Shown piece by piece: positions 1 through 64,000 of a stretch of DNA of 64,000 nucleotides (position 1 is its first letter; every line of letters begins with the position of its first letter). Location of the stretch: the NCBI RefSeq assembly GCF_900111645.1, contig NZ_FOHQ01000001.1, forward strand, positions 248,001 through 312,000. Direction: 5' to 3'. A model generated the notes under the pieces. The model ran no database searches. It saw nothing but the letters and a program-made list of their open reading frames with translations, and was not told where the DNA came from. The position numbers were made by a program, and so were the translations under genes. The stretch comes from Methanococcoides vulcani (GTDB lineage: Archaea; Halobacteriota; Methanosarcinia; Methanosarcinales; Methanosarcinaceae).

Positions 1-15
1 CTCAAAGGTGAATAC

Positions 16-639
16 ATGAAAATAGAGAATATGTTCAATAATGAAAAAGGAACGTCCCCTGTCATCGGTGTAATGCTGATGGTAGTGGTGACCGTGATCC
101 TTGCAGCAGCTGTAAGTTCTTACAGCAGTGGTATGATTGAAACAACAGAAGCTGCTCCAATGGGAGTTTTCGATGTCACAATTGAAAAGGATGCAGCTCC
201 TGTTAGTGGTATGACACCTGTTTCTTACATGGAAATTAAACATGTTACAGGCGATTCTATGCAGACTAAGGACATAAAAATAATGACCATCGATGCAAAT
301 GGAACAGTTACCGAAATCCTTCCAAATGTTATTAATGCGGAGTATTACTATGTTTGGGGTGGTACTGTATATGATAAGACTGCTGGAATTCCTCACTGGA
401 ACAACCCGGCATATGGTTACTCTGGCTCTCCAGAAACAAATTTCGGAAATTACACGCTTAGGCCAGGTGTTACAATGAGTGCTGCTACATATGACAACTA
501 CGTCGCAGATCCAACTACACCTATGGATGTAATGTTCAGTGACTGGGAAAATGTAGAAGAAGGTGACTTCGTGAACGTCAAGATTGTACACATTCCTAGC
601 CAGAAGGTTATTTTCCAGACTAATGTCGAGGTGATCTGA
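16..639 (+). CDS. Archaeal type IV pilin 1
   Basis: Secreted pilin-like protein of 207 aa. A short charged leader (residues 1-12, ending NEKG) is followed by a hydrophobic segment beginning TSPVIGVMLMVVVTVIL, the class III signal layout cut by a prepilin peptidase after Gly12 (DUF1628-type archaeal pilin N domain). The hydrophobic stretch becomes the filament core and the Asn/Thr/Tyr-rich rest the exposed head. An AAGGTGA-like ribosome site lies just before the ATG. A second pilin follows after 1 bp, and the ATPase and platform genes lie downstream, so this is probably a structural subunit of a pilus. The surface role (adhesion or other) cannot be read from the sequence. Confidence 0.85.
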   Translation: MKIENMFNNEKGTSPVIGVMLMVVVTVILAAAVSSYSSGMIETTEAAPMGVFDVTIEKDAAPVSGMTPVSYMEIKHVTGDSMQTKDIKIMTIDANGTVTEILPNVINAEYYYVWGGTVYDKTAGIPHWNNPAYGYSGSPETNFGNYTLRPGVTMSAATYDNYVADPTTPMDVMFSDWENVEEGDFVNVKIVHIPSQKVIFQTNVEVI

Positions 640-640
640 A

Positions 641-1150
641 ATGAACTTTAAGAGGTTATTTTCAAACGAGAAAGGAGTAACACCTGTTATTGGGGTGATG
701 CTGATGATTGTCGTGACTGTAATTCTTGCTGCTGCTGTGAGTTCCTATGCAGGGAGCATTAAGACTCAGGAACTTCCTCCTCAGGCAACATTTGCAGTAT
801 CCGCCGACGCTTCTGATAACCTAATCTTCATTGAAGCTCTTGGAGGGGATAATGTGTATCAGGGTAATTTGAAAATAGAAATCGCATCTGGAGTTCCCTT
901 AATGTCGGGATATGCGAACATGTCAAATGTCGATTTCACACCAAATGTTGATTATCTGGGAGCCGGTGGCGTAGCTAAGCTTAGTGTAGAAGACTACAAT
1001 GATTGGTCAACTGGTGATAAAATTGGTATCAAGTTTACTGGTGATGATATCAAGCAGTCAGTTGCTATCGGTGATTCATTCAGGCTTACCCTGATTGACG
1101 CAGACTCAGGTCAGACAATTTTCTCTACGAATGTAGTCGTGGACCCATAA
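641..1150 (+). CDS. Archaeal type IV pilin 2
   Basis: 169-aa pilin whose first 45 residues closely copy those of the gene before it (FSNEKGVTPVIGVMLMIVV, predicted cut after Gly12), while the head domain is different and shorter. The start lies 1 bp after the upstream stop, so the two are co-translated. The pair looks like an old tandem duplication with a conserved filament core and diverged exposed surface. A hairpin plus T8 tract follows the stop, which would separate pilin expression from the assembly genes downstream. Confidence 0.85.
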   Translation: MNFKRLFSNEKGVTPVIGVMLMIVVTVILAAAVSSYAGSIKTQELPPQATFAVSADASDNLIFIEALGGDNVYQGNLKIEIASGVPLMSGYANMSNVDFTPNVDYLGAGGVAKLSVEDYNDWSTGDKIGIKFTGDDIKQSVAIGDSFRLTLIDADSGQTIFSTNVVVDP

Positions 1151-1174
1151 TCGGGTCCATCCTTCCTTTTTTTT
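1140..1174 (+). terminator. Hairpin plus oligo-T terminator after the pilins
   Basis: A 7-bp perfect stem (TGGACCC at 1140-1146 pairing with GGGTCCA at 1153-1159) overlaps the pilin stop codon, and a run of eight T follows at 1167-1174. It would let the two pilins be made in higher amounts than the assembly machinery. Confidence 0.7.
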
Positions 1175-1189
1175 AAAAACGTCAATAAG

Positions 1190-1198
1190 TATAAATAT
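1190..1198 (+). promoter_or_regulatory. TATA box for the pilus assembly operon
   Basis: TATAAATAT in a short AT-rich gap. An archaeal start site about 25 bp downstream would fall near 1219-1222, only a few bases before the ATG at 1226. No clear ribosome site precedes that ATG, so the message is probably almost leaderless. Confidence 0.6.
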
Positions 1199-1225
1199 CA
1201 AAAAACATTACTTCGGAAGATTATC

Positions 1226-2929
1226 ATGGCTGGGTTCAAGGACAGGATGAAGGCAATCTCTTCAGGTTTCAAGAAGAATAAAACGAGTTCTGATGATGGT
1301 GGATCATCGGGTAGTCTACGGTCTGTTTCTTCGAGGTTGCCATTTTTTTCAAAAGGTGGGAATGAGAGGCGGGTTTATGATCCTGATGTTGATGGGGATC
1401 TAGCGACTTTTCATTTACCTGATAACTGTGAACAGCTGGAAATGTACTGGACGGATGAGCCTTATTCGTTCGTATGTATTATTCGTGACCTGCGGGAACA
1501 TAACATAAGCTATCATGTGGTCGAGCCGAAATTGACTCAATTTGAGAAGCTTCTGCTCGAGGAGATATATATGATGCTTCAGGATGTCCTGAGCATCAAA
1601 GGTGTCTCGGACATCGATAATATGGATGTCCAGGAAAAATACCGTATCATCCGGGAACAGACCTTGGAGTTGCTGGATTACTACACGGAACTGGATGCAC
1701 AGTCCATAGAAAAGATATTCTACTACGTCAAGCGGAACTATGTGGAATATGATAGGATAAGTGCGATAATGCGTGATCCATATATCGAGGATATATTCTG
1801 TAACGGGCCACAGATCCCTGTCTTCGTGCACCACGCAGCATACGGTAACATTGACACTAACGTTGTCTTCGACAATGATGAGGTGCTTGATTCCTTTGTT
1901 ATGCGTATATCACAGCAAAGTTCCCGTTCCCTCTCCAAATCGACTCCAATACTGGATACTACCATGCGAGATGGTTCACGTATCAATATCACATTCGGTC
2001 ACGACATCAGTCCTAAAGGAAGCTCATTTTCTATACGACGGCAAAAGAAGGTGCCATTGACTCCTCTGGACCTTATCGCATGGGGAACATTCTCTTCTGA
2101 GGTTATGGCGCATTTCTGGCTTTACATGGAGAATGGAAAGAATATTCTCATGTGTGGTGGGACTGCTACTGGGAAGACCTCCGCATTGAATGCTATCTGT
2201 ATGTTCATACCTTCAAGTACCCGTATTGTTACACTTGAAGACACACGTGAGGTCCAGCTACCTCATGTGAACTGGATCCCCACCGTCACAAGGGAGAGCT
2301 TCAACCGTGATGAAGTGGGAAGTATTGAACTTGAAGACCTGCTAAAATCCTCCCTCAGGCAACGTCCTGATTACCTCCTTGTGGGGGAGGTGAGGGGCCG
2401 CGAAGCACAGATCCTGTTCCAGGCCATGAATGCCGGGCATGCCACATGCAGCACATTCCACGCTGGAACAGCAACTGAGGTCATCAACAGGTTCACCAAT
2501 GCTCCAATTGATGTCCCATCTGCCATGTTCTCTGCTCTGGACGTAATTTGCATGCTACATAACTCCTATAATATGGGTGTGGTAAAACGAAAGGTAATTC
2601 AGGTCGCAGAGGTCATGGGTCTTGATTCCGACGGTGTTATTCTAAAAGACTGTTTTCTATGGGACTCGAAGATAGATGGCCTTGCCAACCATGGTTCTGC
2701 TATCCTTACGGACATTCGTCATAGGCGCGGATGGTCTGAAGATGAATTGCAGGATGAACTTGACAGAAGACGCCTGGCATTGGAAACCCTGATAGATATG
2801 GGTGTCCGTGACTACTATGATATTGTCGAATGGATTAATAACTATTACAAAGACCCCATGAAAGTGATGGTCCCACTGACATTGCACAAAATGTCGCAAA
2901 AAGGATCTAGCTTAGTGGAAGATGCATGA
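1226..2929 (+). CDS. Type II/IV secretion system ATPase (TadA/GspE-like), pilus assembly
   Basis: 567-aa motor ATPase that would power pilin insertion from the cytoplasmic side. A basic, Ser/Gly-rich tail (residues 1-50) is followed by a GspE N domain. The Walker A loop (GGTATGKT) sits near residues 311-318, the Asp-box region LEDTREVQLPH shortly after, and the Walker B-like LLVGEVRGRE near residue 382 with the His-box AGHATCSTFHAG. All key ATPase motifs are present. A TATA box precedes it and the membrane platform gene starts 15 bp downstream. It is a pilus or secretion ATPase; there are no archaellum genes in the window, so an archaellum role is unlikely. Confidence 0.92.
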   Translation: MAGFKDRMKAISSGFKKNKTSSDDGGSSGSLRSVSSRLPFFSKGGNERRVYDPDVDGDLATFHLPDNCEQLEMYWTDEPYSFVCIIRDLREHNISYHVVEPKLTQFEKLLLEEIYMMLQDVLSIKGVSDIDNMDVQEKYRIIREQTLELLDYYTELDAQSIEKIFYYVKRNYVEYDRISAIMRDPYIEDIFCNGPQIPVFVHHAAYGNIDTNVVFDNDEVLDSFVMRISQQSSRSLSKSTPILDTTMRDGSRINITFGHDISPKGSSFSIRRQKKVPLTPLDLIAWGTFSSEVMAHFWLYMENGKNILMCGGTATGKTSALNAICMFIPSSTRIVTLEDTREVQLPHVNWIPTVTRESFNRDEVGSIELEDLLKSSLRQRPDYLLVGEVRGREAQILFQAMNAGHATCSTFHAGTATEVINRFTNAPIDVPSAMFSALDVICMLHNSYNMGVVKRKVIQVAEVMGLDSDGVILKDCFLWDSKIDGLANHGSAILTDIRHRRGWSEDELQDELDRRRLALETLIDMGVRDYYDIVEWINNYYKDPMKVMVPLTLHKMSQKGSSLVEDA

Positions 2930-2944
2930 AAGGGGGTAGAGAGT

Positions 2945-4753
2945 TTGAAGTTTATCAGGGATTATGCAAGAAAACATCCTGAGAAGTACACTGAACTTCG
3001 AAAGAACCTCAAAAGTGCGCGGATGGATATATACTATGATGAGCACGTTGAGAAGGCTTTCCTGAATGCCGTAGGTATCATGGTTCTTACGCCTGTAATA
3101 ATGTACCTGATACCTTATGTGGGGAAATTACCTGCTTTTTCAGTTCTATCGCTTCTGGATCATGTTCTGTCTTATCCCCTTGTTTATTTGATCGTTCCAC
3201 TAATAACTGGATATGTTACATATTCTCTTTATATATACTCTCCAAAGTTCAAAGCCTCCTCCCGTAAGACCAATATCGACTTAATGTTACCTCATGTCGC
3301 CTCCTTTTGCTATGGTATGAGCAAAGGGGGTAGTACTGTCTATGATATTTTCAAGGAACTATCTGGCAAGGTTCACATATACGGGGAGGTAGCTATCGAG
3401 GCCGGATATATTGTAAGGGATGTGGAAATGCTGGGCAGTGATCTGATCACAGCTATGAGGGAAACCTCTCGCACAACACCATCTCCGACATTCAGAGAAT
3501 TCCTGGTAAACCTGGCACCTATGGCAGAAGGTGGAACTAACATACATGAATTTTTTGCCGTCAAGATGGACCAGTACTTTGATCATGCTAAAAAAACACA
3601 GGAACTTTTCATAAAAACACTTGAACTGATATGTGAAGTTTACGTAGTAGCTTTCGTAGCAGTTCCTATCTTCCTGCTTATCACTCTTATCACAATCGGA
3701 ATGCTGAATGCATCACAATCCCCATTCCTCTATCAGATGCTGTATATTGGTCTGCCTGTCGGGTCTATTGCATTGCTCGTGATAATTGATGCTATTTCTC
3801 CCAAAGAAGATCTTGGAATGAAATATCGTACACAGCATGTTCTCAAAAAGAGCTTCTCTATTACAGAGGAAGAAATGCCATATCACGAATTCAAAAAAAT
3901 GGTAAATGGATACGAAAAGAAAAAACGACTCAAGAGCATTACCAGAATATTGAAAAATCCATTTGCACCTATGGTAGAACAACCGCTTTATGCTTTGATC
4001 ATAGGTGTGCCATTGATGCTCCTTCCTTTTTACCTGTTGGACGAAGCATTTGATAAACAGGCAATGCTATCAATAGTGCTTGTGCTTTTACCAACTTCAG
4101 CGGCGTTTGAATATAAGCTCAGACGCCTCTCAAAGATGGAGAAGTCCATTCCCGATTTCCTTCGTCGTCTTGCTGAGGTCAATGAAATCGGGCTTACTAT
4201 AAAGGATGCAATAGGCATGATCCTTAGATCCGATATCGGTATCCTTTCTACAGAGGTCAAGCGCATCTGGTTGGATCTTGAATGGGGAACTGAAATGAAA
4301 GAAGCCCTCGTAAGATTCGAGAATCGCGTGGGAACTCCTGCTCTAAGACGTGCAGTCACACTTATAGTCAAAGCCAGTGAAGTCAATAATAGTACAAAGG
4401 ATGTGCTCTTAATAGCTGCTGAAGACGCTGAGAACATGATGTCCATGCGTGCAATGCGGTTTGAGACGAGTTTTATCTACCTGTCAACCGTATATATCGC
4501 ATTTGGTACTTTTCTCTATGTTTGCTATTCTATTTCCATGGAATTCCTGCCATCGGTTGTCAGCATGGGTGAATCCCTCATGAATGTTGAAGAGGTTGTC
4601 TCCACAATGTTCCTGACATGCGGTGTACTGGGCTTCTTTGCAGGTCTTGTTACAGGGCAGATGGCTGAGGGGCGTATAATGTCGGGTCTGAAGCACTCTA
4701 TTATCTGTTTACTGCTCACCTATGCAACGTTTACATTGTTAATGAATTACTGA
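2945..4753 (+). CDS. TadC-like membrane platform protein with two T2SSF domains
   Basis: 602-aa inner-membrane platform partner of the ATPase upstream. Hydrophobic segments cluster near residues 40-100, 220-280, 340-385 and 510-600. Each half carries a cytoplasmic T2SSF-like helical domain (about residues 110-220 and 400-510), so the protein is an internal duplication of the single-domain bacterial TadC/GspF type, as in other archaeal pilus systems. The start is TTG, supported by AGGGGGT at 2931-2937 with 7-nt spacing. The next gene begins 10 bp after its stop. Confidence 0.88.
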   Translation: MKFIRDYARKHPEKYTELRKNLKSARMDIYYDEHVEKAFLNAVGIMVLTPVIMYLIPYVGKLPAFSVLSLLDHVLSYPLVYLIVPLITGYVTYSLYIYSPKFKASSRKTNIDLMLPHVASFCYGMSKGGSTVYDIFKELSGKVHIYGEVAIEAGYIVRDVEMLGSDLITAMRETSRTTPSPTFREFLVNLAPMAEGGTNIHEFFAVKMDQYFDHAKKTQELFIKTLELICEVYVVAFVAVPIFLLITLITIGMLNASQSPFLYQMLYIGLPVGSIALLVIIDAISPKEDLGMKYRTQHVLKKSFSITEEEMPYHEFKKMVNGYEKKKRLKSITRILKNPFAPMVEQPLYALIIGVPLMLLPFYLLDEAFDKQAMLSIVLVLLPTSAAFEYKLRRLSKMEKSIPDFLRRLAEVNEIGLTIKDAIGMILRSDIGILSTEVKRIWLDLEWGTEMKEALVRFENRVGTPALRRAVTLIVKASEVNNSTKDVLLIAAEDAENMMSMRAMRFETSFIYLSTVYIAFGTFLYVCYSISMEFLPSVVSMGESLMNVEEVVSTMFLTCGVLGFFAGLVTGQMAEGRIMSGLKHSIICLLLTYATFTLLMNY

Positions 4754-4763
4754 GGTAGTATAC

Positions 4764-5189
4764 ATGGTCTCTGAAATAATTGGTGAAATGCTTAAGCTTT
4801 CGATAATGGTAGTACTTGTAACACTCTTCTCTATCGGTGTTTTCGAGATGCTTCCCGAGGAGCGTGTACCCTACGTAGAGATCGAGATAATCAACGTGAA
4901 CGGCTCAAGCCTTGACATCTCGCATGTGGGTGGTGATGTGCTAAAGGCTAATGAGATCTCAATTCATATAAAAAATGCAAGTGGTTCGTTCATCTATGAA
5001 CTTCCTGATAATAATACTATCTGGATGTATAATAGTACGACAAGAGTGCCAGACCCGGACCAGAAGATACCGATATGGAAGTTTCCTGAAAGGATCCATG
5101 TTAATTCTGATGTTATGAACATCACCGAAGTATCTGTAGTGCACCGCCGTGCAGTACTTGCCACTTCCGAGGTGAGTTCGAATGCATAA
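4764..5189 (+). CDS. Pilin-like membrane-anchored protein, 141 aa
   Basis: One N-terminal hydrophobic segment (about residues 8-28) then an extracellular beta-rich head. The segment VNGSSLDISHVGGDVLKANE resembles the conserved HxGGD region of archaeal type IV pilin head domains, but the N-terminus lacks the usual charged leader ending in Gly, so processing as a pilin is uncertain. GAGGT precedes the ATG. It sits between the platform gene and another pilin-like gene, overlapping the latter by 8 bp. Probably a minor or pseudo-pilin of the same machine. Confidence 0.6.
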   Translation: MVSEIIGEMLKLSIMVVLVTLFSIGVFEMLPEERVPYVEIEIINVNGSSLDISHVGGDVLKANEISIHIKNASGSFIYELPDNNTIWMYNSTTRVPDPDQKIPIWKFPERIHVNSDVMNITEVSVVHRRAVLATSEVSSNA

Positions 5190-6381
5190 TGGTCTTTCTA
5201 TTGATGATCGTGCTGTATCCACAGTCATCGGTGCCATATTGGTACTTGCTGTGCTCACCACTTTTTTGACAGCTCTTCAAGCTTATTATATTCCTTCTCT
5301 TGCTGCGGATCATGAAGTGCAGCATATGCAGGATGTGAAACGAAGTTTTAGTGAAATATCTTCCATAGCAGTATCTGAATCATCTGTAGATATGATAAGC
5401 CTTCCTCTTGGTGACGGTGGGCTTCCTCTATTATCTTCCCTTTCGTCAAGCGGAACTCTCACAATGGATCCGGATGCTGGATGGACAGAGGTTATGTTGA
5501 CAAATGTTTCCCGGAAAAAGGAAAAGATATACCTTGATGGCAATCCAAAAACGATCGTTAACGTGTTATCAGTTTCTGATCTGGTCCTTGAATCTGATAA
5601 TACGGGACAATATTCGGTTACAATAAGTCCTGATAACAGCACTAACGACACGATCGAAGTTCAGGTTGGATCGGTTGATACTGTAAACGTTACTTTACAT
5701 AAGAATTCCACATTCCCTACGTCAAAACTAATATCTGCTGCGACATCTCCTCCGGGTAGTAATGTTGTTCTGGACCTATTGAATCCTGCATTTGGCTTTA
5801 AATATATGCTTGAAGATGCCGAAAATACAGGTCCATTCACACTTACATTTGATGGTCCTGCCTCAGGTATGTTCCATGTATTCTATGAAAAACCGGCTTA
5901 TACTTTGCAAGACCGGGGGTCATCGGTCGGGAACGTATCACTCAATTTCTCTGCAGGATATTTCAGGTACAGGGCAAGCAATAATTTCTGGATAGATCAG
6001 GAACTTATCTTTGAGAATGGTGCTTTGATAATTGGTCAGGGTGGTTGTTCTGCGGTCCGTTCTAACCCTTTCATCAAACTGGATGAAGATGGTAGTGTAC
6101 TCACATTATGGTTCTTTGACCTGGTCGGAGAAAAAGAAAGTGTTAGTGGTAACGGTATGGCTACTGTTACAATGGAGTCTAAAAATCATCGTGAATTGAT
6201 CTATCCTTATGTGGAGAACACCAGTATAACTATGCATTCCTATGCTCCTGATGCTTTTGAGACTTATATGTATGACCTTTCCGGAGGGAACATATACAGA
6301 AACAATGACACGATTACAGCATGGTTTGAGAACAAGACGGTAAGGATAATTCAATCGGATATGTCGATAAGCTTTGTATAA
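5182..6381 (+). CDS. Large pilin-like secreted protein (DUF7289-like), 399 aa
   Basis: Starts with a short leader and a pilin-type hydrophobic segment (DDRAVSTVIGAILVLAVL, about residues 8-35), like haloarchaeal DUF7289 proteins, followed by about 360 residues of Ser/Thr/Asn-rich beta sequence. This is roughly twice the size of the two major pilins. It overlaps the previous gene by 8 bp and has a strong GAGGTGAG ribosome site inside that gene's end. Position at the end of the operon and size suggest a minor pilin or tip adhesin, which is inference. No catalytic motif is visible. Confidence 0.6.
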   Translation: MHNGLSIDDRAVSTVIGAILVLAVLTTFLTALQAYYIPSLAADHEVQHMQDVKRSFSEISSIAVSESSVDMISLPLGDGGLPLLSSLSSSGTLTMDPDAGWTEVMLTNVSRKKEKIYLDGNPKTIVNVLSVSDLVLESDNTGQYSVTISPDNSTNDTIEVQVGSVDTVNVTLHKNSTFPTSKLISAATSPPGSNVVLDLLNPAFGFKYMLEDAENTGPFTLTFDGPASGMFHVFYEKPAYTLQDRGSSVGNVSLNFSAGYFRYRASNNFWIDQELIFENGALIIGQGGCSAVRSNPFIKLDEDGSVLTLWFFDLVGEKESVSGNGMATVTMESKNHRELIYPYVENTSITMHSYAPDAFETYMYDLSGGNIYRNNDTITAWFENKTVRIIQSDMSISFV

Positions 6382-6542
6382 TTTATTATCCCATTATGGC
6401 AGGATAGGTTTGTTCATGTCAAAAATAAAAGGTATCGTTTGCACATTTGGGGAAATTGGGAATCATATGTTCAGATACTTTAGTGTTCAGTTTAAAGGAA
6501 AAAATACATGAAATATTATTATGAAATAGAGGAGTTGACCAT

Positions 6543-7268
6543 ATGATAGGTGTATCATCCTTTGCTTTTCACGAGCTTCCACTTTCGGAAGCACTGGAGA
6601 AAATTGAACCGATAGCAGATTGTGCAGAGATCTTCTCTGAAGGATCGCATGACCTCTTTCGTGAGGAAGAACTGGCGTTTTCCTATGATCTGAAGTATAC
6701 TGTCCATGCACCAAGCACTGATATGAATCTGTCCAGCCTGAGGGAACCTATCCGGCTTGCAGCTATCAATTTGGTCGAAGAGATGGCTGACATATGCAAT
6801 GAGCTGGATTCCGATGTTCTGGTGGTTCATCCCGGATATTTTTCCTATCCTGTGGATATGATGCATGCACAGACGTCATTTGAGAGTTCAATTGTTGACC
6901 TTGAGAGGATATCAAGAGATACAGGTGTCAGGATGTGTATTGAGAACATGCCAAAATGGGACTGTTTTTTGCTCAGGCACCCCGAGCTTGATCTTGGAGG
7001 GAATGGTTTTACTCTTGATGTTGGGCATGCGAACACATTGGGGAACCTTAATGATTTCCTGGAAATGGGGGACTCGATCTCGCATTTTCACTTGCACGAT
7101 AATAATGGGGAAATCGATGACCATTTCTTTATTGGTGGAGGAAATATTGATTTTCCATCATTTTCCGGTTTGCTTAACAAAAGTAAAGCAACTAAGATCA
7201 TCGAAAATAAGTGTGAAGAGGATGTTCTCAAAAGTCTGGAAGCCCTTCATAGAATGAGTATTAAATAA
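6543..7268 (+). CDS. Sugar-phosphate isomerase/AP-endonuclease-2-like TIM-barrel protein
   Basis: 241-aa single-domain protein of the xylose isomerase-like TIM-barrel family (PF01261), which includes endonuclease IV and sugar isomerases/epimerases. Metal-ligand-type motifs along the barrel strands are visible: TVHAPS, LVVHPGY, CIENMP, LDVGHAN, HFHLHDNNGEID and the late IIENK. GAGGAG lies 8 nt before the ATG. It is shorter than endonuclease IV (about 280 aa), and its substrate cannot be read from the sequence. Its place beside a repair-like operon makes a nucleic-acid role thinkable but unproven. Confidence 0.8.
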   Translation: MIGVSSFAFHELPLSEALEKIEPIADCAEIFSEGSHDLFREEELAFSYDLKYTVHAPSTDMNLSSLREPIRLAAINLVEEMADICNELDSDVLVVHPGYFSYPVDMMHAQTSFESSIVDLERISRDTGVRMCIENMPKWDCFLLRHPELDLGGNGFTLDVGHANTLGNLNDFLEMGDSISHFHLHDNNGEIDDHFFIGGGNIDFPSFSGLLNKSKATKIIENKCEEDVLKSLEALHRMSIK

Positions 7269-7326
7269 ATCTGCATTCTCACTGAATTATACAATTAGGC
7301 TACCCGTTAACACTGTAAACAAAGAC

Positions 7327-7334
7327 TTATATAT
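7327..7334 (+). promoter_or_regulatory. TATA box, leaderless promoter of the ArsR-type regulator
   Basis: TTATATAT centred about 25 bp before the ATG at 7356. There is no ribosome site before that ATG, which fits a leaderless transcript starting at or next to the start codon. Confidence 0.6.
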
Positions 7335-7355
7335 CATGAAGTTACCTTTTTACTT

Positions 7356-7871
7356 ATGAGTCAGTTAGATAATAAAGTATTCCATGCCCTGGGAAGCGAT
7401 ACACGTGTCCGGATGCTTGAATTGCTTGATGAAGGGGAGAAGCACATATCTGAACTTGCTAGGCTGTTGGGTATTTCCGTACCTGTGGCTGCAAAACACG
7501 TTAAGATATTAGAAGAGGCTGACCTTGTTGAGCGAAAGATCTTCGGGAAAACACATGTGTTGAAGCCGAACAGGGAAAATATCTATCTCGCTATGAATGT
7601 GTTCGCACCTACAAAATCAATAGAGGTAGAAAAAGGTACAACGTTACTTGACGCTCTTCGAGGGGTTGCGGCTATCAAGGTCCAGAAAAAAGGCGACAGG
7701 GAAGTTATCGTTTCAACCGATGGCGAAGAAGGTCTTTATGTCTATGAGATAAACGGCGAGTTCTCGGAAAAATCCGTTCAGAACTGTGTTCTTGATGAAG
7801 ATACGACAATAGAATGGAAGAAGCTGGAGCCTGTCACAAAGATCAAGCTTGACATACATGTGAAGGAATGA
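7356..7871 (+). CDS. ArsR-type HTH regulator with a DUF4430-like C-terminal domain
   Basis: 171 aa. Residues 5-75 form a winged helix-turn-helix of the ArsR type (FHALGSDTRVRMLELL, then ISELARLLGISVPVAAKHVK). No ArsR metal-binding cysteines are present. Residues about 88-165 resemble DUF4430 (EKGTTLLDALRG, YEINGEF, LDEDTTIEW), a fold better known from extracellular ligand-binding proteins, which could act here as a ligand sensor. The stop overlaps a possible start of the radical SAM gene (ATGA at 7868-7871), so it is likely the operon's own regulator. Confidence 0.75.
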   Translation: MSQLDNKVFHALGSDTRVRMLELLDEGEKHISELARLLGISVPVAAKHVKILEEADLVERKIFGKTHVLKPNRENIYLAMNVFAPTKSIEVEKGTTLLDALRGVAAIKVQKKGDREVIVSTDGEEGLYVYEINGEFSEKSVQNCVLDEDTTIEWKKLEPVTKIKLDIHVKE

Positions 7872-7918
7872 TCTTCTCTTTTTTTGGAAATAATACTTTC
7901 ACTCCGCTTGGCTGGCGA

Positions 7919-7926
7919 TTATATAG
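7919..7926 (+). promoter_or_regulatory. Possible internal TATA box for the radical SAM gene
   Basis: TTATATAG lies about 26 bp before the ATG at 7949. That ATG is the start favoured by comparison with the usual N-terminus of the radical SAM family. A leaderless internal transcript is therefore possible. The box lies inside the longer reading of the gene, so it could also be chance. Confidence 0.35.
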
Positions 7927-7948
7927 CTACGCTGCAATCTATCAATTG

Positions 7949-9088
7949 ATGATTGCTGAACGAAGGAACGAACAACACCTGACACTATCGGAGAGAATGA
8001 AATTACTCTCCTCAGGAACTAAATATGACAGTTGCAACCAGAGTGCAGTCTGCCATGCGTTCGGTCCCGATGGAAGATGCATACAACTTTATAAGACATT
8101 ATTATCAAATTCCTGTGCAGGGGAGTGTGCTTATTGCCCGAACCGCTGCGAACGACATACTATGAGGGCAACACTTGATCCCGAGGAGATCGCAAAGATC
8201 ACCTGGTCCTTTTACAGAAGGAATGCTATCGAGGGTTTGTTCCTTTCTTCCGGCATAATGGGTGATGCCGAGCAGACCTCACAGAAGCAATTGGAAGTTG
8301 TTGAGCTTTTGAGAGGGCAGGGATTCAAGGGTTACATCAACATACGGGTGATGCCAGGCACTCCTAAATACTTACTTGAGCAGATAGCCGAACATGCAAA
8401 CAAGTTCGGTGTAAATGCAGAGACCACAAATTCAGTGAACTATTCGGAGATATGTCCGAATTTCGATTACAAGAACGATGTTCTCCAGAGACTCAAATGG
8501 ACAAAGGACCTCATCCAGAAGAAGAGGAGTGAGTATGGGGGAATGGGTCGGCTTGTCGGAGCTAACGATACTCAGTTCGTAGTTGGTGCAGTGTCAGAAT
8601 CGGATAAGGAAATTGTGAGGACCGTTGATAAGTTCATGGACAAATACGAACTTAGAAGACCGTATTTTATGAGTTTTGACCCGGTTCCTGATACTCCGTT
8701 AGAGGATGGTAAACCTTCTCCAAAATGGCGTGAACAGAGATTGTATCAGATGTCTTTCCTGTTGAAGGATTATGGGTTGAAGGCAAATGATTTTGATGAT
8801 GTCTATGATGAACATGGTTTTCTTGGTAATTATGATCCTAAAGTAATGCTCGCGCAATCACAACCTGACCGATTCCCGGTGGATATCAATTCTGCGGATA
8901 TGTCCGATCTGCTTTTGGTACCCGGGATCGGTCCGGTAAGTGCAAACAGGATCATACGTACGCGTCCCATAGCCTCTGAGCAGGAACTCGCACGTATGGG
9001 TGTTGTTGTAACCCATGCACGGCCCTACATCTCGATAAACGGTTCAAGGCAGGCAAATCTGGCATCTTTCATGGGGGCATGTTCATGA
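7949..9088 (+). CDS. Putative DNA modification/repair radical SAM protein (TIGR03916-like)
   Basis: Radical SAM enzyme of the family usually paired with a DUF4130 protein and linked to uracil-DNA glycosylase-like domains in bacteria. The CxxxCxxC cluster motif (CAGECAYCPNRC) lies near residue 55, and GLFLSSGI and the remainder of the barrel follow. A C-terminal helix-hairpin-helix (VPGIGPVSANRII, about residues 325-338) indicates DNA binding. The frame is open back to an ATG at 7868 that overlaps the regulator's stop, giving 27 more hydrophobic residues. I prefer 7949, where MIAERRNEQHL leads into the family's usual beginning. The actual reaction is not known for this family. Confidence 0.85.
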   Translation: MIAERRNEQHLTLSERMKLLSSGTKYDSCNQSAVCHAFGPDGRCIQLYKTLLSNSCAGECAYCPNRCERHTMRATLDPEEIAKITWSFYRRNAIEGLFLSSGIMGDAEQTSQKQLEVVELLRGQGFKGYINIRVMPGTPKYLLEQIAEHANKFGVNAETTNSVNYSEICPNFDYKNDVLQRLKWTKDLIQKKRSEYGGMGRLVGANDTQFVVGAVSESDKEIVRTVDKFMDKYELRRPYFMSFDPVPDTPLEDGKPSPKWREQRLYQMSFLLKDYGLKANDFDDVYDEHGFLGNYDPKVMLAQSQPDRFPVDINSADMSDLLLVPGIGPVSANRIIRTRPIASEQELARMGVVVTHARPYISINGSRQANLASFMGACS

Positions 9089-9918
9089 TAATAGCTTTCA
9101 GTCCTACTGTGGATGGCATCCTGCTTGCATGCTCCTGTTTTAGGGACTATCCTGGTGCTGAACTGGTCTTTGCAAAGGATGCACAGGAACTTGATCGCAA
9201 ACTTAGTTTTTCAGGTTCTAATAGGCAAGTCCAGAGATTAGGGTTCCTCCCTTACGGAAGGACCGAATCGCTTTCAAAAGAGATCTTCGGCAAGCGAAAA
9301 GCACGAATGGCACGTTTCGATCCGACCCCCTTACGTTATGTGGACCTTCTTCTCAGGCACAAGGACTGTGACCCGGTTGAGCTGGTACAGTTGATCGTTT
9401 CATGCAATGGGGATACTGATCAACTTTATTCCGGAAAGGGGAGGCTTGCAAAAAGGTACTACAATTACATGCGCGATGTATCAAGGGCATATGAAAGACT
9501 ATGCATGTTCTCACGACCGGATCTCAAAGGTGGGATACTGTCTGTTGTGATCGATCCACCACATGATATAGGCGAGCTTTTTTGCGGTTGGCTGGCAAGG
9601 AAGAACCCCGATGTTCCTGTTGCTGTTATAGTGAATTCAACGGCATGGGTGGGCAATGGTGATCTTATAGGACTTGATCGTTTTGCAAAAATAACGGCAG
9701 CTTTTATTGAAAGTCTCCAGTCAACATCGGGATCCGATGATGTTGATGATCTGTGGGATATCTATTATGATTCACAGATGATAGAATCACGTCGAAATAT
9801 CGGTCTTGCAAAGAAGATGCAGCCAAAGTTCTCAGCTTCCATGAGCAAGATGGCGAAGAGGGATCGATACAAGGTCGAGAGAGGTATAGCAAATTGCAGG
9901 CTTGACAGTTTTGCATGA
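9085..9918 (+). CDS. DUF4130 probable DNA metabolism protein (TIGR03915-like), without a glycosylase domain
   Basis: 277-aa partner of the radical SAM gene before it, sharing an ATGA overlap with it. It begins with the family's F-x-x-x-x-DG pattern (AFSPTVDGILLACSCF) and ends with the Trp-Asp-Tyr-Tyr region (LWDIYYDSQMIESRRNIGLA). In many bacteria this domain continues into a uracil-DNA glycosylase-like domain; here the protein stops without one. An earlier ATG at 9079 is possible, but GGGGG at 9073-9077 is well spaced only for 9085. Function unknown. Constant pairing with the radical SAM gene suggests one complex or pathway. Confidence 0.85.
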   Translation: MIIAFSPTVDGILLACSCFRDYPGAELVFAKDAQELDRKLSFSGSNRQVQRLGFLPYGRTESLSKEIFGKRKARMARFDPTPLRYVDLLLRHKDCDPVELVQLIVSCNGDTDQLYSGKGRLAKRYYNYMRDVSRAYERLCMFSRPDLKGGILSVVIDPPHDIGELFCGWLARKNPDVPVAVIVNSTAWVGNGDLIGLDRFAKITAAFIESLQSTSGSDDVDDLWDIYYDSQMIESRRNIGLAKKMQPKFSASMSKMAKRDRYKVERGIANCRLDSFA

Positions 9919-9941
9919 TCGATGGGCTACAAGGTGAAATT

Positions 9942-12044
9942 ATGAAAGGTCTACAGGATATTCCGCGTATAGGGGAGAAGATGGCAAAGAGGTTTGAAGA
10001 GCATTTTGGCAGTGAAGATGCTGCTCTTGAAGCTATTCTGGGTGGGGATATTGCAGGTATATCCGAAGTTGAAGGTGTCGGTCAGCGTTATGCTATCTCT
10101 CTTGTCCATGAGGTTCGGGCGCAGCTCGAAGGGGTTACCATGAATGATTTTCTAAAGACAAAAGAGGGTGTTGATATCTATGAACGTCTTCTTGATATCA
10201 TTAAGCAGTTCAGCCATACAAGGTATGCAAAGGATAAGCTGCATGTCTATATACCCTATCCGGAAAGTAAAAAGGATAAGATCGAGGAAGTACGCAATGC
10301 TACAGCAGGCTATATGGGAACAGCTCGTATAATGGGCGATAATCAGGATCTGATTTCCCTGCTGTCTTGTATCAAGACCCTCGAATGCAAATATGCGATC
10401 CCAAAGATACGTGATCGTGCCATACTGACGACCGAGAGCAAACAGTATGAGGTCGCAAAGCAGATATATGGTGATCTGATGGATGTACAGCTTGTTAAGG
10501 GGGGCGGGGAATTTGTGGATGTCGCAAGAGGTTATTCACATGTTGTAGCAGCAGATGACAAGTGCATGCTTTTCGATCTCCCTGAAGACATTGATCCTGA
10601 ATTTCTGACAGATATTCAGAAAGTTGATATGTGGTATATGGTGCCGGAACTTGAGATCGCATTCTTCGCAAAGAATCTTGGTTCCCTGGAGAGCACTATC
10701 CTCATGACGCAGATGTTGCGTACATCAGGGATCGGTTTTGTGGAGGAAATCGGGGGCAATGATCTTGAGGATCTCAAAAGCACACTTTCTCTTATTGATA
10801 GTAGCGGGGATGTGAAATCCGGGTCGGATGCTGCGATCGATCGCCTTGTTCTGATCTCTGATCAGGTGGACGAGTGTGTTTCGAAAGTAATATCCGATGC
10901 AAACTCGACCCTTGATTCCTGCCTTGAACAAAGCAAACTTACGCTCAGCGGCCAGGATATGCTGAAGGTCATGAATGGTAAAATAGAGATAAAGGACCTG
11001 CTTGAAAAGGAGCTTTATCATTCCTATAATTCTGTTGTAAAGGAGGCAAAGGGAAGGCTTGCAAGTGAGCTTTGTCTTGAGAAAGGGGAATTATTGCTTC
11101 TGGAATCTTTCTTCCCGGATGAGATATCACATCCGCTGGAAGTGCAGCAGGACCAGCTCTATGCCTTTAAGCAGCAGATATCCAACCAGATACAGAGAAA
11201 GAAAGTCCAACACAAACGCAATATTGCAAAGGCACTTTCAACTTATCATGATATTGCACAAAAAATGGTGCGTGAAGCCCTGGATTTCGATGTTGGTTTT
11301 TCCATAGGTTGTTTTGCCAGGGAGTTCGATCTCCAGATGCCGGAATTGATCGACAGTTCCGGTATTGCCTTTGAAGATGCTACGAACCTTTTCATAAAAA
11401 CACGGCATGGTTCGGTAGTTCCTATCGATTATTCAGTTGGTGGGACCACACGTGATCCCGATGGGAACAAAAGCGGTGTTGTATTATTGAGTGGTGTGAA
11501 TTCCGGTGGAAAGACGTCTATGCTCGAGTTGGTGGCACAATGCATAATTCTGGCTCATATGGGTTTCCCAACTCCGGCAAAGTATCTTGAGATCGGTTTG
11601 ACAGAAGGTTTCTATTATTTCGGAAAATCCAAGGGAACACTGGATGCAGGTGCATTTGAAACCACACTTGTTGATTTTTCGGTAGTAGCTAACGATTCTC
11701 CAAAGATCGTGCTTGCAGATGAACTTGAATCCATTACCGAGCCGGGTGCTTCTGCAAAGATAATAGGCGGTATTCTTGAGGTCCTTTCAGAGAACAGCAA
11801 TAGTACCTCTATATTCGTATCCCATCTATCGGAGCTAATTCTTGAGAATACAAAATGCTCTGTGCGTGTTGATGGAATTGAGGCAAGTGGTCTTGACAAG
11901 GACCTTAATTTGATCGTGGAGAGGACTCCAAGATATAACTATGTGGCAAAGAGCACCCCTGAGCTCATAGTTGAAAGACTGTCAAGAAGGTCCGAGGGTA
12001 TTGAACAGGAGTTCTACAGAAAGTTAAAGGAAAAGTTCCAGTAA
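9942..12044 (+). CDS. MutS-like ATPase with N-terminal helix-hairpin-helix (archaeal MutS2-related)
   Basis: About 700-aa DNA-repair-type ATPase. The N-terminus holds tandem helix-hairpin-helix motifs (LQDIPRIGEKMAKRF, then VEGVGQRYA). A long helical clamp-like middle follows, then an ABC-type MutS ATPase with Walker A GVNSGGKTSM (near residue 519), Walker B ending LADELESITEP (near residue 590) and a late HLSEL switch. The mismatch-reading domain of MutS (Phe-x-Glu) is absent and no C-terminal Smr nuclease is seen. AAGGTGA at 9931-9937 supports the ATG at 9942; an in-frame ATG at 9915 overlaps the previous stop. It follows the DUF4130 gene by 23 bp. Confidence 0.85.
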   Translation: MKGLQDIPRIGEKMAKRFEEHFGSEDAALEAILGGDIAGISEVEGVGQRYAISLVHEVRAQLEGVTMNDFLKTKEGVDIYERLLDIIKQFSHTRYAKDKLHVYIPYPESKKDKIEEVRNATAGYMGTARIMGDNQDLISLLSCIKTLECKYAIPKIRDRAILTTESKQYEVAKQIYGDLMDVQLVKGGGEFVDVARGYSHVVAADDKCMLFDLPEDIDPEFLTDIQKVDMWYMVPELEIAFFAKNLGSLESTILMTQMLRTSGIGFVEEIGGNDLEDLKSTLSLIDSSGDVKSGSDAAIDRLVLISDQVDECVSKVISDANSTLDSCLEQSKLTLSGQDMLKVMNGKIEIKDLLEKELYHSYNSVVKEAKGRLASELCLEKGELLLLESFFPDEISHPLEVQQDQLYAFKQQISNQIQRKKVQHKRNIAKALSTYHDIAQKMVREALDFDVGFSIGCFAREFDLQMPELIDSSGIAFEDATNLFIKTRHGSVVPIDYSVGGTTRDPDGNKSGVVLLSGVNSGGKTSMLELVAQCIILAHMGFPTPAKYLEIGLTEGFYYFGKSKGTLDAGAFETTLVDFSVVANDSPKIVLADELESITEPGASAKIIGGILEVLSENSNSTSIFVSHLSELILENTKCSVRVDGIEASGLDKDLNLIVERTPRYNYVAKSTPELIVERLSRRSEGIEQEFYRKLKEKFQ

Positions 12045-12094
12045 GCCTCTGTTCTTCAGGGCTTACCCGGAAATTAAATCTTAATAGTTAGATT

Positions 12095-12670
12095 TTAAAG
12101 CACACCTTTTGTGCTTTTGATGCCTTCGCCTTCTATTTTTACTGCACGGCGTAGTGCATAGGCAAAGGCTTTGAAAAGTGCCTCTATCTTATGGTGATCA
12201 TTGTAGCCTGTAACAGTTGCATGCAAGTTCATTTTTGCATTCTCTGTTAAAGACTCAAAGAAATGCCTGACCAGCTGTGTATTCATCTCACCCACGCGTG
12301 GTGATCCAAATTCAGCATTTATCACAAGGTAACTTCGACCGCCCAGATCAAGGACCACATCTGCCAAGGCTTCGTCCATGGGTATGCGTGCCTCTCCGAA
12401 TCTTGCGATCCCGTTCTTATCGCCGAGTGCTTTTGCGATCGCCTGGCCCAGAACAATGGCAGTATCTTCTATGAGGTGGTGCTCATCAACTATCAGATCA
12501 CCGGTTGCATCGATCTTCAGATCAAAGTTTCCATGCCTTGCAAAGGACGTGAGCATGTGATCAAGGAATCCTATCCCGGTATTGATCTCTGATGATCCTT
12601 TACCGTCCAGGTCAAGTTCCATCCGAATGTCCGTCTCTTTTGTCTTTCGTGCGATCTTTGCATTTCTCAT
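12095..12670 (-). CDS. hisB: Imidazoleglycerol-phosphate dehydratase
   Basis: 191-aa monofunctional HisB, catalysing the manganese-dependent dehydration of imidazole glycerol phosphate to imidazole acetol phosphate in histidine synthesis. The metal-binding signatures are visible: [16 protein letters not shown] near residue 36, [15 protein letters not shown] near residue 65, and the C-terminal [16 protein letters not shown]. Length is normal for the archaeal and plant-type single-domain enzyme; there is no fused phosphatase. It is last in hisG-hisA-hisB, with its start 24 bp after the hisA stop. Confidence 0.96.
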
Positions 12671-12694
12671 AGTGTTCCTCTTGCCGATCTGTAT

Positions 12695-13435
12695 TTAAAC
12701 TTCATCAGTGATCGTATTTATTGCTTCCGTCAATGTGAACTTTTTCTTGTAGAGGGCACTTCCGACAACAACCCCACTGGCTCCTGTGTCTTTAAGGGTC
12801 ACGATGTCCTCAAGTGTTGTGACCCCGCCAGACGCGATCACTGGTATATTAACTGTATTTACAAGCTCTTCAGTAGGTTTTGGGTCAACTCCGCTCAAAA
12901 GCCCTTCTGTGTCGATGTTGGTGAACAGTATAGTGCCTGCTCCCTTATCTTCGAACATGGATCCCATCTCAACTGCTGTATGTTCGGATTCTTTTGTCCA
13001 GCCTTCAATTGAGATCTTTCCATTCTTTGAATCCAGAGCCACATTGATGCGATCACTTCCAAATTCATTGGAAAGCCTGTTGATAAGTTCTGGATCCTTT
13101 AATGCAGCAGTGCTAAGGATAACCCTGTCAACACCGATCTCAAGTAGTGCAGCAGCGTCCTCAAAGGAACGTATGCCTCCGCCAACCTGTATATAGATCC
13201 CCTGAGGCTTGCATTTTTCCACGATGTTCCTGATGATGGGCGCATTTGTGCGCGTTCCTTCGATCGCACCGTCAAGGTCGATAAGGTGCAGTGTCTTTGC
13301 ACCCTGTGATACCCAATCAAGAGCAACTTGTACGGGGTCATCAAGGGAAACCATCTCGCTTCCAGGAACGCCCTGGACAAGCTGGACACATTTTCCACCT
13401 TTCATGTCAACTGCGGGGATAACTTCAAAGCTCAT
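12695..13435 (-). CDS. hisA: ProFAR isomerase (HisA)
   Basis: 246-aa TIM-barrel isomerase converting ProFAR to PRFAR in histidine synthesis. The catalytic-type aspartates lie in VIPAVDMKGGKCVQL (near residue 8) and in the second half (FTNIDTEGLLSG), and the two phosphate-binding loops are GGGIRS and SGGVTTLED. Length is typical. It lies 12 bp after hisG and before hisB, in one transcript. The hisF, hisH and other pathway genes are not in this window. Confidence 0.96.
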   Translation of the reverse strand: MSFEVIPAVDMKGGKCVQLVQGVPGSEMVSLDDPVQVALDWVSQGAKTLHLIDLDGAIEGTRTNAPIIRNIVEKCKPQGIYIQVGGGIRSFEDAAALLEIGVDRVILSTAALKDPELINRLSNEFGSDRINVALDSKNGKISIEGWTKESEHTAVEMGSMFEDKGAGTILFTNIDTEGLLSGVDPKPTEELVNTVNIPVIASGGVTTLEDIVTLKDTGASGVVVGSALYKKKFTLTEAINTITDEV

Positions 13436-13447
13436 CTTGTAACCTCA

Positions 13448-14302
13448 TCAGGGGATCATTCTCTCAATAGGCACGACCAGTATGTCAAACGCACCTGCTG
13501 CCTTGAGCCGGGTTATGGTGGCAAATATTATGTCGGCATCGACTACAGCATGGACTGCCATGATATCCTTCTTGGATTCCACTTTCATCACCGTAGGGCC
13601 GGCAAGTCCCGGAAGTTCTTCTTTTACGGTATCAAGTTTGTCAGAAGGCACGTTCATCATGAGGTATCTCTTTTGCTTGGCATGGAGAACGCTTTCAAGA
13701 GCTGTCTTGATGTGCTGGATCTTCTCCTCTGCTTCCAGAGTCTTATGGTTGGCTATGAGGTAGATGGATGAAGTAAATACTTTTTCGATCATCTTCAGAT
13801 GATTCATGGTTAGTGTGGTTCCGGAACTTGAAATATCCACAATTGCATCTGCGATGCCGACATGTGGTGTCATTTCACAGGCGCCGCTAACCTTTACAAT
13901 ATCTATATTTACTCCCATGTTCTCAAAATATCTGGCTGTGATCACAGGGAACTCGGTTGCGACCCGCATACCTTCGAGGTCCTTTGAAGATGCGATCTCC
14001 GAATCTTCCGGAACCGCGAGTACAAGGTCTGCTCCTCCATATTTCAGATCAAGCAGGATCTCGACATCGGAATCTGTCTCTGATATGAGGTCCAGTCCGG
14101 TGATACCTACGTCTGCGGCACCATCCTGTACATATTCGGGGATGTCTGCAGCCCTTGCGAAAAGGAATGTTATCTCCGGGTCTGTGGTCTTTGCGAACAG
14201 TTTTCTGTTAGATCCTCCGAGTACCGGAAGGCCTGCTTCTTTGAACAGTTCCACTGTGGGGTCGTGTAATCTTCCTTTGTTGGGTATTGCAATGCGTATC
14301 AT
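13448..14302 (-). CDS. hisG: ATP phosphoribosyltransferase, long form
   Basis: 284-aa first enzyme of histidine synthesis. The N-terminal two-lobed catalytic part begins IRIAIPNKGRLHDPTVELF. The phosphate-binding signature region reads DIVKVSGACEMTPHVGIADAIVD in part (about residues 135-157), and the last 75 residues are the HisG_C regulatory domain with VHAVVDADI. The extra C-terminal domain makes this the long, histidine-feedback-regulated form that does not need HisZ. It is the first gene of a minus-strand his operon; a palindromic TTATAAAG box at 14396-14403 could serve as its promoter. Confidence 0.96.
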   Translation of the reverse strand: MIRIAIPNKGRLHDPTVELFKEAGLPVLGGSNRKLFAKTTDPEITFLFARAADIPEYVQDGAADVGITGLDLISETDSDVEILLDLKYGGADLVLAVPEDSEIASSKDLEGMRVATEFPVITARYFENMGVNIDIVKVSGACEMTPHVGIADAIVDISSSGTTLTMNHLKMIEKVFTSSIYLIANHKTLEAEEKIQHIKTALESVLHAKQKRYLMMNVPSDKLDTVKEELPGLAGPTVMKVESKKDIMAVHAVVDADIIFATITRLKAAGAFDILVVPIERMIP

Positions 14303-14467
14303 TTGAAGTCCTTCTGAAGATCAGAACGATCGGTGTTTTGATGGCCGATGATTAGTCTAACTTTTTTGGAATTATGTTCTGAAATACATTTATCCTTTAT
14401 AAGTATTGCATGGATGGTCCTTCCTTCCTTCCTTTCTTGGTTCTTTCATTTGTTATAATTCTTGTAC

Positions 14468-14512
14468 ATGCGCGACTTTATAACTGGAGGTAATTAAATG
14501 AAACTCGAGTAG
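14468..14512 (+). other. Two adjacent leader microORFs with a perfect ribosome site
   Basis: A 9-codon frame (MRDFITGGN, stop TAA at 14495-14497) is followed without a gap by a 4-codon frame (ATG at 14498, MKLE, stop TAG and then TAA). GGAGGT at 14486-14491 is perfectly spaced for the second ATG and lies inside the first frame. It could be a translated leader, a relic of a lost gene junction, or chance. The predicted AdoMet synthetase promoter at 14519 lies downstream, so the microORFs would be transcribed only from an earlier start. Confidence 0.3.
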
Positions 14513-14518
14513 TAACGA

Positions 14519-14528
14519 TTATATATAA
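14519..14528 (+). promoter_or_regulatory. TATA box for AdoMet synthetase
   Basis: TTATATATAA, the best archaeal TATA box in this gap. A start about 25 bp downstream (near 14548) would give a 5-prime leader of about 70 nt before the ATG at 14619. Confidence 0.55.
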
Positions 14529-14618
14529 TTTATTCATCTTATAGGCTAATTCCAAAGACCATTCAATTTATATGGATCTCAATCTTGTTCGTCTTAAACT
14601 TATTAAATGAGGCTAAAA

Positions 14619-15824
14619 ATGATGCGAAATATCAAAGTTGAACACCTTCACGAGACCCCCATCGAGAAGCAGGAAATCGAGCTTGTAGAAAGAAAAGGTA
14701 TGGGCCATCCGGACAGTATCAGTGACGGTCTGGCAGAGGCTGTAAGCCGTGCCCTCTGTAAAGAATACATCAACAAGTGTGGCGCAGTCCTTCACCACAA
14801 CACCGATGAGACGCAGATCGTTGCAGGAAGGGCCAACCCTCAGTTCGGTGGTGGAGAGGTCACCAAGCCGATCTACACTCTCCTTGTAGGAAGAGCAACC
14901 AAGACATTCGATGGTATGGAGATCCCCGTTGAGGCAGTTGCTCTTGAAGCCGCTCGTGACTATGTCCGAAACACTATCGTTGATATGGATATGGAGCGCG
15001 ATATGATCATCGACTGTAAGCTTGGAACCGGTTCTTCTGATCTCAGGGACGTTTTCCAGAGGGACCACGTGCCTATGGCGAACGACACATCATTTGGTGT
15101 AGGGCATGCTCCATTTTCAGAACTTGAGCAGATCGTTTACAATACCGAGAGGCAGCTTCTTACAGATCTCAAAAGGAAGAAGATCCCGGGCATCGGAGAG
15201 GATATCAAGGTAATGGGCCTGAGGGACAAAGACGATATTTCCCTTACCATCTGCTGTGGTATGGTGGGCAAGCATATTGATGACATGGACCATTATATCA
15301 GTGCAAAGGAAGAGATGACCGAGTATGTGCTGGACCTTGCTACCAAGTACACTGAAAGGAATGTATTCGCCCAGATCAATACTGCAGATGATGTCAAAGG
15401 TGGATGCGATCGTGTTTTCCTTACCGTTACAGGAACATCTGCAGAGATGGGTGATGATGGTTCAGTAGGACGTGGTAACCGTTCTAACGGTCTTATCACT
15501 CCAAACAGGCCAATGAGCATGGAAGCAACAAGTGGTAAGAATCCGATCAATCACATTGGTAAGATCTACAACATCCTGTCCACACAGATGGCAAGAGATG
15601 TCGTAAGTGCAGTGGATGAGATCAGCGATGTTCATGTGAAGTTGCTCTCTCAGATAGGGCAGCCCATTGACCAGCCATTGGTTGCAAATGCCCGTATTAT
15701 CCCTGAAGAAGGTGCAAACTTCGCTAACATAAGGTCTGAGGCAGAAGTTGTCATTGATGACTGGCTTGAGAACATCACAAAGATCACTGATATGGTCGTC
15801 AACGGCGACGTCATGACCTTCTGA
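14619..15824 (+). CDS. mat: S-adenosylmethionine synthetase, archaeal type
   Basis: 401-aa archaeal methionine adenosyltransferase (PF01941), making AdoMet from methionine and ATP. This family is very distant from bacterial MetK. The N-terminus reads [21 protein letters not shown], with the HPDS motif that all AdoMet synthetases share in spirit, and later [17 protein letters not shown] and [17 protein letters not shown] (in separate parts). The frame is open from an ATG at 14607, but GAGG at 14609-14612 overlaps that codon and is correctly spaced for 14619, and known archaeal enzymes also begin there. A clear hairpin terminator follows. Confidence 0.95.
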
Positions 15825-15852
15825 GAAGGACTGGATAAGTCTTTTACAAGTG

Positions 15853-15893
15853 GGCAGTTACCGGGAACAGGCTTTGTAACTGCCATTTTTTTT
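15853..15893 (+). terminator. Hairpin and T8 terminator of AdoMet synthetase
   Basis: A perfect 9-bp stem, GGCAGTTAC (15853-15861) with GTAACTGCC (15876-15884), followed by A and eight T. Confidence 0.8.
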
Positions 15894-16079
15894 CATTTTT
15901 TGTATTTTGCATTCTTTTCTTTTGTACTTAACACTCTTTTTTGGTAATTTTCATTGCTATTTACCCCATTCTTTGCTTTGTTTTTGCTCAGGCGGCGAAA
16001 AGAATAAGTATCATTATGGATATGGAGGGGTTGCATCTCACAGTGGTGGGGTGTAATGGATGCTGTATTCAGCGGAAGG

Positions 16080-16188
16080 CCCGCCTTAACTCAGTGGTAG
16101 AGTGCGCGGCTGTAGTATGGTTCATGCGACTTGTCGCACATACCGCGCAGGCACCGCGATGTCCCCGGTTCGAGTCTGGGAGGCGGGA
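16080..16188 (+). tRNA. tRNA-Tyr(GTA) with a 37-nt intron
   Basis: Acceptor CCCGCCT/AGGCGGG with discriminator A, giving the C1-G72 pair typical of archaeal tRNA-Tyr. The D arm is ACTC/GAGT, the anticodon stem CGCGG (16105-16109)/CCGCG (16154-16158), anticodon GTA at 16112-16114, and the T arm CCCGG/CTGGG with loop TTCGAGT. The intron (16116-16152) sits after position 37. At the splice sites a 4-bp helix (CTGT with GCAG) is flanked by 3-nt bulges AG/T and GC/A, as the archaeal splicing endonuclease requires. The mature tRNA is 72 nt. CCA is not encoded. Confidence 0.93.
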
Positions 16189-16214
16189 CTAAACATCCTA
16201 AAATCGCGAAAGGC

Positions 16215-16222
16215 TTATATAC
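16215..16222 (+). promoter_or_regulatory. TATA box for tRNA-Asp
   Basis: TTATATAC between the two tRNAs, about 50 bp before the mature 5-prime end of tRNA-Asp, implying a short leader trimmed by RNase P. Confidence 0.5.
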
Positions 16223-16267
16223 CTGGCAGCGTATTAGGGTGTGCTCACAACAGCAATCAAACGCAAT

Positions 16268-16340
16268 GTCCGAATAGTGTAGAGGCCTATCATGGAGCCC
16301 TGTCGAGGCTCCGACCCGGGTTCGAATCCCGGTTCGGGCG
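16268..16340 (+). tRNA. tRNA-Asp(GTC)
   Basis: Acceptor GTCCGAA/TTCGGGC (one G-T pair) with discriminator G, anticodon stem GAGCC/GGCTC with loop CTGTCGA (anticodon GTC), and T arm CCGGG/CCCGG with loop TTCGAAT. 73 nt, no intron, CCA not encoded. It lies 79 bp after tRNA-Tyr. Confidence 0.94.
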
Positions 16341-16345
16341 TACAA

Positions 16346-16379
16346 TTTTACCGGCAAATTATGCCGGTAAAAATTTCTA
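16346..16379 (+). terminator. Hairpin after tRNA-Asp
   Basis: A perfect 11-bp stem, TTTTACCGGCA (16346-16356) with TGCCGGTAAAA (16362-16372), with a 5-nt loop, followed by the T-rich stretch ATTTCTAATTTTT. Confidence 0.7.
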
Positions 16380-16576
16380 ATTTTTACAAATGTTTATTAA
16401 CTTTAGATGACCGTTAGCTAACTCCAGCTCATCTTGTAATTCTCTCAAGAACACGCCTTCTGGTTATGTTTTCTGTTTTGGACCGAAAACTTAAAATAAG
16501 ATGAATATTTCTTGGGTAACATTAATATATTGGTGAAAAGTACGCGTACTTCCTATTGTATTATGAAAGTGATCTA

Positions 16577-17428
16577 ATGGCATACAAAATAGTAGAGAAA
16601 CGTCAGTTGGTGCCGGATGTGCACCTGATGAACATCGAGGCTCCTGATGTGGCTGCGGCTGCAAAGGCCGGTCAGTTCATTATTCTTCGTATTGATGAAG
16701 AGGGCGAAAGGATCCCTCTGACAATTGCAGATTATGATACCGACAAGGGTTTTGTCACCATTATCTTCCAGGAGATGGGGAAAACAACAAAACAGCTTGC
16801 TAAGATGGCTGCAGGGGATGAGCTTCAGGACTTCGTAGGTCCTTTAGGAAAAGCATCCGAGATCGAGAAGATCGGCACTGTAGTTCTTGTAGGTGGGGGA
16901 GTTGGCATTGCTCCTGTTTATCCTCAGGCCAGGGCATACCGTGAGATCGGCAACAAGGTGATCTCCATAATTGGCGCACGCAATGAGGGCCTGCTTATCC
17001 TCGAAGATGAGATGAAGGCTGTAAGTGACGAACTTCTTGTGGCAACGGACGATGGTTCTAAAGGTCACCACGGTTTTGTCACAGACCTTGTCAAGGAACT
17101 TCTCGACGGTGATGAGAAGATCGACAGGATAGTAGCTATTGGTCCTCCTATTATGATGCGTGCAGTTGCAGGTGTCACCGATCCTTATGATGTGGAGACC
17201 ATTGTAAGCCTTAACCCGATCATGGTGGACGGTACCGGTATGTGCGGCGGATGCCGTGTGAACATTGCCGGTGAGACCAAGTTCGCATGTGTGGATGGTC
17301 CTGAGTTCAATGCAAAGGATGTGGACTTCAACCTTCTCATGAGCCGTTTGTCACTGTATCGCAAAGAGGAAATGGACTCTCTTGAGAATTACAAAAAAGG
17401 TTGCGGGGATGATTGCAAATGTCAGTAA
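16577..17428 (+). CDS. FAD/NAD-binding flavoprotein subunit (NfnA/SudB-like)
   Basis: 283-aa small subunit of the ferredoxin:NADP oxidoreductase / sulfide dehydrogenase type. A ferredoxin-reductase-like FAD domain (residues 1-95) is followed by the NAD-binding LVGGGVGIAPVYPQ near residue 103, and then the [2Fe-2S] site GTGMCGGCRV with a later FACVDGPEF. The C-terminus is unusually cysteine-rich (GCGDDCKCQ). The frame is open from a TTG at 16556, but the ATG at 16577 with a GTGAT ribosome site matches the family. It overlaps the large subunit gene by 10 bp, so the two act as a heterodimer moving electrons between ferredoxin and pyridine nucleotides, or reducing polysulfide. Confidence 0.88.
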   Translation: MAYKIVEKRQLVPDVHLMNIEAPDVAAAAKAGQFIILRIDEEGERIPLTIADYDTDKGFVTIIFQEMGKTTKQLAKMAAGDELQDFVGPLGKASEIEKIGTVVLVGGGVGIAPVYPQARAYREIGNKVISIIGARNEGLLILEDEMKAVSDELLVATDDGSKGHHGFVTDLVKELLDGDEKIDRIVAIGPPIMMRAVAGVTDPYDVETIVSLNPIMVDGTGMCGGCRVNIAGETKFACVDGPEFNAKDVDFNLLMSRLSLYRKEEMDSLENYKKGCGDDCKCQ

Positions 17429-18789
17429 CACAGGAAATGCCGGAGCAGCCTGCTGATGAGCGCATCCATAACTTTGAGGAGGTTGCATTAGGTTATACCG
17501 AAGAGCAGGCTATCCTTGAAGCAGAACGTTGCCTCGAATGCAAAAAACCAAAGTGTGTGGAAGGCTGCCCTGTGAACATCGACATTCCTGGTTTTGTCTC
17601 AAAGATGAAAGAAGGTAATTTCGAGGAAGCTATCGGTGTGATCAAGAAAACGAACACCCTTCCTGCAGTATGCGGCCGTGTCTGCCCTCAGGAAGAGCAG
17701 TGTGAGAAGCTTTGCATCCTCGGCAAGAAGAGCGAACCTATTTCTATTGGACGCCTTGAAAGGTTCTGTGCGGACCGTGAACGTGAGTCTGGTGTAAAGG
17801 ATCCAGTTGTTGCTGAGCCAACCGGCAAGAAAGTGGCTATCGTAGGTACCGGTCCTGCCGGGCTTACTGCAGCATCAGATCTTGCAAAGGCAGGTTATTC
17901 TGTAACCATGTTCGAAGCTTTGCATGAGGCCGGCGGCGTATTGATCTATGGTATCCCTGAATTCAGGCTTCCAAAGGCGATCGTGAAGGAAGAGGTCGGA
18001 TACATCATGAAGCTCGGAGCAGAGCTTAAGGTCGACTATGTGATCGGTCGCATAAAGACCCTTGACCAGCTCGAGGATGAGTTTGATGCAGTTTTCCTTG
18101 GAACCGGTGCAGGTCTTCCAAAGTTCATGGGTATCGAAGGAGAGAACCTGAATGGTGTTTACTCCGCAAATGAGTTCCTGACACGTGTGAACCTGATGAA
18201 AGCATACCGTTTCCCTGAATTTGACACTCCTATCAAGTGCGGCAGCCATGTCATCGTAGTAGGTGGGGGTAATGTTGCAATGGATGCAGCACGCAGTGCT
18301 TTAAGACTTGGTGCTGATGAGGTCAGCATTGTTTACAGGCGCAGTGATGAAGAACTTCCTGCAAGGCGCGAGGAGATCGAGCACGCAAAGGAAGAGGGTA
18401 TCGTCTTCCGTCTTCTGAACAACCCTGTTCGCATCCTTGAGGGTGAGAACATGTCCATCAATGGTGTGGAATGTATAAAGATGGAGCTTGGCGAGCCGGA
18501 TGAATCAGGCCGCAGGCGACCTGTGCCGGTGGAAGGTTCCGAACATGTGATCGATGCAGACATCGTGATAATTGCGATCGGTACTTCACCTAACCCGATA
18601 ATCTTCGACGGTTCAAAAGGTCTCGAGGTCACCCCATGGGGTACCATTGTTGTGAACGAGGCTGGTATGACATCCCTTGAAGGTGTATGTGCAGGTGGAG
18701 ATGCTGTGACCGGTGCGGCTACAGTTATCAGTGCAATGGGTGCAGGCAAACTGGCTGCACAGACCATCGACGATCACCTTTCAAAATAA
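17419..18789 (+). CDS. gltA: NADPH-dependent glutamate synthase-like flavoprotein (NfnB/SudA-like)
   Basis: 456-aa large partner of the flavoprotein before it. The N-terminus carries cysteines for two [4Fe-4S] clusters (CLECKKPKCVEGCPVNIDIP, then CGRVCPQEEQCEKLC). The FAD loop VAIVGTGPAGLTAA is near residue 137, and the NADPH loop IVVGGGNVAMDAAR near residue 280, ending with the FAD-contacting GVCAGGDAVTGAATVISAMG. Annotated in many genomes as homotetrameric glutamate synthase, but pairing with a SudB/NfnA subunit fits electron-bifurcating NfnAB or sulfide dehydrogenase better. Start ATG at 17419. Confidence 0.9.
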   Translation: MSVTQEMPEQPADERIHNFEEVALGYTEEQAILEAERCLECKKPKCVEGCPVNIDIPGFVSKMKEGNFEEAIGVIKKTNTLPAVCGRVCPQEEQCEKLCILGKKSEPISIGRLERFCADRERESGVKDPVVAEPTGKKVAIVGTGPAGLTAASDLAKAGYSVTMFEALHEAGGVLIYGIPEFRLPKAIVKEEVGYIMKLGAELKVDYVIGRIKTLDQLEDEFDAVFLGTGAGLPKFMGIEGENLNGVYSANEFLTRVNLMKAYRFPEFDTPIKCGSHVIVVGGGNVAMDAARSALRLGADEVSIVYRRSDEELPARREEIEHAKEEGIVFRLLNNPVRILEGENMSINGVECIKMELGEPDESGRRRPVPVEGSEHVIDADIVIIAIGTSPNPIIFDGSKGLEVTPWGTIVVNEAGMTSLEGVCAGGDAVTGAATVISAMGAGKLAAQTIDDHLSK

Positions 18790-18790
18790 G

Positions 18791-18834
18791 GAAAATTTGC
18801 AGCAGGTCATACTGATCTGCATTTTCTCTTTTTA
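18791..18834 (+). terminator. Imperfect hairpin with T-rich tail
   Basis: GAAAA-TT-TGCAG pairs with CTGCATTTTC (about 10 bp with a 2-nt bulge), followed by TCTTTTTAATTT. A plausible end for the flavoprotein operon. Confidence 0.45.
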
Positions 18835-18913
18835 ATTTCTGTCATTGTCAACGATCGAGAATTGTAGATTTGGATATCTTTCAAGTGTCGATCTTATGGA
18901 TATTTCATGGAAG

Positions 18914-18921
18914 TATTTATG
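18914..18921 (+). promoter_or_regulatory. TATA box, leaderless promoter
   Basis: TATTTATG centred about 24 bp before the ATG at 18941. No ribosome site precedes that ATG, so a leaderless message is likely. Confidence 0.5.
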
Positions 18922-18940
18922 AACATCAAGTCCTATTTTT

Positions 18941-20977
18941 ATGGCAATGCACTTAAAAAAGGCCGATTCCCGGATGCACAAAAGTCCTTCTAAAAAAGGT
19001 GTTCGAGATCATAAAAAGGGTTTCAGGAAACCTGCCGGGCACGATAATCCTCGTATCTTCTGGTGTAAGGAATGTAATATACCCCTTATCAAACCAAAAT
19101 GTGATTCATGTGATGGTGAGATACTTGAAGTGAAACTTTCAGGTTCAGGTGACATACGTTTCTGTTCGCCCTATGAACGTGAGGTACTTGGGGGTCTGCT
19201 GTTGTCCGAATATGATTGTGATCCCATTGGTCTTCATATGGTCCTTTTGAACAAGATCCCCGGGGACGATAAGACTGATGAGGTGATCGTTGACGGGCTG
19301 AAAATTGGTGTGTTGTTCTATGACATGCATGTGATGGCTTATCGATTCGAGCCATCTGCAACTGGTGCACAGTTACTGCATTCGGTGACCGGTAGCAGGA
19401 CGGTTATTCTGAAGAAGACGAGGTCCCATCTCAATGGCAAGAAAGTGCAGGCAGAGATGCTGGAGCACTTTAGTAATGACATCAAAAAAGGCGATCCTGT
19501 CATTGTGGTGTCAGGTAATCTCGTTGGTTCTGGTATTGCTTTGTGCAACAGTGATGACATGGGGCATATCGAAGGTCCGGTTATTCGGGTAAGAAAGATC
19601 CTGACCAACACTATGGTGCTGAATCAAAGGATATCCGTGATGGATGATGTGATAAAGGCCAATCTGCCTCACCTCAGGCAGTTTGGGAAAAATGCAATGA
19701 ACACCATCAAGGGTATTGCAAACCAGAAAGAATACCGCGATCTACCTGTACATGTGTCTTTCAGTGGAGGAAAGGATAGTCTTGTGGTCCTGGACCTTAC
19801 ATTGAGTGCTCTTAAGAACCGGGATGTGAGCGCTTTCTTCCTGAACACGGGGATAGAGTTTCCGGAAACAGTAGATTTTGTGCACGACCACTGTGAAAAA
19901 CGGGGTATCGAACTTATCGAAGCAAAAGCAGGAAATGCTTTCTGGGACAATCTTGAAAGTTTCGGTCCTCCTGCAAAAGATTTCCGCTGGTGCTGCAAGG
20001 TCTGTAAACTTGCTCCTGCCGGAAGTATAATCGATCGTTGTACTGAAAATGGTAGTGTGTGCCTGACCATTGATGGAAAGCGCAAACATGAGTCGTTCTC
20101 AAGGGCCAATATTGCTGCCAGTGAAAAGAATCCCTTTGTTCCCGACCAGCTGAACATTTTCCCGATAAGGGACTGGCGTGCTATTGAGGTATGGCTCTAC
20201 ATACACTGGCGCGGGCTGGAGTACAATCCTCTCTACGATACAGGCTTTGAGCGGGTGGGCTGCTACCTGTGCCCTGCGGAACTTTCTGCAGAGTATGAAA
20301 GATTGCGTGAGATCCATCCCTCGATGTATGGTAGGTGGAACGACTATCTATTGAAATGGGCACGTTCCAGAGGCCTTTCGGACGATTATGTGAAGCATGG
20401 GTTGTGGCGCTGGAAGGAGTTACCACCTAAGATGGTAAATCTTGCTAAGGAGCTTGGAATTGAGACTGAACAGGTCCGGGTGGATGAGGATTTTGCTATC
20501 ATTCTCACTTCAGGTTTTTCTCCTTGCAGGGAAGGCGGTTACACCGTTGAAGCAGCTGTCAGTGGAGTGCTTTTAAGCGAGGCTGCTGCAGTGTTGAATA
20601 TAATTGGGACCACAGTTCTCTCAGAAGATCTTGGCATGTTGCTTGTCAGGACGGGCAGGGATTCGATAAAATTCTTCTCTTCCGGAAGTCTCAAGGTTAC
20701 TGCAAGAACTGAGGATGATGCAAGGGAATATCTCAAAAGGACAGCAGAACAACTGATGCGCATAAACAAGTGCACGGAATGTGGCATATGCCTGAAGGTC
20801 TGTCCTGTGAATGCCATTACTCTTGGATCTGAAAAGGGGAAGTTGTTCATAAGTGATGCTTGCATACGGTGTGGCAGGTGTACGGATGCCTGTGTTGTCC
20901 TGAAATATTCGGACAGGCTTCTCTCCGATATTCTTAAACTGGATGGAAGGTCAGCAAGAAGAACGTCTTTTGAGTGA
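18941..20977 (+). CDS. Composite PAPS-reductase-like Fe-S protein (zinc ribbon, PUA-like, PP-loop, ferredoxin)
   Basis: 678-aa protein resembling MJ0066-type archaeal proteins annotated as phosphoadenosine phosphosulfate reductase. In order: a basic tail, a zinc ribbon (CKECNIPLIKPKCDSC, near residue 45), a PUA-like region (about 150-210), an adenylyl-binding PP-loop SGGKDS (near residue 275), a CC (near 350) plus CxxC (near 440) pair like the [4Fe-4S] ligands of APS reductases, and a C-terminal 2[4Fe-4S] ferredoxin (CTECGICLKVCP and CIRCGRCTDAC, about 611-652). The real substrate is unproven. The RNA-binding-like front end leaves a tRNA sulfuration role open. Confidence 0.8.
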   Translation: MAMHLKKADSRMHKSPSKKGVRDHKKGFRKPAGHDNPRIFWCKECNIPLIKPKCDSCDGEILEVKLSGSGDIRFCSPYEREVLGGLLLSEYDCDPIGLHMVLLNKIPGDDKTDEVIVDGLKIGVLFYDMHVMAYRFEPSATGAQLLHSVTGSRTVILKKTRSHLNGKKVQAEMLEHFSNDIKKGDPVIVVSGNLVGSGIALCNSDDMGHIEGPVIRVRKILTNTMVLNQRISVMDDVIKANLPHLRQFGKNAMNTIKGIANQKEYRDLPVHVSFSGGKDSLVVLDLTLSALKNRDVSAFFLNTGIEFPETVDFVHDHCEKRGIELIEAKAGNAFWDNLESFGPPAKDFRWCCKVCKLAPAGSIIDRCTENGSVCLTIDGKRKHESFSRANIAASEKNPFVPDQLNIFPIRDWRAIEVWLYIHWRGLEYNPLYDTGFERVGCYLCPAELSAEYERLREIHPSMYGRWNDYLLKWARSRGLSDDYVKHGLWRWKELPPKMVNLAKELGIETEQVRVDEDFAIILTSGFSPCREGGYTVEAAVSGVLLSEAAAVLNIIGTTVLSEDLGMLLVRTGRDSIKFFSSGSLKVTARTEDDAREYLKRTAEQLMRINKCTECGICLKVCPVNAITLGSEKGKLFISDACIRCGRCTDACVVLKYSDRLLSDILKLDGRSARRTSFE

Positions 20978-21054
20978 AGTATTAATAGTGTGTTACAGTT
21001 ATATTATATGCTAAATAATATTATTATTCGTTAAAATTACTGTACGTGTGTTTG

Positions 21055-22149
21055 ATGGTCACAGATATATCGAATGAGCTGTCCCGGCAGATCGGTTCCA
21101 GATGGAAGGTCCTTGTAATCATAGCTTTAGTTATACTTTTTTCCACTTTTGTTTATATCTTACTGCCGCTTGCTGATGGTATAATGCTTGGCCTTGTGTT
21201 TGCATATATAGCACGTCCTATCTATATGCCATTGAAGAAGAAACGTCATATGGGTGCTTTCATTGCTACGATGTTCATTGTGGCACCTATTATTCTGATA
21301 CTTGGTATGGGTATTGTCGAGATCGCTAACCAGATAATCTGGATAACCGAGAATCAATCTGCTGTACTTGGATCTCTGTTCGATTTTGTACGCAATCTCA
21401 ATATACCTCAGGCATACTATGAACAGATACAGCAGACTATATGGGATTCATCTCTCTCTGTCCTGCCTCTTCTTGGCAATCTTGTATTTGTTTCCTATGC
21501 GCGTGGGATCGCTATGTTCATGATCAATCTTTTGATCGCGATTTTTATGTGCTTCTTCCTTCTTGCAGACGGTGATGCGCTCTACCGTTCAATGCTCAGG
21601 ATCGTTCCGGACGGGGATCAGAATGTTGTCAAAAGGTATGTCCATCACATGGATGTGATCCTTAGCGGTGTGTTCATTGGCAATGCGTATGCTGCACTTT
21701 CAGTAAGTACGCTTTCTGTTATCGTGTTCTATGCATTTGGTCTGTCACATGTTCTTGCGCTGGCAACCCTTATCTTCGTTGCATCTGCGATACCTATGTT
21801 TGCCGGTTACATGGTACTGGTAGTTCTTTCCATTGTACGCTATTTCAACCTTGGACTTGAGAGTGCTCTGACATTCTTTGTTATATGTTCGATCGTCATC
21901 TATGTACCACCTGAATTGTTCCTGCGTCCATATCTTGCAGGTATAAAATCTCACATTCATCCGTTCCTTATTATGGTTACATTCCTTGGTGGTGCATTTG
22001 TCGGGGGAATTGCCGGTTTCTTTGCAGCCCCGATACTTCTGGGCTCATTGGTGGCAGCCTACCGCGTCTATGTGGAGTGTCAGGATAAGGCTGAAGCTGA
22101 GCAAGTAGGCATAAGGCAAGCTGAAGAAGAACAGACAGAAGAAGAGTAA
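21055..22149 (+). CDS. AI-2E family transporter (PerM-like permease)
   Basis: About 364-aa polytopic membrane protein with some eight hydrophobic segments. The region LIFVASAIPMFAGYMVLVV and the later GGAFVGGIAGFFAAPILLG match the conserved C-terminal half of the AI-2E exporter/PerM family. The charged tail (EAEQVGIRQAEEEQ) is cytoplasmic. The frame begins with GTG at 21046; the ATG at 21055 is equally plausible and neither has a clear ribosome site. The substrate is unknown; some relatives are Na+/H+ antiporters, so AI-2 export should not be assumed in an archaeon. Confidence 0.82.
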   Translation: MVTDISNELSRQIGSRWKVLVIIALVILFSTFVYILLPLADGIMLGLVFAYIARPIYMPLKKKRHMGAFIATMFIVAPIILILGMGIVEIANQIIWITENQSAVLGSLFDFVRNLNIPQAYYEQIQQTIWDSSLSVLPLLGNLVFVSYARGIAMFMINLLIAIFMCFFLLADGDALYRSMLRIVPDGDQNVVKRYVHHMDVILSGVFIGNAYAALSVSTLSVIVFYAFGLSHVLALATLIFVASAIPMFAGYMVLVVLSIVRYFNLGLESALTFFVICSIVIYVPPELFLRPYLAGIKSHIHPFLIMVTFLGGAFVGGIAGFFAAPILLGSLVAAYRVYVECQDKAEAEQVGIRQAEEEQTEEE

Positions 22150-22255
22150 ATCCATCTTTAATTTTTATTCAAGTTTTGTTTCCGAGCCACTTACTTGAAA
22201 AAGGTTAATAAGGATTGGTTTAATTAAAGCACAGGATTATTCAACCGGTGAGATC

Positions 22256-24163
22256 ATGCAGTTATTACTTATCCATTCAGATTACATTGAATATGAGGTA
22301 AAAAAGAGCACTCCTGTGGCCGAAAAGATCGAGGAGTCCTTCAAGCAGGGCCGTCTTGAGGAAGCACTTACGGCATTCATGGCCGTTGAGAGTTTCGATG
22401 AGGCTGATCCGCAGCAGGTAGTTGAGCGTGCTGTTGCTGAAATAGAGAAGGTAGCAGTTCAGGTAAAAGCTGAAAGTGTGATGGTCTATCCTTATGCACA
22501 CTTGAGCTCCGATCTTTCATCTCCGAAGGTAGCGGTCTCTGTGCTCAAGAGCATCGAAAAAGAGCTTTCTGGCAAGTATAATGTCATGAGGGCCCCATTC
22601 GGCTGGTATAAGGCATTCAGTATCAGCTGTAAAGGCCATCCGCTCTCTGAACTTTCTCGTACTATCAGGCCGGAAGAGTCTGCGACCTGCGGTGAAGCGG
22701 TTGTAGTTGAAGAGAAGAAGGATGAAGTTGTCTCTGAAGCACTGAAAGCAGAAAGCACCGCAAAGTCCTACTGGCGCATCCTTACTCCTGATGGAGAGCT
22801 TCATGAAGCAGAAGGCTTTGATTTTACTGGCTACGATAATCTCAAAAAATTTGTGGATTATGAAATTACCAAGAACAGGAATATCGATAAGGCCCCACCT
22901 CATGTGGAGCTGATGCGCAGGCTTGAGATCGCAGATTATGAGCCAGGTTCTGATTCCGGTAATATGCGTTTTTATCCAAAGGGAAGGTTGATGAAGTCAC
23001 TTATCGAGAATTTCGTTCTCGATGAGTCTGCAAAGATCGGTGCAATGGAGGTAGAAACCCCGCTGATGTATGATATGAACCATCCTACTTTGAAGAAGTA
23101 TCTTGACAGGTTCCCTGCACGTCAGTATTCTATTGAGTCCGACAAACGTCACATGTTCCTCAGGTTTGCTGCCTGTTTCGGTCAGTTCCTGATGAACCAT
23201 GACATGACGATCTCCTACAGGCATCTTCCTCTTAAGATGATCGAGCTTACCAGATACAGTTTCAGGAAGGAACAGCGTGGTGAGCTCGTGGGACTTCGAA
23301 GATTGCGTGCTTTCACAATGCCGGACATGCACACGCTCTGTCCGGACATGGAAGGTTCTGTGTCCCAGTTCGGTGAGCAGTATAGCATGTGCATTGATAC
23401 GCTGAACAAGATCGGTATTGATGTAAGTGACTTTGAAGTTGCTATCCGCTTTACACGTGACTTCTATGAAGGCAACAAGGACTTTATCACAGACCTTGCA
23501 AGAAAGGTTGACAAGCCTGTCCTTGTGGAAATGTGGGATACAAGGTTCTTCTATTTCGTCCTTAAGTTCGAGTTCAATTTCGTGGATGCTACAGCAAAGG
23601 CAAGTGCATTGTCTACCGTGCAGATCGATGTGGAAAATGCAGAGCGCTATGATATCAATTACACTGATTCCAATGGTGAGATGCAGCATCCTGTTGTCCT
23701 CCACTGCTGCCCAAGCGGGGCAATTGAGAGGTGTATATATGCCCTCCTTGAAAAGGCAGCAATGGATACAGAAGCTGGTAAGGTTCCAAACTTCCCTGTA
23801 TGGCTGTCCCCAACACAGGTCCGTGTTATTCCTATTGCTGAAAGGCATATGGGATTTGCCAATGAGGTTGCAGATGCTCTTCAGTGTCGTGTGGATATTG
23901 ATGACCGTGAGGAAACCGTGGGTAAGAAGATACGCGATGCAGGCCGGGAATGGGTTCCATACGTAGCAGTTATCGGTGATTCTGAAGTGGAAAGTGGTAA
24001 TGTCAACGTGACCATCCGTGCTGAGTCCGAACCAAAGAAGCCAAAGAAGGTCGAAATGACTGCTGAGGAGCTCAATGAACGGGTTCTTTCCGAGATAGGC
24101 GATATGCCATACCGCAGTTTACCTCTTGCGAAGTTGCTTTCCATGAGGCCGAAGTTCCTCTAA
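22256..24163 (+). CDS. thrS: Threonyl-tRNA synthetase, archaeal type
   Basis: 635-aa class II synthetase. The N-terminal domain ([16 protein letters not shown] onward, about residues 1-140) is the archaeal D-aminoacyl-tRNA deacylase-like editing domain that removes mischarged serine, instead of the bacterial TGS/SAD domain. The catalytic core follows ([19 protein letters not shown], then [29 protein letters not shown]), with motif 3 in [17 protein letters not shown], and then the anticodon-binding domain (about 535-635). Full length. GGTGAG lies 3 nt before the ATG. Acylphosphatase follows 21 bp later. Confidence 0.96.
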
Positions 24164-24184
24164 GACAGTAATAGAAAGTGAATT

Positions 24185-24475
24185 ATGTCAGAAAATAGTG
24201 ATAACGTCTGTGCGGAGATGTATGTTTCCGGCAGGGTTCAGGGTGTGTATTTCAGGGGCTTTACTCAGAAGGTGGCGACCAGATTGGGTCTGGTCGGATA
24301 CGCCCAGAATTTACCTGATGGGCGTGTAAAGGTCATTGCACAGGGTAAAAGATCTCTTATATCGGAGCTATTGGACAATCTGAGTATCGGACCTGAGCTT
24401 TCCAACGTTGAAGGCATCGATGTTGACTGGATCGATGCTTCTGATGAATTCACTGAATTCTTTATTAAAAGATGA
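24185..24475 (+). CDS. acyP: Acylphosphatase
   Basis: 96-aa enzyme hydrolysing acyl phosphates. The family signature VSGRVQGVYFRGF with the phosphate-binding Arg (near residue 23) and the catalytic Asn in GYAQNLPDGRVKVIAQG (near residue 42) are both present. Normal length. It follows thrS closely and is probably cotranscribed with it. Confidence 0.95.
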   Translation: MSENSDNVCAEMYVSGRVQGVYFRGFTQKVATRLGLVGYAQNLPDGRVKVIAQGKRSLISELLDNLSIGPELSNVEGIDVDWIDASDEFTEFFIKR

Positions 24476-24557
24476 TTTTCTTCTTGATAGTTCCATACAG
24501 TTGAAACTGCCTGGACTGTCTTCTTTTTATTAATTTATGCTAAGCAATTAATGTCTT

Positions 24558-24764
24558 TCAGTGTGTGGTCTCTTCAAAAATTTCGTATTCGGTCTCAGCG
24601 AGCTTCTTTTCAATTTCTTCAATATCAAGGATCTCTTTTAACTCTGCCAGACAATCCAGGCAAATGTGAGTATGCCCGACGATGCGACCTTCAGCAACCT
24701 CTTTCCCATATTCGCCTTCCACTCCGGCTTCTGTACAAACCTTTCCACAAAAGATGCAAACCAT
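24558..24764 (-). CDS. Small zinc-binding protein, 68 aa
   Basis: Acidic small protein with two cysteine pairs (CIFCGKVC near the start and ICLDCLAEL near residue 36) that could hold one zinc ion, followed by a charged helix rich in Glu/Leu. It is convergent with the acylphosphatase gene and divergent from the Toprim gene. I do not recognise the family; a protein-interaction adaptor is possible. Ends in TGA. Confidence 0.6.
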   Translation of the reverse strand: MVCIFCGKVCTEAGVEGEYGKEVAEGRIVGHTHICLDCLAELKEILDIEEIEKKLAETEYEIFEETTH

Positions 24765-24911
24765 GTATACACTCCTTGATGGCCTGGTCGATCATACCAT
24801 CTGTATAAAGTTTAATAGACATTTGTATATAACATTATCGATGTGTATGGTGTGCGGAGCCTTATTTTTGTGGGATGGTTATTTAGGTTTGAGTTCCAAT
24901 ATTCTATCTTA

Positions 24912-25388
24912 ATGTCAGAACATGAGCAGACTGGAAATGTGCCAGTGGGCAGGCCTCACCTGAAAGCACCTATTTTTGTATACCAACGAAAGCTTGAACG
25001 GATCGAGGAACTTATTGATGAGATGCTGGAATGTTCGAATAAAGGTGATCTTATTGTTGTTGAAGGGAAAAGGGATGTCATTTCTTTGAGAAAGTTAGGC
25101 TTTCATGGGGCTATTGAACTTGCAACCCACCGGCCTCTTACAGAGGTTTCTGCAAGGATCGTTAATACTGGTAAAAGGGTAATAATCCTGACCGACTGGG
25201 ATCGTCGTGGTGACTTACTGGCATCAAAGATCTCGGAAGACCTCCGGTATTTTGGTATTGATGTAGATATGTATATGCGTGAACGCTTGAGTTCAATGGT
25301 AAAAAAAGAGATTAAAGATGTGGAAAGCCTTTATTCCTATGTTACGAAATTGAGGAAGATCGCAGGCAGTTCACATCAGGCGGTATAA
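24912..25388 (+). CDS. Toprim domain protein (UPF0292-like)
   Basis: 158-aa protein with a complete small Toprim fold: the catalytic-type Glu in IVVEGKRDVISLRKLG (near residue 46) and the metal-binding DxD-type motif in VIILTDWDRRGDLLA (near residue 95). It resembles DnaG-type and M5-like Toprim proteins of archaea without a known reaction. The frame is open from 24843, but those extra 23 residues are hydrophobic and unlike the family, so I start at the ATG at 24912. Its last 13 bp overlap the end of the tiny zinc gene on the other strand. Confidence 0.82.
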   Translation: MSEHEQTGNVPVGRPHLKAPIFVYQRKLERIEELIDEMLECSNKGDLIVVEGKRDVISLRKLGFHGAIELATHRPLTEVSARIVNTGKRVIILTDWDRRGDLLASKISEDLRYFGIDVDMYMRERLSSMVKKEIKDVESLYSYVTKLRKIAGSSHQAV

Positions 25389-25528
25389 GCGGATTGTTCT
25401 GAAATATTGTAGGTAGCGTCAATGGATGTCGTTCTTCCACATTTCTGGCAATAATACATTGCGTTGTCGCCAATCCTCATGATCTTCAGGTCAACATCAC
25501 ACATGTGGCATTTTAAAGTAATTTCCAA
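25376..25528 (-). CDS. 50-aa zinc ribbon protein, TTG start
   Basis: Very short gene: starts TTG at 25528 and ends TGA at 25376. The protein carries two CxxC knuckles (KCHMCDVDL at residues 6-14 and YYCQKCGRT about 17 residues later), a classic zinc ribbon. GAGGTG lies 6-7 nt before the TTG and overlaps the stop of the zinc ribbon gene upstream, so the two are translationally coupled. Easily missed because of its length and start codon. Function unknown; zinc ribbons of this size often bind nucleic acid or join a larger complex. Confidence 0.65.
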   Translation of the reverse strand: MEITLKCHMCDVDLKIMRIGDNAMYYCQKCGRTTSIDATYNISEQSAYTA

Positions 25529-25537
25529 GATCTCACC

Positions 25538-25675
25538 TCACTCAAGAATTGTAATGGAGTCAAGTCTTGCAGTTCCTGCTTCTGTCCAGTATTTACAGAC
25601 ACTGCAAACCTGTATGTTTTCCCCTTTCAATTCCAATCTTGAACTACATTTTGGACATTTGTGTAATGTTTTCAT
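25538..25675 (-). CDS. 45-aa zinc ribbon protein
   Basis: Small protein with two CxxC knuckles (KCPKCSSRLELKG and VCSVCKYW), a zinc ribbon resembling the archaeal DUF1610-type. GGGGGA before the ATG at 25675 supports this start. The frame is open upstream to an ATG at 25819, and minus-strand TATA-like sequences at about 25838-25868 would place the transcript start close to that codon, so a 93-aa form cannot be excluded. It is followed 9 bp later by the second zinc ribbon gene. Confidence 0.6.
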   Translation of the reverse strand: MKTLHKCPKCSSRLELKGENIQVCSVCKYWTEAGTARLDSITILE

Positions 25676-25945
25676 GTTACGTTTTCCCCCTAATTTCAAA
25701 TTCATTTCACACCGCAGGATCTGATCTACAAAGATTACTCTAAATGTTGTGTTGAGTTTCCCACTCCCCAAACACGCCCATATCTCTTCTGATGCCGAAA
25801 TTGACATTGTGCCCCACATTTCTGGTAGGACAGTAAACCTATATAATCATCTCATCAATATATATAGTTTTCGGCATTTTGATTTTTTTGGTCACTTTTG
25901 CCTTTACCAAATAGCTTAAAAAAGATGTATGAATAAGTATGCCTC

Positions 25946-27124
25946 ATGTATGACGTGGTTATTGTAAGATATGGCGAATTGGCTCTCAAGAGTCCGGGTG
26001 TCAGGAATCTGTATGAGAGGGTTCTGGTTCGTAACCTTGAAGCCATGCTGAAGCAGGAGAATATATCGTTCTCCAGGGTCTACAGGGAATGGGGCCGTAT
26101 TTTTATCGAATCTGATGATCCTGCCGCCGCAAAGGCAGCCGCAGATGTTTTTGGAGTCGTGTCCGCTTCGTCTGCTGCAAAGGTCGAAGCTGATATTGAT
26201 GTCGCGGCAAAGGTGTGTGCCGATATTGGTGCTGATCGGATCAAAGATGGCGAATCATTCGGCATTCGTGCACGCCGCTCGGGTAAAACTGGTCTTTCAT
26301 CCACTGATATTGGACGCCTTTGTGGAGATGCGGTATGGGGTCGCCTGGAATCTCTTGGAAGGACTCCGAAAGTGGACCTTTCTGATCCGGATCGTGAGAT
26401 CTTCGTTGAAATGAGGCAGAACAGGGCATATGTATTCACTGACATCGTGAAAGGTGTGGGTGGATTACCTCTTGGGACTCAGGGTAAGATGATCGTTCTA
26501 ATGTCTGGAGGCATTGATTCTCCGGTAGCAGCCTGGCTTATGATGAGGCGGGGTGTGAAGATAATACCTGTTTATGCTAACAATGAGCCTTTTGCTGAGG
26601 AAAGTGCGCATGAAAGGGCGAGGAAATGTGTGGAAGTGTTACAGAGGTGGTCTCCTGCAGATCGTATCAAGATGTATGATGTTCCACATGGCAAGAATCT
26701 TGACACAATCATTAAAAAATGTAATGAGAAGAACACCTGCCTTCTGTGCAAGCGCACTATGTATCGCATGGCATATGAAATAATGAAAAAAGAAGGCGCT
26801 GACGGCATTGTTACTGGCTCTTCCATCGGGCAGGTCGCTTCACAGACAGCTGCTAACATGCATGCTGAGATATACGGCCTTGGAATACCTCTTTATCATC
26901 CTTTGATCGGACTTGACAAGACTGAGATCATTGATCTTGCAAGGCGTATTGGTACCTATGATGTCTCCATTATGCCGACATCCGGATGTGGTGCAGTTCC
27001 TGCACGCCCGGAGATCAATGCTGCATTCGATCTAATTGTCAGGGAAGAAGAAAAGCTTGATATTGAAGAAATGGTAATGGATGCGGTTACGAACGCAAGA
27101 TCTTTCTTCATAGGCGATGAGTGA
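25946..27124 (+). CDS. thiI: tRNA 4-thiouridine sulfurtransferase ThiI
   Basis: 392-aa enzyme that adenylates U8 of tRNA for sulfur transfer. An N-terminal ferredoxin-like and THUMP RNA-binding region (about residues 1-165) is followed by the PP-loop LMSGGIDSPVAAW (near residue 185). There is no C-terminal rhodanese domain, as is usual in archaea, where the sulfur donor differs from the bacterial one; the persulfide-type Cys-x-x-Cys in NTCLLCKRTM is present. A TTAAAAAA box about 26 bp before the ATG and no ribosome site suggest a leaderless transcript. Confidence 0.95.
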   Translation: MYDVVIVRYGELALKSPGVRNLYERVLVRNLEAMLKQENISFSRVYREWGRIFIESDDPAAAKAAADVFGVVSASSAAKVEADIDVAAKVCADIGADRIKDGESFGIRARRSGKTGLSSTDIGRLCGDAVWGRLESLGRTPKVDLSDPDREIFVEMRQNRAYVFTDIVKGVGGLPLGTQGKMIVLMSGGIDSPVAAWLMMRRGVKIIPVYANNEPFAEESAHERARKCVEVLQRWSPADRIKMYDVPHGKNLDTIIKKCNEKNTCLLCKRTMYRMAYEIMKKEGADGIVTGSSIGQVASQTAANMHAEIYGLGIPLYHPLIGLDKTEIIDLARRIGTYDVSIMPTSGCGAVPARPEINAAFDLIVREEEKLDIEEMVMDAVTNARSFFIGDE

Positions 27125-27129
27125 CCGGC

Positions 27130-27142
27130 TTTTATTTTTTTT
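27130..27142 (+). terminator. Oligo-T terminator of thiI
   Basis: TTTTATTTTTTTT directly after the thiI stop, in the 17-bp gap to the convergent nikO stop. A T-tract without a hairpin, as archaeal RNA polymerase commonly uses. Confidence 0.55.
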
Positions 27143-28065
27143 CACTCATGCCATGTTGTATGATGGTTGTATGAGTGCATAACATCCTTTACTTCTGCAT
27201 GTGTATGCTCATGGATATGCAGATGCACATGTCCGTTCTCTTTTTCAATGGTTCTGGCAAGTACCTCTACAGCTTCATCAAGTGAGAGTGGCAGGTCTTC
27301 GCAATTGTATCCGAAACATCCCAGAACCTTGAAGAATTTAAAAATATCCGGAGCCTCGAGGTTATTATCTTTCAGCAGGTCCCAATCAGAGAATATTTCC
27401 ATTGGTGAACCTTCAGCAATGATGCCCTTGTTGAGCACATAGACCCTGTCTGCAAGATCGGGTAATGCATTAACATCATGCATCGCGATCATTGTAGTAA
27501 TTCCTTCTTTGTTCAGGTTGTTGATAACTTTGATAAAGTCTGCCCTGCTCTTCGGGTCAAGATTTGCAGTAGGTTCATCAAGGATTAGTATTTCCGGTTC
27601 CATTGAAAGGACTGCTGCAAGTGCTGCCCTTTTTTTCTGCCCGTAGCTCAGGTTGTGTGGAACTCTTTCTTCAAATCCTTCAAGCCCTACTTTCGAAAGT
27701 GCCTTCTTTACTCTCTCTTTAACTTCTTCTTCAGGCATCCCCATGTTTATGGGTCCGAAAGCAACATCATCGAATATTGTTGGCATGAATAGCTGATCGT
27801 CAGGATCCTGGAATACGATCCCTACTTTTCGGATCCTTTCACTATTGCTCATTCCGTTTATGTCTTTTCCTTTTATCAGTATCCTGTTATCCTGGCTTTT
27901 GAGAGTCCCATTAAGATGTAAGAAGAAAGTGGTCTTCCCAGCACCATTTGGTCCGATGATCACTATCTTTTCCCCTTCATTGATGGTGATGTTAATGTCT
28001 CCCAGTGCAGGGGTTCCGTCAGGGTATGAATATGTAAGTCCTTTTACACAAATCGCTTCTTTCAT
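27142..28065 (-). CDS. nikO: ECF nickel/cobalt transporter ATPase with histidine-rich tail
   Basis: 307-aa ABC ATPase powering an energy-coupling-factor metal importer. Walker A GPNGAGKTT (near residue 37), signature LSYGQKKRA (near 142) and Walker B ILILDEPTANLD are intact. After the normal end there is an extension whose last 29 residues contain about ten histidines (HVHLHIHEHTH and a final HHTTWHE), a likely nickel-binding tail on the cytoplasmic side. Its ATG overlaps the nikQ stop by one base. Nickel rather than cobalt is inferred from the NikL and NikK partners. Confidence 0.9.
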   Translation of the reverse strand: MKEAICVKGLTYSYPDGTPALGDINITINEGEKIVIIGPNGAGKTTFFLHLNGTLKSQDNRILIKGKDINGMSNSERIRKVGIVFQDPDDQLFMPTIFDDVAFGPINMGMPEEEVKERVKKALSKVGLEGFEERVPHNLSYGQKKRAALAAVLSMEPEILILDEPTANLDPKSRADFIKVINNLNKEGITTMIAMHDVNALPDLADRVYVLNKGIIAEGSPMEIFSDWDLLKDNNLEAPDIFKFFKVLGCFGYNCEDLPLSLDEAVEVLARTIEKENGHVHLHIHEHTHAEVKDVMHSYNHHTTWHE

Positions 28066-28826
28066 TATAACACCAGGTGATAGGTATGCATAAAAAGTGC
28101 AATTAGGATCATGGGCAGGGCGATAGCATAGTCCTTTGCTTGCAGTTTGAAGTTCACTATTGTCCCGGGGTTACCAGTATAGCCTTTGGATATCATTGAC
28201 TGGTAAACACGCTGTGCTCTGTCATAGCTTTTTATGATCAGCATCCCTATCATGTTCCCGAGAACGGATAGCCCATACCTGTTCGCTTTAAGTTTGAATC
28301 CTTTTGATTCCATGGCTTTCCACATTCTCTGGAACTCATCCATTATCACGAATATGTATCTGTAAGTGAACATCAACATTTGTATGAGCGTTCCCGGTAC
28401 CTTGAGCATATAGAGTGCCTTGATCGTGATGTCAAAACGTGTGGTCCCAAGCATTATAAGTGCAAGTGTAACAGCTGAAAGTGCCCTTATTATGACCAGG
28501 GAGGAGTACTGGAATCCTTCCAGTGTGATCGTTATGCTGTGATACTGTGCGATGGCCTGTCCGTCAACGGTAAGTGGCATGATAATAAGTAGGGGGAACA
28601 GGAACAGGAAAACAACTTTCAGGCGATGTATTACAAATGCTTTTGGAAGTTTTGCTATAATGTATATCAGGCTGGCTATCCCCAGGCCAACAAGGGCTTT
28701 TGTAATGCTGTCCAAAAAAACAAAGGAGAATATCATTACCATGAACGTAATGATCTTAGCACGCGGGTCGAAATTATGTATGGGTGAATCAATTGAAGCA
28801 TACCTGTCTATTTCGGGGTAGTCCAA
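28065..28826 (-). CDS. nikQ: ECF transporter transmembrane (T) component NikQ/CbiQ
   Basis: 253-aa membrane protein with about five hydrophobic segments. It starts in the family style (EIDRYASIDSPIHNFDPRAK) and carries the two short coupling helices that dock to the ATPase (AMESKGFKL near residue 165 and MISKGYTGN near residue 210). It links the substrate-binding NikM to NikO. The gene lies 38 bp after nikL. Confidence 0.92.
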   Translation of the reverse strand: MDYPEIDRYASIDSPIHNFDPRAKIITFMVMIFSFVFLDSITKALVGLGIASLIYIIAKLPKAFVIHRLKVVFLFLFPLLIIMPLTVDGQAIAQYHSITITLEGFQYSSLVIIRALSAVTLALIMLGTTRFDITIKALYMLKVPGTLIQMLMFTYRYIFVIMDEFQRMWKAMESKGFKLKANRYGLSVLGNMIGMLIIKSYDRAQRVYQSMISKGYTGNPGTIVNFKLQAKDYAIALPMILIALFMHTYHLVL

Positions 28827-28864
28827 TGTGTTATTCTCCTGTATCGTTTTTTAGTAGTTGTTCT

Positions 28865-29311
28865 TTATTTTGTTTTGCGCGCTGACAGGTACATTCCAAA
28901 ACCAGCAAGCCCCACAAGGTACCCAAACCCTGCTACAATTCTTGCTGAGAGTGGGAGTTCAGCTTCTTCTCCAGAGCCTTCAGAACCTGCAACGTTGAAA
29001 GTGATCTCTTTCTGGTGTCCGCTTTGGGAGACCACTACTCTATATTCTACAACACCAAGTTTTGGTTCGAAGTAGTATAGTCCCTCCTCATCGGTCACAT
29101 CTGTGATATAAAGATCTTCCTCGCCGTTCTTTATGGCATAAATGTTGATGTCGGCATTTGGCATTGGGTCTCCGCCTCCATACCATGATCGTATTTGTAC
29201 CTCAGTTACTTGCTCCTGTGCATAGACGCGGTGTGCGGACGCAGCAGGTGCAATTACTGTTAAAAGAACACATGCAAATGCCAGTGCCCATATTATCTTA
29301 TAATTGGCCAT
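28865..29311 (-). CDS. nikL: Nickel ECF transporter accessory protein NikL
   Basis: 148-aa protein with an N-terminal signal peptide (about residues 1-26), an extracellular carboxypeptidase-regulatory-like beta domain (IRSWYGGGDPMPNADINIYA onward) and one C-terminal membrane helix (about residues 120-143). This layout and the position between nikM and nikQ match NikL, the component that replaces CbiN/NikN in NikMLQO-type nickel transporters. Separated from nikM by only 2 bp. Confidence 0.85.
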   Translation of the reverse strand: MANYKIIWALAFACVLLTVIAPAASAHRVYAQEQVTEVQIRSWYGGGDPMPNADINIYAIKNGEEDLYITDVTDEEGLYYFEPKLGVVEYRVVVSQSGHQKEITFNVAGSEGSGEEAELPLSARIVAGFGYLVGLAGFGMYLSARKTK

Positions 29312-29313
29312 TT

Positions 29314-29934
29314 TTATTTCTCCTTGTTGATGGGTAGCAGTTCAGGCCTGACCTTCAGGAGGAATGTGACTACAGATCCTGTCAATATTCCTTCGATTAT
29401 CATTATCGGTATGTTGGCAGCAGCAGCCGCGTAGGCAACCTCTGTGAATTCTTCTCCTGTGGATATGAGCACGATGGCGAGCATTATTGCAGAGATCAGT
29501 ACTGCCATTGAACCGCAAATTGTGCCAAGTATGGAGGGGTTGATCCCAGTCGAATACCCTTTTTTGAATACCCCGTAGACGATCAGTGCAGGTATGCCCA
29601 TATTGATGACGTTGACACCAATACTTGTTATGCCTCCATGCTGGAACAATAGCGCCTGAAGGACAAGACCAATGAAGATCGCAGGGTATGCGAGGGTTCC
29701 GAGGACCACTCCAAGAAGCCCGTTGAGCACAAGGTGTACACTGGTAGGTCCGATGGATACATGTATCAGAGATGCCACAAAGAAAGCTCCTGTCATGACA
29801 GAGATCTTTGGTATCTCCTCGGCGATGTCTACATCCCTTTTGCCCCACCAGAGGGTTGCAAGAAGCAGAAGGACCGTTATTGCCCAACCTGCAGTTATCA
29901 CTGCGGGGGATAGTACGCCGTCAGATATATGCAT
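29314..29934 (-). CDS. nikM: ECF transporter substrate-binding component NikM/CbiM
   Basis: 206-aa integral membrane S component with about six to seven helices. The N-terminus MHISDGVLSP holds the conserved Met1-His2 that binds the metal ion. It determines Ni2+ or Co2+ specificity, which cannot be told apart here by eye; the NikL neighbour favours nickel. AAAGGAG precedes the ATG. First gene of the nikMLQO operon; the nikK terminator lies upstream. Confidence 0.92.
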   Translation of the reverse strand: MHISDGVLSPAVITAGWAITVLLLLATLWWGKRDVDIAEEIPKISVMTGAFFVASLIHVSIGPTSVHLVLNGLLGVVLGTLAYPAIFIGLVLQALLFQHGGITSIGVNVINMGIPALIVYGVFKKGYSTGINPSILGTICGSMAVLISAIMLAIVLISTGEEFTEVAYAAAAANIPIMIIEGILTGSVVTFLLKVRPELLPINKEK

Positions 29935-30016
29935 ACTTGTTTTCTCCTTTGTAATATTTGTTATAACGAGTTTTGTGTTTTATCTAATTTAATATGGATG
30001 ACTGATAATCAAATAT

Positions 30017-30047
30017 AAAAAAAGATTGATGGGGAAGTCATCCCCAT
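30017..30047 (-). terminator. Terminator after nikK
   Basis: A perfect 7-bp stem (ATGGGGA/TCCCCAT, 30029-30047) followed on the minus strand by a run of seven T (A7 on the plus strand at 30017-30023). It separates nikK from nikMLQO. Confidence 0.7.
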
Positions 30048-30055
30048 GATTAATT

Positions 30056-31030
30056 TTATAATTTTCTTCCTGCGATAAACAATGCTGCAAGAAGTCCGGC
30101 AACTGCGAACACAGATTCAAATCCGGGTGTGGCTGGTGTAGTTTCTTCTTCTTCTTCTTCTTCTTCTTCTTCTTCTTCAGGTTCTTCGCTAACTGCAATT
30201 TCTGTCTCTTCTGCAGGGAATTCTTCAAGTACCGGAATTATGAACACTCCTCTTACAGGTTGTCCTTCTTCAGGTTCCATGGTAGCACCAACGAACCAGA
30301 TGCCAGGTTCATCGAGAGTGTACATGAACTCTCCGTCAGCATTAGATCTTGTGAGCCTTGTGAATACCATTGGCGCATCATATGGGTAAAGTTCTTCTGC
30401 TTGTTCTACGATCTCAATTCCTGCTTCAAGGTCGTGGTATATCTCAACCTCAACATCGGCGTCTGCCAGGGGTTCACCATTGTAAAGTGCTTTTCCTGCA
30501 AAGACGAATCCTTCTTCCATACCATATGGGCGCATGTATGGGATGATCTCTGTCTGCTGGTCAACCATTGAATCCCAGCCGAACCACATTTCTTCTCCAC
30601 AGTGGATTACTGCTTTGGTGTAATCGATCATGTCTTCGTCCGCATCTTTATACTTGACTGATACAACAGTGTCGCCATACTGGTCGACTGTGAATGATGC
30701 TTTGTATGAAAGGAAAGTCCCCATGTTACCTTCCTCATCCATGCTGTCCATCATGACTTCTTCCGGAGTGAGAACTTCGACTGCACCGTCAGGTTTTGTT
30801 ACCTTGATCTCAGGTACGTCTGACATGTCAAATGAGATGTGTTCATAAGGATGTCCCCACATTACATAGATGGTCTTTGTATCGCCAAGTTCTGCAATGT
30901 AGTCTTCCGGGGTGATATCCCATACACTATCTTCACTGTCACTTGGAAATATCATCGTAAAATGTGCACTTGAAAGGCCTGTAAGGCAGATAAGTGCAAT
31001 AATTGATCCGATAATTATTGTTTTCTTCAT
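30056..31030 (-). CDS. nikK: Surface DUF4198 protein NikK with poly-Glu stretch and PGF-CTERM anchor
   Basis: 324-aa secreted protein: an N-terminal signal peptide (about residues 1-22), a DUF4198-type extracellular metal-linked domain, then a run of twelve Glu and a C-terminal PGF-CTERM signal (TPGFESVFAVAGLLAALF with a basic end), which archaeosortase would process to a lipid-anchored form. NikK proteins accompany nickel ECF transporters and may capture the ion outside the cell. AGGAGG lies before the ATG and a TATA-like TTTATTTAAAG at about 31082-31092. It has its own terminator, so it can be expressed apart from nikMLQO. Confidence 0.82.
   Translation of the reverse strand: MKKTIIIGSIIALICLTGLSSAHFTMIFPSDSEDSVWDITPEDYIAELGDTKTIYVMWGHPYEHISFDMSDVPEIKVTKPDGAVEVLTPEEVMMDSMDEEGNMGTFLSYKASFTVDQYGDTVVSVKYKDADEDMIDYTKAVIHCGEEMWFGWDSMVDQQTEIIPYMRPYGMEEGFVFAGKALYNGEPLADADVEVEIYHDLEAGIEIVEQAEELYPYDAPMVFTRLTRSNADGEFMYTLDEPGIWFVGATMEPEEGQPVRGVFIIPVLEEFPAEETEIAVSEEPEEEEEEEEEEEETTPATPGFESVFAVAGLLAALFIAGRKL
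30143..30178 (+). repeat. (TTC)12 microsatellite in nikK
   Basis: Twelve perfect TTC units, read as twelve GAA (Glu) codons in nikK on the minus strand, just before the membrane-anchor signal. Perfect codon identity suggests recent slippage growth; length changes would stay in frame. Confidence 0.9.
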
Positions 31031-31260
31031 GTTTCATCCTCCTTTTAGTATGAATCCTCATAAACATGAAGTAACACGAACTTTAAATAAATTGTGATTA
31101 TTTAGCCCAATATGTGTTTATTTTGTTATCATTTCATGTGAATTATTTTACTTTTTTAAATTCTGAAGTATTGTATTTGCCACATCTATAGTATAAAACA
31201 GCTATTGAATAAAAAAATAAAATTAACTTGTTAATGCAGAAATTTTATGCTAGTCCAAGA

Positions 31261-31332
31261 TGGACTCGGCGGGATTTGAACCCGCGGCCTTTACGTTGCG
31301 AACGTAACGATCTCCCCCTGATCTACGAGCCC
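31261..31332 (-). tRNA. tRNA-Ala(CGC)
   Basis: Read on the minus strand: acceptor GGGCTCG/CGAGTCC with one G-T pair and discriminator A, D arm GATC/GATC, anticodon stem TTACG/CGTAA with loop TTCGCAA (anticodon CGC, codon GCG), T arm GCGGG/CCCGC with loop TTCAAAT. 72 nt, no intron, CCA not encoded. Confidence 0.93.
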
Positions 31333-31373
31333 GTGATGATATTTAAAGAAATTACTAGAAATTAAGGGAAATC

Positions 31374-31410
31374 AAAAGAAAAGAAAAAAGAAAAAAGAGG
31401 AAAGAAAAAG
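31374..31410 (-). terminator. Oligo-T terminator after aEF-1beta
   Basis: On the minus strand a pyrimidine stretch with several runs of four to six T follows the aEF-1beta stop, without a hairpin. It would end the translation-factor transcript before tRNA-Ala. Confidence 0.55.
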
Positions 31411-31420
31411 TTCTTTGCGA

Positions 31421-31690
31421 TTATACAGGTCTGCCCAATTCGGTAACCTGCACGCTCTCGACACCCTCGACAGCTGCAAAAGCTTCTTCTACAGGTTCTG
31501 TGCCACCTTCAAGGTCGCCTACAAGAACTACTACCTTAAGTGCCTTTAATCCAAAAGCAATTGGTTCTGTTTCTGATGCATAGATCGATGAACCTTCTGG
31601 CAATGCTGCTTCGAGTTTGTTCTTCAGGTCATCCAGGTCGGTCTCGACGCCTGCTGGCATGATCTTCATTGTTGCTGCTACTTCTCCCAT
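31421..31690 (-). CDS. ef1b: Translation elongation factor aEF-1beta
   Basis: 89-aa archaeal nucleotide-exchange factor for aEF-1alpha, equal in size to the catalytic domain of eukaryotic EF-1beta. MKIMPAGVETDLDDLKN begins the ferredoxin-like fold, and the conserved EPIAFGLKALKVVVLV and the final ESVQVTELGR are present. The ribosome site GAGGGA lies in the 9-bp gap to the zinc-finger gene upstream; the two are in one transcript. Confidence 0.95.
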   Translation of the reverse strand: MGEVAATMKIMPAGVETDLDDLKNKLEAALPEGSSIYASETEPIAFGLKALKVVVLVGDLEGGTEPVEEAFAAVEGVESVQVTELGRPV

Positions 31691-31699
31691 ATTGGTCCC

Positions 31700-31864
31700 T
31701 CAGGGTCCTACAAAGCCGCATTTAGGGCATGTGTAAGGGTTGCTCTGTTGTCTGCACTTGGTACATCTTCCAAGCTCGGTGTCACATGCTGGGCATGGGA
31801 ATCTTGTGAATCCCTTCTCAACAAGGCGAACTCCACATGATGTGCATTGTTCAACTTTTGCCAT
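31700..31864 (-). CDS. Small zinc-finger protein (HVO_2753-like), 54 aa
   Basis: Four CxxC knuckles in 54 residues ([32 protein letters not shown]), the archaeal DUF1610-type two-zinc-finger layout of HVO_2753 and relatives, commonly found next to aEF-1beta. Start ATG at 31864 with AAGGAG 8 nt before it; longer in-frame starts up to 31951 give no conserved residues. Probably nucleic-acid-binding and tied to translation by its neighbour, which is inference. Confidence 0.85.
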
Positions 31865-31965
31865 TGTAATACTCCTTTTGATTCTGTAAATATGTATAAT
31901 GCTTGAACGAAACGCTTCGTGTCGCGATAAGCTATAACGGTTTCTGTACATACGCGGTATATAAT

Positions 31966-32598
31966 TTAAATATTCCCCTTGATGTGTGTACTCCTTACCA
32001 TTTTCCCTTCGATAGCAGCAACCACTCTTTCAGGACAGGTTCCGTTAACGATGACACAGTCCATACCATATTTGTCCAATATATGTGGTAGTATCCGGTC
32101 AGTGCATGTCTCACCCATGCTCTCAAGTTCTTTAGCAGTGATCTCTTCGATAAGTTCACCTTCATTTAGCACGCCATCAACATCTGTGGCTTTGACAAGT
32201 ATTGCATCGATTCGATGCGCAGCCCACGCAGCTATGGTGTCTGATGTGACATCCCATGAATGTTCGAGTTCGTCAGTGGTCTTTAGCAATTGGTATGGCA
32301 GCAGGATGGATATTCCTTCAGGCACATCATCCGTATCATCTATCAAAGGCACCCCGCTCTTGTCCATAAGAAAGTATGCATATTGTTCCATTGCTGCCAC
32401 AGCCATCCAGTGGGCAGCCTCATCACCGATCGAATGTGTCCTGCTTGCTTCTCTAATGCCATTGGCAAAGATACCTCCTCCTGGCACGACCACTATCTTT
32501 ACTTTGCTTCCTGTGCTGGCAATGTGTTCCGTGACTGCTTTTAACAGACCATCGGCTTGTTCTATCAGGCTTCCACCGATCTTAAGGACTACTTTCAT
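31966..32598 (-). CDS. mfnE: Methanofuran biosynthesis kinase MfnE
   Basis: 210-aa amino-acid-kinase-family enzyme that phosphorylates [5-(aminomethyl)furan-3-yl]methyl phosphate to the diphosphate. N-terminal KIGGSLIEQ and the glycine-rich [10 protein letters not shown] (near residue 38), plus the ATP-site [11 protein letters not shown] (near 138), fit the family. It starts 16 bp after the mfnF stop, in the order mfnD-mfnF-mfnE. The product is the substrate of the MfnF step. Confidence 0.9.
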
Positions 32599-32614
32599 TT
32601 CTTATCGCAGGATC

Positions 32615-33592
32615 TTAGTTCACATTTTCTTCTTCAAGCAACTTTGCAGCAGCGTAAGCAGGGAAAACCTTTGAGATCTCCGGTCCCCACTTGTCGGAAG
32701 TGGAGAAGCAATCAAGGCCAAGACGCATTGCAGCTTCTTCTATCATGAATTCTCCCAGTCCGGCGGAGACAATAGTGTCAAGACCGTTCTTCTCAGCCAC
32801 GGTGGATATAGCTTCACAAAGCAGGGATATCTGTGTTTCTTTCACATCTTTTGCTATCATTAGCAGGTCTTCTTCAGAGATCTCTGCAAGGTCGGCACAT
32901 ACGACACGTGCAAGTCTTCGCATGCAGTCGATTCTGTCCCTGCCGGCACCATCTGAGGTCTCGCATGTGAACAGGTCCCTGTCTATATCGCCAAGAAGCA
33001 TGTATGCATCAGCAGTGGTGGCAAAAAGTTCGGAAGAGACGCGACATGTTCCTTCCTTCAGTTCTACGGTCTTAAGCAGGGCCGCAAGGTTCGTGCGCAA
33101 GGTTCCTGCATATACCAGCTCACTGCGAAGCAGCCTGAAAAAATCGGTATATCCTGCCACATGTTTGCCGTTCTTAATAGGAATTATATCACTGGTGGTG
33201 CTACCCACATCCACAAAAATGCAATCTCCGACCTCTTTTCCTATCAGGCGGGCAGATGCAGCCCAATTGGCAGCAGCAAGGTCCCTTGTGTTCCGGGTGG
33301 TGTCCTGGAAGTGTCCACTGTTGTTCACGTATTCTATCTTGCAGTCGAAAGCGTTGTTCACAGCGTTCATAATAAAGCTGACCCCCTCATCCTTGTCCGC
33401 AAAACAGTCTGCAAGTTCTCCTGTCATCACAACAGCCAGAGCATCGGGTTTGAGTCTTTTTGATAGGTCCTTAAGGGCTGATGGAAGTGTGGTGTCCTTC
33501 CATAAAGGGATGTAGAGCAGTTCTTTGATTTCTCCATCAGAGGAGGCGACCTTTGTGTTAGCTCCACCAATGTCTATTCCAATATATCTCAT
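32615..33592 (-). CDS. mfnF: Methanofuran biosynthesis condensing enzyme MfnF
   Basis: 325-aa actin/hydantoinase-fold protein joining the furan diphosphate to gamma-glutamyltyramine in methanofuran synthesis. It starts with an ASKHA-type phosphate loop (YIGIDIGGANTKVA) and contains the second loop FVDVGSTTSDIIPI (near residue 123) and VSAGLGEFM (near 265). Older annotation would say hydantoinase/oxoprolinase or H4MPT-linked C1 protein. It overlaps the mfnD stop by 4 bp (ATGA). Confidence 0.9.
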   Translation of the reverse strand: MRYIGIDIGGANTKVASSDGEIKELLYIPLWKDTTLPSALKDLSKRLKPDALAVVMTGELADCFADKDEGVSFIMNAVNNAFDCKIEYVNNSGHFQDTTRNTRDLAAANWAASARLIGKEVGDCIFVDVGSTTSDIIPIKNGKHVAGYTDFFRLLRSELVYAGTLRTNLAALLKTVELKEGTCRVSSELFATTADAYMLLGDIDRDLFTCETSDGAGRDRIDCMRRLARVVCADLAEISEEDLLMIAKDVKETQISLLCEAISTVAEKNGLDTIVSAGLGEFMIEEAAMRLGLDCFSTSDKWGPEISKVFPAYAAAKLLEEENVN

Positions 33593-34512
33593 ATCAATTC
33601 CTCTTTGGTGAACGAGTAATTTCCTGTAATATTTATCTGTGGGAGTGGTTGCCCAAGAGCATTAGCTATCAGAAGTTCTGCTATCTCCCTGTCCATTATC
33701 TTAGTAATACCCACAAGGGACGTTGTGGGTCTTGGATTTATGTCTATTATATATGGCCTGTCTCCCAGTATTATGTCCACTCCGGTATATCCATTGCATT
33801 CAAGTATTCTGGTTGCCTCGATGGCTGTTTCATAAAGCTCCTGCTCCCTTTCGGTAGGGTATGGCGTCGTACAGCCGCAGTAAACAACAGAAGATGCATC
33901 CCTCTCGGGATCGATATCTATCATCTGCTTGTTCACTGTTAATGGGAGTGTCTCCTTTCCACAGATTAGGCTGACACTTAGGTGTTCTCCTTCGATATAC
34001 TCCGTTGCGATCTGTCCTTCTTCCAATTTCGGGTCGTGGCATACGAATGTATCTTCTGATGCACAGCCGTATCTTGGCTTAACGATCCAGCGTTTACCTT
34101 TTGGTATTGCTTGGTCAGCAGAATAAGTTCCCGGGATCGCAATTGATGCGGCTTCCAGTTTTCTGGTACATTCCAGTTTATCCGAGCAAATAGTTACTGA
34201 CTCAAAGGAGCAGCCGAGGTTCAGTGTGTTATCATCGATTATGGCTGTGATCCCGGGTAAAAGCTCTTCAGGTGCGATCACAAGGGCTGCATCGCAATCT
34301 TTTGCCTGTTTCTCCAGAATTTCATTGATACTGTCCTCGCTGGAAGCAACAGAACTGCCATATTCTATCGATGGTCCGGACGATGTGTATATCATCTCAT
34401 GGCCAAGGCGTGAAAAACTTGATGCCAGGGTGTGGAGCATTGCTTTACCTTCTAATAGGTAGGTTCCACCCATGCCGGTGCTGACAGCATATTCCGAAAG
34501 AAGTATTTTCAT
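33589..34512 (-). CDS. mfnD: Tyramine-L-glutamate ligase MfnD (ATP-grasp)
   Basis: 307-aa ATP-grasp ligase making gamma-glutamyltyramine, the first amide of methanofuran. Visible: MKILLSEYAVSTGMGG at the N-terminus, the ATP-grasp lysines around WIVKPRYGCASED (near residue 141), TEYIEGEHLSVSL (near 170) and the Mg-binding IIDINPRPTTSLVGI (near 263). First gene of the three-gene methanofuran group. Other ATP-grasp cofactor ligases (MptN, CofF) have different partners; the mfnF/mfnE context decides the call. Confidence 0.88.
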   Translation of the reverse strand: MKILLSEYAVSTGMGGTYLLEGKAMLHTLASSFSRLGHEMIYTSSGPSIEYGSSVASSEDSINEILEKQAKDCDAALVIAPEELLPGITAIIDDNTLNLGCSFESVTICSDKLECTRKLEAASIAIPGTYSADQAIPKGKRWIVKPRYGCASEDTFVCHDPKLEEGQIATEYIEGEHLSVSLICGKETLPLTVNKQMIDIDPERDASSVVYCGCTTPYPTEREQELYETAIEATRILECNGYTGVDIILGDRPYIIDINPRPTTSLVGITKIMDREIAELLIANALGQPLPQINITGNYSFTKEELI

Positions 34513-34649
34513 GTAAGGTGAGATTCTATCATCTTATTTGTTATTTACTGTGGATCATGGTGACCTGAATATATTCTTTATTTATTGTGTGTCCTCGACA
34601 ATTACTATATATATCAGCAATACAAATTACAACGCGAGGGATACAAAGG

Positions 34650-35063
34650 ATGAATGCGGAAATTTCAGATAATCCTTTTTTACAGGCGCTTGCTGTTTCA
34701 GGTACCATGTCCATTTTTATGATAGGTATGGCTCTTGGAGTTATGAACATTCTTTCTAGCGGCATCAGTCCAATGCCTTCTTCTGTCATATTGCTGATCT
34801 TTGCTGTGGTTTTCATAGTGGGTTCGGTATTCTTTGAGAAGAGGGGTGCCGACCAGATCGGTGCGCTTATCGGTGGATGTGTCGTGTCACTTGCAGCTAC
34901 CATCTCTATCTTTTCGTTCTTTGGAGGCGTTGATTTTGTCCTGAAGGACGGTCTCAGTGTATTGGGATGGGATCGGCTGGTGTCAGCACTTGCGATCTGT
35001 ATGATAGCAAGCATGTTGCTTGTCAAATTGCTTTCCTATAAGATGCAGGCAGAATATGCCTGA
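34650..35063 (+). CDS. Four-helix membrane protein, unknown function
   Basis: 137 aa with four hydrophobic segments (about residues 10-37, 45-65, 74-100 and 108-128) and almost no loops. I do not recognise the family. The frame is open from 34587, but the ATG at 34650 sits directly before a typical start of a membrane protein and the extra residues are not hydrophobic. It stands alone between the divergent mfn genes and grpE. Confidence 0.6.
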   Translation: MNAEISDNPFLQALAVSGTMSIFMIGMALGVMNILSSGISPMPSSVILLIFAVVFIVGSVFFEKRGADQIGALIGGCVVSLAATISIFSFFGGVDFVLKDGLSVLGWDRLVSALAICMIASMLLVKLLSYKMQAEYA

Positions 35064-35144
35064 GCCATTTTGGCCAAAGGCGCTTGTTGGAGCTTGTTTT
35101 TGGTCTGTTCTTTTTTAGTGTAGCATGCACACAAAACCGTAACG

Positions 35145-35153
35145 TATTTATAG
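35145..35153 (+). promoter_or_regulatory. TATA box of grpE
   Basis: TATTTATAG, giving a predicted start near 35174 and a leader of about 43 nt before the grpE ATG at 35217. Confidence 0.5.
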
Positions 35154-35216
35154 AACTTCAAACAATCATCTGCTGTTATGTTATACCGCTGATAAATTAT
35201 GGCGGAGTCGTGATCA

Positions 35217-35783
35217 ATGGCAGGTAAATCTGGAAAGAAATCTAAAACTAAAGAAGAGAAGGATTCGTGTACTGGCTGTAAAGGCGACGATTTGTCGGAA
35301 AACCTGGCCGGTGGCCAAAATAAAGATGGCACTCCTGCGGATTCTGATATCATGGAACTTAAAGAACAACTGGTTCGCCAGAGGGCTGAGTTCGAGAACT
35401 TCAGAAAGCGAAGCATGCGCGAGAAGGAAGAGTTCCGCAAGTTCGCTCTGGAGAATATGATGGTCGAAATGCTGGAAGTATATGATAACTTTGAGCGTGC
35501 TCTTGAATCTTCAAAAAAGGCTGATGACGTGAATTCAGTTATTGAAGGTGTTGAGATGGTATTCAGACAATTCGTCTCTATACTTGAAAAGGAAGGCCTG
35601 AAAAAGATCGATTGCACCGGTAAAGAATTCGACCCGCACCTTCATGAAGCAATGATGCATGTCCAGACCTCAGAACATCCTGACAACCATGTTGTTGATG
35701 TCTGTAAACCCGGATATGAACTGAACTCGAAGGTCATACGTCATGCAATGGTAACAATTGCAGATAATCCGGATGAGAACTAA
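35217..35783 (+). CDS. grpE: Nucleotide exchange factor GrpE
   Basis: 188-aa DnaK cofactor. A disordered Lys/Gly-rich tail (residues 1-45, with an unusual CTGC) precedes the long dimerising helix (MELKEQLVRQRAEFENFRKR) and the beta domain ending in LNSKVIRHAMVTIADNP, which opens the nucleotide cleft of DnaK. It stands 96 bp before dnaK, which has its own TATA box. GrpE-DnaK-DnaJ is of bacterial type and patchy in archaea, consistent with ancient transfer into this lineage. Confidence 0.95.
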   Translation: MAGKSGKKSKTKEEKDSCTGCKGDDLSENLAGGQNKDGTPADSDIMELKEQLVRQRAEFENFRKRSMREKEEFRKFALENMMVEMLEVYDNFERALESSKKADDVNSVIEGVEMVFRQFVSILEKEGLKKIDCTGKEFDPHLHEAMMHVQTSEHPDNHVVDVCKPGYELNSKVIRHAMVTIADNPDEN

Positions 35784-35846
35784 CATTTGATATTATGGGG
35801 TATATCTCTTTAGTAATATCATAAAGAAAACCAAATTGCTATTAAC

Positions 35847-35855
35847 TATTTAATA
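35847..35855 (+). promoter_or_regulatory. TATA-like box of dnaK
   Basis: TATTTAATA about 29 bp before the dnaK ATG, with GTGAGGT at 35867-35873 as ribosome site. If used, start would fall at the ribosome site, so the grpE promoter may also be needed. Confidence 0.35.
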
Positions 35856-35879
35856 ATCAAAGACAAGTGAGGTATTATC

Positions 35880-37739
35880 ATGGGAAAGATATTAGGTATT
35901 GATCTTGGAACTACTAATTCATGTATGGCTGTTATCGAAGGCGGAAAACCTACCGTTGTCCCTAATGCAGAGGGCGCAAGGACCACTCCTTCAGTAGTTG
36001 GTTTTTCCAAGAAAGGGGAAAAGCTTGTAGGACAGGTCGCAAAAAGACAGATGATCGCCAACCCTGATAACAGTGTAAGCTCCATTAAGCGTCACATCGG
36101 TGAGGGAGACTATAAAGTAAATCTGAACGATAAGGATTACACTCCACAGGAAGTTTCTGCAATGATCCTTCGCAAGCTCAAGGATGACGCTGAAGCATAT
36201 CTTGGTGAGACCATCACACAGGCTGTTATAACTGTACCTGCTTACTTCAATGATTCCCAGAGGCAGGCTACCAAGGATGCCGGTACGATCGCCGGACTTG
36301 AGGTAATGAGGATCATCAACGAACCTACAGCTGCATCTCTCGCATACGGTCTTGACAAAGAGGAAGGCGACCACAAGATCCTTGTGTACGATCTCGGAGG
36401 AGGCACTTTTGATGTATCCGTTCTTGAGCTTGGAGACGGTATCTTTGAAGTACTTTCCACAAGTGGAGACACACATCTTGGTGGCGATGACTTTGATCAC
36501 AGGCTCACTGAATTCCTGATCGGTGAGTTCAAGAAAGCTGAAGGTATCGACCTGTCAAATGATAAGGCTGCACTCCAGCGCCTTAATGATGCTGCTGAGA
36601 AGGCAAAGATCGAGCTTTCGGGCGTTGCTTCAACTAACGTGAACCTGCCTTTCATTACAGCAGATTCTAACGGCCAGCCAAAACACATTGATATTGATGT
36701 TACAAGGGCACAGTTCGAGAAGATGACCGAAGATCTTGTGGAGAAGACACTTGTTTCCATGAAACAGGCTCTTAGTGATGCAAAAGTAACTCCAAAGGAC
36801 ATTGACAGAGTGCTTCTTATCGGTGGTTCTACCAGAACCCCTGCGGTATATAATCTTGTGAAGGATTTCATTGGAAAGGACCCATACAAGAACATCAATC
36901 CTGATGAGGCAGTTGCAGTCGGTGCAGCCATTCAGGCAGGTGTACTTGGTGGAGAGGTCCATGATGTTCTGTTGCTCGATGTTACTCCTCTTTCACTCGG
37001 TATCGAAACCCTTGGAGGCGTTGCAACACCGCTGATCGAAAGGAATACTACCATTCCTACAAAGAAGAGCCAGATATTCTCAACTGCTGCAGACAGCCAG
37101 CCATCTGTGGAGATCCACATCCTGCAGGGTGAGCGAGGAATTGCTTCTGCTAATAAGACCCTTGGTCGTTTTGTACTGGATGGCATACCACCTGCACCAA
37201 GGGGAATGCCACAGATCGAAGTGACCTTTGACATTGATTCCAATGGTATCCTTCATGTGAATGCAAAAGACCTTGGTACCGGTAAAGAACAGTCTATCTC
37301 TATCCAGAAGCCTGGTGGATTGTCCGACGAGGAGATCGACCAGATGGTGAAGGATGCTGAATCCCATGCAGAAGAGGACAAGGCACGTAAGGAAGAGGTA
37401 GAGATCAGGAACAATGCAGAATCTCTTGTCAATGCTTCTGAGAAGACCCTGAAAGAGGCTGGAGATGTCGCAACCGACGAACAGAAGGCCACGATCGAAA
37501 AGTCTATGGCTGATCTTAAAGAGGCTCTGGAAGGCGAAGATATCGAAGCTATCAAAGCTAAGACCGAAGCATTACAGGAAGCTGTTTACAAGGTCTCCGC
37601 TGCAATGTACGAGAAGGCACAGCAGGAAGCAGCTGCAGGTGCTGAAGCTTCCGAAGATGCAGGGGCATCCACTTCAGACTCCGGATCCGATGAAACTGTT
37701 GTCGATGCGGACTATGAGGTTGTCGACGAAGACAAATAA
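35880..37739 (+). CDS. dnaK: Chaperone DnaK (Hsp70)
   Basis: 619-aa Hsp70. N-terminal [13 protein letters not shown], phosphate 2 [15 protein letters not shown] (near residue 165), adenosine-site [13 protein letters not shown] (near 310), linker [14 protein letters not shown] (near 363), substrate domain with [20 protein letters not shown], and a helical lid ending DYEVVDEDK. The missing 24-residue segment near the N-terminus of Gram-negative DnaK groups it with Gram-positive and archaeal forms. No hrcA gene is nearby. A strong hairpin separates it from dnaJ. Confidence 0.97.
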
Positions 37740-37756
37740 ATATCTTGAAGGTATAG

Positions 37757-37779
37757 GTGCAGATGCTTCCCATCTGCAC
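37757..37779 (+). terminator. Hairpin between dnaK and dnaJ
   Basis: A perfect 9-bp stem, GTGCAGATG with CATCTGCAC, 5-nt loop, followed by TTTAATTTAT. There is no long T-run, so it may be a partial terminator or an RNA processing and stability element lowering dnaJ expression. Confidence 0.6.
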
Positions 37780-37805
37780 TTTAATTTATCCATAAAGGAG
37801 ATTTA

Positions 37806-39005
37806 ATGTCGACCACACGTGATTATTACGAAATACTTGGTGTAGCCAAGGATGCCTCTGAGACTGATATCAAGAAAGCATATCGCAAACTTGCGATGAA
37901 ATTCCATCCTGACAAGAACAAGGATGATGGTGCTGAAGAGAAGTTCAAGGAGATATCCGAAGCTTATGCTGTGCTGTCCGATGATGAGAAAAGATCACAG
38001 TATGATCGGTTTGGCCATGCGGGTATAGACGGTCGATATAGCACAGAAGATATTTTCAGGAATGCTGATTTTGGCGGTTTCGAAGACCTTGGTGATATCT
38101 TTGGCAGTATCTTCGGAGGCGGCTTTGGTGGTTTCGGTGGCTTTGGCGGTGGAGGTCGTCGCAGGCAGGGTCCGACAAGGGGCTCTGATCTTAGATATGA
38201 CTTGGCCGTAACTCTGGAGCAGGCTGCTTTCGGTGAACAGGTGAAGATCAATGTTCCAAGAGCAGAGAACTGTGAGACCTGTGGAGGTACGGGTGCGAAG
38301 GAGGGCACAAGTCCGACCACCTGTCCGAAATGTCGTGGCAGCGGTCAGATGACCCATTCACGAAGAACCCCACTTGGTAACTTCATGACTACTACTACAT
38401 GTGACAATTGTCACGGTAGGGGTCAGATCATCGAATCTCCGTGTCCTGTCTGTAAAGGTTCAGGTAAGCAGAAGAAAGTACGCAAGATCGAAGTAAGAGT
38501 TCCAAAAGGTGCTGATACCGGTCTGCGTCTGAAGATCAGCGGGGAGGGTGAAGCAGGAAGTCCGGGTGCACCATCGGGTGACCTTTATGTTGTGATCCAT
38601 ATAAAACCTCATGAGAAGTTCGATCGCATAGGTGATGATATTGTCTATGAGGTCCCTATTACGTTCTCTCAGGCAGCTCTTGGCTCTGAAGTAATGGTCC
38701 CGACGCTTCATGGCAAGGTCAAGATGAAGGTCAAAGCAGGAACCCAGACACATTCAATACTACGTATGAAAGGCAAGGGAATGCCACATCTTCATGGACA
38801 TGGCCAGGGTGACCAGCTTGTGAAGGTCGTTGTTGAGACACCTACAAACCTCACTGATAAACAGAAAGATCTGCTGGAAGAGCTCGATAAGCTCAGTGGT
38901 AGTAAGTCCAAAGGATCAAAAGGTGGCAAAGGATTCTTTGACAAGATGAAAGACGCTTTTGAAACTGCTATTTCTAATACTATTCCCGGTCCTGTTGACT
39001 CCTGA
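37806..39005 (+). CDS. dnaJ: Chaperone DnaJ (Hsp40)
   Basis: 399-aa type I Hsp40: J domain with the HPD tripeptide (KFHPDKN near residue 34), a long Gly/Phe-rich linker (about residues 78-120), four CxxCxGxG zinc repeats ([32 protein letters not shown], about residues 155-225) and the C-terminal substrate domains. It delivers clients to DnaK and stimulates its ATPase. AAAGGAG precedes the ATG. Confidence 0.97.
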
Positions 39006-39133
39006 TAACAGGGCGGGGACATTTCTTATTTTTATATCGGTCGTCATTTATGTGGAGTAAACTTTAACACTGATACCGGGTATTAACCATATCTTATACT
39101 TCCAATTTATTTTCATAGGTTAGTGTGATCTTT

Positions 39134-40468
39134 ATGAAAATCATAATCGTCGGAGCCGGTGAGGTAGGGTATCATATAGCAAGTTCCCTTTATCTCAACA
39201 ATGATGTTATCGTCATTGATAATGATGAGGATGCATGTGCACGTGCAGATGAGCTCGATGTACAGGTCATTCATGGGAATGGTGCTAATATATCCATATT
39301 AGGTCAGGTGATCAACGATGCTGATCTCCTTGTTGCTGTGACCGGTTCAGATGAAGTGAACATTGTTGCATGTACAGCAGCCAAACTGCTGGCTCCTTCT
39401 TACAGACCGTTCAAAACAATGTCAAGGGTCACAAATCCAGATTATATTGACAGGCCGATTGCAACTCGCACACAGATAGGTATTGATGTCATGATCTGTC
39501 CGGAACTCTCCCTCGCTTCAGAGGTTGCCGAGATCCTTTCTATCCCCTCGGCTATTGATGCTGAGGTCTTTGCAGATGGCAAGATCAAGATGATGGAATT
39601 CGTTGTATCTGAGGACAGCGATCTTGTGGACAAGAATATGAAGGACCTGGATCTTTCTGATTGCTGCATAGTTAGTGCTATTTACAGGCAATCAGACATT
39701 ATTATTCCTCATGGGGACGATGTGATACATAGTGCTGATCATGTTGTTGTCATTGGAAAATCTGATGCCATGGCCAATGTAGGAAGCCTCTTTGCAGGCC
39801 ATGAGGAAAACGTCAGCAGGGTGATGATCATCGGTGGAGGTACCGTTGGTTTCTATCTTGCAAAGCTTATTGAAAAAAGCCATGCCACTATAAAGATAAT
39901 CGAAAAGAACAGGGACCGATGCGAGTTCATTGCTGAAGCACTTCCAAAAGTACTTGTTCTGAAAGGCAATGGGACGGACATCAACCTTCTCAAAGAAGAA
40001 GGTGTCCAGGATATGGATGTCGTTATCTCTGTGACGGACAGTGATGAAAAGAACCTGTTATGTGCTCTGCTTGCAAAGCAGCTTGGTGCCAAAAAGGTCG
40101 TTGTACGTGCTGATCATCTTGATTATGTTCCACTGTTCGAACTTGTAGGTGTGGACCGTGCTGTAAGTCCAAGGAAAGCTACCATTAATGAAGTATTGAA
40201 ACTGACCATGGGTACAGGCATTGAAGCCCTGACCATGATCGAGGGCGAAAAGGCGGAGATCATTGAATATACTGCATCAAGCAAGTCAAAGGTAGTTGGA
40301 AAACCTTTGAAGAACGTCAAGTTCCCTGAAGGTGCACTTGTCAGCATGGTGGTCCATAAAGGCGATACTTTCGTACCTCGCGGTAACTATATTATCAAGG
40401 AAGGCGACCGTGTGCTCATATTCTCATTGCCTTCTGCACATCAGGATGTCGAAAGATTGTTCAAGTAA
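39134..40468 (+). CDS. trkA: Trk potassium transport regulatory subunit TrkA
   Basis: 444-aa cytoplasmic gating protein made of two repeats, each with an NAD-binding RCK_N (IIIVGAGEVGYHIA at the start; VMIIGGGTVGFYLA near residue 230) and a TrkA_C regulatory part (about residues 140-215 and 360-444). The frame extends to GTG at 39125, but the ATG at 39134 begins exactly at the Rossmann strand. The channel gene trkH follows after 20 bp. Confidence 0.93.
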   Translation: MKIIIVGAGEVGYHIASSLYLNNDVIVIDNDEDACARADELDVQVIHGNGANISILGQVINDADLLVAVTGSDEVNIVACTAAKLLAPSYRPFKTMSRVTNPDYIDRPIATRTQIGIDVMICPELSLASEVAEILSIPSAIDAEVFADGKIKMMEFVVSEDSDLVDKNMKDLDLSDCCIVSAIYRQSDIIIPHGDDVIHSADHVVVIGKSDAMANVGSLFAGHEENVSRVMIIGGGTVGFYLAKLIEKSHATIKIIEKNRDRCEFIAEALPKVLVLKGNGTDINLLKEEGVQDMDVVISVTDSDEKNLLCALLAKQLGAKKVVVRADHLDYVPLFELVGVDRAVSPRKATINEVLKLTMGTGIEALTMIEGEKAEIIEYTASSKSKVVGKPLKNVKFPEGALVSMVVHKGDTFVPRGNYIIKEGDRVLIFSLPSAHQDVERLFK

Positions 40469-40488
40469 CTTAAAATAGGCGTGTTTTG

Positions 40489-41928
40489 ATGAACTTCGGG
40501 ATCGTATTTAGCGTATTGGGCTCACTTCTTCGTTTTCTTGGCCCGATGATGCTGGTCCCTCTGGGAGTTGCCCTCTATTATGGTGAATCTCCATATCCTT
40601 TTGCAGTCGCGTTTTCATTTACTACGATCGTTGGATCTATACTTTCATTTAGGTATTCCTCATCAGATGAAAGGGAATGGGAGAAACGTGAAGGCTTTGC
40701 TATAGTTGCTTTTGGATGGTTTGCCGCAGCACTCTTTGGTTCTATTCCGTATATGTTCGACGGAGTAACGTTTCTTAATGCCCTGTTCGAGTCAATGTCA
40801 GGTTTTACAACGACCGGGGCAACGGTCTTCGTAGATATTGAAACCCATTCAAGAAGTCTTCTGTTCTGGCGAAGTATGACCCAATGGATTGGTGGCATGG
40901 GGATTATCATGTTGTTCATTGCAATTCTCCCAAAGCTGGGAGTTGCAGGGCGTCAGATGTTCCGTGCTGAGGCCCCGGGTCCCAAGGAGGACCAGCTAAA
41001 GCCAAGGATAAGGGAAACCGCAAAGATACTCTGGGCTGTCTACGTATCTATTTCCGTAGTGGAGCTTCTTCTACTGCTCATTGCAGGTATGTCCTTCTAT
41101 GATGCCTGTATGCATACTTTTACCACGATGGCTTGTGGAGGTTTTTCACCTTATGCAGACAGTGTTGCAGCTTTTAACAGTCCTCTCATCGAAGGTATCA
41201 TCACGCTTTTTATGTTCATTGCAGGTGCGAACTTTGCCCTGCATTACAAGACCTTATATTCTGATAAAAAAAGCCTTCTAAAGGACAATGAGTTCAAGTT
41301 CTATTTTGTGATCGTAGGTCTTGCGACGGTGCTTCTGACATTGATCCTCTGGAGGGACACGCCCGATTCTATCCCCACATCTTTCAGGTATGCTGTTTTC
41401 CAGGTTGTCTCTATACTGACGACAACAGGGTATGCGACCACTGACTTCAACCTGTGGGCCGATTCGGGAAAGGTCGTCTTACTGGCGATGATGTTCATTG
41501 GTGGCTGTGCTGGTTCTACTGCAGGTGGCATAAAGGTCGTACGTCTTCTCCTTTTGCTGAAATACGCACGTAGTGAGCTTTTCAAAGCTATTCACCCTAA
41601 AGCTGTGAGGCCTATCAAATTTAACGGAAAGAGCGTTCCAGTTGACATCATGCATGCGATAATCTCATTTGTGGTGATCTATTTCCTTATCTTTTTGATA
41701 AGTTCAGCTATCCTTTCCATATTTGGAATGGACCTTACCAGTTCCGTCACAGCATCCATAGCAACTCTTGGCAATATCGGTCCAGGCTTTAATATGGTAG
41801 GGCCAATGGCAAACTTCAGTACTGTTCCTGCTATTGGAAAGCTAGTGCTGATCGCCAATATGTGGATAGGCAGACTTGAAGTGTTCACTGTTATAGTTAT
41901 GCTTACTCCGGAGTTCTGGAGAAGATAA
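40489..41928 (+). CDS. trkH: Trk potassium uptake channel subunit TrkH
   Basis: 479-aa membrane protein with four pore repeats. The selectivity-filter loops with their glycines are visible: SMSGFTTTGATVF (near residue 108), TMACGGFSPY (near 215), ILTTTGYATTDF (near 310) and SIATLGNIGPGFN (near 425). It moves K+ with Na+ or H+ under control of TrkA. The ATG at 40489 follows an in-frame TTG at 40486. A strong hairpin follows the stop. Confidence 0.93.
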   Translation: MNFGIVFSVLGSLLRFLGPMMLVPLGVALYYGESPYPFAVAFSFTTIVGSILSFRYSSSDEREWEKREGFAIVAFGWFAAALFGSIPYMFDGVTFLNALFESMSGFTTTGATVFVDIETHSRSLLFWRSMTQWIGGMGIIMLFIAILPKLGVAGRQMFRAEAPGPKEDQLKPRIRETAKILWAVYVSISVVELLLLLIAGMSFYDACMHTFTTMACGGFSPYADSVAAFNSPLIEGIITLFMFIAGANFALHYKTLYSDKKSLLKDNEFKFYFVIVGLATVLLTLILWRDTPDSIPTSFRYAVFQVVSILTTTGYATTDFNLWADSGKVVLLAMMFIGGCAGSTAGGIKVVRLLLLLKYARSELFKAIHPKAVRPIKFNGKSVPVDIMHAIISFVVIYFLIFLISSAILSIFGMDLTSSVTASIATLGNIGPGFNMVGPMANFSTVPAIGKLVLIANMWIGRLEVFTVIVMLTPEFWRR

Positions 41929-41942
41929 TTTAAAATAAGATT

Positions 41943-41971
41943 TTGTTCCATTCGTTTTCAGGATGGAACAA
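41943..41971. terminator. Bidirectional hairpin between trkH and the reductase gene
   Basis: A perfect 9-bp stem TTGTTCCAT/ATGGAACAA with an 11-nt loop, between two convergent genes, so it could end both transcripts. T-tracts on either side are modest. Confidence 0.6.
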
Positions 41972-41982
41972 GAATAATATGA

Positions 41983-43203
41983 TCAGGATCTATATTTAAA
42001 GTCAACGTCGTTCTTAACAATGTCCTTAAAGAGTCCCCTGAGGTTCCAGAGAAGTTTTTTGTTTGCTTTGAAAAGAGCAAGTAAGAGGTCCAGAAGGCTC
42101 ATGCTTGTGAAATTAACGTTCTTGAGTGAGTTAGCAAGTGAGTTCAGATCCTCATCTGTGAAATTGACAAACGTCTCCTTGACTATCAGGCTGTTGTCGA
42201 TCTCCCTGCCAATTGTTTCTCTCCAGAGGTCTTCGTATTCCTGCAAGGTCGTTGTAGAATTATCTCCTTTCCTTATTGCTTTTACAGCAACCTCTCCGGC
42301 GATCTTTCCCGCATCCATGGCATTAATGATGCCTCCGCCGGTGATAGGGTCGGACTGTCGGGCAGCATCGCCGACGAGCATAAGGCCATTGGCGATAGTC
42401 CTGTCTATGGTACCTGATACCGGAACTCCTCCGACGACCATCTCGATGATCTTTGCGTCAGGCATGTTCTTTTCAATAAATTCATTCAAAAGATCAATAG
42501 GTCTATTTTCACCGGATTTACTACCCAGTATTCCAATTCCAACATTGGCTTTGTTGCCACCTTTTGGGAACAACCATATATATCCTGCAGGTGCGATCTC
42601 ATTTCCAAGGTAGAAATAACAGAATTCCTGGTCGATATTTGCATTGGATACCAGATATTGTGCACATGTTTCTATGTCTGCGGGCTTTACCGATGTGTCG
42701 ATACCTGCCCAGCGCCCGACCTTTGATTCCATTCCGTCAGCACCGATGACGATCTTTGAGCGCACTTCATATTCTTCACCCATATGCATGAGCTTGATAC
42801 CGCAGACGGTCTCATTCTCAATTATAAGGTCAGTGGCCCTGGTCTTAACCATCACTTCTGCCCCGGCAATAGCACTTTCATTTGCAAGTGCCCGGTCGAA
42901 TATCTTTCGTTCAAGTACATATCCAACCTCTCCGCCGGCGATCTCCTCTGCCATTTCGATCTCAGTTCCATCCGGCGAAAAGATACATGAGCCTTTCAGA
43001 TCAGCACATATCCATCTGGGATCGGGCTCGATATGTTGTTTCAGGTTGTATTTACCCACACCTTCAGCACATCTGATCGGATCTCCTATCTCCTGTCTTT
43101 TCTCTATTAGAAGTACGTCAAGTCCTTCCTTTGCAGCTGTTTTAGCAGCAATGGATCCTCCGGGACCGGCGCCGATTACAATAAGATCATATTCCTTTTT
43201 CAT
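41983..43203 (-). CDS. Digeranylgeranylglycerophospholipid reductase (geranylgeranyl reductase)
   Basis: 406-aa FAD enzyme that saturates the isoprenoid chains of archaeal lipids. FAD loop [19 protein letters not shown] at the N-terminus, [11 protein letters not shown] with the family cysteine (near residue 47), [15 protein letters not shown] (near 155) and the second FAD site [19 protein letters not shown] (near 275) are present. GAGGTG precedes the ATG at 43203; that ATG overlaps the stop of a ferredoxin gene, matching the reductase-ferredoxin pair known from Methanosarcina. Electrons therefore probably come from that ferredoxin. Confidence 0.92.
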
Positions 43204-43376
43204 CTGTCCACCTCGATAGCTCCAAGCGGGCATATCTTCTGGCATATGCCACATCCAGTACATTTTTTACTGTCTACTTCTATCCATGTTTCGATGAGCT
43301 CTAATGCTCCAGTTGGGCAGACGCCCACACATGCACCGCAGTACCCACATTTATATTTATTTACAATGATGCTCAT
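43200..43376 (-). CDS. 58-aa 2[4Fe-4S] ferredoxin, partner of geranylgeranyl reductase
   Basis: Small gene, start ATG at 43376. The protein has two complete cluster motifs ([12 protein letters not shown] at residues 10-21 and [12 protein letters not shown] at residues 39-50) and nothing else. Its stop shares an ATGA with the reductase start, so the two are translationally coupled. A related Methanosarcina reductase needs a neighbouring ferredoxin to fully saturate lipids in a heterologous host, which supports the assignment. Confidence 0.9.
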
Positions 43377-43663
43377 TCATTATCACCGATAGTCAGATGT
43401 GATGTACCATTATTACTTTGATAATAATATAGGTTTCGTGAGTTGCTCACTGGCTTATGGATATTCTTATATGTGATTATTCATGGCAAGCTAAAACAAA
43501 GAAAAGAATATGCCTTTTTCGGATAGCTGTACTAATATGTATTACTTAATTAGCATATTTTCGTTCGTATTGATGTCTGTTGATGACCTCATGCCCGATA
43601 CCATATGGGATCTGCAGATGAACAGACGATATCTAGATATGTTCTCTGCCAATATTTTGTATT

Positions 43664-43978
43664 ATGCAACATATTATAGTTTACATTACAGCCGGAAGTA
43701 TGGACGAAGCGCGCATGCTTGGAAAAGAGCTGGTGTCAAGGCGGCTTGCCGCATGTGCTAATATCCATCCAATAAATTCCATCTATATGTGGAATGATGA
43801 GATGGTGGAGGATAATGAGGTTGCACTTATATTGAAAACGACCTCTGAAAGATTCAAGGAATTAAAAGAAACTGTTGTATCGCTTCACAGCTATGATCTT
43901 CCATGCATAATTTCATGGGAGGTCACTGGTGAGAAAAAGTATCTCCAGTGGATCTCAGATGAAACCGGAAAGCTTTGA
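43664..43978 (+). CDS. cutA: Divalent cation tolerance protein CutA
   Basis: 104-aa trimeric PII-like protein. HIIVYITAGSMDEARMLGKE at the start, RRLAACANIHPINSIYMWND with the conserved cysteine (near residue 32) and the ending LPCIISWEV are typical. Linked to copper and other metal tolerance in bacteria; the role in archaea is not settled. The region before it (43377-43663) holds no other gene I can support, only AT-rich promoter-like sequence. The last 24 bp overlap the convergent cofC gene. Confidence 0.93.
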   Translation: MQHIIVYITAGSMDEARMLGKELVSRRLAACANIHPINSIYMWNDEMVEDNEVALILKTTSERFKELKETVVSLHSYDLPCIISWEVTGEKKYLQWISDETGKL

Positions 43979-44602
43979 AAGTGGTGATATCTTCACGCGC
44001 CCTTTTCCGGTCTCGGCACAAAATCTTTTTTCAGCATATTCCTTTGAAAGACCATTTCCGTATAAGAGTAACTCTACAATATCATGAGGTTCATCGATAT
44101 CGATACTTGCAAGGAATGAATCAAAGATCCGTATGCTCTTCCCAAGGTCTTCTGTGATCTCATAATGGCTTATAAAACTGCATCCATGGTATTTAACGGT
44201 AAATTCCTTTGGTTGCCGGATGAACAGTATGTTCGTACCGCCACCTTTTCCGGGAACAATGACAACGTCTTCGGGGTATGATATTATCTTTTTGATGTGA
44301 CTGCTTCTGACAAGGGGCAGATCTGCCATGATGATCATGGTTGGCTCATCGACATTTTGAAGGTATGAGTTGATAGATGCATTAAGCCCGGGATCGGTTA
44401 CAATAAGATCCAAATCTAGATCGTCGGGCACTCCTTCACGGGAGGTGGTAAGGATGTCTATTTCTTTGATCCCTGCGGAGCATAATGAGCTGACCACATC
44501 CCTTAGCATGAGTTCGACGAATTCCTCACGCTCTGTCTGTGAAAGTACCGGAGATAGCCTTGATTTGGCATTCTCTTTTTTATATGGGATCACTGCCCGC
44601 AT
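43955..44602 (-). CDS. cofC: 2-phospho-L-lactate guanylyltransferase CofC
   Basis: 215-aa nucleotidyltransferase activating 2-phospholactate with GTP for coenzyme F420 assembly. N-terminal MRAVIPYKKENAKSRLSPVL is the nucleotide-binding signature, followed by MADLPLVRSSHI (near residue 95) and IVPGKGGGTNILFIR (near 117). Start ATG at 44602 with GAGGAG in front; one base separates it from the cofH stop, so it is the last gene of the cofG-cofH-cofH-cofC operon. Confidence 0.94.
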   Translation of the reverse strand: MRAVIPYKKENAKSRLSPVLSQTEREEFVELMLRDVVSSLCSAGIKEIDILTTSREGVPDDLDLDLIVTDPGLNASINSYLQNVDEPTMIIMADLPLVRSSHIKKIISYPEDVVIVPGKGGGTNILFIRQPKEFTVKYHGCSFISHYEITEDLGKSIRIFDSFLASIDIDEPHDIVELLLYGNGLSKEYAEKRFCAETGKGRVKISPLSKLSGFI

Positions 44603-44603
44603 A

Positions 44604-45674
44604 TTAGATCTCCTCGTATAATGCATTCCTTCTCATCGGCTTGCGGCCTTCACTTGTGATGATCCATTCCAGCTCTTCCGGTGATAAGTATTCCCCGTTC
44701 GCTCCTCCGGATGCCAGGGTGATCTGGTCTTCCATAAGAGTGCCTCCGAGATCATTTGCCCCACAGGATAAAGCTACCTGTGCAAGTTTCTTACCGAGCT
44801 TGACCCAGCATGCCTGAAGGTTGTCCACGTGGTTGTTGAGCAGTACTCTTGCAATTGCTATGAGTTTGAGGTCATCCATTCCAGTGGTCATGAACTTCCC
44901 TGAACTCAGCATCTCCTCGCCAACACGGTTGTTGTAAGGCATGAAAGGCATTGTTATCAGTTCGGTGAACGCTCCGGTCTCTTCCTGTATATTGCGCACT
45001 GTCAGTATGTGGTCGAACCGTTCTTCCCATGTTTCCACATGACCGTACATAATGGTGGCATTGGTACGCAGTCCAACTCGGTGAGATGCCTTAATGGTCT
45101 CTATCCACTGGTTGGTTGTGATCTTATCATCACAGATGATCTTTCGTACACGGTCTGAAAGTATCTCTGCAGATGTTCCGGTCAGTGTGCCCAGCCCGTT
45201 CCTTTTCAGTTCTGCAAAAGCTTCCTCAAGAGGTGTTTTTGAAATGGATGAAGCATAGTGGATCTCCATTGGTGAGAATCCATGTATGGTCATATCTGGA
45301 TAAGTGGTGTGTATGCTCTTTACGATATCATTGTAGAATTCAAGGTCAAGTTGTGGAAGGTAACCGCCCTGGATGCAGATCTCAACAGCACCGGCTTTTT
45401 CTGCCTGGCCGACCTGCTCGAGCATCTCTTCAATGGTCAGTATGTATCCTTCTCCTTCCCTGAAAGCACAGAATCCGCAGTTTCCTTTGCACATGTTGGT
45501 GATGTAGATATTCCTGTTTGTGACATAGGTCACTGTATCGCCAACTGCCTCTTTGCGCAGGTCATCTGCGAGTGCGTAAAGCTCGAAGGGGTTAACATTC
45601 AGAAGTGCAAGTGCATCTTCCTTTGTTGCGTTTCCCTTGTATGCCCGTTCAATGATATCTTCGGGAATGGTCAT
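44604..45674 (-). CDS. cofH2: FO synthase subunit 2, second copy (CofH paralogue)
   Basis: 356-aa radical SAM enzyme (5-amino-6-(D-ribitylamino)uracil-L-tyrosine 4-hydroxyphenyl transferase) of deazaflavin FO synthesis. The motif CKGNCGFC (near residue 63) is intact, as are the Gly-Gly region (CIQGGYLPQLDL) and the C-terminal LGGTLMEDQITLASG. It overlaps the neighbouring cofH by one base (TAATG) and is clearly homologous to it over its whole length, so this is a tandem duplication with both active sites kept. The ATG at 45674 is used; an in-frame frame extends upstream to 45740 inside the neighbour. Confidence 0.93.
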   Translation of the reverse strand: MTIPEDIIERAYKGNATKEDALALLNVNPFELYALADDLRKEAVGDTVTYVTNRNIYITNMCKGNCGFCAFREGEGYILTIEEMLEQVGQAEKAGAVEICIQGGYLPQLDLEFYNDIVKSIHTTYPDMTIHGFSPMEIHYASSISKTPLEEAFAELKRNGLGTLTGTSAEILSDRVRKIICDDKITTNQWIETIKASHRVGLRTNATIMYGHVETWEERFDHILTVRNIQEETGAFTELITMPFMPYNNRVGEEMLSSGKFMTTGMDDLKLIAIARVLLNNHVDNLQACWVKLGKKLAQVALSCGANDLGGTLMEDQITLASGGANGEYLSPEELEWIITSEGRKPMRRNALYEEI

Positions 45675-46744
45675 TATAATATGCTCCTGTAAAGTGTGTC
45701 TCTCTGAACCGGCGTTCTTTCTGCAGCCCTGATGATCCATTCCAGTTCTTCCACTGTGATGACTTCCCCATTAGCTGCTCCTGCTGATCTTGAGATACTT
45801 TCTTCCATTAGTGTACCTCCAAGATCATTCCCGCCGCATAAAAGCGCGACCTGTGCAAGCTTCTTTCCAAGCTTTACCCAGCTTACCTGAATATTCTCTA
45901 TATGTGTATTGAGTAAAATACGTGCCAGCGAATAGACTTTCAGGTCTTCTGTTCCTGTTGTCATGAACTGACCACTTTTAAGCATCTCGTCCCCTATCCT
46001 GTTGTTGTAGGGCATGAAAGGCAGTGGCACGAACTCTGTGAAACCCCTGGTCTTTTTCTGGATGTCACGGATGGTGAGTATATGATCAATGCGTTCTTCC
46101 CATGTTTCCACATGTCCGTACATCATCGTGGCAGTTGTGGGGATCCCTGCCTGATGCGCGGATGTTACTATATCTACCCACTGCTGTTTCGTGATCTTTT
46201 CAGGACAGATGATATCGCGTACCCGGTCTGCCAGTATCTCTGCAGCGGTCCCGGGCATGGTGTTCAATCCATTCTTCTTAAGTTCAGCAAGAGTTTCTTC
46301 AATTGTCAGGCCACTGGAAGTGGCAGCATGGTAAACTTCCATTGGTGAGAAACAGTGAGTATGAATATGGTGGTGGTCTTCTTTTACTGCCCTGAGAATG
46401 TCCAGATACAGGTCGAGTTTTACATCCTGCATCAATCCTCCCTGAATGCACAGCTCTGTAGCACCTGCTGCAACTGCCTCATCAATTTTTTCCCTGATCT
46501 GTTCAGGTGAGAGCACGTATCCTTTTTTATTCTTGAATGCACAGAATCCGCATGTTCCGATACATTTGTCTGTGAAATTGATGTTGCGGTTGACAACATA
46601 GGTAACGTTATCTCCAACTGCCTCATATCTTAGCTGGTCTGCCAGTGCATATAGTTCAAAGGGTTTCACTTCCAGTAGTTTAAGAGCATCTTCTTTGGTC
46701 GTGGTGCCCTGGTATGCTCTTTCTACGATATCTTCAGGGATCAT
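45674..46744 (-). CDS. cofH1: FO synthase subunit 2, first copy (CofH)
   Basis: 356-aa radical SAM enzyme with CIGTCGFC (near residue 63), CIQGGLMQDVKL and LGGTLMEESISRSAG near the end. Same length and motif spacing as the copy downstream. It shares an ATGA with the cofG stop. CofG and CofH together make FO from tyrosine and the flavin precursor. Which of the two copies is the main CofH, and whether the other has a new substrate, cannot be told from sequence alone. Confidence 0.94.
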   Translation of the reverse strand: MIPEDIVERAYQGTTTKEDALKLLEVKPFELYALADQLRYEAVGDNVTYVVNRNINFTDKCIGTCGFCAFKNKKGYVLSPEQIREKIDEAVAAGATELCIQGGLMQDVKLDLYLDILRAVKEDHHHIHTHCFSPMEVYHAATSSGLTIEETLAELKKNGLNTMPGTAAEILADRVRDIICPEKITKQQWVDIVTSAHQAGIPTTATMMYGHVETWEERIDHILTIRDIQKKTRGFTEFVPLPFMPYNNRIGDEMLKSGQFMTTGTEDLKVYSLARILLNTHIENIQVSWVKLGKKLAQVALLCGGNDLGGTLMEESISRSAGAANGEVITVEELEWIIRAAERTPVQRDTLYRSIL

Positions 46745-47733
46745 TGCTGTTTCCTCTTGAATCCGTTTTTATCGGTAAGTGTTTCTATCAGCTTGGAAAG
46801 GTTGCTGCTGTACCATCCTTCCTTAATATGCTGTGGATAGATCGGTAATCTTTCTTTCAGGGGTATTTCTCCTGTCATCTGCTGAAGATCGACCACACTT
46901 GGCCATTCAGCTTCGGGATTGATCCAGTCGATGGTGGTAGGTGATATTCCTCCAAGGTCGGTAGCTCCATATTGTATCAGTATATGGGGCTTGATAAGGT
47001 TTGGTGCGACCTGAACTGCGACATCATCCGGGAGTATTTCCCTTGCAAGGGAGACTGTCTGGATCATCTCTTCCTTTGTAGGTGGAGCATGATCGGCCAT
47101 GGGGGTATCCGGTTTAGGCATAAAGTTCTGAATTATAACTTCCTGGATATGTCCGAACTCTTTATGGATGGATGCGATGGTTTCCAGAGAATGCTTCCTG
47201 TCCTCTATGCTTTCTCCGATGCCTACCAGTATACCTGTTGTGAAAGGTATCCGCAGTTCACCGGCAGTACGTATCATCTCGATCCTCTTTGAAGGAGCCT
47301 TTCCGGGAGATTCGCAGTGGGCTTTCAGTTCTGCAGTGGTTTCCAGCATAAGGCCCATACTAACGTTGAGTGGTTTTAGCATCTCTAGTTCACGGCGATT
47401 GAGGATGCCTGCATTGGTATGCGGCAGTAGTCCTATCTCGATGGCAAGTTCACAAAGTTCAGTGACATACTCGATGGTGCTGGAATACCCCATCTTTTTG
47501 AGCTTCTCTCTGTATTCGGGAACCTCTTCGGTATATTCTCCAAAAACAAAAAGCGCTTCAGTACATCCTGCTTCTTTTCCATTTTTCAGGATCGGTATTA
47601 TCTCCTCTACACTCATGAGGCGGGCTTCCGGATGGTCCGGATCGCGCCTGAAGGTGCAGTATCCGCAACGGTTCCTGCAAATGTTCGTAACAGGAATGAA
47701 AACATTGCGTGAGAAGGTCACAAATTCGGGCAT
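46741..47733 (-). CDS. cofG: FO synthase subunit 1 (CofG)
   Basis: 330-aa radical SAM enzyme completing the deazaflavin ring (7,8-didemethyl-8-hydroxy-5-deazariboflavin synthase). The cluster motif CRNRCGYC is near residue 18, followed by RRDPDHPEARLMSVEEI; GILVGIGE (near 175) and NFMPKPDTPM (near 206) are family features. First gene of the F420 operon. The region upstream to 47946 holds two tiny reading frames on the other strand. Confidence 0.95.
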   Translation of the reverse strand: MPEFVTFSRNVFIPVTNICRNRCGYCTFRRDPDHPEARLMSVEEIIPILKNGKEAGCTEALFVFGEYTEEVPEYREKLKKMGYSSTIEYVTELCELAIEIGLLPHTNAGILNRRELEMLKPLNVSMGLMLETTAELKAHCESPGKAPSKRIEMIRTAGELRIPFTTGILVGIGESIEDRKHSLETIASIHKEFGHIQEVIIQNFMPKPDTPMADHAPPTKEEMIQTVSLAREILPDDVAVQVAPNLIKPHILIQYGATDLGGISPTTIDWINPEAEWPSVVDLQQMTGEIPLKERLPIYPQHIKEGWYSSNLSKLIETLTDKNGFKRKQQ

Positions 47734-47789
47734 AATTGGTGAATGAATGAAGGAATTAGTACATAAGTTTAATCGAAGATACAGTTGTG

Positions 47790-47950
47790 ATGCAGATCAG
47801 ACCTGAAGGGGCAAAGTGGCTCAAAGGTTTGGAAATTCTGCTAAAAAGAAATAATTGTTGGTGGGGGACAGGTCCACTTCTGAATATAGGGGGTAAATAT
47901 TGATGACGGACAATAAACCGCCATCAAAAAGAGTTTTTGTCAGTTTTTAA
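47790..47950 (+). other. Two tiny TGATG-coupled reading frames, possible micropeptides or gene remnant
   Basis: In the 213-bp gap between cofG and the FAD protein gene. A 37-codon frame starts ATG at 47790 (MQIRPEGAKWLKG onward, with WWGTGPLLNIGGKY at its end) and stops TGA at 47901-47903. A 15-codon frame starts within that stop (TGATG) at 47903 (MTDNKPPSKRVFVSF) and is preceded by GGGGGT. The amino-acid composition looks protein-like. It could be the frameshifted start of a decayed gene. No known family is recognised. Confidence 0.35.
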
Positions 47951-49218
47951 TTGTCCAGAATGAGTTTCATGGTGTTCCTAACACCAAGGGCTACGCCTTC
48001 AACTTCAATGCCGCCCTTGCCTTTTGCACCATCGCCCACTACATACAGCCCTTCTATGGGTGTTGTATTGCCGATGTCTGAACCTGATGATGACCTGTTG
48101 ACGGGCCAACCGTTATAATATGATTGTGTAAGGAGCACTTCGAAGTCCTTGCCTGCAAAGATCTCTTCGAGATCCTTGATACCCAGGTCGATCTCATCCT
48201 CAAGATAAGGGGTCCTTTCCCATTGGGTTGTCTGGTGGGCCATAACAAGGTGTTTACCTTGTGGTGCCAGATCCGGATCGATGTTGGTCACCTCGTTAAT
48301 ACCATTTACAAGTCTGGCCGAGGGTGTGAACAGAACACCTCCATGTCCGATCAGCGGCTCATTTGCAGCAAGGCAGATCTTAACTCCTGCAGAAGGCTTT
48401 GTTACTTTTATCCTGTCCAGGTACTGCTGGTGTTCCTCGCTGATATCCACATCTTTGCAAAGATCATGTGTAAAATTATGTCCTATATTGCTGATCACAA
48501 GGTCTGCCGGATATTTTTGACCATCTATAATGACGCCTGAAGCTTTTCCATCTTTGATGATGATCTCTGATACCTCTTTATCGGTGTACATGGTTCCACC
48601 GTTGCTCCTGACGACATCCGCCAGTGCATCAGTGACAGCTTTACAACCTCCGATAGGTACTCCGGGGCCACCGTAGCGGTACAGGTTCTCAAATATTTCA
48701 AATACTTCTTCTGCAGGAACATCAGCTGCTTTCAGGCTAAGGGCCCAACCGCAGAAGGAATCTGCCATTTGATATGCAAGAGGTGTATCAAAGTTCCTGG
48801 ATAGCCATTCTGCAAAGGAACAGTCCTTTGGGGGATTTTTTCTGGTAGTTATCATGAAAAGCGCAAGCTTGATCCTGTTCCAGAGTGAGAATGTCTTTCC
48901 GAACTTTCCAAAAGGCACATCTTCATAAATGTTGTTCTCAATATCTTCGAAGATGCGCATGAATGCCATTCCTTCATCGCGCTCGATGATGACATCTGCA
49001 CCCACTTCCTCGAGGAGTTGTGCCAACGGTCCGGTTGGACCATGTGGTATCATGTGGAGTGCGCCTGTGGTCAATTGGTAACCTTTGATATCAATATTGG
49101 TGAACCTGCCTCCTGTCATGGGCAAGCGTTCGAATACCTCAACCTCATATCCTGATCCTGATAATTTAGCCGCGCTTAGCAAACCGCCAAGTCCCGCGCC
49201 TATTACTATGACCTTCAT
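47947..49218 (-). CDS. Phytoene desaturase-like FAD protein, candidate hydroxyarchaeol-forming enzyme
   Basis: 423-aa flavoprotein of the phytoene desaturase/NAD(P)-Rossmann type. FAD loop VIVIGAGLGGLLSAAKLSG, followed by FERLPMTGGRFTNIDIKGY, and a C-terminal FAD contact GLYVVGDGAKGKGGIEVEG. A phytoene desaturase homologue in Methanosarcina acetivorans was reported to hydrate geranylgeranyl lipid, giving hydroxyarchaeol; that is a reasonable guess here, not a proof. GAGGTAG precedes the ATG at 49218, which overlaps a ferredoxin stop (ATGA), exactly like the reductase pair at 43.2 kb. Confidence 0.78.
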   Translation of the reverse strand: MKVIVIGAGLGGLLSAAKLSGSGYEVEVFERLPMTGGRFTNIDIKGYQLTTGALHMIPHGPTGPLAQLLEEVGADVIIERDEGMAFMRIFEDIENNIYEDVPFGKFGKTFSLWNRIKLALFMITTRKNPPKDCSFAEWLSRNFDTPLAYQMADSFCGWALSLKAADVPAEEVFEIFENLYRYGGPGVPIGGCKAVTDALADVVRSNGGTMYTDKEVSEIIIKDGKASGVIIDGQKYPADLVISNIGHNFTHDLCKDVDISEEHQQYLDRIKVTKPSAGVKICLAANEPLIGHGGVLFTPSARLVNGINEVTNIDPDLAPQGKHLVMAHQTTQWERTPYLEDEIDLGIKDLEEIFAGKDFEVLLTQSYYNGWPVNRSSSGSDIGNTTPIEGLYVVGDGAKGKGGIEVEGVALGVRNTMKLILDN

Positions 49219-49376
49219 TCCGCTACCTCGATAGCTTTCATGGGGCAGTATGTTGCACATATCCCGCATTCTACGCATTTATCTGTGATATATGCCTTAC
49301 TTTTAACAATGATCGCATCTTTTCTACAAAATGCAGTGCACTGGCCACATCCAACACAGTTTTCATTGACTTTCAT
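49215..49376 (-). CDS. 53-aa 2[4Fe-4S] ferredoxin, partner of the FAD protein
   Basis: Small gene, start ATG at 49376 after GAGGG. Two cluster motifs: CVGCGQCTAFCRK (residues 7-19; Lys in the place of the usual Pro after the fourth Cys is Arg-Lys here) and CVECGICATYCP (near residue 34). The stop overlaps the start of the FAD protein gene. It is shorter than the 43.2-kb ferredoxin but has the same gene arrangement. Probably the dedicated electron carrier of the enzyme next to it. Confidence 0.88.
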   Translation of the reverse strand: MKVNENCVGCGQCTAFCRKDAIIVKSKAYITDKCVECGICATYCPMKAIEVAE

Positions 49377-49601
49377 TAATTTCCCTCGAGTTTTGTCCTT
49401 CTAAGTCCTTCAATACTCAAAAGGATTTTGTTCAATTCATGTGTCAGTAATTAATTGAAGCTTCATTTTTGACCCTGCTCTTTTCTATATGGTAGTCTTG
49501 AAGTAATTATTAATATTGAAATGCCATAGTATCTTATAATTATTATTTTGGGTACTTGGGGGTGGAAGTTATCATTAAAGTTCCGGGAGTGTCAACTCTA
49601 A

Positions 49602-49638
49602 ATTGTTCATTAACAATAATGACAATCTATTTATACTA
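49602..49638 (+). promoter_or_regulatory. Dyad and TATA box before the DUF22 gene
   Basis: ATTGTT-CATT-AACAAT (49602-49617) is a perfect 6-bp inverted repeat 12 bp before TTTATACTA (about 49630-49638). The ATG is at 49667 with GGTGAT just before it. The dyad could be a regulator site; nothing identifies the protein. The rest of the 290-bp gap (49377-49601) shows no gene I can support. Confidence 0.4.
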
Positions 49639-49666
49639 AAATGCCAACATCTATTATGGTGATTTT

Positions 49667-50086
49667 ATGTCCACGGAAACGATACAAGTAGTAGCTCGTA
49701 AAGACGGTGAATTGATTTCAAAGAAGTTCAAGGCCGCACCCTATGAATTCACGATCGCCACCCGTGCAAAGTGGGGGATGATGATCGCTGATGAGGATGT
49801 GGAACTTCGCGCTGGCGAATACAAAAAGATCGCTATACAGGAGGTCATATTAGATGCGGACACTCTTGCAATTCCGTGTGCTTTTACTTACCATGCGGTA
49901 GCTTCTGTCCTGAAGGTATCTTCCAAGGAAGGTAATTGTCTTGTGGAGAAGCCACGAACTATCAAATATGTTTATGCTTTCGGACAAGAGACCGGAAAGG
50001 TCCGGGCAGGAGACCTGCTAGGTGTGCTTAACATCTTCCCTATCATGTTCACAAGGGAAGCTATGAAGCCTGTCCTGGTCAAATAA
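49667..50086 (+). CDS. DUF22 domain protein
   Basis: 139-aa soluble protein resembling the archaeal DUF22 family: TIATRAKWGMMIADEDVELR (residues 29-48), a middle TLAIPCAFTYHAVASVL and the ending VRAGDLLGVLNIFPI. Function unknown. It is followed 24 bp later by a zinc protein and then, after a terminator, by the fpo operon. Confidence 0.75.
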   Translation: MSTETIQVVARKDGELISKKFKAAPYEFTIATRAKWGMMIADEDVELRAGEYKKIAIQEVILDADTLAIPCAFTYHAVASVLKVSSKEGNCLVEKPRTIKYVYAFGQETGKVRAGDLLGVLNIFPIMFTREAMKPVLVK

Positions 50087-50110
50087 GAAGAGCTGCAGGG
50101 GGTATCCTAT

Positions 50111-50617
50111 ATGGAAAAATGCGTGATCTGCGGAGAAGATCAGGACTATAAGCAATATGAGGGCTATAATATCTGTACTGCATGTGCAGATATTATGGAA
50201 GATGTAATGGGCGAGTATTTCATGAAGACCGTGCAGGATGCTTCAAAGCCAAAAGCACATGAGGGATATCTGCACTATCTGGACAATACTACCCGTTATG
50301 TAAGCGATTACAAGAAGATAACCTCTAAATCCCAGAAGTATACAAAAGATGTCAGTGAGCGTGCTGATGATGCTATTCAAGAGAGCAAGACACCTTCAAA
50401 ACAGCGTTATTTTGAGCGCATGCATGAAGTTCTTGACTGGCTTGAGAAGACTCCTCAGTTCTATCATTACTACTTTAAGGAGCATTATATGTGCCCCAGT
50501 TGCGGCTCATCCATCTTTGACAAGTATGAATCGGAAGAAGTTGGGGAATGGCTCGTTATCTCCTGTTCGAACTGTGGTGCCATGATTAAGAAATATTTCT
50601 CGCCAAAACTGGTCTGA
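50111..50617 (+). CDS. Zinc-binding protein of unknown function, 168 aa
   Basis: Two zinc sites at the ends: CVICGEDQDYKQYEGYNICTAC in two parts (CxxC near residue 4 and again near residue 23) and CPSCGSS plus CSNCGAM in the last 45 residues. Between them lies a charged helical region rich in Lys, Tyr and Glu. GGGGG precedes the ATG. I do not recognise the family. The four CxxC pairs suggest a nucleic-acid or protein adaptor. A hairpin with T-rich tail follows. Confidence 0.6.
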   Translation: MEKCVICGEDQDYKQYEGYNICTACADIMEDVMGEYFMKTVQDASKPKAHEGYLHYLDNTTRYVSDYKKITSKSQKYTKDVSERADDAIQESKTPSKQRYFERMHEVLDWLEKTPQFYHYYFKEHYMCPSCGSSIFDKYESEEVGEWLVISCSNCGAMIKKYFSPKLV

Positions 50618-50628
50618 CAATCGAGAGG

Positions 50629-50660
50629 GCAGGTCATTACCTGCTTCTCAGCATTCTTAT
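50629..50660 (+). terminator. Hairpin before the fpo control region
   Basis: GCAGGT (50629-50634) and ACCTGC (50639-50644) form a 6-bp stem with loop CATT, followed by a T-rich stretch. It separates the zinc protein from fpo. Confidence 0.5.
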
Positions 50661-50832
50661 TTTAATTACTATTTTTTAATTATTTTGTTTATATCTTCTA
50701 TTATTTGATAGAGGAATCTTCATTTTATTCAAAATATAAACGCAAACAACTCCTTTTATATTTTAATTCTGTATGGTTTTGATGCAAATATATAGTCATG
50801 TTTTATCATGAATGACTCTTTTTTGGAAATAG

Positions 50833-50840
50833 TTATATAG
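50833..50840 (+). promoter_or_regulatory. TATA box of the fpo operon
   Basis: TTATATAG, with a predicted start about 26 bp downstream near 50862. A ribosome site AGGTGA lies at 50886-50891, so the leader is about 35 nt. Confidence 0.6.
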
Positions 50841-50848
50841 AGAATACT

Positions 50849-50875
50849 ATATCTACGATTGTAATATCTACGATT
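50849..50875 (+). repeat. 12-bp exact direct repeat over the predicted fpo start site
   Basis: ATATCTACGATT occurs at 50849-50860 and again at 50864-50875, with 3 bp between the copies (15-bp period). One copy lies between the TATA box and the predicted start, the other just after it, as expected for an operator whose protein would block the polymerase. Confidence 0.6.
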
Positions 50876-50897
50876 AGTAATCATCAGGTGATTCATC

Positions 50898-51293
50898 ATG
50901 TCAGTAATAATCGATAGTAGCAATATTATCAATAGTTACATTCCGGTTGCTGTGTTTCTTGTTGTTTCGCTTCTGATGCCACCTGCAACAATGGCCATGG
51001 TCAAGTTGCTAAGCCCCAGAAGCAAATCACCTAATAAATATGCGACCTATGAATGTGGTTCCGATCCGTTAGGAGATGCGCGAATACAGTTCAATGTTGA
51101 GTATTATCTTTATGCGATCGCATTCGTTGTGTTCGATATCGAAGTTCTTTTCCTTTATCCATGGGCTATGGTTTACATAGGCAATGGTGTCGATATGGTA
51201 ACGGCGATCGTTGAGATGTTGATCTTCATTTTCGTTATGTTGTTTGGATATGCCTACTTATGGAAGAAGGGTGCTCTGAAATGGATGAATTAA
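50898..51293 (+). CDS. fpoA: F420H2 dehydrogenase subunit FpoA
   Basis: 131-aa NuoA-type membrane subunit with three helices. The conserved acidic loop YATYECGSDPLGDARIQFNV (residues 50-69) and FDIEVLFLYPWA in the second helix match complex I subunit A. First gene of the operon. The Fpo complex takes electrons from F420H2 and passes them to methanophenazine while pumping protons. Its 3-prime end overlaps fpoB. Confidence 0.95.
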   Translation: MSVIIDSSNIINSYIPVAVFLVVSLLMPPATMAMVKLLSPRSKSPNKYATYECGSDPLGDARIQFNVEYYLYAIAFVVFDIEVLFLYPWAMVYIGNGVDMVTAIVEMLIFIFVMLFGYAYLWKKGALKWMN

Positions 51294-51835
51294 ACGATAA
51301 TGTAACGGTCGAGGATCAGGAGGAGTACGTGGAAGAGATTCCAGGTGTTATTACCACCACTTCCATGGCTATTAATGATTTCTTGAAAAAGACAAAAGCA
51401 CAGGATGTAATAAACTGGGGTAGAAAGAACTCCCTATGGTTCATGACTCAGCCAATGGGTTGCTGTGGTGTGGAAATGATCGCTACAGGTTGTGCTCACT
51501 ATGATACTGACAGGTTCGGTATCATCCCACGTAATTCCCCAAGGCACGCAGATGTCATGATCATCAGTGGATACGTGACAAGGAAATACCTTCCTGCACT
51601 TCAGAAACTGTGGGGACAGATGGCTGCACCAAAGTGGGTAATATGCATGGGTGACTGCTCTATTAGTGGCGGTCCTTTCTATGAATCCTACAGCACAGTG
51701 CAGAACATTGACAAAATGTTCCCTATAGACGTTTTTATTCCAGGATGTCCACCAAGGCCGGAAGCCCTGCTTCAGGGATTCCTTGAGCTTCAGAAGAAGA
51801 TCATGGCCAAAAAGGATCATGGAACGGATTATTGA
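51281..51835 (+). CDS. fpoB: F420H2 dehydrogenase subunit FpoB
   Basis: 184-aa NuoB-type subunit carrying the terminal [4Fe-4S] cluster N2. The four cysteine positions are seen in MGCCGVEMIATG (near residue 62), CMGDCSISGGP (near 125) and PGCPPRPEALLQG (near 158). The start at 51281 lies inside the end of fpoA (13-bp overlap); the frame extends upstream to 51260 with no conserved residues. It hands electrons to methanophenazine near FpoH and FpoD. Confidence 0.95.
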   Translation: MDELNDNVTVEDQEEYVEEIPGVITTTSMAINDFLKKTKAQDVINWGRKNSLWFMTQPMGCCGVEMIATGCAHYDTDRFGIIPRNSPRHADVMIISGYVTRKYLPALQKLWGQMAAPKWVICMGDCSISGGPFYESYSTVQNIDKMFPIDVFIPGCPPRPEALLQGFLELQKKIMAKKDHGTDY

Positions 51836-51844
51836 GGTTATATC

Positions 51845-52321
51845 ATGGATGCAAAAAGCATTATTGATTCATTGGTCAACAAGTTCCAGGACTCCCTTAC
51901 GGACGCAAAGGTCGATTCCGACATAAGGATCTCTGCTTACCTGGAACCTGAAATGATCAAAGACGTTTGTCAGTACCTGAAAGATGAACTTGCATTTGAC
52001 CATCTTTCAAGCGAAACTGCAATAGATTATCCTAAAAGGAACGAGATCGTGGTTGTTTATCACATAGCTTCATACAACCATCCTGTATTGCTTACCATTA
52101 AGGTGAAGCTTCCAAGGGATGCTCCTGAGATCGAGTCCATCGTTCCTGTCTATTGGAATGCTAATTGGTACGAAAGAGAAACTTACGAACTGTTCGGTGT
52201 TAAGTTCAACAACCATCCGGACCTCAGACAGCTTGTTCTTCCAGAGGAGCTGTTAGGGGATTGGCCTTTGAGAAAAGATTATGAAGGCTTCCCGAACAGG
52301 ACTGCCAGAAATTTGGTGTGA
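51845..52321 (+). CDS. fpoC: F420H2 dehydrogenase subunit FpoC
   Basis: 158-aa NuoC-type subunit. The signature near the C-terminus reads ETYELFGVKFNNHPDLRQLV and then GDWPLRKDYEGFP. It is not fused to FpoD, unlike NuoCD of E. coli. The gene starts 9 bp after fpoB and ends 9 bp before fpoD. Confidence 0.95.
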   Translation: MDAKSIIDSLVNKFQDSLTDAKVDSDIRISAYLEPEMIKDVCQYLKDELAFDHLSSETAIDYPKRNEIVVVYHIASYNHPVLLTIKVKLPRDAPEIESIVPVYWNANWYERETYELFGVKFNNHPDLRQLVLPEELLGDWPLRKDYEGFPNRTARNLV

Positions 52322-52330
52322 GGTTAAAAT

Positions 52331-53455
52331 ATGGATGAAAATGTAGCCCCATCAGAAATGATAGTCCACCTCGGACCACAGCACCCAATGCAGCCAGGAC
52401 CTTTCAGGTTGAACCTGAGGCTCAGAGGAGAAACTGTAGTTGATGCTGAGATCGAGTTAGGCTTCATTCACAAGGGTATTGAAAAGATTTTAGAGAGCAA
52501 GACGTATCTCCAGGGTATTCCTATCGTTGATAGGATCTGCTACCTAACAGCAATGACCAACGAAGAAGCATATGTTGGTGCTGTAGAGAAACTTGCAGAC
52601 ATCGAAGTTCCGGAAAGGTCCCAGTATATAAGGGTCATCCTCGAGGAGCTCTCAAGACTTCAGAGCCACCTGCTTGGTATGGGTGAGTTCGGTGAGTTCA
52701 TTGGCTTTGTATCAATGTTCATGTACACCATCAAGGAAAGGGAAGATATTCTGTCTTTGATGGATATAGTAACAGGAGCACGTGTTACACACACGTTCCT
52801 CAAGTACGGCGGTGTACGTGGCGATCTTCCTGAAGGATTCAAGGAAAAATCTGCTGTCGTCTTCGCCGGTCTTAGGGAACAGATCGCTGACTACAGAAAA
52901 CTGTTCAATGACGATGAGATCTACAAACAGCGTTGTTTCGGTGTCGGTATCCTTGAGGCAAAGACTGCAAGGGATCTGGGTGTATCCGGACCTGCCCTCC
53001 GTGCAACAGGTGTTGCCTTTGATATAAGGAAAGATGAACCATATCTTGTTTACAAGGACCTTGATTTCAAGGTGTGCACAGCTACAGATGGTGACATTGC
53101 AGCCCGTATCGATGTAAGGCTCGATGAGATGTTAGAGGCCATGTACATTATAGAACAGTGCCTGGACCAGATGCCAAGCGGACCTCTCTTCTATGAGGAC
53201 TCCCCGTATGGCGTGAGGACCCCTGTAATGAGGGTTCCTGAAGGCGATGTGTTCCACAGGGTAGAGGATCCACGTGGAGAGATGGGCTTCTATGTCGTTT
53301 CAGATGGCTCAGATAAACCTCATCGTGTAAAGATAAGGGGACCGGTCTATCCGACCATGCAGGCATTGCCTCCACTCATAACAGGGACCACTGTTGCTGA
53401 TGTGGCAGCTATTGCAGGTAGTATGGACGGTTGTACCAGTGAGGCGGACAGGTGA
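52331..53455 (+). CDS. fpoD: F420H2 dehydrogenase subunit FpoD
   Basis: 374-aa NuoD/hydrogenase-large-subunit-like protein, without the Ni-binding cysteines of hydrogenases. GPQHPMQPGPFRLNLRLRG near the N-terminus, the helix with IVDRICYLTAM, and RVPEGDVFHRVEDPRGEMGF near the end are family features. With FpoB and FpoC it forms the hydrophilic connecting module where methanophenazine is reduced. Confidence 0.95.
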   Translation: MDENVAPSEMIVHLGPQHPMQPGPFRLNLRLRGETVVDAEIELGFIHKGIEKILESKTYLQGIPIVDRICYLTAMTNEEAYVGAVEKLADIEVPERSQYIRVILEELSRLQSHLLGMGEFGEFIGFVSMFMYTIKEREDILSLMDIVTGARVTHTFLKYGGVRGDLPEGFKEKSAVVFAGLREQIADYRKLFNDDEIYKQRCFGVGILEAKTARDLGVSGPALRATGVAFDIRKDEPYLVYKDLDFKVCTATDGDIAARIDVRLDEMLEAMYIIEQCLDQMPSGPLFYEDSPYGVRTPVMRVPEGDVFHRVEDPRGEMGFYVVSDGSDKPHRVKIRGPVYPTMQALPPLITGTTVADVAAIAGSMDGCTSEADR

Positions 53456-53460
53456 TAACA

Positions 53461-54495
53461 ATGTCAGCAGAAAGTATTGATATTATATTCAACCCCTGGC
53501 TTCGTACGTTACTTGGCCTCTGTATGATCGGCGTAGTTTTCGGCGGTGCAATGGTCGTTGTATGGTTCGAGCGTAAACTATCAGGTGATATTCAGTTCAG
53601 GCTTGGTCCTAAATATGTAGGTCCTTTTGGATTGTTCCAGCTTGTTGCTGATGCTATCAAATTGATGACCAAAGAAGATCTGATCCCTTCAAAAGCTGAC
53701 AGGTTGCTTTTCGTTTCTGCACCTATCGCTCTCATGGGATCTGTATTCATGATGCTGGTTGCGATCCCATTCGGTGCTGTTGTCGTTAATGGCGTAGAGT
53801 ACCCGATCGTGGCAACTGAGATGGATATTAGTCTTCTTTACATTGAAGCGGTATCTTCGATCGCTATAATCGGTGCGTTCATGTATGCATACAGTTCAAA
53901 CAACAAGTACTCTCTTCTGGGTGCTTTCAGGAACTTTGCAAGAATGATCGGATACGAGGTTCCACTCGGGATCACTATGGTAAGTATAGCTATCATGGTA
54001 GGTTCACTGAACATTGTTGAGATCGCACAGGCACAGAGCCCGATCTGGTTCATATTCCTTCAACCTCTTGGTTTCCTTGTCTTCTTCGTTGCTTTGATGG
54101 CCGATATGGGACGTCTTCCGTTCGACCAGAACGAGTCTGAAGAAGAACTGGTAGCAGGTTGGATCACTGAATATAGTGGTATGAGATTCGGTCTTGGTTT
54201 CTTTGCTGAATATATCCATCTGATCCTTGGTTCAATGCTTGTTGTATTATTGTTCCTCGGCGGCTGGAATTTACCTGCAGCCCTGACCAATATCACGATA
54301 CTGGGAATTTTCCTTCCAACAGTGTACTTCCTGTTGAAGTCTGCTCTTGTTATCCTGACAATCATCATGCTAAGATGGGCAGTTCCAAGGTTCAGGATCG
54401 ATCAGGTTGTTGACCTTAGCTGGAAAAGACTTCTCCCCTTATCATTATTGAACCTTGGATGGGCAATAATTTTGGGTATTTATCTGGGAGTGTGA
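53461..54495 (+). CDS. fpoH: F420H2 dehydrogenase subunit FpoH
   Basis: 344-aa NuoH-type membrane subunit with about eight helices, linking the redox arm to the proton-pumping arm. The loops FERKLSGDIQFRLGPKYVG (near residue 35) and LPFDQNESEEELVAGWITEY (near 220) with TEYSGM are diagnostic. The ATG at 53461 comes 5 bp after the fpoD stop; an upstream ATA-containing frame overlaps fpoD and is not needed. Confidence 0.95.
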   Translation: MSAESIDIIFNPWLRTLLGLCMIGVVFGGAMVVVWFERKLSGDIQFRLGPKYVGPFGLFQLVADAIKLMTKEDLIPSKADRLLFVSAPIALMGSVFMMLVAIPFGAVVVNGVEYPIVATEMDISLLYIEAVSSIAIIGAFMYAYSSNNKYSLLGAFRNFARMIGYEVPLGITMVSIAIMVGSLNIVEIAQAQSPIWFIFLQPLGFLVFFVALMADMGRLPFDQNESEEELVAGWITEYSGMRFGLGFFAEYIHLILGSMLVVLLFLGGWNLPAALTNITILGIFLPTVYFLLKSALVILTIIMLRWAVPRFRIDQVVDLSWKRLLPLSLLNLGWAIILGIYLGV

Positions 54496-54499
54496 TACC

Positions 54500-54907
54500 A
54501 TGGTATTGAAAAATATTGTTAGAGCGGTTAAGAACATCTACAAGCCACCTATTACCAGAAGGTATCCTGAGGTACCCACCGAGTTGCCTGACAGGTTCAG
54601 AGGGCTTCAAAAACTTGATAAAAGTAAATGTATAGGCTGTGGTATTTGTGCTAACACCTGTCCTAACAGTGCGATAAAGATCGTAAGGGCAAAGGTTAGC
54701 CCAGACAGTGAAAAGACAAGATGGTTCCCCGCCATTGATATTGGTCACTGTCTGTTCTGCGGTCTCTGTATAGATCAATGTCCACAGGGTGCTCTTTCAA
54801 GCACAAAGGTCTACACAACAGGTGTGATCAGGTGGACACATGAGGAATTACTGTATACTCCGGACATGCTGGCACGTGAAGTTCCGGTAGGGGAGAATGG
54901 TGAGTGA
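54500..54907 (+). CDS. fpoI: F420H2 dehydrogenase subunit FpoI
   Basis: 135-aa NuoI-type protein with two [4Fe-4S] motifs, CIGCGICANTCPNSAI (near residue 47) and CLFCGLCIDQCPQGAL (near 86), carrying electrons from the FpoF input module towards FpoB. Its fpoF partner gene is not in this window. It overlaps nothing; fpoJ starts 1 bp after its stop. Confidence 0.95.
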   Translation: MVLKNIVRAVKNIYKPPITRRYPEVPTELPDRFRGLQKLDKSKCIGCGICANTCPNSAIKIVRAKVSPDSEKTRWFPAIDIGHCLFCGLCIDQCPQGALSSTKVYTTGVIRWTHEELLYTPDMLAREVPVGENGE

Positions 54908-54908
54908 A

Positions 54909-55178
54909 ATGACAGGTATAATTGAAGGTGCCATTTTTGCTATTGTCGCTCTTGTGCTGATCTCATTTGCGATCCTGACAGTAGTATCAAGGGACATAGT
55001 ACGTGCAGCACTTGCACTCGTTCTCTCGATGTTCACAGTGGCTATCGTATACATCATGCTCAATGCACAGTTCCTGGGTATTGTCCAGATCCTTGTGTAT
55101 GTCGGAGCAATTGGAGTTCTGATACTCTTCGCAGTTATGCTGACTAAGAAGAATATGGGAAGTGAGAACAATGACTAA
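54909..55178 (+). CDS. fpoJ: F420H2 dehydrogenase subunit FpoJ, N-terminal half
   Basis: 89-aa protein corresponding to the first part of NuoJ: three helices with VYIMLNAQFLGIVQILVYVG (near residue 38), the conserved helix with a pi-bulge. GGTGA at 54899-54903 supports the ATG at 54909 rather than 54897. In Methanosarcina too, NuoJ is split into two genes. The second half starts inside its end. Confidence 0.92.
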   Translation: MTGIIEGAIFAIVALVLISFAILTVVSRDIVRAALALVLSMFTVAIVYIMLNAQFLGIVQILVYVGAIGVLILFAVMLTKKNMGSENND

Positions 55179-55521
55179 TGAACGTCCAACTATCATGGAT
55201 TCAATTGTCCATCAGTTCAACCCAAAGAGACAGATCTTAAGGTTGTTGGATATGGAGGTTCCTTCAGTCGAGACCATCCTTAAGGCATTTACAAGGATGA
55301 TCATTGCAGGCTTGTTCCTCGCAGTGGTACTGGTTTCACTTTATGGTACAGGATGGACAACTGTTGAACAGCTTCCCCAGAATATCGCTGATCCGAGTAA
55401 CATCAAAGGATTGGGTGTCCTTATCTTTACAGACTTTGTGATACCATTTGAGATCCTTTCAGTAGTGTTACTTTCCTCACTGATAGGTGCTATCTATTTG
55501 GCAAAAGGAGATGATAACTGA
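55171..55521 (+). CDS. fpoJ: F420H2 dehydrogenase subunit FpoJ, C-terminal half
   Basis: 116-aa protein corresponding to the C-terminal part of NuoJ, with a soluble N-terminal extension, a helix ([17 protein letters not shown], about residues 43-59) and a last helix ([20 protein letters not shown], about residues 92-111). Overlaps the first half by 8 bp and fpoK by one base (TGATG), so the two halves are made in equal amounts. Confidence 0.9.
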
Positions 55522-55823
55522 TGATCCCATTAAACTGGTATCTTGGTCTTTCAGCTATCGTGTTCTCCATAGGTCTCTATGGATTTATGTCACAGAAGAA
55601 CGGTATCAGGATGCTTATGTGTGTGGAACTTATGTTAAACTCCGCAAACATAAACCTAGTCGCCTTCTCAAGTTACAACGATGACATGACAGGACAGGTA
55701 TTTGCACTGTTCTCTATTGCAATCGCTGCAGCAGAAGCAGCTGTCGGATTTGCGATACTCATGTCAATTTACAGGATGCGAGATATGATCGATGTTGATA
55801 AACTTAACATACTGAGGTGGTAA
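55521..55823 (+). CDS. fpoK: F420H2 dehydrogenase subunit FpoK
   Basis: 100-aa NuoK-type subunit of three helices. [19 protein letters not shown] (near residue 31) with its buried glutamate and the second glutamate in [17 protein letters not shown] (near 72) are the conserved proton-path residues. TGATG overlap with the gene before. Confidence 0.95.
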
Positions 55824-55825
55824 AA

Positions 55826-57823
55826 ATGGCAATGGAAAACCTTGCATTTTTAATACCACTGCTTCCCGCACTTGCCTTTGTGCTTACATTCTTCCTTGGG
55901 AAGAAATTGCCATCTGGCGGTGCAATTATTCCGATCGTGGCAATAGCCATTTCATGTGTGATATCACTAGCTATCACTGTGGGCCTGTTGCAGAACCCTG
56001 AGCATTTTGTAACTCAGTCAGTTCACTGGTTCGCAATACTCAATCTCGGAATATTGATCGACCCGCTTGCAGCGGTAATGCTTTCAATGGTCAGCTTTGT
56101 GAGCTTGCTTATCCACATCTATGCTGTGGGTTACATGTCACATGACCCTGCCAAGCCAAGATACTTTGCAGAGACCGCTCTCTTCACAGCAGCTATGCTT
56201 GGTCTGATCCTTTCAGACAACATCCTTCAGCTGTTCATCTGCTGGGAGCTTGTAGGTCTTAGCTCATACCTGCTTATCGGATTCTGGTTCCACAAACCTG
56301 GAGCAGCTTCCGCAGCAAAGAAAGCATTCCTGACCACCAGGGTCGGAGATGTTATGTTCCTTGCAGGTATCGTCCTGCTCTTTTCAGACATATTCACAGT
56401 ATTCAATGGAAATCTTCCGGAAGGGGTATATGTCCTTCAGTTCAACGAAATGTTCAAACTGATCCCTGACCTCGTTGCTATCAATTCAACGATATTGGGT
56501 ATGGAAGTAAGTCATCTGACACTTGTTACACTGTTGTTCTTCGGTGGTGCAGTTGGTAAGTCAGGTCAGTTCCCGCTTCATGTGTGGCTGCCTGATGCAA
56601 TGGAAGGTCCAACGACCGTTTCAGCTCTCATCCACGCAGCAACAATGGTTACAGCTGGTGTCTATCTCGTAGCACGTACTTTCCCAATGTTCATTGCAGC
56701 ACCTGATTCATTAATGGTCGTTGCATACCTTGGTGCTTTCACCGCACTGTTCGCAGCTACAATGGGTATCGTGATGAACGATTTGAAGAGAGTACTTGCT
56801 TATTCAACAGTAAGTCAGCTTGGATACATGGTCCTTGGTCTTGGTCTGGGTGCAGTAATCGGTGCAGAGGCAGTTGGAGTTTCAATGTTCCACCTCATCA
56901 ACCACGCATTCTTCAAGGCATTGCTCTTCCTCTGTGCAGGAAGTGTCATCCACGCTGTAGGTACACATGACATGAGGCTGCTCGGCGGTGTCGGTAAGGT
57001 AATGCCTATTACATTTGCCACAATGACAGCTGCAGCACTTGCGCTAGCAGGTTTCGGTATTCCTGGTACAAGTCTCGGTTTCAGTGGTTTCCTGAGTAAG
57101 GACCCGATAATCGAGGGTGCATACCTTTTCGCAGAATCTACCGGAAACTGGTTGCCATACCTGTTTGCTATCTCAGCAGCATTCCTTACATCCCTGTATA
57201 TCTTCAGGTTGATCTTCATGACCTTTACAGGGAAACCAAGGACAGATTATGGTGGACACGAGTCCCCTTCATCTATGACAGTGCCTCTGGCGATCCTTGC
57301 TATTCTCGCAGTGGTTTTCGGTGCATTGACAAGGACTTCGTTCTATCACTTCATTGAAGATAACTTTGTACACCTGGATATCGAAGCACTTGCTGAGCTT
57401 GGTGGATACCATCTCGCACACCACGGACATGAACCCCTTCTTGTTCTCTGGATGCCTCTGATCGTTGCAGTTGCAGGTCTTGTCATTGCCTACCTGATCT
57501 ATAACAGGAGAGTAGTTGACATGAGCAGCATTGTTTCAAGGAACAACCCTGTTTACAAGTTGCTCTACAACAGGTACTATCAGCACCAGATCTTTGTTGA
57601 GTTCTTCTCTATAAAGATAATCTATGAGGGCTTAGCACTCGCAGGGTTCTATTCAGACAAGATGCTGGATTGGCTTGTCAATGGTACCAGTACCTTGCTT
57701 ATTGAGGCAGGTGACTCCCTGAGGAAATTCCAGACAGGTGTCATACAGCACTATGCAGCAGCAGTTGTTGCAGGTGTAGGACTACTGGTCATACTGATCA
57801 AGTTGGTCATGGAGGTCTTCTAA
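55826..57823 (+). CDS. fpoL: F420H2 dehydrogenase subunit FpoL
   Basis: 665-aa NuoL-type antiporter-like proton-pumping subunit. The core reads WELVGLSSYLLIGFW (near residue 145), WLPDAMEGPTTVSALIHAAT (near 252), and FKALLFLCAGSVIHAVG, and the long C-terminal lateral helix plus terminal membrane segment are present. The ATG at 55826 lies just after the fpoK stop; an in-frame GTG at 55817 is possible. TAATG overlap with fpoM. Confidence 0.95.
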   Translation: MAMENLAFLIPLLPALAFVLTFFLGKKLPSGGAIIPIVAIAISCVISLAITVGLLQNPEHFVTQSVHWFAILNLGILIDPLAAVMLSMVSFVSLLIHIYAVGYMSHDPAKPRYFAETALFTAAMLGLILSDNILQLFICWELVGLSSYLLIGFWFHKPGAASAAKKAFLTTRVGDVMFLAGIVLLFSDIFTVFNGNLPEGVYVLQFNEMFKLIPDLVAINSTILGMEVSHLTLVTLLFFGGAVGKSGQFPLHVWLPDAMEGPTTVSALIHAATMVTAGVYLVARTFPMFIAAPDSLMVVAYLGAFTALFAATMGIVMNDLKRVLAYSTVSQLGYMVLGLGLGAVIGAEAVGVSMFHLINHAFFKALLFLCAGSVIHAVGTHDMRLLGGVGKVMPITFATMTAAALALAGFGIPGTSLGFSGFLSKDPIIEGAYLFAESTGNWLPYLFAISAAFLTSLYIFRLIFMTFTGKPRTDYGGHESPSSMTVPLAILAILAVVFGALTRTSFYHFIEDNFVHLDIEALAELGGYHLAHHGHEPLLVLWMPLIVAVAGLVIAYLIYNRRVVDMSSIVSRNNPVYKLLYNRYYQHQIFVEFFSIKIIYEGLALAGFYSDKMLDWLVNGTSTLLIEAGDSLRKFQTGVIQHYAAAVVAGVGLLVILIKLVMEVF

Positions 57824-59310
57824 TGTTACCAATATTATCTTTGATCGTGCTGATCCCGATTTTGTTCTCAGCCGTGACATTCTTAACAAAAACAAAGGAA
57901 CAGGCAAGGATATCCGCTTTAGTGGGTACTCTCATCACGCTGGTCCTGACCCTCTACATGTATTTCTCATTCGACAGTACGACCGCAGCTATGCAGTTCG
58001 AGGAAATGGCAAACTGGATCCCATCTCTGGGTATCAGCTATCACCTTGGTGTTGATGGCGTTTCCATGCCTCTTATACTGCTCAATGCTATAGTGATCCC
58101 ACTGTTGATCATTTATACATGGGATGATGTCAGATCAGCTTCTAACAGATTCTATGGTCTGATGCTTGCAATGCAGGGAGCAGTCATTGGTGTTTTCGTA
58201 TCACTTGACTTCTTCGTATTCTACATATTCTGGGAACTTACCCTCGTACCATTGTTCTTCATGGTGAACATCTGGGGTGGCTCCAACAAGAAGCATGCAG
58301 GTATTAAGTTCTTCATCTACACCCACGTTGCATCCCTTGTGATGCTTTTGGGTATCTTTGGACTATACTTCAACGCATGGGCACTTACCGGTTCTCCGAA
58401 CATGGGCATTGATCACCTGATCAGCCAGTTCCAGTTCTTTGAATCCGGAATTCTCAGAGATGCAATATTCCTTGCACTGCTCTTTGGATTCATTGTAAAG
58501 CTTCCTGTAGTTCCATTCCATTCCTGGTTACCGGATGCATATTCCGAGGCACCAACCGCAGGCAGTGTGCTTTTCATACTGCTCAAGATCGGTGGATATG
58601 GTCTGTTCAGGGTAATGCTTCCAATGTTACCATTCACAGCAACTCCAAGCCTTATGATCACGATCATGGGAGCTCTTGGTGCAGTGAGCATCCTCTATGG
58701 TGCATTCCTTGCACTTGCACAGAAGGACCTGAAGAGAATGATCGCATACTCCAGTATAAGCCACATGGGATACGTTACCCTTGGTTGCGCTGGTCTTGTG
58801 AGCCTCTCAGTATCCGGTGCAATGTTCCAGCAGTTCTCACACGGTTTGATCATGAGCATTATGTTCATGTCATGCGGAGTGATCCAGACTGCAACAGGTA
58901 CGAGGATCATCAACAATCTCGGAGGTCTGGCACAGAAGATGCCAAAGCTCACAGTGATCATGGTACTCGGTTTCATGGCATCACTTGGTTTGCCAGGACT
59001 TACCGGCTTCATTGCAGAGTTCCTTGTGCTGACATTCAGTTTCATTAATGTGCCAATCTATGTGATCATTGCACTGCTGGCTATCGTGATAACAGCGGCA
59101 TATCACCTGTGGGCATTGCAAAGGGCAATGTTCGGCACTTTCAATGAGAAGCTTGGTGAGATCGTGGACATTTCGTCCTACCAGACCCTGTCCATGGGAA
59201 TCATCGCCCTGCTTATACTGTACTTTGGACTGTACCCAAGTCCGGTGCTGGATATGATGATAACGAATTCAGAAAAGATCGTCAGCCTTATGGCTGTAAT
59301 GGGGGTGTGA
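57823..59310 (+). CDS. fpoM: F420H2 dehydrogenase subunit FpoM
   Basis: 495-aa NuoM-type proton-pumping subunit with about 14 helices. FYIFWELTLVPLFFMVNIWG (near residue 137) contains the key glutamate, and HSWLPDAYSEAPTAGSVLFI (near 230) and LKRMIAYSSISHMGYV (near 303) hold the conserved lysines and histidines of the proton path. One-base overlap with fpoL, 4 bp before fpoN. Confidence 0.95.
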   Translation: MLPILSLIVLIPILFSAVTFLTKTKEQARISALVGTLITLVLTLYMYFSFDSTTAAMQFEEMANWIPSLGISYHLGVDGVSMPLILLNAIVIPLLIIYTWDDVRSASNRFYGLMLAMQGAVIGVFVSLDFFVFYIFWELTLVPLFFMVNIWGGSNKKHAGIKFFIYTHVASLVMLLGIFGLYFNAWALTGSPNMGIDHLISQFQFFESGILRDAIFLALLFGFIVKLPVVPFHSWLPDAYSEAPTAGSVLFILLKIGGYGLFRVMLPMLPFTATPSLMITIMGALGAVSILYGAFLALAQKDLKRMIAYSSISHMGYVTLGCAGLVSLSVSGAMFQQFSHGLIMSIMFMSCGVIQTATGTRIINNLGGLAQKMPKLTVIMVLGFMASLGLPGLTGFIAEFLVLTFSFINVPIYVIIALLAIVITAAYHLWALQRAMFGTFNEKLGEIVDISSYQTLSMGIIALLILYFGLYPSPVLDMMITNSEKIVSLMAVMGV

Positions 59311-59314
59311 GATT

Positions 59315-60769
59315 ATGGCAGATCTAATGTTACTCGCACCTGAAATAACGCTCCTGGTAACAGGACTTACTGTACTGCTGTTAGGATTGTTCCTTTCAGC
59401 TCACTCTAAGAAAATACTCGGATACATAGCAACACTTGGTTGTCTTGTTGCCTTTGTGTTGACACTCAACAGCTTTGGCACAACTGCAGTCATGTTCTCG
59501 AACTCACTGAGCATTGATGCACTATCACAGTTCTTCAAGCTCGTGTTCCTTACAGTTGCGATACTCGTGTCCATAGCATCCATCAAATATACTGATGGTA
59601 ACGATCACGCTGATGAGTACTATGTACTTGTGCTCTTCGCAACCATCGGTATGATGATGGTAGCATCAGCAAACGATCTCATGGTACTCTTCGTTGCATT
59701 CGAGCTTGCAAGTCTTGCAACATACGCTCTTGCAGGTTTCGAGAAGAAGAACCCTGCATCCATTGAAGCCGCAATGAAGTACTTCATGATCGGATCCCTT
59801 TCAGCTGCTCTGCTGCTGCTCGGTATCGGATATGTTTACGGTGCAACAGGAACCACTAACATTCCTGAAGTTGCCCAGAACATCGGCCTGCTGGCAAGCA
59901 GTCCAATGGGAATTCTTTCCCTCGTACTGCTGATCGCAGGATTTGGTTTCAAGATCGCACTTGTACCATTCCACATGTGGGCACCTGACACATATCAGGG
60001 TGCACCTTCCGTGGTATCTGCACTTCTGGCAGCCGGTTCCAAGAAGATGGGTTTTGTTGCAGCTTTCAAGGTCTTTATCACAGGTCTGATAGCCCTTCAG
60101 GCAGACTGGCAGATGGCATTTGCTATCCTTGCAGTTATCACAATGACCTACGGTAACATCGTGGCTCTGTCCCAGACCAGTGTAAAGCGCATGCTTGCAT
60201 ACTCATCCCTTGCTCAGGCAGGATACATTTCAATGGCATTTGTGGTCATGACCCCAATGGCATTGACCGGTGGTATACTCTATGCACTGTCACACGGCTT
60301 TATGAAAGCAGGAGCTTTCATTGCAACAGCTGCTGTGGTCTACATGGCAACATCAGAGAACAAGGATATACTGAAAGCTGACCATCTTGACAGCTTCAAA
60401 GGTCTTGGTAAGAGAATGCCTATAACCGCACTCTGTCTGACCGTCTTTGTATTGGCATTGGCCGGTATCCCACCAACAGCAGGTTTCATGAGCAAATTTG
60501 TCCTGTTCTCATCAACGATTGAATCAGGACTTGTCTGGCTTGCAGTGATCGCTATTCTTAACAGTGCAGTTTCACTGTATTACTACGCGAGAGTTGTCAG
60601 ATACATGTATGCTATGCCAGCAGAGGGTGAGAGGATCTCAGAACCAGCACCATATGTCGTTGCACTGCTCCTCGCTGTTGCAGGTGTACTGGCAATTGGT
60701 CTCTGGCCGGAACCATTTGTGAACATGGCAATGGAAGCCGCAAACGTTTTGATCCCAGGGGGAATGTGA
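59315..60769 (+). CDS. fpoN: F420H2 dehydrogenase subunit FpoN
   Basis: 484-aa NuoN-type proton-pumping subunit. LFVAFELASLATYALAGFEK (near residue 126), MWAPDTYQGAPSVVSALLAA (near 222) and VKRMLAYSSLAQAGYISMA (near 288) are diagnostic. GGTGTGAG precedes the ATG. Its stop is one base before fpoO. Confidence 0.95.
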   Translation: MADLMLLAPEITLLVTGLTVLLLGLFLSAHSKKILGYIATLGCLVAFVLTLNSFGTTAVMFSNSLSIDALSQFFKLVFLTVAILVSIASIKYTDGNDHADEYYVLVLFATIGMMMVASANDLMVLFVAFELASLATYALAGFEKKNPASIEAAMKYFMIGSLSAALLLLGIGYVYGATGTTNIPEVAQNIGLLASSPMGILSLVLLIAGFGFKIALVPFHMWAPDTYQGAPSVVSALLAAGSKKMGFVAAFKVFITGLIALQADWQMAFAILAVITMTYGNIVALSQTSVKRMLAYSSLAQAGYISMAFVVMTPMALTGGILYALSHGFMKAGAFIATAAVVYMATSENKDILKADHLDSFKGLGKRMPITALCLTVFVLALAGIPPTAGFMSKFVLFSSTIESGLVWLAVIAILNSAVSLYYYARVVRYMYAMPAEGERISEPAPYVVALLLAVAGVLAIGLWPEPFVNMAMEAANVLIPGGM

Positions 60770-60770
60770 A

Positions 60771-61121
60771 ATGGCAGATTGTGATCTTTGCGGAGTAGCA
60801 ATTCCAACAGTATGCCCGGTAAAAGTGTTCTCACCAAAGTTCGAGAACTCCTATCCTGAAGGTGTATGGAAAGGTCTTTGTGGCGGTTGTCTTGAGAACG
60901 CTAAAAAAGCCTATGACGAGGCTACCGAAAGCAAAACAACAGGAACATTTGGTAAATGTGACCTTTGCGGAGCAGAAGAACAGTTACAGGATGTGGAGAT
61001 AAACATCCCCTCCTTCTCAAAAGGTTATGAACTTGAGAGGAAAAAAATATGCATGAAATGCCTTGAGCAAAGCAGTGAAGCCTATAAAAATAAGGATGAA
61101 CTGTTAGGTGAACATCACTAA
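60771..61121 (+). CDS. fpoO: F420H2 dehydrogenase accessory subunit FpoO
   Basis: 116-aa soluble protein special to methanogen Fpo operons. It is made of two similar halves: CDLCG near residue 4 with CGGCLENAKKAYDEA near 37, and CDLCG near residue 64 with CMKCLEQSSEAYKNK near 94. Each half has two CxxC pairs, fitting either a zinc knuckle or an Fe-S site; FpoO has been described as a possible Fe-S subunit. Its exact role in the complex is unclear. Last gene of the operon, before a strong terminator. Confidence 0.92.
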   Translation: MADCDLCGVAIPTVCPVKVFSPKFENSYPEGVWKGLCGGCLENAKKAYDEATESKTTGTFGKCDLCGAEEQLQDVEINIPSFSKGYELERKKICMKCLEQSSEAYKNKDELLGEHH

Positions 61122-61160
61122 AGGTCAGTCAGACTGACCTTTCTTTTCTTCTTTTTTGAT
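61120..61160 (+). terminator. Terminator of the fpo operon
   Basis: A perfect 10-bp stem AAAGGTCAGT (61120-61129) with ACTGACCTTT (61133-61142), loop CAG, followed by a T-rich stretch with a T6 run. Confidence 0.8.
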
Positions 61161-61218
61161 CAGTTCTCTAAATTTCAGTCGTTTTTCTTTCCTTTTGATC
61201 AACTTTCTGGTCCATAAC

Positions 61219-62160
61219 TCATATTCTTGCTATGGATAACAATACGATCAAAAGTATGAGTCTTATAAGCATGCTCATTCCGGTCGAAAAGGCCACTATC
61301 CTCAATCCTATCTTTGGTCCGAAAATAGAGACGTAACGTGGAATAATCGCCCTGACACTGAATATGGGTAGCATGAACATGCTTCCGAGCATAAGTACTA
61401 TCATTGCCTGCAGGTGTGATATCCCTCCATCACTGATCATAGGTCCAAGCAGTGATACTCCAAGGATGGGACTTGCGACATATGTTGAAAGGGGAATTAT
61501 GCTTTCAGGTGGTATGCCGAAGATGTCTGCAAGTGGGAGGACGTTGAACATCTCAAAAACACCTCTTTCTCTTAAAGCAAAGACCAATGTTGTCATTGTC
61601 AGGTAAATGATGGCTATCTTCGTGAAAAGGCGTTTCTGTCTTTTGAATGCCTTTCCTATAGCATCCTTTACATGTGGGCGTTCTGTTCTTTCCGGCTTGG
61701 GTATTGCACACGTGTGCTCCTTGAACCAGATCCTGCTCAGGATGATAACAACAGAGACCTTCACAAAGGCACTGAGTATGAAGACCATTACATAGAAACC
61801 ACCTACAACGGGACCAAGTGCCGGTAGTACGATCGGTATCTGGTAGGTCAATATCTCCCTTATATATGCAGGTGTGCTGTTCAGGATCGCACAAAGCATT
61901 GTTTCACGCTCATCAAGGCATCCTTCGTCCTTAACTTTCACAACCATGCTGTTCGCCGCAACGGTCGATCCAAGTGATACAAGGAACGCAGATGCACAGG
62001 CCTGTGGAAGGTGAGTATGCTTGAAAAGAGGTTCTGTGAACCTTGAGAACTTTTGCATAAGTCCCATCTCAATAAGGAAGCCCGTTCCAAAAAGTCCTAT
62101 AAATATAGTAATTATTATAGGGAATGCAAAATCAAGCACCCTTATAAGCAGATCGAACAT
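61219..62160 (-). CDS. Nucleoside-recognition (Gate) domain membrane protein
   Basis: 313-aa polytopic membrane protein with about eight helices, of the Gate family (PF07670, related to SpmA/SpmB and nucleoside transporters). The N-terminal half includes FIGLFGTGFLIEMGLMQKFS and ASAFLVSLGSTVAANSMVV; a second gate-like part follows a basic cytoplasmic loop (about residues 150-180). The transported substrate is unknown. It is transcribed alone, convergent to the fpo operon and divergent from the Trm112 gene. Confidence 0.8.
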   Translation of the reverse strand: MFDLLIRVLDFAFPIIITIFIGLFGTGFLIEMGLMQKFSRFTEPLFKHTHLPQACASAFLVSLGSTVAANSMVVKVKDEGCLDERETMLCAILNSTPAYIREILTYQIPIVLPALGPVVGGFYVMVFILSAFVKVSVVIILSRIWFKEHTCAIPKPERTERPHVKDAIGKAFKRQKRLFTKIAIIYLTMTTLVFALRERGVFEMFNVLPLADIFGIPPESIIPLSTYVASPILGVSLLGPMISDGGISHLQAMIVLMLGSMFMLPIFSVRAIIPRYVSIFGPKIGLRIVAFSTGMSMLIRLILLIVLLSIARI

Positions 62161-62275
62161 AATCCTATAATGAGAATAACTGATAGATTAATCTATTTGA
62201 ATGAATGTATTATGTTTTTGTGAAAAACCAAAACCTTGATATGAATTGTAATACTTTTTTGTCTGGTGATCGTAA

Positions 62276-62458
62276 ATGAAGAAAGATCTCATGGATATTC
62301 TGGCATGTCCTATATGCAAAGGTGATCTTGTCCTGAATATCTCAAAAGAAGATGAAAAGGAAATTATCTCTGGAACACTCTATTGTTCAAAATGTAACGA
62401 GTATTTCCCGATTGAGGATGGCATCCCAAACATGCTCCCTCCTGAGCTGAGGGAATAA
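62276..62458 (+). CDS. Trm112 family methyltransferase activator
   Basis: 60-aa zinc protein with CPICKGDL (near residue 11), YCSKCNEYFPIEDGIPNMLP (near 38), the Trm112 fold that binds and stabilises several tRNA, rRNA and release-factor methyltransferases. Single-domain length as in other archaea. GGTGAT precedes the ATG. The methyltransferase partners are not in this window. Confidence 0.9.
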   Translation: MKKDLMDILACPICKGDLVLNISKEDEKEIISGTLYCSKCNEYFPIEDGIPNMLPPELRE

Positions 62459-62481
62459 TCTAAACACGAGGTTGAGTACAC

Positions 62482-63159
62482 TTGCAACAGGTACATATAA
62501 ATCGTCTTGGTGTAAATTCCATTGAATTTGAATCCGATATAGTGGAGATACCCCTATCTCCCGGTGGAGAACACAGTTTTGAGATAGTGATCATAAATTA
62601 CGGTTCACCGACCCATGTACATTTATCTGCCAGCGACGGGCTTCAGGACAACCTGACATTCCTGGAAGACAATCCCTATGTTTCACATGAGGAATATATA
62701 CCTGTCATTGCACGCATTCCCTTTGACGGGCGCCTCCTGAACAAAGGCAAGATATTTGTAACGGTAGGATATGGTTCAAAAACAGAAAGTTTCACTGTAA
62801 ATATCGGAATGTCGGATACTGGCAATGGTCCTGCTCCGATCGATATAGATGAAAGGTTGTCATCACCTGCTCCGGTTGTGACCAGAAATAAAGAATCTGA
62901 TTCCGGAAGGCACTTATCAGATATATTTCCGGGAATCTCCGAGTCTTTTGTTCAGATATTTGACGCACGTAATCTTGTACTGTTCTCGGCATTAATTATT
63001 ATTTTAGCTCTGATCTACATAGCTGTACGCCTGGTATCAGGCAACAATATGGAAATTGGACTTGAGGTCGACTTTTATACAGCATTAGCTTTTACCATAG
63101 TATTCACATCTTTAATCGCTTACCTGTTAACGAGGCTTCCAATATTTAAAAATAAATGA
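62482..63159 (+). CDS. Membrane-anchored protein of unknown function, 225 aa
   Basis: Starts with TTG (GAGGTTGAG just before it), 23 bp after the Trm112 gene. The first 110 residues are a beta-rich domain with EIPLSPGGEHSFEIVIINYG, resembling extracytoplasmic NEW3-like or DUF7524-type domains; a polar linker follows, and two C-terminal helices (about residues 165-188 and 197-218) anchor it. No signal peptide is visible. It lies 15 bp before pyrG, so it may share its transcript. Function not recognised. Confidence 0.6.
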   Translation: MQQVHINRLGVNSIEFESDIVEIPLSPGGEHSFEIVIINYGSPTHVHLSASDGLQDNLTFLEDNPYVSHEEYIPVIARIPFDGRLLNKGKIFVTVGYGSKTESFTVNIGMSDTGNGPAPIDIDERLSSPAPVVTRNKESDSGRHLSDIFPGISESFVQIFDARNLVLFSALIIILALIYIAVRLVSGNNMEIGLEVDFYTALAFTIVFTSLIAYLLTRLPIFKNK

Positions 63160-63174
63160 GGTAGTTGAATCCAC

Positions 63175-64000
63175 ATGAAATATATCATCGTCACCGGTGG
63201 AGTTATGAGTGGTCTGGGGAAAGGGATCACCACAGCATCTGTCGGCAGAAATCTAAAAAATAAAGGTTACAATGTTACAGCCATAAAGATCGATCCTTAC
63301 ATCAATATTGATGCAGGTACCATGAGTCCTTATCAGCACGGTGAGGTCTACGTTCTGAAGGACGGTGGGGAGGTTGATCTCGATCTTGGGAATTATGAAC
63401 GGTTCCTTGATACCGAACTTACAAGGGATCACAACCTGACCACCGGTAAGATCTACGAGGCAGTCATAAACAAAGAGCGTAGGGGAGAGTATCTTGGCAA
63501 GACTGTACAGATCATTCCTCACATAACCAATGAGATAAAGGACCGCATACGCAGGATAGCAGCAAAGAGCGGCGCGGATGTCTGTCTCATCGAGGTAGGA
63601 GGTACTGTTGGTGATATCGAGAGCATGCCATTCCTCGAAGCATTGAGGCAGATGTACAGGGAAGAGTCTCCTGAGAACATTGCATTTCTTCACGTGACCC
63701 TGGTGCCTATGGATTCACAGGGTGACCAGAAAACAAAACCCACACAGCATTCTGTTAAAGAGCTAAGGGAATTGGGTCTCACTCCACATGTGATCGTTGC
63801 AAGATGCAAAAGTGCACTTATGGAAAGCACTCGTTCCAAGATCGCCCTTTTCTGTGATGTTCCGGTCGAAGCGGTCATTAGTGCCCATGATTCTGCGGAC
63901 ATCTATGAGGTCCCACTCCAGCTGGAGAAAGAAGGTCTCAGTGATTTCCTTTTAAAGAAACTTGATCTTAAGTCCACTCTGGAAGATACAAAGTGGGAAG
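63175..64000 (+). CDS. pyrG: CTP synthase, N-terminal part (runs off the window)
   Basis: Open frame from ATG at 63175 to the window end without a stop, 275 codons. [20 protein letters not shown] is the synthetase P-loop, [19 protein letters not shown] and [17 protein letters not shown] are the UTP/ATP and allosteric regions. The enzyme makes CTP from UTP and glutamine; the glutaminase domain must lie beyond the window. Start codon lies 15 bp after the upstream stop. Confidence 0.96.

Follow-up and report, generated by a model that had tools for sequence, protein, structure and literature searches.

The genes for a radical SAM protein, a DUF4130 protein and an archaeal MutS5-type ATPase in the stretch of Methanococcoides vulcani DNA analysed here (64,000 nucleotides, hereafter the window) probably form one transcription unit with its own promoter, belonging to an SOS-like DNA-damage regulon that is marked by a shared promoter element in Methanosarcinales and related methanogens. 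A DNA-damage role had already been proposed in an earlier sequence-only reading, and it is now more strongly supported than was possible then, the element being common to this operon and to radA, uvrA, polY, hef and RPA. We observe directly which genes are present, how the promoter is built, that the element is conserved and that it is associated with repair genes; co-transcription of the three genes is what we infer.

The four open reading frames in question all lie on the plus strand and fall into the families first assigned to them, namely HTH_5/ArsR, TIGR03916-like radical SAM, DUF4130, and helix-hairpin-helix (HHH) plus MutS_V. Their description as one tight operon stands for the last three genes but not for the first, so that the operon is likely to comprise three genes (7949–12044) rather than four. 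Between the ArsR-type gene (7356–7871, plus strand), which as read from the sequence has a putative promoter of its own with a TATA-like box (CTTATATATC, 7326–7335, plus strand), and the radical SAM gene lies a gap of 77 bp with three notable features. A T7 run (7879–7885) follows just past the ArsR-type stop codon and is terminator-like by analogy with archaeal oligo-T terminators; the 16-bp element AATACTTTCACTCCGC (7892–7907) is conserved and is the sole perfect match in the window; and the TATA box TTATATA (7919–7925), also conserved, sits at a fixed spacing downstream of the element, all three on the plus strand. Because these features separate the radical SAM gene from the ArsR-type gene, the three-gene unit is assigned its own promoter.

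The radical SAM start we place at 7949 rather than at 7868, where the reading frame opens, thereby removing the ATGA overlap with the regulator suggested earlier. Homologues, mostly of 377–381 residues, begin at M28 of the long frame (7949), and several relatives carry stop codons within the aligned stretch that includes the N-terminal extension. The ATGA overlap between the radical SAM and DUF4130 genes was confirmed at 9085–9088, and the 23-bp gap ahead of the MutS5 gene holds provided that translation starts at 9942, the start used by most homologues, which begin near residue 10 of a frame opening at 9915. Radical SAM, DUF4130 and MutS5 genes are adjacent in all 29 radical SAM-bearing Methanosarcinaceae genomes (in one case divided by a contig end), and two loci (L107 and L109) keep the triple despite different flanks on both sides; this adjacency is more than chance.

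The radical SAM protein (379 residues, 7949–9088, plus strand) combines a CxxxCxxC motif with a C-terminal HHH. Its match to the TIGR03916 profile (280.8 bits, E 2e-83) misses the curated cut-off of 343.5 bits, and by sequence it is a diverged relative of this family, not a formal member. The cysteines C56, C60 and C63 are invariant in 30 sequences, HHH_3 scores above its cut-off, and structure comparison places the fold in the HydE/BioB/ThiH class (best E 2e-10), a class assignment uninformative on substrate. The DUF4130 protein (277 residues, 9085–9918, plus strand, with an alternative ATG at 9079) is a diverged TIGR03915-like protein, reaching 29.2 bits against PF13566 (cut-off 27) and 18.8 bits against TIGR03915 (cut-off 112.25); its gene adjoins the radical SAM gene in 33 of 33 Methanosarcinaceae loci and in 31 of 41 others. 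Its predicted structure is confident (pLDDT 86.6), and a Foldseek search with the model returned weak DHH/RecJ/NrnA-like matches only, none convincing (best E 1.2e-3, TM 0.39), so that a fold of this kind was not relied on. A defence-system reading was set aside, with no PADLOC match to the radical SAM or DUF4130 protein and only a very weak AbiLi match for MutS5.

The promoter element has the consensus AATACTTTCAC-N3-GC and lies about 11 bp upstream of the TATA box, with AATACTTTCA invariant across 32 homologous promoters and a distance to the radical SAM ATG of about 57 bp throughout Methanosarcinaceae, 54–58 bp in most loci of that family. Variants precede the radical SAM gene in Methanothrix, in eight of ten other genomes (f5, f13, f16, f23 and others) and in f27. 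With the reversed pattern as control, exact copies numbered 200 versus 6 in 42 Methanosarcinaceae genomes, and outside this family 10 versus 1 in f2 and 7 versus 0 in f11. The 13 genomes that were fully sampled contain 52 exact sites; checked on representatives, 29 of these lie ahead of genes for recombination, repair or replication, and 12 ahead of genes of unclear role. In various genomes the element stands ahead of radA, RPA, uvrA, hef, recQ, polY, UvrD-like and XPD-like helicases, MCM and orc1/cdc6.

An operator-like element is thus common to recombination, excision and bypass genes, as in an SOS-like regulon, but it is non-palindromic and located upstream of TATA, unlike a palindromic LexA-type operator. 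This sharing suggests an SOS-like DNA-damage regulon seemingly undescribed in these archaea. On balance, though a little less firmly than for the overall reading given at the outset, we favour such a regulon in Methanosarcinales and allied methanogens, under a non-LexA factor and spanning recombination, excision repair, bypass synthesis, radical SAM–DUF4130 and MutS5, a protein of ~25–45 residues and a putatively structured non-coding RNA. The last two are both conserved and are counted in the proposed regulon.

The presence of RPA, MCM and orc1/cdc6 in the element-bearing set would fit a replication signal too. The element might then report replication, growth phase or nucleotide supply, the operon serving housekeeping genome maintenance co-expressed with replication. 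We consider this improbable, though it is the strongest of the alternatives: the element does precede RPA-like, MCM and orc1/cdc6 genes in some genomes, and three (G000, G073, G202) have a conserved non-coding transcript bearing it at a distance of ~2 kb from orc1/cdc6, yet uvrA, polY, hef, recQ and radical SAM–DUF4130 are repair rather than replication genes, and a related Halobacterium motif marks UV-B-induced genes (PMC2556686). That motif, TTTCACTTTCA, occurs in the promoters of radA1, top6B, vng17 and vng280, and a motif of the same type was reported before radA in Methanospirillum as well (PMC2556686). It shares with the methanogen element the core ACTTTCA, the position upstream of TATA and the location before radA; the methanogen element is longer (AATACTTTCAC-N3-GC) and also stands before uvrA, polY, hef, recQ, RPA-like, MCM and orc1/cdc6 genes and before radical SAM–DUF4130–MutS5, and damage induction, reported for Halobacterium, is here a prediction by analogy.

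A second parallel is the Sulfolobus DNA-damage response element A(N)TTTC, which acts with Orc1-2 and TFB3 (PMC5817253, PMC9738581). The methanogen ACTTTC fits this pattern, is likewise non-palindromic and upstream of the core promoter, and also precedes an orc1/cdc6 gene in f11, but the methanogen element is longer and much more specific, its gene set is repair-rich, and the orc1/cdc6 genes tested in f1, f2 and f3 have no good copy. An Orc1/Cdc6 protein as autoregulated activator, in the manner of Sulfolobus Orc1-2, was for this reason not adopted and is kept as a lead. In bacteria, LexA-type control has been predicted for a UDG/COG4277 operon (PMC8565304), where a radical SAM protein of the same family likewise falls within a damage-type regulon, and in Paracoccus DUF4130 is fused to UdgX. 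The archaeal loci differ in that a limited search around them found no linked uracil-DNA glycosylase (UDG), in having MutS5 after the pair instead in one family, and in an element unlike the LexA box.

The sequence-only reading had placed all four genes in one pathway, regulated by the ArsR-type protein and with the MutS-like protein replacing a missing glycosylase, a scheme we now regard as very unlikely. The four genes do stand side by side in 26 of 36 Methanosarcinaceae loci, with varying left flanks, and a Methanosalsum ArsR-type paralogue also precedes mutS-mutL. Against this, the radical SAM gene has a separate promoter with a T-run upstream, and the ArsR-type gene is missing or elsewhere in the other ten loci (in relative G212, ~400 kb from the radical SAM gene), while g4 retains it with MutS5 but without the radical SAM–DUF4130 pair. 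Its product (171 residues, HTH_5 at 41 bits, above cut-off) has a C-terminal part of ~100 residues with weak DUF4430 similarity, and relatives adjoin Ni/Co transporters, DUF2162-ExbB, pilus genes and mutS-mutL. Mobile and separate, the ArsR-type gene lies outside the operon, and its product was ruled out as the element's regulator, since orthologues are missing from the element-bearing families f2, f3 and f11.

The glycosylase replacement fares no better. The MutS-like protein (700 residues, 9942–12044, plus strand) has an N-terminal HHH and MutS domain V with Walker A GVNSGGKTS; profile searches found MutS_V and HHH-type matches only, with domain I and the Smr nuclease domain absent, and on domain content it is of archaeal MutS5 type. 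An identity with the lysine aminomutase reactivase KamC was rejected (77.6 bits against a cut-off of 300, ATPase part only). MutS5 is a widespread archaeal family in its own right, occurring whether or not the pair is present, with orthologue-like single copies throughout haloarchaea, and like the protein described here a domain V ATPase without the mismatch-recognition domain I. The gene-neighbourhood search suggested earlier found MutS5 invariably linked to the pair within Methanosarcinaceae, but in neither f3 nor f11 and in none of the 31 other testable loci, an outcome that by the earlier reading's own criterion goes half-way to refuting it. This genome has two UDG-family genes on other contigs, and a limited similarity search at 79 archaeal and bacterial radical SAM loci found no neighbour resembling them, so that in archaea MutS5 had no linked glycosylase to stand in for. 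Nor is MutS5 a constant regulon member: in f11, where it lies apart from the radical SAM gene, it has its own element copy, but no good copy was found ahead of MutS5 in haloarchaea, in f3 or f2, or in Methanosarcina-like and g4 genomes.

Least likely of all is constitutive DNA base modification by radical SAM–DUF4130 with MutS5 adjacent through synteny alone, for although NCBIfam labels the family 'putative DNA modification/repair' and the conserved right flank hisB-hisA-hisG makes the linkage partly synteny, L107 and L109 keep the triple between altered flanks, an element common to repair genes favours inducible use, and PADLOC matches neither protein of the pair.

Under the damage-regulon reading, DNA damage would bring a trans-acting factor to the element and raise transcription, with the ArsR-type gene as an adjacent separate unit. 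The radical SAM protein, anchored on DNA through its HHH, may, jointly with DUF4130, target a base or sugar that has been damaged or modified. MutS5 would assist the branch of recombination that depends on RadA, probably through Holliday-junction binding, an activity that PMC11276520 cites for P. horikoshii MutS5 and that is predicted here for a MutS5 lying directly after radical SAM–DUF4130, as it does in Methanosarcinaceae only.

Whether archaea mount a coordinated SOS-like transcriptional response is a long-standing question, and in 2008 such a response was described as absent in studies up to then (PMC2556686). An element preceding radA, uvrA, polY, hef, recQ and RPA, also in large Methanosarcina-like genomes, makes the question testable where genetics exist, and can serve as bait for finding the regulator. 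With it, radical SAM–DUF4130, so far uncharacterised, falls within a damage-type regulon in archaea too, alongside the predicted bacterial LexA control; its placement in such regulons in two domains of life speaks for a genuine repair function and helps to focus the hunt for a substrate.

All four reading frames were confirmed on the plus strand. They encode an ArsR-type winged-helix protein (7356–7871, from ORF and domain search) and, as assigned by domain search, a TIGR03916-like radical SAM protein with a C-terminal helix-hairpin-helix (rSAM), a DUF4130 protein (9085–9918), and a MutS-like protein combining an N-terminal helix-hairpin-helix with MutS domain V (start 9942). Both the overlap of rSAM with DUF4130 and the 23 bp preceding the MutS-like gene were upheld. 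The ATGA overlap that the sequence-only reading placed between regulator and rSAM is unsupported, since rSAM homologues, mostly 377–381 residues long, begin at M28 (7949) of the ORF opening at 7868, and several relatives carry stop codons in the aligned stretch that includes this extension. The nearest named locus in the rSAM scan was that of Methanococcoides alaskense (87% rSAM identity). DUF4130 evolves far more rapidly than rSAM: against three loci of family f11 (L088, L089, L091) identity is ~30% for DUF4130 and ~60% for rSAM.

The stretch separating the ArsR-type stop codon from the rSAM start contains, on the plus strand, a T7 run (7879–7885), a 16-bp element AATACTTTCACTCCGC (7892–7907) and TTATATA (7919–7925). 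This is the only perfect match of the element in the window, matches with up to three mismatches otherwise occurring at chance level. Alignment of 32 homologous intergenic regions (gaps roughly 50–207 bp), all preselected for the element with at most two mismatches, shows no variation in AATACTTTCA, strong conservation of GC(T/A)T and TATA, and ~45% identity in most flanking columns. In most loci the element is 54–58 bp upstream of the rSAM ATG. At a similar spacing, most Methanothrix loci carry ATTACTTTCGCCCCGC; forms of the CACTTTCAC or CACTTTCGC type precede rSAM in 8 of 10 further genomes, and family f27 has an exact copy.

Genome-wide, exact AATACTTTCACNNNGC occurs 200 times in 42 Methanosarcinaceae genomes versus 6 for the reversed pattern used as control, 10 versus 1 in f2, 7 versus 0 in f11 and 17 versus 6 in the other 247 genomes (totals summed by hand); with one mismatch allowed, the M. 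vulcani genome has 10 versus 1. Among all 52 exact sites gathered from 13 genomes, 29 stand ahead of recombination, repair or replication genes, namely radA, RPA-like, uvrA, polY, hef, recQ, UvrD-like, XPD-like, MCM, orc1/cdc6, MutS5 and the rSAM operon, where representatives were checked with Pfam, the rest were assigned by eye from similarity, and the RPA-like genes, lacking a Pfam match, by inspection. The remainder precede a conserved small ORF (6/52), a conserved non-coding sequence (5/52) or other or unclear features (12/52). M. vulcani itself has the element before RPA-like, radA, UvrD-like, the small ORF, an RNA-like sequence and the rSAM operon, and with one mismatch before Hef and a CoiA-like gene. 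In f11, where MutS5 is apart from the pair, it has its own copy (exact in G009, two mismatches in G029).

The small ORF (~25–45 aa, MDDFF..LVxRAxYYEQFExF type; L231, L235, L253, L260, L276, L280) is conserved in several genera just downstream of the element, has a ribosome-binding-like GAGGTGA, and is a candidate damage-induced microprotein. The non-coding sequence, GATGG..CACACGCC..TTTCAAGGC..GGTGCCATC (L230, L251, L261, L262, L284, L286), also just downstream, has a predicted stem with one compensatory pair change and no match in Rfam; an orc1/cdc6 gene is found ~2 kb away from it in G000, G073 and G202. In f2 (L244, L264) the element precedes what by inspection is a small IS200/IS605-type transposase-like gene, possibly reflecting damage-linked transposition.

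Comparable promoters are known. In Halobacterium, Boubriak et al. (PMC2556686) found that four UV-B-induced genes, radA1 among them, carry TTTCACTTTCA upstream of TATA, and that Methanospirillum radA has a similar motif. UV promoters of Sulfolobus depend on an A(N)TTTC motif located upstream of the core promoter (PMC5817253), which is bound by Orc1-2 (PMC9738581). The methanogen element shares an ACTTTC core and its position with these motifs. The f11 orc1/cdc6 gene carries the element, exact or with one mismatch (L269, L271, L287, L288), which may parallel the binding of Sulfolobus Orc1-2 to its own promoter. In Bacteroidetes, a UDG/COG4277 operon is predicted to be controlled by LexA-type motifs (PMC8565304), and an earlier prediction linked DUF4130 to mutagenesis (PMC3765255). 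No description of the element or its regulon in Methanosarcinales was found in the open-access literature, to which the search was confined.

The idea that MutS replaces a missing glycosylase is rejected. Two UDG-family genes lie elsewhere in the genome; at 79 rSAM loci, a limited test of similarity to these UDGs found no such neighbour. Neither mismatch-recognition domain I nor an Smr domain was found by domain search in the MutS-like protein, which has full-length relatives (~36% identity) across haloarchaea and fits an archaeal MutS5.

Control by the ArsR-type protein was also proposed from sequence. Full-length relatives occur nearly throughout Methanosarcinaceae, and none were found in f2, f3 or f11, which carry the element or variants; in the congener G212 (L181, 1020000–1032000) the orthologue (89%) lies ~400 kb from rSAM by a transposase-like ORF, suggesting relocation. 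Given this absence and the varied or distant placement, the protein is unlikely to regulate the element. In Methanosarcina-like genomes the gene adjoins DUF2162-ExbB-DUF2149, and elsewhere relatives lie by CbiMQO and NicO Ni/Co transporters or at the end of pilus-type operons. Members beside the transporter genes or the DUF2162-ExbB-DUF2149 clusters (L182, L187, L190, L191, L195, L196; L178–L180, L183, L184) suggest a metal-related regulator family, and the protein may have a role in metal or other sensing. A xylose-isomerase-like TIM barrel at 6543–7268, whose weak similarity to CbiR, an enzyme of cobamide remodelling, reaches 52 bits (cut-off 105), belongs to a type that repeatedly adjoins the ArsR-type gene. 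Methanosalsum-like genomes have an ArsR-type paralogue directly upstream of mutS-mutL (L185, 5532–6062; L193, 5118–5657), preceded in L185 by a CbiR-like gene.

The positions of MutS, rSAM and DUF4130 were mapped across one set of 295 genomes from the phylum. MutS5 is present in 42/42 Methanosarcinaceae genomes, including all 13 without rSAM, and is adjacent to rSAM and DUF4130 in all 29 that carry rSAM (one across a contig break). Two rSAM-less genomes of group g4 have the order CbiR-like, ArsR-type, MutS5, hisB, with the pair cleanly absent. Haloarchaeal families have MutS5 without rSAM, f5, f16 and f23 have rSAM without full-length MutS5, and f11 and f3 have both, unlinked. Across the 79 rSAM loci from named genomes, with denominators varying by gene scored, DUF4130 comes after rSAM in 33/33 Methanosarcinaceae loci and in 31/41 of the others; the corresponding figures are 29/30 and 0/31 for MutS5 downstream, and 26/36 and 0/38 for an ArsR-type gene upstream. 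Two loci, L107 and L109 (an ANME-3 bin), retain the three genes with both flanks different. The proposed linkage of MutS5 to the pair is thus real within one family and fails elsewhere, and is partly general synteny because hisB-hisA-hisG follow too.

The predicted structure of rSAM is similar to HydE, BioB and ThiH, and structure search found no convincing match for DUF4130. Holliday-junction binding has been reported for MutS5 of P. horikoshii (Ohshita 2017, as cited by PMC11276520). The best-supported account, established at the level of regulatory anatomy only, is that rSAM-DUF4130-MutS5 would constitute a damage-inducible operon inside an SOS-like regulon, in which MutS5 may help RadA-dependent recombination and rSAM with DUF4130 would act on damaged or modified DNA.
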